A stretch of DNA of 46,092 nt from an uncultured Ruminococcus sp. (GTDB lineage Bacteria > Bacillota > Clostridia > Oscillospirales > Acutalibacteraceae): NCBI GenBank assembly GCA_905235295.1, contig CAJOLF010000004.1, forward strand, positions 1 through 46,092. Direction: 5' to 3'. A model generated the notes under the pieces. The model did not search any database and was not told where the DNA came from. It was given only the letters and a program-made list of their open reading frames with translations. Position numbers and translations under genes: made by a program. Positions 1 to 46,092 of the stretch are shown here, piece after piece (positions within the stretch are counted from its first letter, which is position 1; the number at the start of each line of letters is the position of its first letter).

Positions 1-15
1 TTTTGAGGAGTGTTT

Positions 16-981
16 ATGAAAATTCTGACGGTGTTCACAGGCGGAACAATCGCCTGCTCAAGCAGGAACGGCGTTTTGTCGCCCGAGAAGGGCAACGGCT
101 TTCTCTTGCTCGATATGTACAAAAAGACGGACAGCGAAACCGGGTTTGAAACCGCGTTTCCGTATAATATTTTGAGCGAGAACCTTTGCGCCGATTATCT
201 GAACAGGCTTTTCGACTGCCTGAGCGGTTATGATTTGGCAGATTATGACGGCGTAATCGTCGCCCACGGAACCGATACTTTGCAGTACACAGGCGCGTTT
301 TTGTCGCTGAGGCTCGGGCTTTGCGACACCCCAGTTGTGCTTGTGTCGGCAAATTATCCGCTTGCGGATTCACGCTCAAACGGATTTGAAAACTTTTGCG
401 CCGCCGTCGGATTTATCAGGTCGAAGCAGGGCAGGGGAGTGTTCATTTCCTACAAAAACGCGGGTGACGATTTTGTAAATATCCACCGCGCGAGCCGCGC
501 TTTGCCGCACAAGCCGTATTCCGACAATTTGGAGAGCCTTTTTAATCAGCCCTACGGCAAGGTTGAAAACGGCACCTTTACCAAAAATTCGGATTACTCC
601 GAAACCGCCGCCGAGTTTGAGGTTATCGGCGGAGCCTTCGGCAAAAATGTTCTGTATATCAGACCGTACCCGGGAATAATTTATCCCGATAATTTGGAGC
701 GTTACAAGGCTGTTTTGCTCGAGGGCTACCATTCGGGAACTATCGGAACGGACAGCAGGGAAATAAGCGGATTTTGCGAAAACGCGCGGAAAAACGGGGT
801 TCCTGTTTACCTTGTCGGCGCGGAAAAAGGCTTTAATTACGAGAGCAAGCAGGAGTTTGACAGGCTCGGAATTAAAGTTTTGCCGCCAATCTCACCGATA
901 ACCGCATATATGAAGCTATGCACCGCCGCGACCCCGACCGAAATTTTCAATTTTCAACTTTCAATTTATGACTTATTATAA
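16..981 (+). CDS. L-asparaginase family protein (C-terminal tail is repeat-encoded)
   Basis: TGGTIA and AHGTDTL motifs; ATG at 16 preceded by GAGGAG (ORF track starts at 10). Confidence 0.9.
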   Translation: MKILTVFTGGTIACSSRNGVLSPEKGNGFLLLDMYKKTDSETGFETAFPYNILSENLCADYLNRLFDCLSGYDLADYDGVIVAHGTDTLQYTGAFLSLRLGLCDTPVVLVSANYPLADSRSNGFENFCAAVGFIRSKQGRGVFISYKNAGDDFVNIHRASRALPHKPYSDNLESLFNQPYGKVENGTFTKNSDYSETAAEFEVIGGAFGKNVLYIRPYPGIIYPDNLERYKAVLLEGYHSGTIGTDSREISGFCENARKNGVPVYLVGAEKGFNYESKQEFDRLGIKVLPPISPITAYMKLCTAATPTEIFNFQLSIYDLL

Positions 982-986
982 TAACT

Positions 987-1015
987 AAAAAAGCACCCCC
1001 GGGGGTGCTTTTTCG
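987..1015. terminator. Bidirectional intrinsic terminator
   Basis: AAAAAAGCACCCCCGGGGGTGCTTTTT, between convergent genes. Confidence 0.85.
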
Positions 1016-1017
1016 TT

Positions 1018-1767
1018 TTATTCGTATTCGCAGACGCTTGCCCAGGAGAGCAGAAGCTCCCTTTCCTCGGGCTTACCCTTAACCAGCTGCGTTGCCGCGA
1101 CAATCGGCATCCAGCGCTGAACGTACTGACGCGCGGTGTCGGTTTTTTCGCAGAACAGCTTTAGGTACTTTTCGCCCAAATCCTGACGGTTTCTTAGGCA
1201 GAACGTGAGGTAGGTACGGGCGGCGTCGGCGGCGCCGTTGCCCTGTGTGGCGTGCGCCCAGTCAAGGATATACGGCGTGCCGTCCTTGGAGATTACGATG
1301 TTTCCGGGCGTGAAATCGCCGTGGCAAACCTTGTTGTGATTCTTCATCGAGCCCAGCCTTGTGTGCAGCTCGTAGCGCGTTGTGGCGTCAAGGTCTGTCT
1401 GGCTGATTTTATCCTGCATTTTGTCCTTTAACCTTTTGAGGAGCGGACATTTTTTGCTGAGAATCTCAACCTGAATATTGACGAAAAGCTCAAGATACTC
1501 GTCAATCTTATCGGGATTTTCGTCCATAAGCTGTTTAAGGGTTTTGCCCTCGATGTAGTCGGACAAAATCGCCCATTTGCCGTCAATCTTCTTTACCTCT
1601 TCAATTTTCGGAATATTAAGTCCTGTTTCCTCAACCCTCGCCTGATTCAGCGCCTCGTTGAGGATATCCGACTTCGGGAAGGACTCGTCAAAAACCTTGA
1701 CGGCAAGGTCGCCGTCGCGGTAAATTACCTTATTTTTTCTTTCGGCTAAAACATTGTCAAATTTCAT
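1018..1767 (-). CDS. Aminoglycoside phosphotransferase/choline kinase-like protein
   Basis: CHGDFTPGNIVI and YILDWAHA kinase-like motifs. Confidence 0.8.
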   Translation of the reverse strand: MKFDNVLAERKNKVIYRDGDLAVKVFDESFPKSDILNEALNQARVEETGLNIPKIEEVKKIDGKWAILSDYIEGKTLKQLMDENPDKIDEYLELFVNIQVEILSKKCPLLKRLKDKMQDKISQTDLDATTRYELHTRLGSMKNHNKVCHGDFTPGNIVISKDGTPYILDWAHATQGNGAADAARTYLTFCLRNRQDLGEKYLKLFCEKTDTARQYVQRWMPIVAATQLVKGKPEERELLLSWASVCEYE

Positions 1768-1788
1768 TTTATAAGCCCCCTTTGCTGA

Positions 1789-4410
1789 TTAAACCGCGTC
1801 CTTGTTGTTGCCGTAGTACGCGTTGAGGTACATCTGCTTGATTTCGCTGATCAGCGGATACCTCGGATTAGCGCCTGTGCACTGGTCGTCAAACGCCTGC
1901 TCTGACATCTCGTCAAGCGTGCTGAGGAAGGTTTCCTCGTCAACGCCGTAGTCCGCGATTGTCTTTTTAATTCCGATTTTATCCTTCAGCTCGTTTATCG
2001 CGTCAATCAGATTTTCAACGCTCTCTTTGTCGTTTTTGCCGCCGAAGCCCAAATACCGCGAAATCTCGGCGTAACGCGCGAGTGTGTGGGGGTGGTCGTA
2101 CTGCGGGAAGGTGCCCATCTTGGTGGGAACCTCAGACGAATTAAAGCGGATAACCTGCTCCAGCATAAGCGCGTTTGCGATGCCGTGAGCGATGTGGTGG
2201 AACGCGCCGAGCTTGTGCGCCATTGAGTGGCAAACGCCGAGGAACGCGTTGGCGAACGCCATACCCGCCATTGTCGCGGCGTGGGCAACCTTTTCTCTGG
2301 CGTAGGGCTCGTTCTGACCGTTTTCGTAGCAGGCGGGCAGATACTCAAAAATAACCTTTAGGGATTTGAGCGCCAAACCGTCGGTGAAGTCGGTAGCCAT
2401 AACCGAAACGTAAGCCTCGAGCGCGTGAGAAACAGCGTCGATACCCGAAGCAGAGGTGAGCCCCTTGGGACCGCTCATCATATTGTCGGCGTCCACAATC
2501 GCCATATTCGGCATAAGCTCATAGTCGGCGAGCGGATATTTTATTCCCGTCTCCTGGTCGGTGATTACGGCGAACGGAGTAACCTCCGAGCCTGTGCCCG
2601 ACGAGGTGGGAACAGCGACAAAGTAAGCTTTTTCTCCCATTTTGGGGAAGGTGTAGATTCTCTTGCGGATGTCGGAGAAGCGCATTGCCATATCGCGGAA
2701 GTCAGCGTCGGGATGCTCGTAAAGCACCCACATAATTTTTGCCGCGTCCATTGCCGAGCCGCCGCCGAGCGCGATAATTACGTCGGGCTCGAACTTGGTC
2801 ATAGCCTCGGCTCCGCTTTGCGCGGATTTGAGCGAGGGATCGGGCTCAACGTCGGAAAATACCGTGTAAACAATTCCCATTTCGTCAAGCTTGTCGGTGA
2901 TTGGCTTGGTGTAGCCGTTTTTGTAAAGGAAGCTGTCGGTAACGACAAAGGCGCGTTTTTTGCCCATAACGTCCTTGAGCTCCTGCAGGGCAATCGGCAT
3001 ACAGCCCTTCTTAATGTAAACCTTTTCGGGCGCTCTGAACCAAAGCATATTCTCTCTCCTTTCGGCAACGGTCTTGATGTTTAACAGGTGCTTTACGCCT
3101 ACGTTTTCGCTTACCGAGTTGCCGCCCCAGGAGCCGCAGCCGAGGGTGAGCGACGGAGTGAGCATAAAGTTATATAGGGCGCCGATGCCGCCCTGTGACG
3201 ACGGTGTGTTGACAAGAATACGGCAGGTTTTCATGTGAGCGGCGAAGGTGTTGATTTTTTCTCTCTCGTTGACCTCGTCAATATAGAGCGACGAGGTGTG
3301 ACCGTAGCCGCCGTCCGCAATAAGCTGTTCCGCCTTTGCAATGGCGTCGTCAAAGTCGTTTGCCTTGTACATTGCGAGCACGGGCGAGAGCTTTTCGTGC
3401 GCGAATTCCTCGCTGATGTCAACCGATTCGACCTCGCCTATGAGGATTTTGGTCGTTTCGGGAACCGTCACGCCCGCGAGCGCGGCGATTGTGACGGGCT
3501 TTTGACCGACAATCTTGGCGTTGAGCGCGCCGTTGATGATGATTGTCTTTCTCACCTTTTCGGTTTCTTCTTCGCTGAGGAAGTAGCAGCCCCTTGCCTT
3601 AAATTCCTTCTTAACCTTGGCGTAAACCTTCTTTGTGGCGATTACGCTTTGCTCGGACGCGCAAATCATACCGTTGTCAAAGGTCTTTGAGTGGATAATT
3701 GAGTTTACGGCGAGCAGAATATCCGCCGAATCGTCAATAATCGCGGGTGTGTTGCCCGCGCCTACGCCGAGCGCCGGCTTTCCCGAGGAATACGCCGCCT
3801 TTACCATACCCGGACCGCCTGTGGCGAGGATGATGTCGGCCTCCTGCATAAGCATATTTGTAAGCTCGAGCGAGGGAACGTCAATCCAGCTGATTATATC
3901 CTCGGGCGCTCCCGCGGCAACGGCGGCTTCAAGAACTACTTTTGCCGCTTCGATTGTGCTCTTTTTCGCGCGGGGGTGGGGACTGATGATAATTCCGTTC
4001 CTGGTTTTCAGGCTGATAAGAGCCTTGAAAATAGCTGTTGAGGTCGGGTTGGTTGTCGGGATTACCGCCGCGATTACGCCGATCGGCTCCGCGATTTTGG
4101 TTGTGCCGAAAACCTTGTCCTCCTCGATAACACCGCAGGTTTTGGTGTTTTTGTAGTAGTTGTAGATGTATTCGGAGGCAAAGTGGTTTTTGATAACCTT
4201 GTCCTCCACTACGCCCATGCCGGTTTCCTCAACCGCCATTTTGGCAAGCTCAATTCTTGCTTTGTTGGCGGCTGTTGCTGCGGCAAGGAAAATTTTGTCT
4301 ACCTGCTCCTGAGGGTATGTCGCAAAAGCTCTCTGCGCTTTTCTTACTCTTTCAAGAGCTGCGCCGAAGCTTTCCGCGTTCTCTACAATCGGGTACTCTT
4401 TAATGCTCAT
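1789..4410 (-). CDS. adhE: Bifunctional acetaldehyde-CoA/alcohol dehydrogenase
   Basis: N-terminal aldehyde dehydrogenase and C-terminal Fe-ADH (GGGSAMDAAK, HSMAHKLGAFHHIAHG); likely start MSIKEYP at 4410. Confidence 0.95.
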   Translation of the reverse strand: MSIKEYPIVENAESFGAALERVRKAQRAFATYPQEQVDKIFLAAATAANKARIELAKMAVEETGMGVVEDKVIKNHFASEYIYNYYKNTKTCGVIEEDKVFGTTKIAEPIGVIAAVIPTTNPTSTAIFKALISLKTRNGIIISPHPRAKKSTIEAAKVVLEAAVAAGAPEDIISWIDVPSLELTNMLMQEADIILATGGPGMVKAAYSSGKPALGVGAGNTPAIIDDSADILLAVNSIIHSKTFDNGMICASEQSVIATKKVYAKVKKEFKARGCYFLSEEETEKVRKTIIINGALNAKIVGQKPVTIAALAGVTVPETTKILIGEVESVDISEEFAHEKLSPVLAMYKANDFDDAIAKAEQLIADGGYGHTSSLYIDEVNEREKINTFAAHMKTCRILVNTPSSQGGIGALYNFMLTPSLTLGCGSWGGNSVSENVGVKHLLNIKTVAERRENMLWFRAPEKVYIKKGCMPIALQELKDVMGKKRAFVVTDSFLYKNGYTKPITDKLDEMGIVYTVFSDVEPDPSLKSAQSGAEAMTKFEPDVIIALGGGSAMDAAKIMWVLYEHPDADFRDMAMRFSDIRKRIYTFPKMGEKAYFVAVPTSSGTGSEVTPFAVITDQETGIKYPLADYELMPNMAIVDADNMMSGPKGLTSASGIDAVSHALEAYVSVMATDFTDGLALKSLKVIFEYLPACYENGQNEPYAREKVAHAATMAGMAFANAFLGVCHSMAHKLGAFHHIAHGIANALMLEQVIRFNSSEVPTKMGTFPQYDHPHTLARYAEISRYLGFGGKNDKESVENLIDAINELKDKIGIKKTIADYGVDEETFLSTLDEMSEQAFDDQCTGANPRYPLISEIKQMYLNAYYGNNKDAV

Positions 4411-4549
4411 AAAATCTTCCCTTCTGTCTGTCGGCATAACGCTGTGAGTGACTGCGCTTGCCGTATGATAAAATCACCGAACAGACCGCTAATAACGACT
4501 GCCCGGTGATTATTTACGAATCTGAATATATTAATGTATGGCTGCTTAT

Positions 4550-5293
4550 TTATCTTTTAAGCTCTTCATACTTAAAGCCGTTCTTCTTCGCGTAATTAAG
4601 CCCGTAGGAGCCTGAGTACGCCTTGATCTTAAGATCCTTGGAACAATCCCTGAAGGTGTCGGCGGGAATCTTGGTGATTGTTACGGGAATTGTTACTTCG
4701 GTCAGTGATTCACACTGGAAGAAGCAGAACTGCGGGAGCGACGAAAGCGTTTGGCTCTCGGGAATAACAACGCTTTTGAGTCCTGTGCCGCAGAAAGCGT
4801 ATGTGCCGATTTCCTTGAGAGAAGCGGGAAGCTCGATTTGCTCGAGCGCGCGGCAGTTAAAGAACGAGTTGATGCCCAAAACCCTGAGCTTGGAAGAAAG
4901 CTTTACGCTCTTGAGGGTTTTGTTGCCGGCGAAAGCGTAGTCCTGAATTTCGGTTACAGAATCGGGGATAACAACCTCCTCAAGGTTTTTGCCGTTAAAT
5001 ACGCTGTGACCGATGATTGATACGCTGTAGCTCTGGAAGGTGGCGGGGATTTCAACCTTTCCGCCGTTGCCGTAATATCTGGTGAGCATAAGCTCCTTTG
5101 AGTTGATGATGTAATAACCGAAGTTGTCGTCCTTCAGGTCGGGCTCGGTTGTGGGTACAACGTAGCCGGGACCGTCGCTCTTGTTGTTGGTCTGCTTTTT
5201 TGAGTTTTCGTTGTTGCAGCCGCAGCCTGTAAAGCTGAGCGCGGCGGCAACGCACATTGAACATGCAAGAATTGCACAAATAATCTTTTTCAT
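4550..5293 (-). CDS. BspA-type leucine-rich repeat lipoprotein
   Basis: Signal with lipobox-like LSFTGC; repeated VVIPDSVTEIQDYAFAGN units. Confidence 0.85.
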   Translation of the reverse strand: MKKIICAILACSMCVAAALSFTGCGCNNENSKKQTNNKSDGPGYVVPTTEPDLKDDNFGYYIINSKELMLTRYYGNGGKVEIPATFQSYSVSIIGHSVFNGKNLEEVVIPDSVTEIQDYAFAGNKTLKSVKLSSKLRVLGINSFFNCRALEQIELPASLKEIGTYAFCGTGLKSVVIPESQTLSSLPQFCFFQCESLTEVTIPVTITKIPADTFRDCSKDLKIKAYSGSYGLNYAKKNGFKYEELKR

Positions 5294-5863
5294 TTTTTTA
5301 ATCCTTTCTTTCCATAAAATTTATACTATTTTCAATTAAAATGCTTTAAAACAAATGTTATGCGGAATTTAACACAACAAATGTTAAAAGATATTATTTG
5401 ATAATAGTATTATAATTAATCGATAACACTTTTCGATTACTACCATTCTATCATTTACGTGAAATAATTGTCAATGTGTTTTTCATAATTTTTTGAGTTT
5501 TTACGTCTTTTTTTTCTTACTCCCTTATTTATGATACCAAAAAGCCGTAAAATCATACAATTAATTGTATATATTGTAGTTACACGCGCGCACACATATA
5601 CTTATTATTATATATTAAATTAAAGCTCCTGCTGTGAGGCTGGCTTGTCGCAGCCGGTGTAAAGTAAGCTTGCATTGAGTTTTGCTCCGGGATAAAAACA
5701 GGTTTTCCGAGGGTAAATGGGAAAATATTACAGGTTTTCAGGAAAAATATTACAATTTCATAAAATTTGTAACCGAAACATTCAAAATGGTTCTAAATTA
5801 GAAATAAAAGTTAGTAAACGTGCCTGAAATTACCTGAAAATTAAAAAATATGGCAGAGAAGGG

Positions 5864-5892
5864 TTGATTTTTTTAAATAATGGTGCTATAAT
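5864..5892 (+). promoter_or_regulatory. SigA-type promoter for the NlpC/P60 gene
   Basis: TTGATT (5864-5869), 17-nt spacer, TATAAT (5887-5892). Confidence 0.7.
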
Positions 5893-5909
5893 TGTTACAA
5901 ATTTGTTAA
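5893..5909 (+). promoter_or_regulatory. Putative WalR (YycF) box
   Basis: TGTTAC-AAATT-TGTTAA fits TGTWAH-N5-TGTWAH, directly after the -10. Confidence 0.55.
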
Positions 5910-5983
5910 CAAGTGGTTTGCGGACTGTAACATTTCAGCTCCCGAACCGTAATATAATGCTTGTTACTTTGGAGGTAATTAAA

Positions 5984-7534
5984 ATGCACAGGTTAAAAAA
6001 ACTGGTTGCTGTTATGCTCAGTATTGTCACTGTCGCCGGTTTATGCGTGTTTGGCAGCGGAGTAACCGCGGGCGCGAGCGGCACAGGCGCGGGTCTTGCC
6101 GAGTGGGCGCTTAACGCTTACTACGAAGGCTGGGCGTATTCATGGGGCGGCGCAAGCCCGGGAGCGGTTGACTGCTCAGGTCTTATCTACTCCTATTGCG
6201 GCGGCGAGCGTATCGCGATGATTGAAACCTGCACAGAGCAGGGCTCGGTAGACGCCGGTATCCCCAGAATCCACGGTCTCGGTCTTTGGAGACCCGGTCA
6301 CGTAGGCGTATATATTGAGAACAATATGGAGGTTGACGCCAGAGGCGACGATTACGGCGTATGCTATCAGGAAATCGGCGGCTGGAACAACTGGACATAT
6401 TGGTTCAAGCTTGCGGCTGTTACCTATCCCTCAAACGGTTGGGAACAATTCAACGGCAACTACTACTATTATGAGGACGGTCAGTATATTGTAAATACTT
6501 CAAGAAACATTGACGGTACTACATACTACTTTGACTCTAACGGACGTTCAAGCACAACTCCTTCAAATATGTCCTCAACAGCGTCGGATTCATCTTCCGG
6601 CTCAAGCTCTTCCGGCTCGTCCTCGAGCGCTCCTTCAACCTGGAGCAACGGTTCGAGCGGCGATGAGGTTACAAAGATTCAGACACGCCTTAAAGAGCTT
6701 GGCTTCTATGACGGCGAAATCGACGGCGAGTTCGGCAACGCTACCGAGCAGGCATACCGTGCCTTTCAGGAGGCTGCCGGCTTAACGGTTGACGGCATTG
6801 CCGGTTCGGACCGTGATGTTCTTTACTCGGACGACGCTCCCCACGCCGAAAAGGCTCAGGAGGCTACCGAGGAAGCTAAGACGGAGGAGGAAACAACTCC
6901 CGAGGAAACAACTCCTCAGATTATTGCTCAAAACGGCGATTTCAGCGAAGAAGTAATCAACGTTCAGCAAAAGCTCCTTGAGCTCGGTTATTTCGGACTC
7001 CAGCCCACAGGCTTCTTCGGAGATATTACAGAGGAAGCTATCAAGGCGTTCCAGCTTCAGAACGGACTTGAGGCAACGGGCGTTATTGATGAAGCGACCT
7101 ACGCTCTGCTTTTCAGCGAGGACGCTGTGGCAAATCCCACACCAGTCGTTAACGTTGATGAACAGCAGGACGCTGCGGTAAGCGCGGGTTCGGGTCCGAG
7201 CCAGGTAACATCAGGCTCGCTTGCTCCCGCAAGCCTTATCCTCTCTAACGAAACAAACCAGAGCTACGCGAATACAGCTTCAAACGTTGCCGAAAAAACA
7301 AACAAGGTAACAAAGCAGGCTCTCGCAAGCTCGGCTTCGATAATTCCTTCCTTTGCCGCCCAGGTAAAGAGATCGGCGAATATTTGGATTTGGTTTGTTC
7401 TTGTAGCGTTCATTTTGGGTGCGGTGGCTTTTGTAATGCTAAAGCGTGACAAAAAGCAGCACACCCGTTACCAGAAATACGTTGAAAAGAAAAAGAAAAT
7501 GTCAACAAGAGCTCAGCTTAATTCAAAATGGTAA
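5984..7534 (+). CDS. NlpC/P60 peptidoglycan hydrolase with two PG_binding_1 repeats and a C-terminal TM anchor
   Basis: VDCSGLIYSY and GHVGVYI motifs, two GDEVTKIQTRLKELGFYDG-type units, terminal TM; ATG 5984 preceded by GGAGG. Confidence 0.88.
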   Translation: MHRLKKLVAVMLSIVTVAGLCVFGSGVTAGASGTGAGLAEWALNAYYEGWAYSWGGASPGAVDCSGLIYSYCGGERIAMIETCTEQGSVDAGIPRIHGLGLWRPGHVGVYIENNMEVDARGDDYGVCYQEIGGWNNWTYWFKLAAVTYPSNGWEQFNGNYYYYEDGQYIVNTSRNIDGTTYYFDSNGRSSTTPSNMSSTASDSSSGSSSSGSSSSAPSTWSNGSSGDEVTKIQTRLKELGFYDGEIDGEFGNATEQAYRAFQEAAGLTVDGIAGSDRDVLYSDDAPHAEKAQEATEEAKTEEETTPEETTPQIIAQNGDFSEEVINVQQKLLELGYFGLQPTGFFGDITEEAIKAFQLQNGLEATGVIDEATYALLFSEDAVANPTPVVNVDEQQDAAVSAGSGPSQVTSGSLAPASLILSNETNQSYANTASNVAEKTNKVTKQALASSASIIPSFAAQVKRSANIWIWFVLVAFILGAVAFVMLKRDKKQHTRYQKYVEKKKKMSTRAQLNSKW

Positions 7535-7540
7535 AAGATG

Positions 7541-7606
7541 AAAAAGCACCTCGCTTAGGGTGTACTTCGTAAGGAAGTTACACCCTAACGGGTGGCTCTT
7601 GTAAAA
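7541..7606. other. attL of the serine-recombinase element
   Basis: Half terminator AAAAAGCACCTCG, core CTTAGGG (7554-7560), arm ACTTCGTAAGGAAGTT (7564-7579), outer arm GGCTCTTGTAAAA. Confidence 0.8.
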
Positions 7607-7656
7607 ATTTATGTATTTAACTACGACACGGCTTCAAGCTATGCCGTAGTTTTTTG

Positions 7657-9369
<1,713 letters not shown>

Positions 9370-9371
9370 CT

Positions 9372-9400
9372 ATTATAACATATCCGACTGCTGAATTCAA
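9372..9400 (-). promoter_or_regulatory. Recombinase promoter with flanking operator repeats
   Basis: Minus strand TTGAAT, 17 nt, TATAAT; CAGTCGGATATG inverted pair at 9342-9353 and 9379-9390. Confidence 0.7.
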
Positions 9401-9417
9401 CACTTTAAAGCGATAAA

Positions 9418-9678
9418 TTATACTTCTTTTGATGTTATTCTTTCAACCGTGTCATATACGGTTGAGGTTGAGTTTTCGTTGAAGTTAGTACGGATAATGT
9501 AGGTTGTGTTATCAATCTCCTGCATGTATTTTAGCGGTTTGACATACATTCCTTTGATGTACCAAGCCTTTCGTTCCTCCGGAGTCATCTTGTCAAGTAT
9601 GTCATAGAGTTTGTCAAACGCATCGTTTAACTCTGTGTGGATATTGAGTACATTGCCGTTATCATCGGTATAAAACAT
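9418..9678 (-). CDS. Small transposon-associated protein (possibly TnpW-like)
   Basis: 86-aa ORF beside the recombinase, MTPEERKAWYIKG; family call tentative. Confidence 0.5.
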   Translation of the reverse strand: MFYTDDNGNVLNIHTELNDAFDKLYDILDKMTPEERKAWYIKGMYVKPLKYMQEIDNTTYIIRTNFNENSTSTVYDTVERITSKEV

Positions 9679-9850
9679 ATACTGTCACCTTTCTTTTATG
9701 ATTTAGTTTTTCTATTCAAGTTTTAGGCGTTCCTAATAATTATTACTGTTTTTCTCACGCAGGAGTAAAAACAGTCTGCTTGTTTAGATGTGACATGGCA
9801 GTAAATTTATTTACAACAACTATCAACACATCTGTCATACAATTGCAAAA

Positions 9851-10159
9851 TCAAGACTGCTTTTTGTTATAAAGCTCAATGATCCTTCTTCGGTTAGTTC
9901 GCCGGAAATTTACATCAATACCGCTGCTGCAATACAGATCAAAAGAAAACTTGTTGAGCAGTTTGGTCACAGTATTTGGCGGTGTATTGGTGTCGTTCAT
10001 TTCGGTAAGAAGGTCGGTTGCCGTGCCCATCCAGTAATGTTTATTGACCATAAATGTTTTTAACTTTCCGAAAAAAGGATGATTCTCCGTTAGTTTTGGA
10101 TAGCCGTCAAGTTTGTTTTTGCCTAATGCTTCTGCAACGATTTGTTGTCCTTTAGTCAT
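9851..10159 (-). CDS. Hypothetical protein resembling a replication primase/helicase C-terminal domain
   Basis: GTATDLLTEMND...PPNTVTKLLNKF...RRTNRRRIIELY pattern. Confidence 0.45.
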   Translation of the reverse strand: MTKGQQIVAEALGKNKLDGYPKLTENHPFFGKLKTFMVNKHYWMGTATDLLTEMNDTNTPPNTVTKLLNKFSFDLYCSSGIDVNFRRTNRRRIIELYNKKQS

Positions 10160-10660
10160 TGTTTTTCCTTTCCGTCACACAGATTAAGTGACTGTTTTGT
10201 GTTTGGTTTTCAATTATTAAACACAACAAAAAGCCAAGTTATGAAAGACTCATTCTCATACGCAAAAGGGTAAACTACCCCCTTGGTATAAGAAGCCTTA
10301 TATAACTTGACTTTAAATTATTCTATCCTCTTTTTGATAATTCAAAGTGCTTGTTGTAGTGTAAGCAAGATAATTCTTTGCTTATTTCAGCTCTTTAATC
10401 TAAAATATTATTCCGTTGTGAGTGTACATTCTGTGTACAGTTCTTATTATAAATGGTGACAGTTTAGTTGTCAATTAAAATCGTTCGACATAATGAGACA
10501 GCGAGATGATGTCACGTCTAAACAAGCAGTGCGTTTTTACTCCTACCCGTAAAAACACGCTTTTTAGGGACGCCCTAAGACCCGTAAATTGTGTTTACTT
10601 GACTTGCTGGATATATAAAGGATTTGCTTAATTAAAATGATTTTTTGAGTAAAGTAAAAT

Positions 10661-11689
10661 TTATTTATTACTTAGTGCCGACACTCCCGCAAATACTGCC
10701 ATAATTAGTGGAATAATCCAAACCGATATAAAAGTCCGAATGGTTTTTATGTTAATAGGAAATGATGTTATCCTTTCCTTATCTTCAGCAGAAGATATTT
10801 CTGCTGAAATGATTATATCTTTTAATATTCCTCGAAGTTCGATTATCGGTATTACAACAATCGTTGAATACAAAATAAGCATTAATGCAAATATAAAAAT
10901 TAGCCATGGGTTAACAGCAAAAGCATTTTTTATAACCCCATTAGTTGCATAATATGCATTAAAGTCAGAGAAAACGATTATACCGCCAGCAAAAACATAG
11001 TAAAAAGCAATACCTAAGTTGAAAACGAGAATTTTACTAATCTCATTGAATCCACAGTTATTGTCGTTGTGATAAACATTTATGGGGCTTTTATCCTCAA
11101 CATATTTTAGAATTGTATGTATTTTGATGGATGAAAATATAGCTGTTAAAACAATACAGCTACAAAAATACCACGACATACACACTAAAAAAATATATAG
11201 AGTATATCCGAACATTGTTATTTGATGATACCATATCCCATTATTTTTTGAAGCAAAATCTATAAATAAAAAACCAGATATCGGAATAAAACAGGCAAAT
11301 AACTGTGTTAATTTGAACACCCTGTTAATTATTACAATTTTATGTTCTATTTTGTCCATTCGTTCTTTATATAAGTAATTCTGTATTTTTAGAATTTCAA
11401 CATCTGACTTTTTATAAAACCACATTGAAAAATAATATCCAAATATCCAAATATAAGGAATCATTAATAAATCAGTAAGATCATCCAAAAGAGCAAAAAC
11501 TAACGTTTCGCTATGGATAAAAGCGTTGTTTAAAAATACAGTTAAATAGAAAGAAAACAAAAATATCCACGGAAAAAGAATATATATATACCGTTGGAGG
11601 AGTTTTTGGCTTTCCCACAATTTATACGGAAAGCTCATAATAATAAAATTGTTCCTTTTATCCACAAACTTTAAAAATTTTTTCATCAT
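10661..11689 (-). CDS. Multi-pass membrane protein, unknown function
   Basis: Several hydrophobic TM segments; AT-rich accessory gene. Confidence 0.6.
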   Translation of the reverse strand: MMKKFLKFVDKRNNFIIMSFPYKLWESQKLLQRYIYILFPWIFLFSFYLTVFLNNAFIHSETLVFALLDDLTDLLMIPYIWIFGYYFSMWFYKKSDVEILKIQNYLYKERMDKIEHKIVIINRVFKLTQLFACFIPISGFLFIDFASKNNGIWYHQITMFGYTLYIFLVCMSWYFCSCIVLTAIFSSIKIHTILKYVEDKSPINVYHNDNNCGFNEISKILVFNLGIAFYYVFAGGIIVFSDFNAYYATNGVIKNAFAVNPWLIFIFALMLILYSTIVVIPIIELRGILKDIIISAEISSAEDKERITSFPINIKTIRTFISVWIIPLIMAVFAGVSALSNK

Positions 11690-12035
11690 TGTGCCCCCAG
11701 TATTTTTTGTTACAAAGAGTTACTTGCATTTTTCGTCAAAATATATTTCTAAAGAAATTATATCATTATTTGCCTTCTATTTACAATATTAGACATATAC
11801 GAACTTTCAAGGTGAAAATTATGCAATGAACACTAAAAAGCGCATACAATTTTGTGAATACTTTATAAATCGCTGAAAGAATTTTAAACTTCCTTGTATT
11901 TAATAAATCCTTAATACATTATTATTTGTTGAGTAAAATCTGAAATAGTTGATTCTTATAACAAGTAAAAGTTTCTTTATAGACAACCTACATTCTATAT
12001 GTTATAATTTTCTCATAGAACAAAGGAGCAAAAAT

Positions 12036-12352
12036 ATGTTAGGTAGAATAGTTGCAGTAACAGTTGACCGTCCGATGGGCAGTTTTCACCCGAAGCACAA
12101 GGATATTTACTATCCAATAAACTACGGCTATATAGAGGGGATTATTGCACCCGACGGTGAGGAGCAGGACGCATATATCCTCGGAGTTGACAAGCCTGTT
12201 GATAAGTTTACAGGCAAGGTTATCGCTATCATTCACCCGATATTGAGGATAAATGGGTTGTCTGCCCAGAAAATATTACGTTCAACAAAGAAGAAATAGC
12301 GGAAAGAGTGAAATTTCAGGAGCAGTTTTTTGAAACGGAAATAATCATATAG
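12036..12352 (+). pseudogene. Frameshifted inorganic pyrophosphatase
   Basis: DRPMGSFHPKHKDIYYPINYGYIEG...AIIHP, then frame change to DKWVVCPENITFNKEEIAERVKFQEQFFETEIII. Confidence 0.75.
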
Positions 12353-12377
12353 ACTGTGAACATTGGAGAAAAGTATT

Positions 12378-12704
12378 ATGATTACACTAAAACCTATAGC
12401 ATTATCAGAAAAAGAAAGACTATGGAATGTTTTTCAAAAGTATTGCTATGAAATGTCAGCGCATTATGACATGGATTTAGATACCATGGGAAATTAAATA
12501 TAGTAACGATAATTTATCGGCAAAGGCGTTTTGGCTGGGGGCAACTAAAAAATTCGCACCTCAAATTTCAACATTTGAACAAAATGAAACCGTATTATCC
12601 TTTGTTGTAGGGTGATGATTTTAGCTAACTATGGTGTTTATGAGAAAAAGATTGAAGTTGACGGAACAGCAATAAAACGGTATTGGATAGATATTACGAG
12701 GTAA
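12378..12704 (+). pseudogene. Degraded GNAT-type acetyltransferase
   Basis: MITLKPIALSEKERLWNVFQKYCYEMSAHYDMD then stops; in-frame tail NYGVYEKKIEVDGTAIKRYWIDITR. Confidence 0.6.
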
Positions 12705-12709
12705 CTATA

Positions 12710-13501
12710 ATGAAAACAGATAACACATTCTTAGAAAACTTTTACAACGAATACGACGAGGAAGGACGGCTTGCAAACAACTGTCTCGGCAGAGTAGAAT
12801 ATCTTACAACACGCAGATATTTAGACCCGCTGTTGACAGCAGACTGCAAAATTGCAGAAATCGGCGCAGGCACAGGTAGATACAGCGTTACACTTGCAAA
12901 AGAGGGATACGATGTTACCGCCGTAGAGTTGGTACAACACAATCTTGATATACTTCAAAGCAAGCTCGACGGCAGCGAGAAAATAAAAACTTATCTCGGA
13001 AATGCACTTGATTTAAATATGCTGGAGGATAATACCTATGATGTTACGCTCCTGCTTGGTCCGATGTATCATTTATATTCAGAGGAAGATAAGATAACCG
13101 CACTGAAAGAAGCGGTTAGAATCACAAAACCGGGCGGTCATATTTTGGTTGCCTATTGTATGAACGAAGCGACGGTAATTCAGTATGTTTTCGGATGTAA
13201 TCAGCTGAAATCGGTAATGGATTTGAATATGATTACCGACGACTGGAAATGTATCAGCGAGCCGAAAGACCTGTTTGAAATGGTGCGCATTGAGGATATA
13301 GAAAGATTAAATGCAACCGTACCTGTTGAGCGAATCAAGCTCGTTGCAACTGACGGCGCAAGCCGATATATTCGTGATTATCTCGAAGAGTTTGACAATG
13401 AAACCTTTGCAAAATGGCTGTCCTATCACTTTGCAACCTGCGAACGGCAGGATTTAATAGGAGCAACCAATCACAGTTTGGATATTTTGAAAAAAGTGTA
13501 G
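12710..13501 (+). CDS. Class I SAM-dependent methyltransferase
   Basis: IAEIGAGTGRYSVTLAKEGYDVTAVE; likely ATG at 12710. Confidence 0.88.
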   Translation: MKTDNTFLENFYNEYDEEGRLANNCLGRVEYLTTRRYLDPLLTADCKIAEIGAGTGRYSVTLAKEGYDVTAVELVQHNLDILQSKLDGSEKIKTYLGNALDLNMLEDNTYDVTLLLGPMYHLYSEEDKITALKEAVRITKPGGHILVAYCMNEATVIQYVFGCNQLKSVMDLNMITDDWKCISEPKDLFEMVRIEDIERLNATVPVERIKLVATDGASRYIRDYLEEFDNETFAKWLSYHFATCERQDLIGATNHSLDILKKV

Positions 13502-13505
13502 CCGT

Positions 13506-14324
13506 TTGGTGATTCTCAATATGGATATTTTTATATTGTGTGAAAAAATAAAATTACAGTCCAAAATTAAATCTTGCGTAATTGAATTTGCAAATGATTT
13601 TGATTTTTCAACAGTAGCTAATCAATTAAGAAATTTTCAGTATTACGAAAAGATGTCCGAAGCACTGACAGAGCTTCAAACAATACTCGGCGAGGACACA
13701 GATAATATTAAAATTCTTGCCTGTATGCTGAAAGCGTCAGCTGATGTGTACGAGATTTACAAAGACAAGGGTATCAGCGACAAGATTTATTTTGACACAA
13801 TGAAATGCTATACTCGCTTTATTGACGAAACCTATAAAATGACAGGCAAGCTGTATTTTGATCGCTATTGGTGGACATCTCGTCAGGCAGGCTGTCACCT
13901 GTTCAGAATTGGTGAGTTAGAATATGAAATGAAACACTTTGGCGGAAATATCGTTATAGGTATTCATATTCCATCAGACGTTGATTTCTCGCCTTCTGCT
14001 ATTGATAATTCTTTAGCCAGTGCAAAACAGTTTTTCTCTACATATTATCCTGAACTGTCAAAAACTGAATACCGTTGCCACTCTTGGCTTTTGGATAGGC
14101 AACTCAAAGAAATGCTAAACGGTAACTCCAATATACTGAGTTTCCAAAGCCGATTTGAGATATTCAACGAAGGCGAAATTGGTACAGATTTTATCGAATG
14201 GCTGTATAATACAAAATCAACTGATTATGCTATGCTTCCCGAAAATACATCTTTGCAAAAGAATGTGAAGAAACATCTTCTTTCGGGCGGAGTAATTAGA
14301 AATGCTTATGGGAGATTAAAATGA
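13506..14324 (+). CDS. DUF5596-like (acyltransferase-associated) protein
   Basis: ORF content; overlaps next gene by ATGA; start could be 13506 or 13521. Confidence 0.55.
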   Translation: MVILNMDIFILCEKIKLQSKIKSCVIEFANDFDFSTVANQLRNFQYYEKMSEALTELQTILGEDTDNIKILACMLKASADVYEIYKDKGISDKIYFDTMKCYTRFIDETYKMTGKLYFDRYWWTSRQAGCHLFRIGELEYEMKHFGGNIVIGIHIPSDVDFSPSAIDNSLASAKQFFSTYYPELSKTEYRCHSWLLDRQLKEMLNGNSNILSFQSRFEIFNEGEIGTDFIEWLYNTKSTDYAMLPENTSLQKNVKKHLLSGGVIRNAYGRLK

Positions 14325-14851
14325 ACATTTACATTGCCAGACACGGTGAAACAGAATGGAACAAGAATAATCGGGTTTGCGGAAGAACAGATATTGACTT
14401 AACCGAAAACGGAAAAGACCAAGCCGAAATTCTTGCCGAAAAATTGGCGACAGAAAGTATAGATTTGATAATCAGTTCTCCGTTAAAGAGAGCGACACAA
14501 ACAAGTAAAATCATTTCTGAAATTTGTAATGCGCCTGTTGTGAATGATAATCGTCTAATTGAGCAGGATTATGGAATCTATGAAGGTGTAGACCGACAGA
14601 ATTCTGATTTCCTCACAAACAAACGTAACTTTGCATATCGATATCCGAATGGAGAATCTATGTTGCAGGTTGCTGCAAGGGTGTACCCGATGATTGAAGA
14701 ATTAAAAGAAAAATATGAAGATAAAAACATTTTACTACTGTGTCACGGCGGCGTATGCAGAGTATTAAAAACATATTTTCAGGATATGACAAACGAAGAA
14801 TTCTTCAAATATGTTCTTCTAAATGCTGAATTTGAAAAATTCATATTATAG
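14321..14851 (+). CDS. Histidine phosphatase (phosphoglycerate mutase-like)
   Basis: IARHGETEWNKNNRVCGRTDIDLTENG; LLLCHGGVCR. Confidence 0.92.
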   Translation: MNIYIARHGETEWNKNNRVCGRTDIDLTENGKDQAEILAEKLATESIDLIISSPLKRATQTSKIISEICNAPVVNDNRLIEQDYGIYEGVDRQNSDFLTNKRNFAYRYPNGESMLQVAARVYPMIEELKEKYEDKNILLLCHGGVCRVLKTYFQDMTNEEFFKYVLLNAEFEKFIL

Positions 14852-14866
14852 AAGTATCTTGCCCCT

Positions 14867-14908
14867 AAAAAGTCGGATGAACAAAGATAAATTTTGATAT
14901 GATATTAT
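14867..14908 (+). promoter_or_regulatory. Conserved 42-bp upstream motif, copy 1
   Basis: AAAAAGTCGGATGAACAAAGATAAATTTTGATATGATATTAT. Confidence 0.55.
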
Positions 14909-14922
14909 TAAAAGGTAAAAAT

Positions 14923-15738
14923 ATGGAAAACATAAATGAAGTATATGAATTTTACAATAACGGCGCTGAGATTGACCGCCTTGAGCGCGGATTAGGTATT
15001 GTTGAGTTTTATCGATCAAAAGAGATTATTTCTCAGTACATAACCGAAAAAAGCACTATCTATGATATTGGCGGCGGTATCGGTAAATACTCCGAATGGC
15101 TTGCGGAACAGGGACACGGTGTAACGCTGATTGAGCTTGCACCTACGGCGGTTGATTACGCTAAGAAGAATATGAAAACGCCCTACACAGCAGAGATTGG
15201 TGACGCAAGAGAAATCAAGAAGCCGGATAATAGCGCAGATGTGGTTTTGCTGATGGGACCGCTATACCATATACAGAATAAGTCAGACCGTATAAAAGCG
15301 TTGAATGAAGCTCACCGTGTTTTGAAAAAAGGTGGATTGCTGATAGCGGCAGGCATTTCCAAATTCAGCTCTACTACTTGGGCGCTTTCTGTTTACGGAA
15401 ACGGCTGTGACTTTATCGACGATGATATTTATTTGAATATGCTTAAACACGAGCTTGCCACAGGCGAACACAATCGCCCAGAGGAATATCCGTTTATTAT
15501 CGCTAACGCCTATTTTCATACGATAGACGAATTGAGAAACGAAGTTCAAAACAGCGGATTTGAGGTCGTGAATCATCACGCTGTAGAGGGTTGTGTTTGG
15601 ATCACACCAAAGCTCGATGAAAAATGGCAGGATGTAGGTAGCAGAAACAGGTTACTTGAAATTATCCACGCTACCGAACACGAAGAAACGCTGATGGGAT
15701 TAAGCCCTCATTTCTTGGTGGCGGGAAGAAAGAATTGA
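14923..15738 (+). CDS. Class I SAM-dependent methyltransferase
   Basis: IYDIGGGIGKYSEWLAEQGHGVTLIE, VVLLMGPLYHI. Confidence 0.87.
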   Translation: MENINEVYEFYNNGAEIDRLERGLGIVEFYRSKEIISQYITEKSTIYDIGGGIGKYSEWLAEQGHGVTLIELAPTAVDYAKKNMKTPYTAEIGDAREIKKPDNSADVVLLMGPLYHIQNKSDRIKALNEAHRVLKKGGLLIAAGISKFSSTTWALSVYGNGCDFIDDDIYLNMLKHELATGEHNRPEEYPFIIANAYFHTIDELRNEVQNSGFEVVNHHAVEGCVWITPKLDEKWQDVGSRNRLLEIIHATEHEETLMGLSPHFLVAGRKN

Positions 15739-15778
15739 TTGCATTGGCAAAACATATAATCGTATTTATATCGACCAC

Positions 15779-15820
15779 AAAAAGTCGGGTAGCAAAAGAA
15801 AAATCCTGATATCATATTAT
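15779..15820 (+). promoter_or_regulatory. Conserved 42-bp upstream motif, copy 2
   Basis: AAAAAGTCGGGTAGCAAAAGAAAAATCCTGATATCATATTAT. Confidence 0.55.
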
Positions 15821-15835
15821 CAGGAGGTAAATATT

Positions 15836-16669
15836 ATGGATGCTATAAAACAGCTTACCAACGCTATCGCATTTATTGAGAGCAATCTGAGTGGTGAAAT
15901 TGATACAAATAAAATTGCCAAAATTGCCATTTGTCCCTATGATAAATTCAAACGTTTTTTCAGCTATATGACGAATATGTCAGTTAGCGAGTATATCCGT
16001 AAACGCAGACTAACGCTTGCTGCGTATGAGTTGTTGAAGGGGCAGGAAAAGATCATTGACCTTGCTGTTAAATACGGATATAGCAGCGCCGATTCTTTTA
16101 CAAGAGCGTTTGCAAAACAGCATGGCGTATTGCCTACAGAAGTAAGTGAAGATACCCCATTAAATGTATATCCGCCTGTTTCTTTTTATGTAGCAATTAA
16201 AGGTGCGAGTGAGCTAAAATTTAGAATCGTAAATATAGATTCAATCAAGCTGAGAGGTATATCTAAGGAGTTTACCGGAACTGCGGCTGACCGTTTCGAG
16301 CAAGAACATATTATGTGGTCAAATCAGCACGATGATGTTCAGAATCAAGTTTGCAAAACAGTTAAAGGTATTTGGTATGGCATTTGGGATAAAGGCACTT
16401 ATTCCATAGCGAAGCAAGCAGATGAAGTATCTGATAATCCTTACCTAACCGGCATTACAATCCCATCTGGCAAATACGCCGTGTTCTCAACCGATTTTGG
16501 CGGCTTCGCAGGCGATGTTCTTCCCAAACTCCGAGAGCAGATATTTGATTGTTGGCTACCGGATTCGGGATATGTTCAAATTGATGATTATGAGGTTGAG
16601 GTTTATTACCTTTATCCTAAAACCGAAAAGTATAAGCGACACTATGAAATATGGTTTCCAATCGAATGA
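15836..16669 (+). CDS. AraC-family regulator with GyrI-like effector-binding domain
   Basis: N-terminal double HTH (YGYSSADSFTRAFAKQHGVLPTE); C-terminal GyrI-like pattern. Confidence 0.9.
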   Translation: MDAIKQLTNAIAFIESNLSGEIDTNKIAKIAICPYDKFKRFFSYMTNMSVSEYIRKRRLTLAAYELLKGQEKIIDLAVKYGYSSADSFTRAFAKQHGVLPTEVSEDTPLNVYPPVSFYVAIKGASELKFRIVNIDSIKLRGISKEFTGTAADRFEQEHIMWSNQHDDVQNQVCKTVKGIWYGIWDKGTYSIAKQADEVSDNPYLTGITIPSGKYAVFSTDFGGFAGDVLPKLREQIFDCWLPDSGYVQIDDYEVEVYYLYPKTEKYKRHYEIWFPIE

Positions 16670-16680
16670 TTTATGCAATA

Positions 16681-16712
16681 CCGTTCTGAGAAAATCAGGA
16701 CGGTATTTTTTG
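16681..16712 (+). terminator. Intrinsic terminator
   Basis: CCGTTCTGA-N5-TCAGGACGG then TATTTTTTG. Confidence 0.8.
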
Positions 16713-16885
16713 TTTGCGGAATTATATTGAAATGTTCACAAAATTGTATGCGAAATTTTATGATACTTCGACAAATATTGACTAATATTTTCTATATTCA
16801 AGTATATTCAAATGTAAGCTCAAAGATGCTAAAATATTATTGATACTATTAAAATAATTATAAAACCATAAAAGGAGTAGAATTT

Positions 16886-17263
16886 ATGATAAACGCAGAA
16901 TGGCTGCCCGTAATTAGTGAAGGGGTTAAATGGGTTAGAGATAAAATGGGACCATCCAAAAAGGAATTAAAACTGAGAATATCTGATTTAGAATCTCAAG
17001 TTAGTACGTTAGCTTATGGAAACAAAGAATTAATCGACAATATGCAGATAATAATAACTGCAATCTTAGAAAATCTTAAAGAAGATAATAAACTTGAGAT
17101 TCATGCTGACAATATTATTCTCATTCAAGACAATTCTGGCGAAATATGTTTTAGTAGTATCACAGAGAAAAGAACTGAAAATCATTATTCACCAATATTT
17201 GATAGTATTGATGATGAAATTACTCGCAGTCGGTTATTACATCCAAGTGATAGGAGAGATTAA
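16886..17263 (+). CDS. Small coiled-coil protein of the AAA+/HORMA-like operon
   Basis: SKKELKLRISDLESQVSTL coiled coil; first gene of tight operon. Confidence 0.65.
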   Translation: MINAEWLPVISEGVKWVRDKMGPSKKELKLRISDLESQVSTLAYGNKELIDNMQIIITAILENLKEDNKLEIHADNIILIQDNSGEICFSSITEKRTENHYSPIFDSIDDEITRSRLLHPSDRRD

Positions 17264-17267
17264 TAAA

Positions 17268-18041
17268 ATGATTCCTGAAAGATATCAAAACGAAATAGGT
17301 TTACACATTATTGGTAATATACTGAGAATAGATAATTATCCGTTAATTCTTGCCATCTTCGGAGAACCGGGAATGGGAAAAACTTTTCAATTGAGAGAGC
17401 ATTTAAAATATCTTAATATAAGGGTTTTTTCTATAAATGCAGCAGATTTAGAAAATGAATATGCAGGCGTTCCTGCTAAACTATTACGCGAACAATACAT
17501 AAATGCATCTGCAGAGATTTCAAATGGACAGCCCGCTGCAATAGTTATTGATGATATTGATACTACTGTTGGAGAATGGGAAAGAAATACAGGTACTGTT
17601 AATCATCAAGAAATAATTGCGTTTTTGATGCATTTAGCTGATAACCCTAACTTTATTGAGAATATCGGATATATAAATCGAGTGCCTACTTTTGTAACTG
17701 GTAATAACTATAACCTTATGTATGAGCCATTGAGAAGACCTGGACGTGCAAAACTATTTGAGTGGGAACCGACAGAAGATGAAAAAATAGATATAATTGT
17801 TTCCATTTTTAAAACAATAAATAGGGGGTTGGCCAAGAAGATTGTAAATAAGTTTCCTGATAAACCGATTTCCTATTTTTCTGAATTGTATGCAACATAT
17901 TGTACTAAAAGCTTACTTAAATACGCTTCGAATGCGAGTATTAATTATTTGCTTCAAGATGAAAGATATAGGGATTCTTTATATAACCAGTATATAAATG
18001 CATTAGATGATATTGATTGGTATCGAGTCATATGTAAATAA
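17268..18041 (+). CDS. AAA+ ATPase, Rubisco-activase-like
   Basis: Walker A FGEPGMGKT, Walker B AIVIDDID; AADLENEYAGVPAKLLREQY and RVPTFVTGNNYNLMYEPLRRPGRAKLFEWEPTEDEK resemble recalled Rca motifs; ATG 17268. Confidence 0.8.
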   Translation: MIPERYQNEIGLHIIGNILRIDNYPLILAIFGEPGMGKTFQLREHLKYLNIRVFSINAADLENEYAGVPAKLLREQYINASAEISNGQPAAIVIDDIDTTVGEWERNTGTVNHQEIIAFLMHLADNPNFIENIGYINRVPTFVTGNNYNLMYEPLRRPGRAKLFEWEPTEDEKIDIIVSIFKTINRGLAKKIVNKFPDKPISYFSELYATYCTKSLLKYASNASINYLLQDERYRDSLYNQYINALDDIDWYRVICK

Positions 18042-18055
18042 AAAAGGAAGCAATT

Positions 18056-18607
18056 ATGAGTAGCTACACAAAAACAAAAACTTATACTCAATCTTTTACT
18101 AAAACACGAATAAGTGTTTTGGATGATCATTTTGAGATGTTTTTGCGTTGTGCTAATATGAGCGACGCAGAAGTGGAAAGATTATTAAATGCTGTTGAAA
18201 AACATGAAATTGAAGCTGTTGGTGTTTATTTGCAAGAAGGAGAATATCGTATAGCGGAAGTTGAATTTAATGTTAATTGGGAAAAACATCAAACATTGCT
18301 TCAGCTAAATGGTGATTTATTTGATACTGACATAGGGGGCTGGAAAGATGGAGTTGCTCCAGAAGCATATATTCCTGTACAGCATCTAGTCAAAGCATCG
18401 AAAGCACTTGATTTACCTGTAAGATCATGGATTAGAGTATCTAGTGCTATAAGAAAAAATCCTACGAAGCATAAATCAGTATGCAATGAATTAGGATATT
18501 GTTTCGGCGGAGGAGTACCTCCATGGAAATCTAATCCAAATGAAAAAACAAGGAATATACAAGGCTTAGCAGAAGCTAATGTTGTAAGCCGTGAAATTAA
18601 CATCTAA
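18056..18607 (+). CDS. HORMA-like (bacHORMA_1-like) protein
   Basis: N-terminal SSYTKTKTYTQSFTKTRI strand then helices and paired strands; next to AAA+ ATPase. Confidence 0.5.
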   Translation: MSSYTKTKTYTQSFTKTRISVLDDHFEMFLRCANMSDAEVERLLNAVEKHEIEAVGVYLQEGEYRIAEVEFNVNWEKHQTLLQLNGDLFDTDIGGWKDGVAPEAYIPVQHLVKASKALDLPVRSWIRVSSAIRKNPTKHKSVCNELGYCFGGGVPPWKSNPNEKTRNIQGLAEANVVSREINI

Positions 18608-18630
18608 ATGATTTTATTTAAGGTGTACAT

Positions 18631-19188
18631 ATGTTTAGTGAGATTCTATACACAATATTAACTACTACTATTTCATCATCAATTCTTTTGTTAATAAAAT
18701 CCTTTTTTGATAAAAAGGAAAGTAAAGCAGAAGAAAAAGAAATTGAAAACAAATTAAAAACTGTTGAAGAAAGTATAGGTGTTGATGATGATATTGACAT
18801 AATGAAACTTATGTTCAGCAATTTGAAAGAATTGCGTGAATACTATGTAATTAGCAAAAGACAAGCCAACAAAACATTTTCTGCATCCATATTTGTTTGT
18901 TTTTTGGGTGTAGTAATATATTCATTGGGAATAGTATTTACTTGTCTATTAAACCAAGATATTTCTCTTATTTCAATTATTTCAGGAACCACAGTTGAGA
19001 TTATTTCTGCTCTATTCTTTTGGATGTATAGCAAATCAATGAGCCAGTTAAATATTTATCACAAAAGGCTAAGCGAAACAGAAAAATATTTAATCACAAT
19101 TCAACTGGTTGAAAGAATTTCTAAAGAATCATTAGATTCTGAATTGCATTTTATCATTGAATCTATTTTAAAGAATAGCATTAATTAG
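18631..19188 (+). CDS. 2-TM membrane protein, TRADD-N-associated membrane domain-like; candidate effector
   Basis: ELREYYVISKRQANKTFSASIFVCFLGVVIYSLGIVF...ISALFFWMYSKSMSQLNIYHKRLSETEKYL. Confidence 0.6.
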   Translation: MFSEILYTILTTTISSSILLLIKSFFDKKESKAEEKEIENKLKTVEESIGVDDDIDIMKLMFSNLKELREYYVISKRQANKTFSASIFVCFLGVVIYSLGIVFTCLLNQDISLISIISGTTVEIISALFFWMYSKSMSQLNIYHKRLSETEKYLITIQLVERISKESLDSELHFIIESILKNSIN

Positions 19189-19189
19189 C

Positions 19190-19222
19190 AAATCGCTTGC
19201 TGAAAAACGGCAAGCGATTTTA
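19190..19222 (+). terminator. Intrinsic terminator of the AAA+/HORMA-like operon
   Basis: AAATCGCTTGC-N9-GCAAGCGATTTT, 11-bp perfect stem. Confidence 0.85.
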
Positions 19223-19239
19223 ACTATTATTGTAATCAA

Positions 19240-19268
19240 TTGAATTTGGTTGAAAAATGCTATATAAT
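19240..19268 (+). promoter_or_regulatory. SigA-type promoter of the kinase-helicase operon
   Basis: TTGAAT, 17 nt, TATAAT. Confidence 0.7.
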
Positions 19269-19300
19269 TATAATATAAGGATAGAAAGGACGGTAGAATT

Positions 19301-22300
19301 ATGGCTGATTATAAGGATTTAGTACGGGTAAGATGTCTCAGTGGTCGTAGTGATACAAACTCTAAAGTAGATTTGCTTCAAGAAAAAGATACAGAGAACT
19401 TTTTTGTAAGGAAAACTATTTATGGTATTTCACAGCCATTATACCAAGCGATTTTTTCCAGAGAAGTAAGAGCTCTACAAGTGTTAAACTCATGTAATAA
19501 TATTGTAAAAATAATTTCATTTGAGAATATGAAAGTCACTAAAACCGAAGAAAAAGTCGGTTGTATTTTTCTGGAGTATATTTTTGGTGATACCTTAAGT
19601 AACGTAAATGTTGAAGAATTATCTTCAAAAGATAAGTTTTCTATTATTAATCAAATACTAAACGCAATTGAATTTGCCCATTCAAACGGTATTGTTCACA
19701 GGGATATTAATCCCAGTAATATCATGCTCACTGATGATAATGTAGTAAAAATTATTGATTTTGGAATTTGCAAGATCAAGGGTATGCTCAATTCAGCAAC
19801 AACTTTTCAGATGGCTACCAATCGTTATTCAGCACCTGAGGTTCACACTCACAGCGAGAATGCAACGGAACAGAGTGATTTATATTCTGTAGGTGCTATT
19901 ATTTTCTATCTTTTTACAGGACAAACTCCTCCATTGCCAGAAGAGTTTAGTAATACCATTGACAAAGTTTCAGGAATTGATATTGAGCTTAAACCAATAA
20001 TAAAAAAGCTTGTCAATTATAGTCCGACAGAAAGATATTCGGATATCTTTTCTGTTCGTTCGGATCTTAACAGACTATTAACAAGATTTTTATCAACAGA
20101 CTACTATATCAACATAGTGATGGACTTTGAAAAGTTCCGTGTGCTTAAGAACAGGCATCTTATTCCTAGTGATGCACAGATATCGGAACTCAACAGCTAT
20201 ATCAAGCAGAATTACTACGAAGTACACGCATACAAAGACGACAAAAATAATTACAAGCTTTTAGGACTAAACTACATCTTAGTATGTATTTATGATAAAA
20301 GCATTAATATGTTCAAAGTTGTAGATATTACCAAGATTGTGCCTTACGAGCGAGAGCGTTTCAAAAATTTCTATTGTGCGATTAGCGCTTTTGTAAATGC
20401 TGTTAATCCAAGATTTGTTCATCGAACAAGGAATAACAGCAATCTGGAAATAAAAAATATAATTGATGATTATTACAACGAATATACTTCAAAAAGAAAT
20501 ATTGATGCTGAATACAATAGTAAGTATGGAACATGGAGAGAACTTTTAGAACTCACTCAAAAAAGCATAAATGATAATATTGTGAGATTAAAATATGACT
20601 CATATAGTGAAAAGAATGGCATCCTCTCTTTTATACTGAGTTCAAAAGTTTTCCTGCCGGAAAAAGACTTTGATAAAGAACAAACTTTTGTATTTGAAAA
20701 GAAAATAAATCGTCAAACTAAACCAATAATGATAGGCTACTACGAAAGTGATGCATATGTAAATGATCATGTTGTGTTAAGAATTCGCAGAGAACAGTAC
20801 ATGGAAAAGCTTCCGAAAGCAGGGGCTATCTGTTTAGATTATAGGAAAGAGTTAATGAATGTTCAAAGACAATTGGATGCGATTTACAAGTTGGAAAAAG
20901 AAGATTATTACTGTGCGTTCCCCCTCAAAGAAATAATCACAGGAGTAGAAGCTCCTTCTTCAATCGAGTTAAGTAGAGAAATAAAATACTTTAATGAACA
21001 ACTTGATGTATCTCAAAGAGCAGCTGTAAGGAAAGCGCTTAATTCGAATTCTTTATGTATAATTCAAGGACCTCCGGGAACAGGAAAAACAAATGTCGTA
21101 ATAGAGATTATACGTCAAATTCTTAAAGCAAATAAAAGAAATACTGATATTCCTGAAAAGAAAGTGCTGTTGGTATCTCAATCGCATCCTGCAGTGGATA
21201 AAATGTTGGAAGATCTTAATGAACAAACAAATGGAACCCCCAGCTTAATTAGAATTGGACGAGATGAAAAACTAAATCAACAAATACTTGAGAAATATGG
21301 AATTAATCATGTAAAAGAAAGGTGGATATCTGATATCAGAAGTAAATGTCGCCAATACTCCTTACCTATTCTTGCTCAGTTGGGAATAAGTGAAAATGAG
21401 TTTGAGACATATTATAAGCAAATTGAAGAGCAGCGTATTGACGGCGTGAAAAAAGAAGAAATTAATCATTCCATTATTGAAAGTACCATTGCAAAAACAT
21501 CATCGCCTACAAAAGAAAAAATGAGAAAAATATTAGAGATTCAATCTCTTTGGAAAAACCAGATTTCTCAATGCGACGAGATGGAATTGTATTTAATAAA
21601 AAGTACAACTATCATCGCAGGCACTTGTACTGGCTTTATTTCAAATAGAATAATTCGTGATGTATATTATGATTATCTAATTATAGACGAAGCAGCAAAA
21701 GCAACTTTTCCTGAATTGGCTGTATCATTTAATAAAGCAGGGAAAATAATTCTAGTAGGTGATCACAAGCAGTTACCTCCGGTATTAGATACAGATATAA
21801 TAAGGCAAAATAAAGATAAACTCAATACCCAGAATCTTTATGAGGGCCTTTTTGAAAAGCTGTACGAAATGTTTCCTAAAGAAAGTAAGCACAGGCTAAC
21901 TATTCAATATAGGATGCACCCGACAATAGGCTCCTTGATTAGCCAGATATTCTATGAAAACGAGATTCAAAATGGAATCCCAAAAGAAAAAAGAATAATT
22001 GGTATTGAAAAATATGATAATATCGCCATTGAATGGATCAGCACATCTTCAAAGCCTGAAAATCAGCGTAAAGAAACAAGAGTAGGACGGTATCCTGAAT
22101 ACACATTTAAGAATAATTTAGAAATCAACTTGATTAAGAATAAATTGATTGAATTGGATACGTTATCTTCTGGAAAGATACAAGTTGCAGTTATTACTGC
22201 TTATAGTGCACAAAAATATGCTTTAAGCAATATGATTAAACAACATAAGTTTAATCATATTGTTGTGGAAGTTGATACTGTAGATGCTTTTCAAGGAAGT

Positions 22301-22528
22301 CAAAAGGAAATAATAATATACTCTACCGTAAGAAGCAACAAAAAAACTACTATTGGATTTTTAAAATCTGAAGCCAGACTGAATGTAGCTTTTTCCCGAG
22401 CTAAATCTTTGTTGATTATTGTGGGAGATCATATGTTTTTAAATAATCGTAAAATAGGAAACAATAGATTCCCCGAAATAATCGATTATATCAACAAAAC
22501 AGATGACTGTATCATTACGGAGGTGTAA
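19301..22528 (+). CDS. Ser/Thr protein kinase-SF1 (UPF1/DNA2-like) helicase fusion
   Basis: Kinase VHRDINPSNIML, IIDFGI; helicase GPPGTGKT, LIIDEAAKA, GDHKQLPP, QYRMHP, VDAFQGSQKE, NVAFSRAK. Confidence 0.92.
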   Translation: MADYKDLVRVRCLSGRSDTNSKVDLLQEKDTENFFVRKTIYGISQPLYQAIFSREVRALQVLNSCNNIVKIISFENMKVTKTEEKVGCIFLEYIFGDTLSNVNVEELSSKDKFSIINQILNAIEFAHSNGIVHRDINPSNIMLTDDNVVKIIDFGICKIKGMLNSATTFQMATNRYSAPEVHTHSENATEQSDLYSVGAIIFYLFTGQTPPLPEEFSNTIDKVSGIDIELKPIIKKLVNYSPTERYSDIFSVRSDLNRLLTRFLSTDYYINIVMDFEKFRVLKNRHLIPSDAQISELNSYIKQNYYEVHAYKDDKNNYKLLGLNYILVCIYDKSINMFKVVDITKIVPYERERFKNFYCAISAFVNAVNPRFVHRTRNNSNLEIKNIIDDYYNEYTSKRNIDAEYNSKYGTWRELLELTQKSINDNIVRLKYDSYSEKNGILSFILSSKVFLPEKDFDKEQTFVFEKKINRQTKPIMIGYYESDAYVNDHVVLRIRREQYMEKLPKAGAICLDYRKELMNVQRQLDAIYKLEKEDYYCAFPLKEIITGVEAPSSIELSREIKYFNEQLDVSQRAAVRKALNSNSLCIIQGPPGTGKTNVVIEIIRQILKANKRNTDIPEKKVLLVSQSHPAVDKMLEDLNEQTNGTPSLIRIGRDEKLNQQILEKYGINHVKERWISDIRSKCRQYSLPILAQLGISENEFETYYKQIEEQRIDGVKKEEINHSIIESTIAKTSSPTKEKMRKILEIQSLWKNQISQCDEMELYLIKSTTIIAGTCTGFISNRIIRDVYYDYLIIDEAAKATFPELAVSFNKAGKIILVGDHKQLPPVLDTDIIRQNKDKLNTQNLYEGLFEKLYEMFPKESKHRLTIQYRMHPTIGSLISQIFYENEIQNGIPKEKRIIGIEKYDNIAIEWISTSSKPENQRKETRVGRYPEYTFKNNLEINLIKNKLIELDTLSSGKIQVAVITAYSAQKYALSNMIKQHKFNHIVVEVDTVDAFQGSQKEIIIYSTVRSNKKTTIGFLKSEARLNVAFSRAKSLLIIVGDHMFLNNRKIGNNRFPEIIDYINKTDDCIITEV

Positions 22529-22534
22529 TTTAAG

Positions 22535-23950
22535 ATGTCAAAACTAATCAAAACCATATTATCAAAATGTCCGCCGGAAATGCCTGACTTCATTTGTATT
22601 AAATCCACAGACATTTTCTTTCCTTATATGGAAATAGGAATAGATTGTTTAGTTAGAGATATATCTGAACTCAGTTTAGTGTTTGAGGTCGTTTTAAGCC
22701 TAACTGAAATGAACGTGTGCGATATCAATGATATTTGTAGTATTTTGGGGTTGTCATTTGATATCGTAAAAGAGGTCGTTGTTGACTTGGTTTCATTAGA
22801 TTATGTTACTGCATCTGAAGCGAGTATTCGAATTACCGAAAAAGGTAAACAGGCGTTAAAGTCAAAACAATCGATTCAGATAAAAAAATATAACTTGAAT
22901 AATGTTGCTGTAGATTTGATTACTGGAAGAATATTTGATGTGGATTCTGTTTCATCTGAATCTGTATCTAAACAAAGTATTTGCCTTGAAGGAAATATCT
23001 CTATTGATTTAACCTATCTGGAAAGGAATATACAGGATATAAAGTCACTTTTCGAAGAACAGCAAAGATCACTTAATGAACAATATCGAAAATCAACAAA
23101 AGAGCTTTATCGAATGATTAGCATTCATCATCAGAAATTAAAGTATATAAAAAAGAAACTATATATATATAAATCGATTAACTCTGAGGATTTGCAATTT
23201 TATCTTGATAACGAAACTGAAGGCGCTTATCATGATGCTATGTATGAACAATTGAAAGGACAATTAGCTCCCAGCCTTGAACGCTTTTTTGAAAGCGATA
23301 GAGAATTCAAGAAGAAAGCAGGAAATTTCTCATTTGATTCCAAGAAATATAGCAAAATGGTAGAATTAAAAAGGGTGTTAAGTTCTCAAACAGAATCAAC
23401 TCTTGTTTTAGATGCCGACTTTTTTTGTGGAAAGCGGTATTCCTTTTTCGATAATGAGTACTTGTATTATTTTGAAAACGACAAAGAGATTAATTATAAA
23501 CAACTAATCATCTATTCAAATAGAATTAACAGTATATTAAACCGATCTATTTATGAGGAAATAAAGCGTATATCAGAAAACAAACCTGTTTTTATTATTT
23601 ATGATAAAAATGAGTATAATGCAGAAGGTTCTATTGATTATTTTATTCCAAAAGACAAGAGAAAGAATATTCATATCATTGAATCTTCCGATATTAGTCA
23701 ATCTATCATCTGCTTTAGCGACAGCCTTATGATTGATTTAGAAGAGTACACATTGTCAACGCTTAATGGAATTATAAGCTTTAAAATACCTACAATCAGT
23801 TTTGATTCAAAAGAAATATCTAATCTGATTTCTACATTAAAAAGAAAAACAGATTTTCAAAAATACTTATCACATGATAATAAGCGCTCAACAACAAAGC
23901 CAGATAAAGTGAACTATAGACAATACTATAAAAATGAAGGACGAAGGTGA
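22535..23950 (+). CDS. Winged-helix plus coiled-coil protein, partner of kinase-helicase; C-terminus possibly degenerate PLD-like
   Basis: 6-nt gap after helicase; wHTH-like DINDICSILGLSFDIVKEVVVDLVSLDYV; no intact HxK(x)4D. Confidence 0.6.
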   Translation: MSKLIKTILSKCPPEMPDFICIKSTDIFFPYMEIGIDCLVRDISELSLVFEVVLSLTEMNVCDINDICSILGLSFDIVKEVVVDLVSLDYVTASEASIRITEKGKQALKSKQSIQIKKYNLNNVAVDLITGRIFDVDSVSSESVSKQSICLEGNISIDLTYLERNIQDIKSLFEEQQRSLNEQYRKSTKELYRMISIHHQKLKYIKKKLYIYKSINSEDLQFYLDNETEGAYHDAMYEQLKGQLAPSLERFFESDREFKKKAGNFSFDSKKYSKMVELKRVLSSQTESTLVLDADFFCGKRYSFFDNEYLYYFENDKEINYKQLIIYSNRINSILNRSIYEEIKRISENKPVFIIYDKNEYNAEGSIDYFIPKDKRKNIHIIESSDISQSIICFSDSLMIDLEEYTLSTLNGIISFKIPTISFDSKEISNLISTLKRKTDFQKYLSHDNKRSTTKPDKVNYRQYYKNEGRR

Positions 23951-23967
23951 TTCGCTTCACCTTCGTC
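23940..23967 (+). terminator. Strong hairpin at the 3' end of the kinase-helicase operon
   Basis: GACGAAGGTGA...TCACCTTCGTC overlapping the stop codon; no clear U-tract. Confidence 0.5.
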
Positions 23968-23998
23968 GCCTTGGTGTCCTTTAGGGCGTGAAAGACAA

Positions 23999-24730
23999 CC
24001 CCCAGTTCAACTGGGGGCAAATAAAAAACTTTAGTAAAATAAAACCTCCGAGTATAATGGTAAGTGTTTGACAGACGCATTACCAAAGAAATACAAGGAG
24101 GTTTCACACGAAGTGAAAAAAGATATAAGAAACGAAATAAAAAGTTTAGCCCATTCAAAATATAGATGTCAGTATCATATAGTCTTTGCGCCAAAATACA
24201 GACGAAAAGAAATATATGGAACGTTGCGAAAAGATATAGTAGAGATAATAAGGAAATTGTGTGAGCAAAAGAATGTGGAAATAATAGAAGCAGAAGCATG
24301 CAAAGACCACATACATATGCTGGTGAGTATCCCGCCGCATCTAAGTGTATCACAATTTATGGGTTATCTCAAGGGAAAAAGTAGCCTAATGATATTCGAC
24401 AGGCACGCGAATCTGAAATACAAGTATGGTTCAAGGCACTTCTGGGCAAGAGGATATTATGTCGATACAGTAGGACGAAACAAAAAGGTGATAGCCGAAT
24501 ACACAAGGAATCAGTTAGAGGAAGATTACGCAACGGATCAACTATCGCTAAAAGAATTTACAGACCCGTTTACGGGTAGCAAGAATAAGTAAGCAAAAAA
24601 TAAACAGCCGCACGTGAGCGGCTGCTTGAAATGGTAATGCGATGTCAAACATTCGATACCCCCGGCTGCAGGGGGTAAGCCTGTAATAACCCCTTATAGG
24701 GGTGGTGCAAACCACCAGTTTACTGGTGGT
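23999..24730 (+). mobile_element. IS200/IS605-type element without tnpB
   Basis: LE hairpin CCCCCAGTTCAACTGGGGG, TnpA gene, RE hairpin ACCACCAGTTTACTGGTGGT; exact ends approximate. Confidence 0.75.
24113..24592 (+). CDS. tnpA: IS200-family TnpA (HUH, Y1 transposase)
   Basis: YRCQYHIVFAPKYRRK, DHIHMLVSIPP, RGYYVDTVG; ORF track opens at 24068, true start uncertain. Confidence 0.9.
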   Translation: MKKDIRNEIKSLAHSKYRCQYHIVFAPKYRRKEIYGTLRKDIVEIIRKLCEQKNVEIIEAEACKDHIHMLVSIPPHLSVSQFMGYLKGKSSLMIFDRHANLKYKYGSRHFWARGYYVDTVGRNKKVIAEYTRNQLEEDYATDQLSLKEFTDPFTGSKNK

Positions 24731-24739
24731 TTTGATTTC

Positions 24740-25096
24740 TTATACATAAATCAAATCTTTGTAAACTATTTCCGCTGCGCGGTTGCGGATATTATTCATA
24801 TGCCTAACCCATAGCATTAGATCTTCAGATTTTAGATGTTCGGTAATCTCTTCTTGTTTAGCAAGCTGTTGAACAATTCTATCATACATTTCCGTTGCTT
24901 CTCTATCGATATCGGCAAGATAGGCAGTCAGTTTACAACTAGTAAGCAGGTTGAAATAGCGGATTTTATGGTGCTGCTTGATGTATCGTTCGTGTCGTTT
25001 GCCCCAAATACCAATTTTGACCTTTGGCTGTTCGGGTAATTTAAAATTAGGTAAGAGATAGTCGCCTTGTTGTGTGTAAGTGATTTCGTTTTTCAT
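24740..25096 (-). CDS. tnpV: TnpV-family transposon-encoded protein
   Basis: QQGDYLLPNFKLPEQ...GIWGKRHERYIKQHH...LWVRHMNNIRNRAAEIV. Confidence 0.85.
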   Translation of the reverse strand: MKNEITYTQQGDYLLPNFKLPEQPKVKIGIWGKRHERYIKQHHKIRYFNLLTSCKLTAYLADIDREATEMYDRIVQQLAKQEEITEHLKSEDLMLWVRHMNNIRNRAAEIVYKDLIYV

Positions 25097-25151
25097 TTTA
25101 TAAAACCTCCGTAAGTTTAGATTATATCCTGCAAATCAAACTATCCGACTG

Positions 25152-25212
25152 TTTTACAAAAGCCAAAGAGAGGCAACTTCCTTACGAAGTGCCTCCCTTA
25201 GGGGTGCTTTTT
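25152..25212. other. attR of the serine-recombinase element
   Basis: Outer arm TTTTACAAAAGCC (25152-25164), arm AACTTCCTTACGAAGT (25175-25190), core CTTAGGG (25197-25203), half terminator GTGCTTTTTT. Confidence 0.8.
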
Positions 25213-25274
25213 TAGTTATAATAAGTAATAAATTGAAAGTTGAAAATTGAAAATTTCGATCGGGGTCGCGGCGG
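25201..25274 (-). repeat. Inverted copy of the repeat at 923-999
   Basis: Reverse complement matches 923-999 except two substitutions and one 3-nt indel. Confidence 0.9.
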
Positions 25275-25830
25275 CGACTCCGCTACTCGGGAAGATAGGT
25301 TTGCTTGTTATAAACCTTTTATTCCCGACTGCATTAATACGGTGCTGATTATGCGATTTTGTTGTCGAGGTCGCGGGGGCACCCCGCCGCACCGTCGCAA
25401 CGGTCGGGCGGACACACAGGTCCGCCCCTACGGTGTTGATTATGCGTAGCTGCGACCGACCGAATTAATACGGTGTTGAAAAGTCGCTTTAGCTGTCGGG
25501 GTCGCGGCGGCGACTCCGCTACTCGGGAAGATAGGTTTGCTTGTTATAAACCTTTCATTCCCGACCAATATAATACGGTGTGAAACTTATTATTTTGGAA
25601 ATATTGTTTCTTTTATTATTACTTTCCCTTAACCTTGTAGGGGCGGACCTGTGTGTCCGCCCGCAAGATTACCGCAAATGTAATTGTAAAAACTGATTAT
25701 GCTTTTTTCGCTGCCGCGACCAACCAATTTAATACGGTGCTGAAAAGTCGCTTTAGCTGTCGGGACACCGACAACATCTACCACACCGACGTATCTCCCC
25801 GAGAAGACTGCGGGGGCACCCCGCCGATAC
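25261..25830. repeat. Mosaic of interspersed repeats
   Basis: 69-bp unit at 25261-25329 and 25497-25565; GTAGGGGCGGACCTGTGTGTCCGCCCG at 25637-25663, inverted at 25405-25431; TACGGTG(C/T)TGA units; GCGGGGGCACCCCGCCG twice. Confidence 0.9.
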
Positions 25831-26434
25831 GGGAGTCTATTAAAATTTTTTTGTTTTCCGCGTTCGGAATAATGAAATTATTGAGAGAGTAGTCCCAGAG
25901 CTTTTCAGAGCCTTCCGGGGTAACGGCGTTCCGCTTGAGAATCTGCGAGAGCCTGATTTTGTTTTCCTCCCAAACCTTTCCGCCTGTGGAATTGTTGAGC
26001 ATAGAAGGCTGGATGTTGTCCATAGCGTGCGCGAATTTTGCCTCGGGCGTTTCCTCAGCCTCAAATTCTTCCCACAGCTCCCTAAGCTTTTTTGCCTGAT
26101 CCTGCGGAAGAATACCGAAAATCCTGTCGGCGGCTTTCAGCTCGCGCTCGCGGCGGCTCTGATTTCCGCTTTCGTCATAGGCGTAGGTGTCGCCCGCGTC
26201 AATCTCGACCAAATCGTGAATCAGAAGCATTGATACCGTGTGAAGAACGTCAATCGGCTCGTTCGCGTACTCGCTGAGCAGCACGCACATCAGCGCGGCG
26301 TGCCACGCGTGCTCGGCGTCGTTTTCGAGGGTTTGTCCGTCGGAAAGGAGCGTGCGGCGTAATATTTTCTTTTCTTTGTCCGCTTCAAGACAAAATTCAA
26401 ACTGCCTGTCAAGGCGTGATTTTTCCGCGCTCAT
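25778..26434 (-). CDS. HD-domain hydrolase (YfbR-like)
   Basis: AEHAWHAALM, LIHDLVEIDAGDTY; C-terminal tail repeat-derived. Confidence 0.85.
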   Translation of the reverse strand: MSAEKSRLDRQFEFCLEADKEKKILRRTLLSDGQTLENDAEHAWHAALMCVLLSEYANEPIDVLHTVSMLLIHDLVEIDAGDTYAYDESGNQSRRERELKAADRIFGILPQDQAKKLRELWEEFEAEETPEAKFAHAMDNIQPSMLNNSTGGKVWEENKIRLSQILKRNAVTPEGSEKLWDYSLNNFIIPNAENKKILIDSRIGGVPPQSSRGDTSVW

Positions 26435-26910
26435 CTTTTGAATTCCAGATTGATGCCGCTTTTATCGGTCTTAAACACAGTGAGCTTTATTCCTGCCGAG
26501 GTGAGCATTTTTTTAGAAGCGATAGTGGCGGGTGAGTCGGCGTATTTGTCATAGAGGTAGACTATCTCGGAAATTCCCGACTGAATAATCGCCTTGGCGC
26601 ACTCGTTGCACGGGAACAGGTCAACGTAAAGCCGCGCGCCGTTGAGATTTTTGCCTTTGGCGTTCAAAATCGCGTTAAGCTCGGCGTGAACGACATAGTT
26701 GTATTTGGTGTCGTTGCCCTCGCGCTCCCACGGATAAATATCGTCCGAGCAGCCGTAGGGGAAGCCGTTGTAGCCTGTTGACAAAATAATGTTGTTGCTG
26801 TCGACAATGCACGCGCCGACCTGGGTGTTGGGGTCCTTGCTGCGCTTTGCGGCGAGCAGGGCGACGCCCATAAAGTATTCGTCCCATGAGATATAGTCGG
26901 TTCTTTTCAT
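26431..26910 (-). CDS. dCMP deaminase-like zinc-dependent deaminase
   Basis: VVHAELNAI and FPCNECAKAI. Confidence 0.92.
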   Translation of the reverse strand: MKRTDYISWDEYFMGVALLAAKRSKDPNTQVGACIVDSNNIILSTGYNGFPYGCSDDIYPWEREGNDTKYNYVVHAELNAILNAKGKNLNGARLYVDLFPCNECAKAIIQSGISEIVYLYDKYADSPATIASKKMLTSAGIKLTVFKTDKSGINLEFKR

Positions 26911-27155
26911 AAGTTGTCACCTCAAAATCTGTTTTGAATAAGCTGTTTACGGGTTGAGCGCTTTTTATATTCAGTAAAACCAAATTCAGTATAGCATAAT
27001 ATGCTTTTTTTTGAAAGTATTTTACGGTATATTTGATAAAAAATTTTATTATATATTGATTTTTATTCTTAAAAGGTGTATTATGACGTAAAGTGATTGC
27101 GGGAGATTGGCGTTGGAAAAAATCTCCCGTATATATTTGATTTTGAGGGGTAAAT

Positions 27156-28514
27156 ATGAAGATAATTATTGTCGGCTGCGGCAAGGTCGGAACCTCAATA
27201 GCTAACGAGCTGAACGCCGAGGGACACCAGATAAGGCTTATTGATATTAACAGAGCCGCGGTTACAAGGCTATCGGAATCCATTGACGCAATGGGAATTG
27301 AGGGTAACGGTGCGACCTACGAAACGCTCAGCGAGGCGGAGGTTTCGTCCGCGGATTTGGTAATTGCCGCTACGGCAAGGGACGAGGTCAACCTGTATGC
27401 CTGCCTGATGGCAAAGAATTCGGGAGCGAAAAACACTATTGCGAGGGTTCGCAACCCCGAGTACACAAACGACCTTTTCAGAGTTAAGGACGCGATGGGA
27501 CTTTCGATGTCAATTAACCCCGAGCTTACTGCCGCGATGGAGATAAGCAGGCTTCTGAGATATTCGGGAGCGCTTGAAATCGACAGCTTTTCAAAGGGAG
27601 CCGCCGAGCTTATCAAGGTTATTGTTCCCAAGAACTCGATTGTTGTCGGAAAGGAAATCAGCAAAATTGACATCCTGAAGGGCAAGGTAAGAGTTTGTAC
27701 GGTTGAACGAGGCAGCGAGGTGTTTATTCCGAACGGCGACTTTGTGATTGAGGAAGGCGACAGGGTTTCTGTCGTTGCAAAGCCCGAGGTAGCCGCTAAG
27801 TTCTTCAAAAAGGCTAACTTTACAATCGGAAGAAGCCGCAACGTAATTATCCTCGGCGGAGGAAGAATCTCTTTTTACCTTGCGCAGAAGCTCCTTAAAA
27901 CAGGAGCCGACGTCAAGATTATCGAGCGCAATCCGCAGCGCTGCGAGGAGCTTGCGGACGCTCTTCACGACGCCGTTATTATTAACGGAGACTGTATGGA
28001 TCAGGACTTGCTTTTGAGCGAGGGAATCGAAAGCGCCGACGGCGTTGCCGCGCTGATGGATTACGACGAGGAAAATATTTTGATTTCGCTTTACATCAGG
28101 GGCGTGTCCAACGCAAAGGTTATCACGAAAATCAACAACGATTCGTTTGACAATATAATAGACAAGCTTGACATTGAAACTGTAATTAACCCTAAGAACA
28201 TCACCGGCGAATACATCGCGCGGTACATCAGGGCGATGCAGAACTCTATGGGCAGCAACGTCGAGTCGCTGTACAGGCTCAACGAGGGCAGGGTAGAGGC
28301 GCTTGAATTCAGGGCGAAAAGCTCGACAAGGGTTGCCGGTATTCCGCTTTCTCAGATGAACCTAAAGGATGATTTGCAGGTAATCTGCATCAGCCGCAAG
28401 GGAAAGGTAATTCTTCCGACGGGCTCCGACTGCATTTTGCCCGACGACAGGGTGGTTGTAATTACAAAGCACAAGGGTCTCAGCGACCTTGACGATATTA
28501 TGGACAGGCGTTGA
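27156..28514 (+). CDS. trkA: Trk potassium uptake regulator TrkA
   Basis: Two Rossmann/RCK halves (IIVGCGKVGTSIA; VIILGGGRISFYLA). Confidence 0.93.
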   Translation: MKIIIVGCGKVGTSIANELNAEGHQIRLIDINRAAVTRLSESIDAMGIEGNGATYETLSEAEVSSADLVIAATARDEVNLYACLMAKNSGAKNTIARVRNPEYTNDLFRVKDAMGLSMSINPELTAAMEISRLLRYSGALEIDSFSKGAAELIKVIVPKNSIVVGKEISKIDILKGKVRVCTVERGSEVFIPNGDFVIEEGDRVSVVAKPEVAAKFFKKANFTIGRSRNVIILGGGRISFYLAQKLLKTGADVKIIERNPQRCEELADALHDAVIINGDCMDQDLLLSEGIESADGVAALMDYDEENILISLYIRGVSNAKVITKINNDSFDNIIDKLDIETVINPKNITGEYIARYIRAMQNSMGSNVESLYRLNEGRVEALEFRAKSSTRVAGIPLSQMNLKDDLQVICISRKGKVILPTGSDCILPDDRVVVITKHKGLSDLDDIMDRR

Positions 28515-28523
28515 TTTTTTTCT

Positions 28524-29972
28524 ATGAATAAAAGGATTATTGTTTATATCCTCGGCTGGGTTTTGATTGTTGAGGGCTTGGCTATGCAGGTTTGTACGGT
28601 TACGTCCTTTATCTACCGCGAGCACGAGGGAATGTACTTTTTGCTTACGGGCGTAATCAGCGCCGCGATAGGCGTTGCCTGCGTAACGTTCAAAAAAAGA
28701 AAAAATATGGTCTTGTACCAAAAAGCGGGATTCGCGGCAACAGCGCTGAGCTGGATTGTGCTGTCGCTTGTGGGCTGCCTTCCGTTCTGGCTCAGCAAAG
28801 AGATTCCGCGGTTTACCGACGCTCTGTTTGAGACGGTTTCGGGTTTTACCACCACGGGAGCAAGTATTCTGACGGATGTTGAAAGCCTGAGCCACGGTAT
28901 GCTGATGTGGCGAAGCCTGATGAACTGGCTGGGCGGAATGGGCGTTATCGTCTTTTTGCTCGCGCTGATTCCAAAGCTCGGCGGTCAGCAGAACATCTAC
29001 CTGATGAAGGCGGAAAGCCCCGGCCCGATTATCGGCAAGGCGGTGCCGCACATGCGTACCTACGCCGCGCTGCTGTACGGAATTTACTTTGGACTTACCG
29101 CGCTGGAGTGCGCGCTTTTGCTCTTTGGCGGAATGGGATTTTTTGACGCCGTAAACACCAGCTTCGCTACCGCGGGTACAGGCGGCTTCGGTATTCACAA
29201 CGCCAATATCGCCGCGTATCAATCCTACTATTTGCAGACGGTAATCGCGGTGTTTATGATGCTTTTCGGCATCAACTTTTCGTTCTACATCCTGCTTATC
29301 GCGCGAAAGTTCAAGCAGGCGTTAAAGATAGAGGAGCTTTGGTTTTATCTGGGAATCATCGCGGTTTCTACTGTGATAATCGGCTTTACAATCATTCCGA
29401 GGTACCACAACGCTCACGAGGCGTTCCACCACAGCTTCTTCTATGTTTCTTCAATCATAACCACAACAGGCTTCGGAATAGGAGATATAAACGGCTGGCC
29501 GATGCTCGCCAAGGCGATTATTTTGGTAATCACCTTTACGGGAGCGATGGCGGGCAGCACCGGCGGCGGATTCAAAATCTCGCGAATGGTTCTGCTTGCC
29601 AAGGAGGCGAGAAAAGAGCTCAAGCTTTTGGTTCATCCGCGAAATGTCCGCGCCGTAAAAATGGACGGCAAGGCGGTTGACCACAACGTTATGAGAACCA
29701 CCTCGGTTTTCCTTGTGTGTTATCTGGGCATTTTTGTGATGAGCTTTTTGCTGGTTTCGATAGACGGCAAGGACTTTTTGACAAGCTTTACCTCTGTCGC
29801 CGCGACGCTCAACAACACAGGTCCGGGTATGTCGCTTGTCGGTCCGGTGGGCAACTATTCGATGTTCAGTAACCTTTCAAAGTACGTTATGATGTTCGAT
29901 ATGCTCGCGGGCAGACTCGAGATTTTCCCGCTTTTGATTCTGTTTATGCCGTCAATTTGGAAAAAATCATAA
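28524..29972 (+). CDS. trkH: Trk potassium transporter TrkH
   Basis: Selectivity-filter-like TTTGAS, TAGTGGFG, TTTGFGIGD repeats. Confidence 0.94.
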   Translation: MNKRIIVYILGWVLIVEGLAMQVCTVTSFIYREHEGMYFLLTGVISAAIGVACVTFKKRKNMVLYQKAGFAATALSWIVLSLVGCLPFWLSKEIPRFTDALFETVSGFTTTGASILTDVESLSHGMLMWRSLMNWLGGMGVIVFLLALIPKLGGQQNIYLMKAESPGPIIGKAVPHMRTYAALLYGIYFGLTALECALLLFGGMGFFDAVNTSFATAGTGGFGIHNANIAAYQSYYLQTVIAVFMMLFGINFSFYILLIARKFKQALKIEELWFYLGIIAVSTVIIGFTIIPRYHNAHEAFHHSFFYVSSIITTTGFGIGDINGWPMLAKAIILVITFTGAMAGSTGGGFKISRMVLLAKEARKELKLLVHPRNVRAVKMDGKAVDHNVMRTTSVFLVCYLGIFVMSFLLVSIDGKDFLTSFTSVAATLNNTGPGMSLVGPVGNYSMFSNLSKYVMMFDMLAGRLEIFPLLILFMPSIWKKS

Positions 29973-30000
29973 AACGCGCCTTTTATTACGGCGAAAAAAT

Positions 30001-30029
30001 CGGGGCGCCCGTGCGTCCCGTTATTTTTT
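30001..30029 (+). terminator. Intrinsic terminator after trkH
   Basis: CGGGGCGCCCGTGCGTCCCG then TTATTTTTTG. Confidence 0.75.
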
Positions 30030-30033
30030 GAGT

Positions 30034-31044
30034 ATGAAAAAGATTAAAACTTTTCTGTTGACAATTTTAATTGCTTTAATTCCGCTTTTGTGCGCGTGCG
30101 GCGCTCAAAACAGCAGGTTGAGCGAGAGCGTATTCGCTATGGACACCTATATGCAGCTTGATATTTACGGCGAGCAGTCCGCGCTTGACAGTGTAAAGGC
30201 GGAGCTTTTGAGGCTGGATTCCCTGCTTTCAACAACCGAGCCCCAAAGCGATATTTACCGCCTTAACCAAAATCATTCGGCGGAGGTTGACGAAAGCACC
30301 GCCGAGCTGATTAAAAAATCGCTTGAATACTGCGCCGATACCGACGGAAGTCTTGACATCACGGTTTATCCGCTCGCGGAAAAGTGGGGCTTTATTGATA
30401 AAAATTACACGATTCCAAAGCAGAGCGAGCTTGACAGCCTGCTTAAAAACGTCAGTTACAAAAGGGTGGAGACGGACGGAACAAAAATTACCGTTCCCGA
30501 CGGCTTTAAACTTGACTTGGGCGCGACCGCAAAGGGCTACGCTGCCGACAGGGCGAAGGCTCTGCTTGAGGAAAGCGGCGTTAAATCCGCGATTCTTAAC
30601 CTCGGCGGAACGGTGCTCGCCTACGGAGAAAAGCCGGACGGAGAGAGCTGGCGCGTGGGAATAACGAACCCGGAAAGCACGGACGGGTATATGGGCGTAA
30701 TCGAATGCAGGGACAAAATTGTCGTCACCTCGGGCAGCTACGAGCGGTACTTTGTCGGTGACGACGGAAAAAGATACTGCCATATTATCAATCCGCGAAC
30801 AGGCTTGCCCGCTGATAACGGCACGGTTTCCGTCACGGTTGTGTCGGACGACGGCACAAAAAACGACGCGCTGTCTACCGCGCTGTTTGTTATGGGGGCG
30901 CAAAAGGCTGCGGAATACTGCAGGGCTAACGACGGCTTTGACTGCGTAATCCTTACGGAGGATAAAACGGCTTACGTCACCGAAGGCTTGGCGGATTCGT
31001 TCTCGCTGACCGGCGACGGAGAATATGAGAAGGTAATAATTTAG
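30034..31044 (+). CDS. apbE: ApbE FAD:protein FMN transferase lipoprotein
   Basis: Lipobox LLCACG; LDLGATAKGYAADRA; SGSYERYF; HIINPRTG. Confidence 0.93.
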   Translation: MKKIKTFLLTILIALIPLLCACGAQNSRLSESVFAMDTYMQLDIYGEQSALDSVKAELLRLDSLLSTTEPQSDIYRLNQNHSAEVDESTAELIKKSLEYCADTDGSLDITVYPLAEKWGFIDKNYTIPKQSELDSLLKNVSYKRVETDGTKITVPDGFKLDLGATAKGYAADRAKALLEESGVKSAILNLGGTVLAYGEKPDGESWRVGITNPESTDGYMGVIECRDKIVVTSGSYERYFVGDDGKRYCHIINPRTGLPADNGTVSVTVVSDDGTKNDALSTALFVMGAQKAAEYCRANDGFDCVILTEDKTAYVTEGLADSFSLTGDGEYEKVII

Positions 31045-31050
31045 TATTAT

Positions 31051-31917
31051 TTAAAATTCCCAGTCGGGGATGTATTCCTCGTCCGCGGACGATAAATCTT
31101 GGGTAAAGCCGTCAAGCTCGAGCTCATACAAAACGCGCTTTACCTTTTCGTACTCGCGCTTTGTGATTTTCCTGCCGAGCTTGGGGTCGTTTTTGACCTC
31201 TCCCCACGGAACATACTGGCACATCAGGCTTACCAAAATTTTGCTGCCAAAGCTTCGCTTCAGGATTTCCAGCGCGTCTATGCTGTTCTTTGTGTGCGCC
31301 GGAAGTATAAGCTGCCGAACAATAACGCCCTTTTGCATTATTCCGTCATCATCGAGCCTCGGTTCGCCGACCTGGAACAGCATTTCCTTAATCGCCGCGA
31401 GGGCTGTGTTGACGTAATTCGGCGCGGAGGAAAGCTTTTGGGCGAGCCTGTCGTCGCTGTACTTGAAATCGGGCAGATAAATGTCGACCAGACCGTCAAG
31501 TATGCTCAGGGTTTCGGGCGAGGTGTAGCCGCTGCAATTATACACAACCGGCACCCTCGGGGTGTAAAGCTCCAAACTTTCGGCGACCGCCGGAACAAAG
31601 TGATCCGCCGTGACAAGGTTGATGTTGTGAACTCCCGCTTCCTCGAGCATTTTGTAGCAGTCCGCAAGCTGCTGCGGCGTGAGCGTAACTCCATTTTTCA
31701 GAGCGGAAATCTCATAATTTTGACAGAATTTGCAGCGCATGGTACAGCCCGAGAAAAACACGGCTCCGCTGCCGTTTGTTCCGCTGATGCACGGCTCCTC
31801 TCCGTAGTGAGGCGCTACCCTCGCCACGACAGGCGCGGTTCCCATACCGCAAAAGCCGCTCCCTGTGTTTTCGGTTCTTACCGCCGAGCATTTGCGCGGA
31901 CAAAGATTACAAATCAT
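31051..31917 (-). CDS. Radical SAM protein, PFL-activase-like
   Basis: CTMRCKFCQN; N-terminal CNLCPRKC. Confidence 0.9.
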   Translation of the reverse strand: MICNLCPRKCSAVRTENTGSGFCGMGTAPVVARVAPHYGEEPCISGTNGSGAVFFSGCTMRCKFCQNYEISALKNGVTLTPQQLADCYKMLEEAGVHNINLVTADHFVPAVAESLELYTPRVPVVYNCSGYTSPETLSILDGLVDIYLPDFKYSDDRLAQKLSSAPNYVNTALAAIKEMLFQVGEPRLDDDGIMQKGVIVRQLILPAHTKNSIDALEILKRSFGSKILVSLMCQYVPWGEVKNDPKLGRKITKREYEKVKRVLYELELDGFTQDLSSADEEYIPDWEF

Positions 31918-31962
31918 ATTATCACCGATAATATTCTACCATACTTCGGCGGCATAATAAAG

Positions 31963-32205
31963 CTAAATATCAAAAAATGTCAGATAATCCTCAATAATGT
32001 CGTCAAGCGCCCGCGGCTCGACGTTCATCTCGTTTAACAGCTCCACGAGCTTTTCAAGGTTGCGCTTGTCGCTGCCCATATCTGGGATTAGCCTCACTCT
32101 TTCTCCGCGCTTCAAGACCTCTATTCCGTATGAGCTTTGCAAATTATTGTTCTCCGAAATCAGCCTGTACTCCAAATAATTGCACTTCCTGTGAAAAAAT
32201 GTCAC
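31963..32205 (-). CDS. DUF6514-like protein (long ORF to 32559 reads through tandem repeats)
   Basis: YRLISENN...YGIEVLKRGERVRLIPDMGSDKRNLEKLVELLNE; GTG at 32205 is a plausible native start. Confidence 0.5.
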   Translation of the reverse strand: MTFFHRKCNYLEYRLISENNNLQSSYGIEVLKRGERVRLIPDMGSDKRNLEKLVELLNEMNVEPRALDDIIEDYLTFFDI

Positions 32206-32279
32206 ATAAATTTTATCATATACCTTCCCTGATGTCAATAAGAAAATGTTAAATTTTTTCAACTTTTGAAATCGAGAAT

Positions 32280-32586
32280 TTTTGTACTTTATAGGAAATT
32301 CCTGCATTTTAATCCCGCCGTTACAGAAACGTTGCCGAGCATTCAAATTTTCCAAAGGCGGGAGAGAGTGCCCACCGGCATTTTTGTACTTTATAGGAAA
32401 TTCCTGCGTTTTGATCTCGCCGTTACAGAAACGTTGCCGTGCGTTCATACTTTCCAAAGGCGGGAGAGAGTGCCCACCGGCATTTTTGTACTTTATAGGA
32501 AATTCCTGCATTTTGATCCCGCCGTTACAGAAACGTTGCCGAGCATTCAAATTTTCCAAAGGCGGGAGAGAGTGCCCACCGGCACT
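32280..32586. repeat. Three tandem 102-bp repeats
   Basis: TTTGTACTTTATAGGAAATTCCTGC starts at 32281, 32383, 32485. Confidence 0.95.
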
Positions 32587-32817
32587 TTCGAAAAAATCTC
32601 CGCGTGTTAATCAATGTGAGAAAAACTATACATATTAACCAAAAACAACACTTAAAGTTTGGATTGCTCACTTTTGCTATATTTCTTTTATGGAAATATA
32701 ACCTTGTGCGAATTTGATAAAATATAACTATCATACTGGGAGTTTTGTATGAAACTTTTGCTACATTCATTTTGAACAAATTTTAATGGATTTAGTAACA
32801 TATAGGAGTGATGAAAA

Positions 32818-35800
32818 GTGAAACTCAAAAAAACTCTTTCGCTGATTTTGTCCGCAATGCTGGTAATCGGCTCCGCTTCGGTAGCGGTAAACGCCGCGAC
32901 CGATGACGGCGAGGAACTGGGTTATTATAACCAGTCCACCTACGAAACCCAGGCATCCGCGGCTTACAGCGAGCAAAACCTGGGCGCTACCTACAGCCCC
33001 GCCTCGACCACCTTCAAAACCTGGTCTCCCGGCGCGACTGCCGTTAAGGTAAAGCTCTACAAAACCGGCTCAGACGCCGAGTCGGGTTCAGGCGTAATCG
33101 GCGAATACGCCATGACCAAAAACAGCACAACCGGCATTTGGTCGGTAACGCTCAGCGGCGACCACAAGAATCAATACTACACCTACCTTGTTACCGTTAA
33201 CGGCAACACAAACGAAACTCAGGACGTTTACTCAAAGGCTACTGGCGTAAACGGTAAGCGTTCGATGATAGTTGACCTCGATTCCACAGACCCCGACGGC
33301 TGGGACAGCGACGAACACGTGCTCTTTGACAACGCTCAGGAGGCTGTTGTTTGGGAGGTTCACGTTCGCGACTTCTCTATTTCCGAGAATTCGGGCGTCA
33401 GCGAGGACAACAAGGGCGGATACCTTGCGTTTACCGAGGGCGGCACAAAGCTCAACGGCAGCGCTGACGGTGTATCCACCTGCGTTGACTACCTTGTTGA
33501 GCAGGGTATCAACTGCGTTCAGCTCCAGCCTGTTTATGACTTTGAGTCTGTTGACGAGGTTGCGGGCGCTTCTTCCACAAACCGTAACTGGGGCTATGAC
33601 CCGATGAACTACAACGTTCCCGAGGGCTCCTATTCTTCAAACCCCTATGACGGAAACGTAAGAATCACGGAATTTAAGCAGATGATTCAGGCTCTGCATG
33701 ACAGAGGCATTTCGGTAGTAATGGACGTTGTTTACAACCACACCTACACAACCGAGGGCTCCTGCCTGTCTAAGACGGTTCCCGGATACTACTACAGAAT
33801 GACATCCTCAACCAACTACTCCAACGGCTCAGGCTGCGGCAACGAGACCGCTTCCGACAAGCTGATGTACAGAAAGTATATGGAGGATTCCGTATGCTAC
33901 TGGGCTGAGGAATACCACATCGACGGCTTCCGCTTCGACCTGATGGCGCTGCATGATTACACCACAATGAACAAGATTCGTACTGACCTTGACGGACTTT
34001 ATTCCGACAACTCCGGTAAGAAGATTCTTATGTACGGCGAGCCCTGGTCGGGCGGCACATCACAGTGCCCGAACCCCTCCACTCAGGCAAACGCTTCCAA
34101 GCTTAACTCAAGAGTCGGTATGTTCAACGACGGCTACCGCGACGCTATCAAGGGCGACACCGACGGCACAGGCAAGGGCTTTGTACAGGGCAACACCGAA
34201 GCTAACGCAAGCGCGGTTGTAGCTGGCGTAAAGGGTAAAAACTTCGCGGCTCAGGCTCCGTCACAGACAATCGCCTACGCCGACGCTCACGATAACCTTA
34301 TCCTTTGGGATAAAATCCTGAAGAGTAACGGCTCGGCGAGCTACACGGTTGTCAAGGAGAGCACAACGGCAAAATGGCAGGCCCAGGTCAAAGAGGTAAT
34401 GGGACTGCTGATGACTTCCCAGGGTATTCCGTTTATGACCGCGGGCTCGGAGTTCGCGCGAACCAAGAAGGGTAATTCAAACAGCTACAACGCAAACGAC
34501 TCAATCAACCAAATCGACTGGAGCAGAGTTGAATCGTTCGCCGGTCTTGCAGCTTATTACAAGGGACTTCTCCAAATCCGCAAGAACTATTCTCCGCTCA
34601 AGGGCGCGAGCTTCTCAACCCCGACCTTCCCGTCAAGCTACGGCAATGTTGTAGCCTACACCTACTCAAACAGCAAGTCTAACGAGTGGGGCAAGATGTG
34701 CGTGCTGGTTAACGGCGGCACGGCGAGCTACACAATCTCCAACCTCGGCGCGAGCAGCTGGGTTGTTGTCGCGAACGGCACCTCGGCAGGTCTTAATAGC
34801 CTCGGCACAGTTAACGCGAGCAGCTATTCAATTCCCGCGAAGTCGGTTGCGATTCTTGTTGAAGCCTCAACCTTTAACAGACTCAACGTTACCGAAAACT
34901 TCGGCTCACTCACAATCAACCACGTTGACGACAAGGGCAACGTGCTCAAAACAAGCACTTCCACATACAGAGAGGGCAACACCTATCGCGCTATGCCCGA
35001 CACAACACTGCTCTTTGACTACAACCTTATCGGCACAGAGGGCAGCACAACAGGTACTGTTGAAGCGGGCGGCAACTACACCGTTACCTTCAGATACAGC
35101 AGCGCGGGTATTGTTTCGGGTTACCTTAACGTAAGCTATGTTGACCAGAACGGTACCGCGATTAAGGATCCTACCAAGAAGAAGCTCAGACAGGGCGACA
35201 GCTACGATGTTGCTATCCCCACAATCCAGGGCTATCAGCTTGACACCGACAACTTCCCCGCGAAAATCAGCGGAACATTCAGCGGTGAGGATACAAATAT
35301 TCAGTTCGTATTTAAGAAGTTTGATACCGATACAACTAAGGTTCACTTCTATAAGTCATACAGCAACTGGTCGGACGTAAGGCTTTACGCTTATCTCGAC
35401 GACGGCACAAAGCCCAACGGCGAATGGGCTGCCGCTCCGCTTATGACCTCAGAGGGCAGCAACTGGTACGTTGGTACCGTTAAGGCTCCGGCGGCTTACG
35501 TAATGTTCCACCCGACCACCGCTCCCGCAAGCGGTACGGCTCAGGAGCCCGGTCAGGGCGAGCAGGGCTATTACGCGGCAGGCGAGGTTTGGATTCAGAA
35601 CAAGACCGTAACCTTCTCGAGTAAAGTTGTTGTAAGCCACATTGACCTCAAGACAGGCGCTAAAATAGCCGACGACACAACAATCTCCAAGGCGCAGACT
35701 ACAAGCGATGAAACCTACACAACCTCCGCGCTTTCGGGCAGAAGCGACGTAATTGTTCCCGGCAACGCTTCGGGCAGCTACGCTCCCGGTACAGTCAACG

Positions 35801-36561
35801 TAGTTTATCTGTACACAGGCGAAGACGATCCCGATCCTCAGCCCACAACCGAGCCTCAGCCTACAGATCCTCAGCCGACAACTGAGCCTCAGCCCACAGA
35901 TCCTCAGCCGACAACCGAGCCCCAGCCCACCACAGAGCCTGAGCCTACAACTCCCGTAGGCAAGATTTTGGTCGGCGACGTTAACTTTGACGGCGTAATT
36001 TCTGTTTCGGACGCTACTATGATTCAGATGAAATCGGCGGAGATGATTGAATTTAGCGATACCGAAAATCTCGCGGGCGACTGCAACGGCGACGGACGTA
36101 TTACCGTATTTGACGCTACGTTAATTCAGAAGTATGCCGCGGAGTTTGACGAGGATTTGTACCTAACAGGTACATACATCGGTACTGATCCCGAGCCGAC
36201 TGTTGAGCCCACAACCGAGGAGCCGACAGACGACCCGCTTCCCGATGATGTTGTTACGCTTGACGCTTCATTCACCGAGTCGGCAGGCTATGCCGAATGG
36301 TACGCATGGACTTGGGATTCCGGCGACGGCGAATGGGTACAGGCTTCCGCTGAAAGCTATGACGCAGCGCACATTTACTTTGAGGGCTTAAAGGAACATG
36401 TTATATTCGTAAGAATGAACCCCAACGACACAACTATTCCTTCATGGGACGCTAAATGGAACCAGACAGGCGATTTGGATACAGAGTACGGCGCAACCTA
36501 TCACATCACCGGATGGGGCACTGATTACGGAGCTGACCTTGAAGGCGAATGGGAATATTAA
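32818..36561 (+). CDS. Secreted GH13 pullulanase with MucBP-like and starch-binding modules and internal dockerin
   Basis: CBM48-like N-terminus, VMDVVYNHTY, DGFRFDLMA, Pro/Thr linker, dockerin loops GDVNFDGVISVSD and GDCNGDGRITVFD. Confidence 0.92.
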   Translation: MKLKKTLSLILSAMLVIGSASVAVNAATDDGEELGYYNQSTYETQASAAYSEQNLGATYSPASTTFKTWSPGATAVKVKLYKTGSDAESGSGVIGEYAMTKNSTTGIWSVTLSGDHKNQYYTYLVTVNGNTNETQDVYSKATGVNGKRSMIVDLDSTDPDGWDSDEHVLFDNAQEAVVWEVHVRDFSISENSGVSEDNKGGYLAFTEGGTKLNGSADGVSTCVDYLVEQGINCVQLQPVYDFESVDEVAGASSTNRNWGYDPMNYNVPEGSYSSNPYDGNVRITEFKQMIQALHDRGISVVMDVVYNHTYTTEGSCLSKTVPGYYYRMTSSTNYSNGSGCGNETASDKLMYRKYMEDSVCYWAEEYHIDGFRFDLMALHDYTTMNKIRTDLDGLYSDNSGKKILMYGEPWSGGTSQCPNPSTQANASKLNSRVGMFNDGYRDAIKGDTDGTGKGFVQGNTEANASAVVAGVKGKNFAAQAPSQTIAYADAHDNLILWDKILKSNGSASYTVVKESTTAKWQAQVKEVMGLLMTSQGIPFMTAGSEFARTKKGNSNSYNANDSINQIDWSRVESFAGLAAYYKGLLQIRKNYSPLKGASFSTPTFPSSYGNVVAYTYSNSKSNEWGKMCVLVNGGTASYTISNLGASSWVVVANGTSAGLNSLGTVNASSYSIPAKSVAILVEASTFNRLNVTENFGSLTINHVDDKGNVLKTSTSTYREGNTYRAMPDTTLLFDYNLIGTEGSTTGTVEAGGNYTVTFRYSSAGIVSGYLNVSYVDQNGTAIKDPTKKKLRQGDSYDVAIPTIQGYQLDTDNFPAKISGTFSGEDTNIQFVFKKFDTDTTKVHFYKSYSNWSDVRLYAYLDDGTKPNGEWAAAPLMTSEGSNWYVGTVKAPAAYVMFHPTTAPASGTAQEPGQGEQGYYAAGEVWIQNKTVTFSSKVVVSHIDLKTGAKIADDTTISKAQTTSDETYTTSALSGRSDVIVPGNASGSYAPGTVNVVYLYTGEDDPDPQPTTEPQPTDPQPTTEPQPTDPQPTTEPQPTTEPEPTTPVGKILVGDVNFDGVISVSDATMIQMKSAEMIEFSDTENLAGDCNGDGRITVFDATLIQKYAAEFDEDLYLTGTYIGTDPEPTVEPTTEEPTDDPLPDDVVTLDASFTESAGYAEWYAWTWDSGDGEWVQASAESYDAAHIYFEGLKEHVIFVRMNPNDTTIPSWDAKWNQTGDLDTEYGATYHITGWGTDYGADLEGEWEY

Positions 36562-36606
36562 TCTCCCTGACGGACGCTATATAACATTAATTAAATAACA
36601 GAACGG

Positions 36607-36640
36607 CCGAACGATTTTTCGTTCGGCTGTTTTTCTTTTT
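36607..36640 (+). terminator. Intrinsic terminator after pullulanase
   Basis: CCGAACGA-TTTT-TCGTTCGG then T-rich tail. Confidence 0.85.
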
Positions 36641-36685
36641 AAAAGGATTTAACGCGAAAACAATAAAATTTTTAAGATTTTTCGA

Positions 36686-36718
36686 AAAATTGCTCTTTAA
36701 AGGGCAATTTTTTTATTT
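36686..36718 (+). terminator. Second terminator hairpin before terS
   Basis: AAAATTGC-TCTTTAAAGG-GCAATTTT then T-rich. Confidence 0.65.
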
Positions 36719-36744
36719 TAAACACGTATAGGTGAAGGGAAGCT

Positions 36745-37251
36745 TTGGAAAAACCAAATCCCTTTACGGAGGTGGAATTTATTGAAAGCAAGTTAAAAGG
36801 AAAGGAAAAGGAGTTTTGCGTGTGCTTTGCCGAGACGGGTGACGCCGAGCTTTCGGCGAGGCTCGCGGGTTTTAGCAACAATCCCGCTTCAAAGGGAATG
36901 AAGCTGCTCGCGCGCGACGATATTCTCAACGAGATTGAGAGACTTATCGGCAAGCGGAAAAAAATCGCGAAGCTCCTTGCGTTCGCGGGCTATTGCCGCC
37001 TTGCGTTCGGCGATACCGCCGACGCGGTGTCCTTGCTTTTTGACAAAAATCCTGCCGACGCCGACCTGAGCGCTTTGGATTTGTTTATGATTTCCGAGAT
37101 TAAAAAGCCTAAGGACGGCTCGGTGGAGATTAAGTTTTTCGACCGCTTAAAGGCGCTTGAAAAGCTCGAAAATCTGAGCGGAGAAAACACCGCAGACAAT
37201 CTTTTTGACGCAATCGGCGGCGTCTGCGGCGGAAGTGGTCGGGATGATTGA
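36745..37251 (+). CDS. terS: Phage terminase small subunit
   Basis: KGKEKEFCVCFAETGDAELSARLAGFSNNPASKGMKLL; TTG start. Confidence 0.8.
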   Translation: MEKPNPFTEVEFIESKLKGKEKEFCVCFAETGDAELSARLAGFSNNPASKGMKLLARDDILNEIERLIGKRKKIAKLLAFAGYCRLAFGDTADAVSLLFDKNPADADLSALDLFMISEIKKPKDGSVEIKFFDRLKALEKLENLSGENTADNLFDAIGGVCGGSGRDD

Positions 37252-38488
37252 AAAATTTTCAAGGAAACAGCGCACAGTGATGAGCTGGTGGCACGAGAAC
37301 TCCCCGTACTCCAATCGCGACGCGATAATCTGCGACGGCGCGGTAAGAAGCGGAAAAACCTTTTGTATGTCGCTGTCGTTCATCATTTGGAGCTTTTACC
37401 GAAAAAGCGAAGCGGACTTTGCCCTCTGCGGAAAAACCATCAGCTCCCTGCGGAGAAATATGGTTACTCCGATTATTCCCCTTTTGAACTCCCTTGGCTT
37501 TGTATGTGAGGAAAAGCTCAGCCGCAACACTTTGATTGTGAGCTACGGCGGCGTGAAAAACAGGTTCTACCTGTTCGGCGGCAAGGACGAGTCATCCGCG
37601 GCGCTGATTCAGGGTATGACGCTTTCGGGCGTGCTGTTTGACGAGGTGGCGCTGATGCCGCGTTCGTTTGTTGAGCAGGCGTTGGCAAGGTGCTCGGTTT
37701 CGGGCTCGCGCTTTTGGTTCAACTGCAATCCCGAGCATCCCGAGCACTGGTTCTACCTTGAATGGATTAAAAAGGCAAAAAGCAAAAACGCCCTTCACCT
37801 GCACTTTACAATGGACGACAATCCCGCGCTGAGTGAGCGCGTAAAGCGCAGATATGAAAAGCTGTACTCGGGCGTGTTTTACGAAAGGTTCGTCAAGGGC
37901 AACTGGGTTGCCGTGTTCGGCGCGGTTTATCCCTTTATGAGCGATGAAAAAATGTATTGTGATGTGCCGTCGGGCGATTTTGAAGGCTACGCCGTGTCCT
38001 GCGACTACGGTACGGTCAACCCGACCTCAATGGGGCTCTGGGGCAGATTTGAGGGAGCTTGGTACAGAATTGACGAATACTATTTTGATTCGCGTCAGGA
38101 GGGCTTCCAAAAAACCGACGAGGAGCATTACCGCGCGTTGCAAAGGCTGACAGCCGGACGCAAGGTTGACGCGGTCGCGGTTGACCCTTCGGCGGCAAGC
38201 TTTATTGAGGTTATCAAACGGCACGGCGAGTACAGCGTTAAACCCGCGCAAAACAATGTTGTTAACGGAATACGGCGTGTTACTCAGGCGCTGAAGGACG
38301 GCAGCATAAGGATTTGTAACACCTGCGCGGCTTCAAAGCGCGAGTTCGCTTTGTATAAATGGGACAGCTCAAAGCGGGACGACGTTCCCGTAAAGCAAAA
38401 CGACCACGCGATGGATGACATCAGGTATTTTGTTACAACGATTATGGACGGCGGCACAAAAACCCTTGCGTTTGCCGCCGAAAGATAG
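37244..38488 (+). CDS. terL: Phage terminase large subunit
   Basis: ICDGAVRSGKT, SGVLFDEVALM, CDYGTVNPTSMGLWG nuclease motif. Confidence 0.93.
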   Translation: MIEKFSRKQRTVMSWWHENSPYSNRDAIICDGAVRSGKTFCMSLSFIIWSFYRKSEADFALCGKTISSLRRNMVTPIIPLLNSLGFVCEEKLSRNTLIVSYGGVKNRFYLFGGKDESSAALIQGMTLSGVLFDEVALMPRSFVEQALARCSVSGSRFWFNCNPEHPEHWFYLEWIKKAKSKNALHLHFTMDDNPALSERVKRRYEKLYSGVFYERFVKGNWVAVFGAVYPFMSDEKMYCDVPSGDFEGYAVSCDYGTVNPTSMGLWGRFEGAWYRIDEYYFDSRQEGFQKTDEEHYRALQRLTAGRKVDAVAVDPSAASFIEVIKRHGEYSVKPAQNNVVNGIRRVTQALKDGSIRICNTCAASKREFALYKWDSSKRDDVPVKQNDHAMDDIRYFVTTIMDGGTKTLAFAAER

Positions 38489-38498
38489 GAGGAAACCA

Positions 38499-39644
38499 GT
38501 GTTTGGAAGAAAAAAGCATAGCGCGGCGGGGTTCGGCGCGCAGACGGTTCCAAAGCCGAAAACAAGCGGAAATTATCTGAGCTTTATCGGCGACTGCTCG
38601 CTCGGCAAGGCGGAGAGGGATTTGTATTCGTCCCTGCGCGAGTCGGTTCCGATTATTGACGCGGCAATCGGCAAAATTGTGCGGCTTACCGGCTGCTTCA
38701 GCATAGTTACGGAGGACGGCAAGGCGCAGAAAACCGCCGACGATTTTGTGAAAAACGTGAGAGTGAACAGCACCGACATCGGACTGATGAGCTTTGTAAG
38801 CCGTTACCTTGACAGCCTGCTGACCTACGGCGAAGCTGTGGGAGAGATGATTCCCGACAGCTCGGGCAGAGAAATCGCGGCGCTTTACAACGCGTCGTTG
38901 GACGACGTGGAGCTGTCAATCGACAAAAATCCAATGGATATTATCGTCAGCAGCAGAAGAGACGGCGTGCCTGTTCCTGTGGATTACCCTCAGCTTGTTG
39001 TAGCGGGGCTGCTCGACCAGAAGCCCGGCAAGGCAAGGGGAACCTCGGTTTTGAGCGGTCTGCCGTTTGTCAGCTCGGTTTTGCTCAGAATTTTGGAATC
39101 GGTAAAAACCAACTGGGAGCGGGTCGGCGACGTCCGTTTCGCGGTTACGTACAACCCCGGGGATAACGGCGTTTTTACCGAGGAAAACGCGCGCCAAATT
39201 GCCGACGAGTGGAAAAAGGCGATGCGCGGCGACAGCGTTTGCGACTTTGTTTCGCTCGGCGACGTCAGCGTAAAGGTTATAGGAGCTGAAAACCGTATGC
39301 CCGACTGCGAGATTCCCGTCAGGGTGATATTGGAGCAGATTGTCGCAAAGCTCGGTATTCCGCCGTTTTTGCTCGGGCTTTCGTGGTCGAGCACAGAGCG
39401 TATGAGCGCTCAGCAGGCGGATATTCTAACGAGCGAGCTGGAGTATTACCGCGCGGCGGCAGAGCCCGCAATCAAAAAGATTGTCGGTACTCACCTAAGG
39501 CTTTCGGGCTACAACTGCGGCTTTGACGTTGTATGGGAAAGCATCAATCTGCAGGACGAGGTTGAGCTGTCACAGGCAAGGCTCAACAACGCCAACGCTA
39601 TGCGGATTGAAAGAGAATCGGGTTTGGAGGAATTGAATGGATAA
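38499..39644 (+). CDS. Phage portal protein
   Basis: Position after terL; LEQIVAKLGIPPFLLGLSWSSTERMSAQQADIL; GTG start with AGGAGG. Confidence 0.85.
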   Translation: MFGRKKHSAAGFGAQTVPKPKTSGNYLSFIGDCSLGKAERDLYSSLRESVPIIDAAIGKIVRLTGCFSIVTEDGKAQKTADDFVKNVRVNSTDIGLMSFVSRYLDSLLTYGEAVGEMIPDSSGREIAALYNASLDDVELSIDKNPMDIIVSSRRDGVPVPVDYPQLVVAGLLDQKPGKARGTSVLSGLPFVSSVLLRILESVKTNWERVGDVRFAVTYNPGDNGVFTEENARQIADEWKKAMRGDSVCDFVSLGDVSVKVIGAENRMPDCEIPVRVILEQIVAKLGIPPFLLGLSWSSTERMSAQQADILTSELEYYRAAAEPAIKKIVGTHLRLSGYNCGFDVVWESINLQDEVELSQARLNNANAMRIERESGLEELNG

Positions 39645-40614
39645 TCGCAAAACCAAGTCCTCGGCGGCGGAAATCGGCGGAGACTCCCGCCGTCCTTCCG
39701 ACGAGGAGCTAAAGCTGATTAACGGCTATACAAGACGCGAGTTTTCGGCTGACGAGGTGTATGTGTTCTCGGTCGTTTTGTGCGACAACGACGTTGACCG
39801 CGACGGCGAGCGCTTTACGGTGGAGGCGCTGTTTGAGCTTGAAAAGCTCTTTGTGGGCAAGACGGGAATTTTTGACCACAACCCCACCGCGAAGAACCAG
39901 ACGGCAAGGATTTTTGCCTGCTCGGTAGAGAGCGTTCCCGGCAAAAAGACCGCCACGGGCGACGAATATTTTTGCCTGAAGGCGAGGGCGTATATACCAG
40001 TCAATGACGATAACGCGTCGGTTATATCCGCGATAGAAAGCGGAATTATCAAGGAAGTAAGCGTGGGCTGCGCGGTAAAGGGCGCGGTTTGCAGTATTTG
40101 CGGAGAGAGGTTTGACCTTTGTCCGCACAAAAAAGGCGAGGTCTACTCGGGCAAGCTTTGCTGCGCCGAGCTGACAGAGCCGTACGACGCTTACGAATGG
40201 AGCTTTGTCGCCGTTCCCGCCCAAAGACAGGCGGGCGTGACAAAGTCTTTGAACAGAAAGGAAGTTACAATGGAAGAAATCTTAAAAAGTCTTGAAAGCG
40301 CAAATGGCGTTACCCTCGGCGAGCGCGACTGCGAAAAGCTGAATGAGTACATCAATAACCTAAAGCTCAGCGCGAAGGACGGCGTTTATTACCGCGACAG
40401 CCTGACCTCGGAGGTTCTGAGGCTTTCGGCTTCGGCTGAGCCCGCAATTTCAAGAGAAACAATGGAGTGTATCGCGAAAACGCTGACGGTAGCCCAGCTT
40501 AACGAGCTTAAAAACGCTTTTGAAAAGAAGCTCGGCGAGAGCGTTTTGCCCAAGCCGCAGCTTTTCGGCGGACAAAACAAGCAGAACACAGACAACAGAC
40601 AGTTCAGTATTTAA
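39637..40614 (+). CDS. Phage prohead protease with fused scaffold region
   Basis: NDVDRDGERFTVEAL, FDHNP, IKEVSVGC, YEWSFVAVPAQ; C-terminal scaffold-like segment. Confidence 0.75.
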   Translation: MDNRKTKSSAAEIGGDSRRPSDEELKLINGYTRREFSADEVYVFSVVLCDNDVDRDGERFTVEALFELEKLFVGKTGIFDHNPTAKNQTARIFACSVESVPGKKTATGDEYFCLKARAYIPVNDDNASVISAIESGIIKEVSVGCAVKGAVCSICGERFDLCPHKKGEVYSGKLCCAELTEPYDAYEWSFVAVPAQRQAGVTKSLNRKEVTMEEILKSLESANGVTLGERDCEKLNEYINNLKLSAKDGVYYRDSLTSEVLRLSASAEPAISRETMECIAKTLTVAQLNELKNAFEKKLGESVLPKPQLFGGQNKQNTDNRQFSI

Positions 40615-40629
40615 TTTGGAGGTATAAGT

Positions 40630-40965
40630 ATGAATGTAAATTTTAAGGGCTACGGAGAAAACGTAGTCACCTTTATCGCTGACAGCAGCATTACATCAGC
40701 GGGCGTTCCCGTAAAAATCAGCGACGAAGGAACAGTGGCAAAGTGCGGCGCCAACGACACCTTTTGCGGCGTTTGCGTAAATGTTCGCGGAGGCTACGCG
40801 GCGGTTCAGCTTTCGGGATATGTTGTGGTCACCACAACGGGTAAGCTGAACCTCGGCTACACTAAGGTCGCGGTTAACTCCGCAGGCAGGGTTTCCGCAA
40901 ACGAAAACGGCAGAGAGGTGCTTGTTGTTAACTCAACATCCAACGAAGCCGGAATTATTCTTTAA
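40630..40965 (+). CDS. Capsid decoration-like protein
   Basis: Small beta-rich protein between protease and capsid. Confidence 0.55.
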   Translation: MNVNFKGYGENVVTFIADSSITSAGVPVKISDEGTVAKCGANDTFCGVCVNVRGGYAAVQLSGYVVVTTTGKLNLGYTKVAVNSAGRVSANENGREVLVVNSTSNEAGIIL

Positions 40966-40981
40966 TCATCAGGAGGTAAAA

Positions 40982-41986
40982 ATGGCTAATTACGAAAACA
41001 TTACAATCGAAAAAGGTATGTACCAGACCAAGGGCGGTCTTTCCGGGGCGCTCGAAAAGCTCGACCCTTCGGAAAACTACGCAGGAACCTCGCTTGAGGG
41101 GCTCGACGCGTTTTCAAGACAGCTCAAGCGCTATAACATCAAGGTGAACGGCAGCTCAAGCGACTGCGTTGAAAAGTTCTTCCAAACCTCAAATTCGGCG
41201 GCGCTGTTCCCCGAATATGTAAGCCGCGCGGTAGCTCAGGGTATGGAAAGGGCAAATATCCTGCCTTACATTGTGGCTACCGTTACCGATATTGAGGGTA
41301 TGGATTACAGGAGCATCGCCTCAACCCCCGCCGATGACGACAAGGAGTTAAAGATTGTCGGCGAGGGTGCGTACATTCCCCAGACGTCAGTCAAGACGCG
41401 CGAGAACCTTGTTAAGCTTCACAAGCGCGGAAGAATGCTTGTCGCTTCCTACGAGGCTCTGCGTTTTCAACGCCTTGACCTTTTCACCGTGACTCTTAAC
41501 CAAATCGGCGCGTATATCGCGCGCTCTCAGCTCAAGGACGCGATTGACGTGCTGATCAACGGCGACGGCAACAACAACGCCGCGGAGAACGTGAGCACGG
41601 CGACCTCGGGCGCAATCACCTACGACGACCTTGTAAAGCTCTGGGCGAATATGGCTCCCTACGAGCTGAACACAGTCCTCGCGCCTACCGCCGAGATGCA
41701 GAAAATCCTCGCTCTGCCCCAGATGCAGGACGCGAACGCCGGTCTTGATTTTCAGGGCACTGGAAAAATGGTTACTCCCTTGGGCGCGTCGCTTCTTCAC
41801 GCTCCCGAGATGCAGAGCGGAAAGATTATCGGTCTTGACAAAAACTGCGCGCTCGAGATGGTTCAGGCAGGCGGCGTAGTCACCGACTACGACAAGCTGA
41901 TTGACCGCCAGCTCGAGAGAGCCGCGATTACCTGCACGGCAGGATTCTCTAAAATCTTTACGGAAGCCGCAAAGACGCTTTCTTAA
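40982..41986 (+). CDS. Phage major capsid protein
   Basis: Position, size, sequence; ATG 40982 after AGGAGG. Confidence 0.82.
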   Translation: MANYENITIEKGMYQTKGGLSGALEKLDPSENYAGTSLEGLDAFSRQLKRYNIKVNGSSSDCVEKFFQTSNSAALFPEYVSRAVAQGMERANILPYIVATVTDIEGMDYRSIASTPADDDKELKIVGEGAYIPQTSVKTRENLVKLHKRGRMLVASYEALRFQRLDLFTVTLNQIGAYIARSQLKDAIDVLINGDGNNNAAENVSTATSGAITYDDLVKLWANMAPYELNTVLAPTAEMQKILALPQMQDANAGLDFQGTGKMVTPLGASLLHAPEMQSGKIIGLDKNCALEMVQAGGVVTDYDKLIDRQLERAAITCTAGFSKIFTEAAKTLS

Positions 41987-41998
41987 CGGGGTGATTGT

Positions 41999-42352
41999 TT
42001 GAACATTGCTAATGTTACGGCAAAGTTCGCGGCGTTTTCGGGGGTTGACGGCGACGAGCTGTTCAGGCAGAGCGCGCTGATTGACAGCGCGGTTAATTAT
42101 ATTGAGCGCCGCGCGAAAACCGAAAACCCAACAAGCGAGCAAACGGACAGGCTGGAGCTTTTGAGCGCGGCTTACGCATACAAGCTGTACGATTTCTGCA
42201 ATGACGCTGACATCACTTCCTTTACCGCGGGCGACGTTTCAATTTCGTCGCCCGGCGGCGGCAAGGGCGGAGGCGAAAAGCTTTGGCAGGAGATGCTCAG
42301 GGCAAACGCCGATTTGATAAGCGGCGACGAATTTATTTTCGGCAGGATGTGA
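41999..42352 (+). CDS. Head-tail connector-like protein
   Basis: Follows capsid gene; TTG start. Confidence 0.55.
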   Translation: MNIANVTAKFAAFSGVDGDELFRQSALIDSAVNYIERRAKTENPTSEQTDRLELLSAAYAYKLYDFCNDADITSFTAGDVSISSPGGGKGGGEKLWQEMLRANADLISGDEFIFGRM

Positions 42353-42356
42353 GCAA

Positions 42357-42713
42357 GTGAGATTGATTGACTCTGTCGCTGTCGCGGTTCAAAAATACGG
42401 CGACAGCATAAAAATTATTAACGGAGAGCTTGTTACCCTTACGCGGGCGTTTATTGAACCGCTGAGGTACAAAAACAAAATTTACATCGGCGGAAGAAAG
42501 CATACGCTCGGTAATTATAATAATGAAAAGTACCTCTGCATTGCCAAGCCCTCGGACAAGCTGGTTGAGGACGAAAGTGTAATAGAATGCGGCGATGATA
42601 AATATATTGTAAAAAGGTGCGAAACCTACCGCGTCAGCGATATTCCGGTTTACGTTTGGGCGATTCTCAGCCGGTACAACGAGCGAATGGAGGATGAATA
42701 TGACGCAGATTAA
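42357..42713 (+). CDS. Head closure-like phage protein
   Basis: Syntenic position. Confidence 0.5.
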   Translation: MRLIDSVAVAVQKYGDSIKIINGELVTLTRAFIEPLRYKNKIYIGGRKHTLGNYNNEKYLCIAKPSDKLVEDESVIECGDDKYIVKRCETYRVSDIPVYVWAILSRYNERMEDEYDAD

Positions 42714-43140
42714 GCAGAAAATTGACGCCGTTGTCAAAAACCTCAAGGCTGTGCCGGAGTTTTCAAAGGTTCGCTTTGTGCGCGAATATACCGATAAATT
42801 TACCGAAACGCCGATCAGCGGATTTTTGGCGGCGGTGTGCGTAAAGAGCACCGAGCTTTGCGAAACCTACCTGGGCGGCTTGATTATGCCGCGGAAAAAG
42901 GGAAAAATGTACCGCGCTGTGGCGGAAATCAGGGTTTACGCGCCGAAAAATCAAAACGGAAGCGGACTTTCCGAGCTTGTGGGAGAAATGATGTACAGGC
43001 TTGAGGACGCCGACGAGGAAAATATTATTACAGGCGCGAAGGCAGGAGCGATTGAGTTTGACGAAAACGTCAGCGCGGTTTTCCGCAGGCTTACGTTTAC
43101 AGTGGAGTTTTTTGAAGGCGGGGAGGAGCAAAATGGATGA
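42700..43140 (+). CDS. Tail completion/neck-like phage protein
   Basis: Syntenic position; overlapping start. Confidence 0.45.
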   Translation: MTQIKQKIDAVVKNLKAVPEFSKVRFVREYTDKFTETPISGFLAAVCVKSTELCETYLGGLIMPRKKGKMYRAVAEIRVYAPKNQNGSGLSELVGEMMYRLEDADEENIITGAKAGAIEFDENVSAVFRRLTFTVEFFEGGEEQNG

Positions 43141-43501
43141 TTTTGGATTTCTTCGCGGAAATGAGATTACCGTAAAAATCAACGGAAACGAGGTCGGCGG
43201 AGTGATTTCCGCCGTTTGCAAAACCGAGAACAATCTGATTAGGATTAAGGAGTTCTTGACGGACAAGCCCGTTTTTTCGGTTGAGGCTCCGAAATATACA
43301 ATCGAGCTGAAAACCCGCCGAAGCCCTGATGAAATTTTGGGCGGACAGGCTGTGAGCAGCGTTGAGCTTGCCGGAGGAGGAAAAACGGTTGAGTACACCT
43401 CCTGCTCGGTCGCGAAAACAAACGCGGCGGTTTTGCCTGAGAATATTGTTGAATACAGCGTTGTTATCAGCGCGGACATAAGGAGTGTTGAAAATGACTG
43501 A
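43133..43501 (+). CDS. Small phage structural protein, possible tube/initiator-like
   Basis: GNEITVKINGNEVGGVISAVCKTEN; start inside previous gene end. Confidence 0.45.
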   Translation: MDDFGFLRGNEITVKINGNEVGGVISAVCKTENNLIRIKEFLTDKPVFSVEAPKYTIELKTRRSPDEILGGQAVSSVELAGGGKTVEYTSCSVAKTNAAVLPENIVEYSVVISADIRSVEND

Positions 43502-43631
43502 GGAAAGCTTGGCGTTAATAGCCGACGACAGCGCCGGTATTGATACCGAAAGCCTCAGCGAGCTGCTTGAGCTTGAAAGCAGACGCTACAGCCGCAGGCT
43601 CGGAGAGGAAGATGAGGCGAGGCTGAGATGA
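43494..43631 (+). CDS. 45-aa phage cluster protein (not in ORF track)
   Basis: MTEESLALIADDSAGIDTESLSELLELESRRYSRRLGEEDEARLR; overlaps both neighbours. Confidence 0.6.
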   Translation: MTEESLALIADDSAGIDTESLSELLELESRRYSRRLGEEDEARLR

Positions 43632-44143
43632 AGCTGATACCGATGAGATTTTCCGGCTTTGAGTGGCACCACAACCCGAGGGAAATCAGCTTTGAGTGCG
43701 ACAAAAAGGTAAACGAATTTATCGTTCCGAAAAACACGGCGGAGGTTCAGGATTCCGGCAGGAAAAATATGATTGTCAGGGGCGTCGGCGAGCTGTACGG
43801 CGAGGATTGCCTTGACCAGTTCGCTTCCCTACTCGCGCTGTTCAAAAAGGGCGGTACGGGAGTTCTGTCTATTGAGAACTTCGAGCCGATTTTCGCCGTG
43901 TTTGAAAGCGTAAAGCTGATTGGCGCTCCAAGGGAAAATATCCTGACCTACAGCTTTGTTTTCAGAGAGGTTATGGAGGAAAAGGAGCGCCGGAAAACGG
44001 CGCTTTACACCGCGCAAAACGGCGAGAACCTGTGGGATATATCGTACAAATTCGGCGTTGTAATCGACGAGCTTGTACGGCTTAATCCGCAGATAAAACG
44101 CCCCGACGTTGTTCCCGATGGAGAGGTGATAAGGCTTGCTTAG
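43628..44143 (+). CDS. LysM baseplate/hub protein (XkdP-like)
   Basis: C-terminal LysM TAQNGENLWDISYKFGVVIDELVRLNPQIK. Confidence 0.8.
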   Translation: MKLIPMRFSGFEWHHNPREISFECDKKVNEFIVPKNTAEVQDSGRKNMIVRGVGELYGEDCLDQFASLLALFKKGGTGVLSIENFEPIFAVFESVKLIGAPRENILTYSFVFREVMEEKERRKTALYTAQNGENLWDISYKFGVVIDELVRLNPQIKRPDVVPDGEVIRLA

Positions 44144-45071
44144 GTATGAGGTTACGCTGAAAAACGGCGAAAAGCGAAGCAATCTTCGCGCGGTTTCGGC
44201 GGAGTGGAAAAGCGAGCTTGACGTGCCTGCCGACAGCCTTACGCTCAACTGCGTTTATGACGGAGAGATTTTTGAAAACGCCGACAGAATCACCGCTTAC
44301 AACAGAAACGAGCTTGTGTTTGACGGTCAGCTTGACGAGATTATAAGAATCCGCAGGGACAGCGGAATCGCGCTGAAGCTGTGCGCGAGAAGCGCGGCAG
44401 CGGCGCTGCTCGACAACGAGGCGGAGCCGCTCAGCTACCGCAACCCGAGCGTCGCGCTTATGCTCAAAAAGCACCTGCAGCCCTTCGGGATTACCGACGT
44501 TGAGCCGGACGGCGTACCGATTATCGGCGATATGAGGATTGACAAGGGTATGACGCACTGGCAGGTGCTCGAGATGTTCTGCAAAACAAAGTATCGCTCA
44601 AAGCTGAGGATTTCCGGCGGCGGAAAGGTGTTCCTCAGAGGCTTTAAGAATGATAAAAAGGTAAAGTTCGGCAGCGGCGGAATTGAGTATTATTCTATAA
44701 AAGAAAATAAAAGCCGCTGCAAGCTTATCTCCGAGGTTAAGCTCAAGGTCAGCGACACGGGAGGATATTTGTCCTCGCTGAAAAATCCGAACGCGGAGTG
44801 CGGTTTTGTGAAGCGCGTAAGGTATGTCAACGCGGCTGCCGACGACAACAGCCTTAACACCGCCGATGTGATGATTGAGCAGAGCAACCTTGACAGCCAT
44901 TACATCAAGCTTACCTTCGGCGGCTGCGTGACCGATATTCTCGGCGCCGAAGCGGAGCTTGACGACGCTGTTTTCGGCCGGATGAACGGGCTGACGGTGC
45001 GAAAGCTGATTTATTCGCTAAGTCCCTCGGGCGAGCTGACAACGGTTTATTTGGGAAAGGAGAAATACTGA
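44136..45071 (+). CDS. Baseplate hub protein (XkdQ/gpD-like)
   Basis: Position after LysM protein; TTG start. Confidence 0.7.
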   Translation: MLRYEVTLKNGEKRSNLRAVSAEWKSELDVPADSLTLNCVYDGEIFENADRITAYNRNELVFDGQLDEIIRIRRDSGIALKLCARSAAAALLDNEAEPLSYRNPSVALMLKKHLQPFGITDVEPDGVPIIGDMRIDKGMTHWQVLEMFCKTKYRSKLRISGGGKVFLRGFKNDKKVKFGSGGIEYYSIKENKSRCKLISEVKLKVSDTGGYLSSLKNPNAECGFVKRVRYVNAAADDNSLNTADVMIEQSNLDSHYIKLTFGGCVTDILGAEAELDDAVFGRMNGLTVRKLIYSLSPSGELTTVYLGKEKY

Positions 45072-45394
45072 TGTGGCTGATGAGTTATATCACAAAAAAT
45101 TCCCTTGAACCGCCAAACGCGGTCAAGGGTAATGTTTATGAAAAGGGCACGGCGGTTACCGCCTCGGGCGAGCACAAAAGCCTGCGCGCCTGTATGCCGT
45201 ACGGAATCGCGAGTATTCCGCCGAAAAACGAGTGCGCGGTTGTACTGCCGCTCGACGACGGCGAGGTGTCGCTCGGTGTGCTTGCCGATACCGAGGGGCT
45301 GCAGGAGGGCGAGCTTATGCTCCGCTCAAGCGGCGGCGCTGAAATCGTGCTCAAAAATAACGGCACTGTGCTGATAAACGGCAGGGAGTTCTGA
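45071..45394 (+). CDS. Baseplate spike-like protein
   Basis: Beta-rich; GGAEIVLKNNGTVLINGREF. Confidence 0.55.
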   Translation: MWLMSYITKNSLEPPNAVKGNVYEKGTAVTASGEHKSLRACMPYGIASIPPKNECAVVLPLDDGEVSLGVLADTEGLQEGELMLRSSGGAEIVLKNNGTVLINGREF

Positions 45395-45735
45395 TGCTGA
45401 CAGATATTTTGATTGCTGACAGGGACGTTGCCGTTGACAGCGCGGGAAGGATGATTCGCCTGAGCGATATTGACGCGAGGTTTCAGCGCGCGTTTATCAC
45501 GGCGATGACCGAGAAGGGAAGCTTTATCTACGACAGGGGGCTCGGCTGCGAGTATTCCTATGACAGCGGCGATGAATTTTCCCTGAGGAAGGTCGAGCTG
45601 AGTATCAACGAAGCCCTCGCGCGGTTCGGAGATACGTCCGCTCAGGTTGAAAATATAGGAGAAAAATTAAGGCTGAAAATCACAATTAACGGACAAAGCA
45701 AAACAGAGGAGGTGCGCGTGATTGGAAACGTATGA
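45394..45735 (+). CDS. Baseplate wedge protein (gp25/XkdS-like)
   Basis: FITAMTEKGSFIYDRGLGCEY; position. Confidence 0.65.
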   Translation: MLTDILIADRDVAVDSAGRMIRLSDIDARFQRAFITAMTEKGSFIYDRGLGCEYSYDSGDEFSLRKVELSINEALARFGDTSAQVENIGEKLRLKITINGQSKTEEVRVIGNV

Positions 45736-46092
45736 GGAAATATACGCAAGAATGAAAGAAAAATACGAGCAGGAAAGCGGGTTTGAAATTGACAGCGCCG
45801 GCGACGTGGCAATCAGGCTCAGGGTGCTCGCGGGTGAAATTTATAACGCCCGGTGCAACCTTGAATGGCTAAAGCAGCAGATGTTTGCCGAAACCGCGCG
45901 CGGCGAGTACCTTGACCGCCTTGCCGAGCAAAGGGGACTTTTGAGGAAACCCGCGACAAAGGCTAAGGGGTTTCTGACCTTCAGCGTTGACGAAACGCTG
46001 TTTTACCCGATTGCGATTCCTGCCGGCACTGTTGTCGCCACCAACGGCGAAACCCCGGTCAGGGTGTACACAACCGAAACCTGCGAGCTTCC
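45722..46092 (+). CDS. Baseplate J-like protein, truncated by window end
   Basis: TTG start; METYEEIYARMKEKYEQESGFEIDSAGDVAIRLRVLAGEIYN...RGEYLDRLAEQRGL. Confidence 0.8.
   Translation, partial: METYEEIYARMKEKYEQESGFEIDSAGDVAIRLRVLAGEIYNARCNLEWLKQQMFAETARGEYLDRLAEQRGLLRKPATKAKGFLTFSVDETLFYPIAIPAGTVVATNGETPVRVYTTETCEL

Follow-up and report, generated by a model that had tools for sequence, protein, structure and literature searches.

We report that an AAA+ ATPase which, on the evidence of its sequence, belongs to the lineage of green-type Rubisco activase (Rca) and has intact ATPase motifs, is encoded next to a small partner protein in the window (the whole analysed stretch of 46,092 nucleotides), and that this pairing with one partner family is conserved at four divergent loci, the other three being designated L003, L096 and L106. 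The reading that we favour, and to which we give about an even chance, is that of a small, horizontally moving conflict-type cassette made of an Rca-lineage remodeller and a HORMA-like switch, in which the Rca-type protein takes the place occupied by TRIP13/Pch2 in HORMA-containing CBASS. In the window, P0002, P0001, P0003 and P0004 lie on the same strand between two terminator-like hairpins, with gaps of 4, 14 and 23 bp (an operon-like arrangement), and two further genes outside the cassette follow:

16677-16707, plus strand: terminator-like hairpin (13-pair stem, then a T run) that closes the AraC-type regulator unit lying upstream and marks the 5' boundary of the cassette
16886-17263, plus strand: P0002, small first gene, 125 aa, coiled-coil-like, without family (ORF, Pfam)
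17268-18041, plus strand: P0001, Rubisco-activase-like AAA+ ATPase, 257 aa (ORF, Pfam, PDB search, trees, motifs)
18056-18607, plus strand: P0003, probable HORMA-like partner, 183 aa, with a Ser/Thr/Lys-rich N-terminus and a VNWEKH motif (rank, model and pairwise tests)
18631-19188, plus strand: P0004, two-TM protein, CyanoTRADDas_TM (E 2.6e-14), putative membrane effector (Pfam, hydropathy)
19190-19220, plus strand: probable terminator closing the four-gene unit (perfect 11-nt inverted repeat, then TTTT)
19301-22528, plus strand: P0005, Mokosh type I MkoA (Ser/Thr kinase and SF1 helicase; MkoA 1e-177 to 1.9e-183), outside the cassette
22535-23950, plus strand: P0006, Mokosh MkoB (3.4e-32), outside the cassette

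The reading frame of P0001 opens with an ATG at 17268, 4 bases past the preceding gene and behind a good ribosome-binding site (GGAGAG), and its stop codon ends at 18041. The protein carries Walker A (GEPGMGKT), Walker B (IDDID), sensor-1 (TGNN) and arginine (RRPGRAKLF) motifs and matches the Pfam AAA family (3e-15). Searched with phmmer against all PDB sequences, it retrieves tobacco Rca (5.4e-37), Nostoc Rca (1.6e-34) and a third Rca (2.9e-33) before the next family, a VCP-like ATPase (5.3e-13), a likeness far above chance which, together with coordinates and quoted peptides that proved exact, bears out the claim of an earlier note that an Rca-like AAA+ ORF is present at this place. With a profile of three cassette ATPases the Rca matches reach about 1e-51 to 1e-49, against 3e-14 for the next family, and the L106 ATPase, the most diverged member, matches only Rca chains in the PDB. 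The helical domain of Rca (RuBisCO_activase_AAA_helical, PF21228) scores 20.6 bits in P0001 and 21.9 bits in a further scan, under the cut-off of 27. Every complete cassette ATPase retains Walker A, sensor 1, the R-x-x-G-R motif and a Walker B in which D-D or N-D replaces the usual D-E. Two pore-loop residues are functional in Rca, A144 and Y188 in tobacco numbering (PMC5437159); P0001 retains the alanine and lacks the pore-loop-2 tyrosine, which is lost in three of the four cassette ATPases and retained in that of L096.

Our first tree contained the cassette ATPases, cyanobacterial and tobacco Rca, the TRIP13 proteins of CBASS operons (L090-L095), VCP-like domains and an FtsH-like protein of the same genome, and it brings Rca and the cassette ATPases together behind a branch supported at 100/99. 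With CbbX added in a second tree, they are again separated (99/99) from TRIP13, FtsH-like, VCP-like and CbbX sequences. The branches of the trees are long, and a single clade of the four cassette ATPases beside Rca has 83/92 in the first tree and is not recovered in the second. Grouping the cassette proteins with CbbX (red-type) gives a lower likelihood, with a p-AU of 0.068 that stays above formal rejection, the CbbX branch being very long. An AAA+ phylogeny had been proposed in the earlier note as a check, and it is on the Rca side of this 99-100% branch that P0001 falls, and not with Pch2/TRIP13 or another AAA+ clade.

One of the three further loci is on a prophage contig and the other two come from further genera of this order, and at each of them the ATPase gene lies immediately upstream of a gene of the partner family of P0003; the survey of Rca-like genes beside HORMA-like genes that had been suggested from the window alone was thus fruitful. 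On the IMG/VR prophage contig (L096), minus-strand genes for a small protein, the ATPase and the partner follow one another between the packaging genes and the structural genes of a phage, and we place this cassette at a junction of prophage sequences because the ORFs on both sides are terminase-like. Over positions 1-9000 of L103 (IMGVR_UViG_2820240463_000003), the cassette has two sets each of terminase-like and capsid-like genes on its flanks, and the second terminase apparently lacks its N-terminus, which suggests tandem or recombined prophages. L106 (genome G1327, same family) has a small gene with one TM segment, the ATPase and the partner, and adjoins a phoH-like gene, while the L003 contig (genome G128, from another family of the same order) starts within the ATPase gene, which the partner gene follows. 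A small variable gene is present just upstream of the ATPase wherever the sequence of the locus is complete, and the GC content of the cassette is below that of its surroundings at all four loci.

The cassette family is rare, with four known loci. In overlapping draws of genomes, each of which includes the window's own, the ATPase was present in 2 of 148, 1 of 391, 1 of 399, 2 of 394 and 2 of 300, and in the draws made at phylum, class, order and family level its frequency was 0.3-0.7%. Cassette members were not found in plasmid and phage records, where a Jeotgalibacillus match at 27% was seen and its neighbourhood inspected, and neither P0001 nor P0003, used as a single query against viral contigs, gave a match. 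When genome contigs were scanned with the ATPase, the best 80 of 381 relatives were all cyanobacterial, so that lower-ranked cassette members would be hidden behind the Rca of this group. A motif search recovered L096 together with L097 and L098, and one with a second motif recovered L096 together with L099; L097, L098 and L099 were rejected as chance motif matches.

For P0003, neither Pfam nor the PDB gives a match above noise, and no partner has a Pfam match; pairwise, profile and positional evidence supports a single partner family. P0003 is clearly related to the L096 partner (Z=11.7) and less strongly to the L003 partner (Z=4.1), the L106 partner is the best non-member for a three-member partner profile (E 0.017, among 2799 ORFs), and all partners share the motif [VIF][ND]W.[KEN][HY], which follows a predicted helix pair and strand. 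Several indirect observations suggest, in our opinion with good probability, that P0003 has a HORMA fold. The bacHORMA_1 / CBASS HORMA profile puts P0003 at the top of about 2793 non-member ORFs (in the set of 2799), and in the reverse direction a CBASS HORMA ranks directly after L106 as the best match of the partner profile outside its own family. The protein concerned is encoded at L090 (4300-8739) on the Nostoc plasmid pNPM2, in a CBASS operon whose TRIP13 is long and whose HORMA is diverged (~30% to Cap7). Local alignment of P0003 with E. coli Cap7, the best of six HORMAs tried, gives Z=6.2. A low-confidence AF2 model made without templates (pLDDT 36) has CBASS HORMA2 (6p8u) as its top Foldseek match, with several Rev7 and HORMA2 chains in the top 50, whereas a first model matched GNATs, which we discarded because its pLDDT was 42. 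Against this, the CBASS HORMA profile gives the partner 6.8 bits, below the bacHORMA_1 family cut-off, hhalign of partner against HORMA reaches a probability of 2% (0.7% in an earlier two-sequence comparison), and PDB profile searches with the partner found no HORMA, so that the assignment comes without a significant E-value; DrrA and isopropylmalate dehydrogenase, weak matches of the A7 profile in the PDB, were taken as chance. Genome searches with the TRIP13 lid (PF23242) and with bacHORMA_1 stayed silent in every control genome and are uninformative. The neighbour had been called HORMA-like in the earlier note, a description which the rank tests, the Cap7 alignment and one model make plausible, although the Pfam and PDB searches stayed at noise level.

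It is necessary to consider that the cassette and its Rca-type ATPase are as we describe them, but that the partner has a new small fold and is a dedicated client or adaptor instead of a HORMA protein, the first gene being a toxin as in chaperone-dependent toxin-antitoxin systems. The missing significant profile match, the other folds retrieved with the first low-confidence model and the variable small first gene, which would suit a diversified toxin, all speak for this, and the reciprocal ranking, the alignment with Cap7, the Foldseek matches to CBASS HORMA2 and Rev7, and the precedent of bacterial HORMA genes adjoining an AAA+ remodeller (TRIP13, at the CBASS loci L090-L095) speak against it; we consider it unlikely, while giving it more weight than any other alternative. 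If the partner is a HORMA protein, one could expect P0001 to be a divergent TRIP13/Pch2, since HORMA is normally partnered by TRIP13, and the resemblance to Rca could be taken at face value to make P0001 a true Rubisco activase. Both suggestions are extremely improbable: grouping of the cassette ATPases with TRIP13 is rejected (p-AU 4.2e-05) and BLAST of P0001 against Cap6 (TRIP13) gives no match, and a true Rca was rejected as PF00016 (Rubisco large subunit) has no match in the window's 97%-complete genome, the same search being positive in control genomes. The remark made from the window that Rubisco genes were not in view thus extends to the whole assembly, and the proposal that went with it, of a recruited Rca-type remodeller whose target is probably not Rubisco, gains support for lineage and pairing from the trees, the three additional loci and the absence of PF00016.

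The cassette of the window lies in an AT-rich island (GC ~31% against ~50% for the rest of the contig) that carries a TnpX-type serine recombinase, a TnpW-like ORF and an IS200 transposase, and we judge that the earlier note was fair in speaking of a mobile element. At 7657-9678 a large serine recombinase with DUF4368 is combined with the TnpW-like ORF, as in Tn4451-type elements, and the two probably serve to mobilise the island; a short ORF at 11949-12299 resembles a truncated inorganic pyrophosphatase, with no Pfam match below 1e-4. Immediately downstream of the cassette, the Mokosh type I system (MkoA and MkoB, 19301-23950) looks complete and is on the same strand, and one might imagine that the ATPase and its partner regulate or assist Mokosh and form no system of their own. 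We find this very unlikely, given that a probable terminator separates the two units and that MkoA or MkoB homologues are absent near the other three cassette loci. That the ATPase is a housekeeping protein which remodels a host enzyme other than Rubisco, and is on the island by chance, is somewhat easier to conceive, since enzyme repair is the job of green-type Rca and homologues of CbbQ/CbbO occur without Rubisco in other pathways (PMC5437159). Yet the distribution is very patchy (at the frequencies given above), the pairing with a fast-evolving partner is constant, one locus is in a prophage, the GC content is foreign and the four loci share no metabolic neighbour, and this explanation also seems improbable to us. 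The mobile island, the prophage, the Mokosh neighbour and the variable first gene together make a role of the cassette in conflict biology likely.

Coming back to the cassette as a remodeller with a HORMA-like switch, P0003 is probably the substrate of P0001. Beyond an active Rca-type ATPase linked to P0003, the steps that we infer are as follows. P0001 would form an ATP-driven ring, engage the flexible Ser/Thr/Lys-rich N-terminus of P0003 and unfold this protein in part, and its pulling would reset the HORMA-like P0003 or free a bound partner. Closed, partner-bound P0003 would license the effector (P0004 and/or P0002), so that the ATPase would set a threshold against accidental firing. There are parallels for the N-terminal contact: cyanobacterial Rca draws the N-terminus of RbcL into its pore (PMC9951593), and TRIP13 action needs the N-terminus of Mad2, direct pore engagement being debated (PMC5717197).

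As for the accessory genes, P0002 has no pairwise similarity to the small first-gene proteins of L096 and L106, hydropathy reveals a clear membrane helix only in that of L106, and P0004 has no counterpart near the other three cassettes. The first gene being not conserved in sequence and P0004 being absent elsewhere, the conserved core is the ATPase-partner pair. Effectors in defence systems often vary, and the variable accessory genes of the cassette may behave like effectors. That the effector is P0004 and/or P0002, and that the role is anti-phage, are suggestions that could go either way.

Green-type Rubisco activase has been known as the machine of a single client, with an origin placed in cyanobacteria. 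A sister group of Rca in Rubisco-free bacteria and a prophage, linked to one partner family, would give this ATPase lineage the first non-Rubisco setting known to us, and the cassette ATPases would offer a comparison for the choice of substrate by Rca as well as a clue to its origin. The data suggest a repair machine of Rca type adapted to a different job, most likely that of switching a defence-type system on and off. If the partner is indeed HORMA, the HORMA-plus-remodeller switch was assembled with two AAA+ lineages, here in a unit without a cyclic-nucleotide step. We propose more tentatively, and with a confidence slightly short of even, that remodelling of a HORMA-like switch by an Rca-lineage AAA+ protein outside photosynthesis defines an undescribed class of conflict systems, HORMA control being exercised by TRIP13 in one case and by Rca in the other. 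In the open-access literature (subscription journals being mostly outside this scope) we found no combination of Rubisco activase with HORMA or phage defence.

Finally, the cassette can be compared with four known systems. With green-type Rca (PDB 6z1d, 3t15) the ATPase shares the AAA+ lineage, the motifs TVNxQ...LM, VTGN and YxPLxRxGR...FxW, the start of the helical subdomain and a Walker B that lacks the customary Glu, but it differs in its identity (~38% at most) and long branches, in having no plant-type N-domain, in the loss of the pore-loop-2 tyrosine in most members, and in its link to a HORMA-like partner in a genome where no Rubisco large subunit was found. Mokosh type I is a direct neighbour in the same island, but a separate transcription unit that is absent at the other cassette loci. 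The conflict systems of Kaur et al. (2020/2021), which are ternary and in which a chaperone sets the threshold, rely on NTPases such as MoxR and STAND, and there is no mention of HORMA or Rca in the 2021 paper, nor of Rca in that of 2020; they have in common with the cassette, as do the CyanoTRADDas_TM proteins to whose Pfam family P0004 belongs, a logic of sensor, NTP-driven chaperone and effector. From CBASS HORMA (Cap7, bacHORMA_1) with TRIP13 (Cap6) the cassette is set apart by an ATPase that is Rca and not TRIP13, by the reversed order (ATPase before partner), by a HORMA match under family thresholds and by a unit without CD-NTase cyclase (no such domain in P0001-P0006 or in the scanned cassette proteins of two relatives); the two nevertheless share a tight pair of AAA+ remodeller and probable HORMA protein, a partner of equal size with a similar Thr-rich N-terminus, and a mobile, defence-type context.
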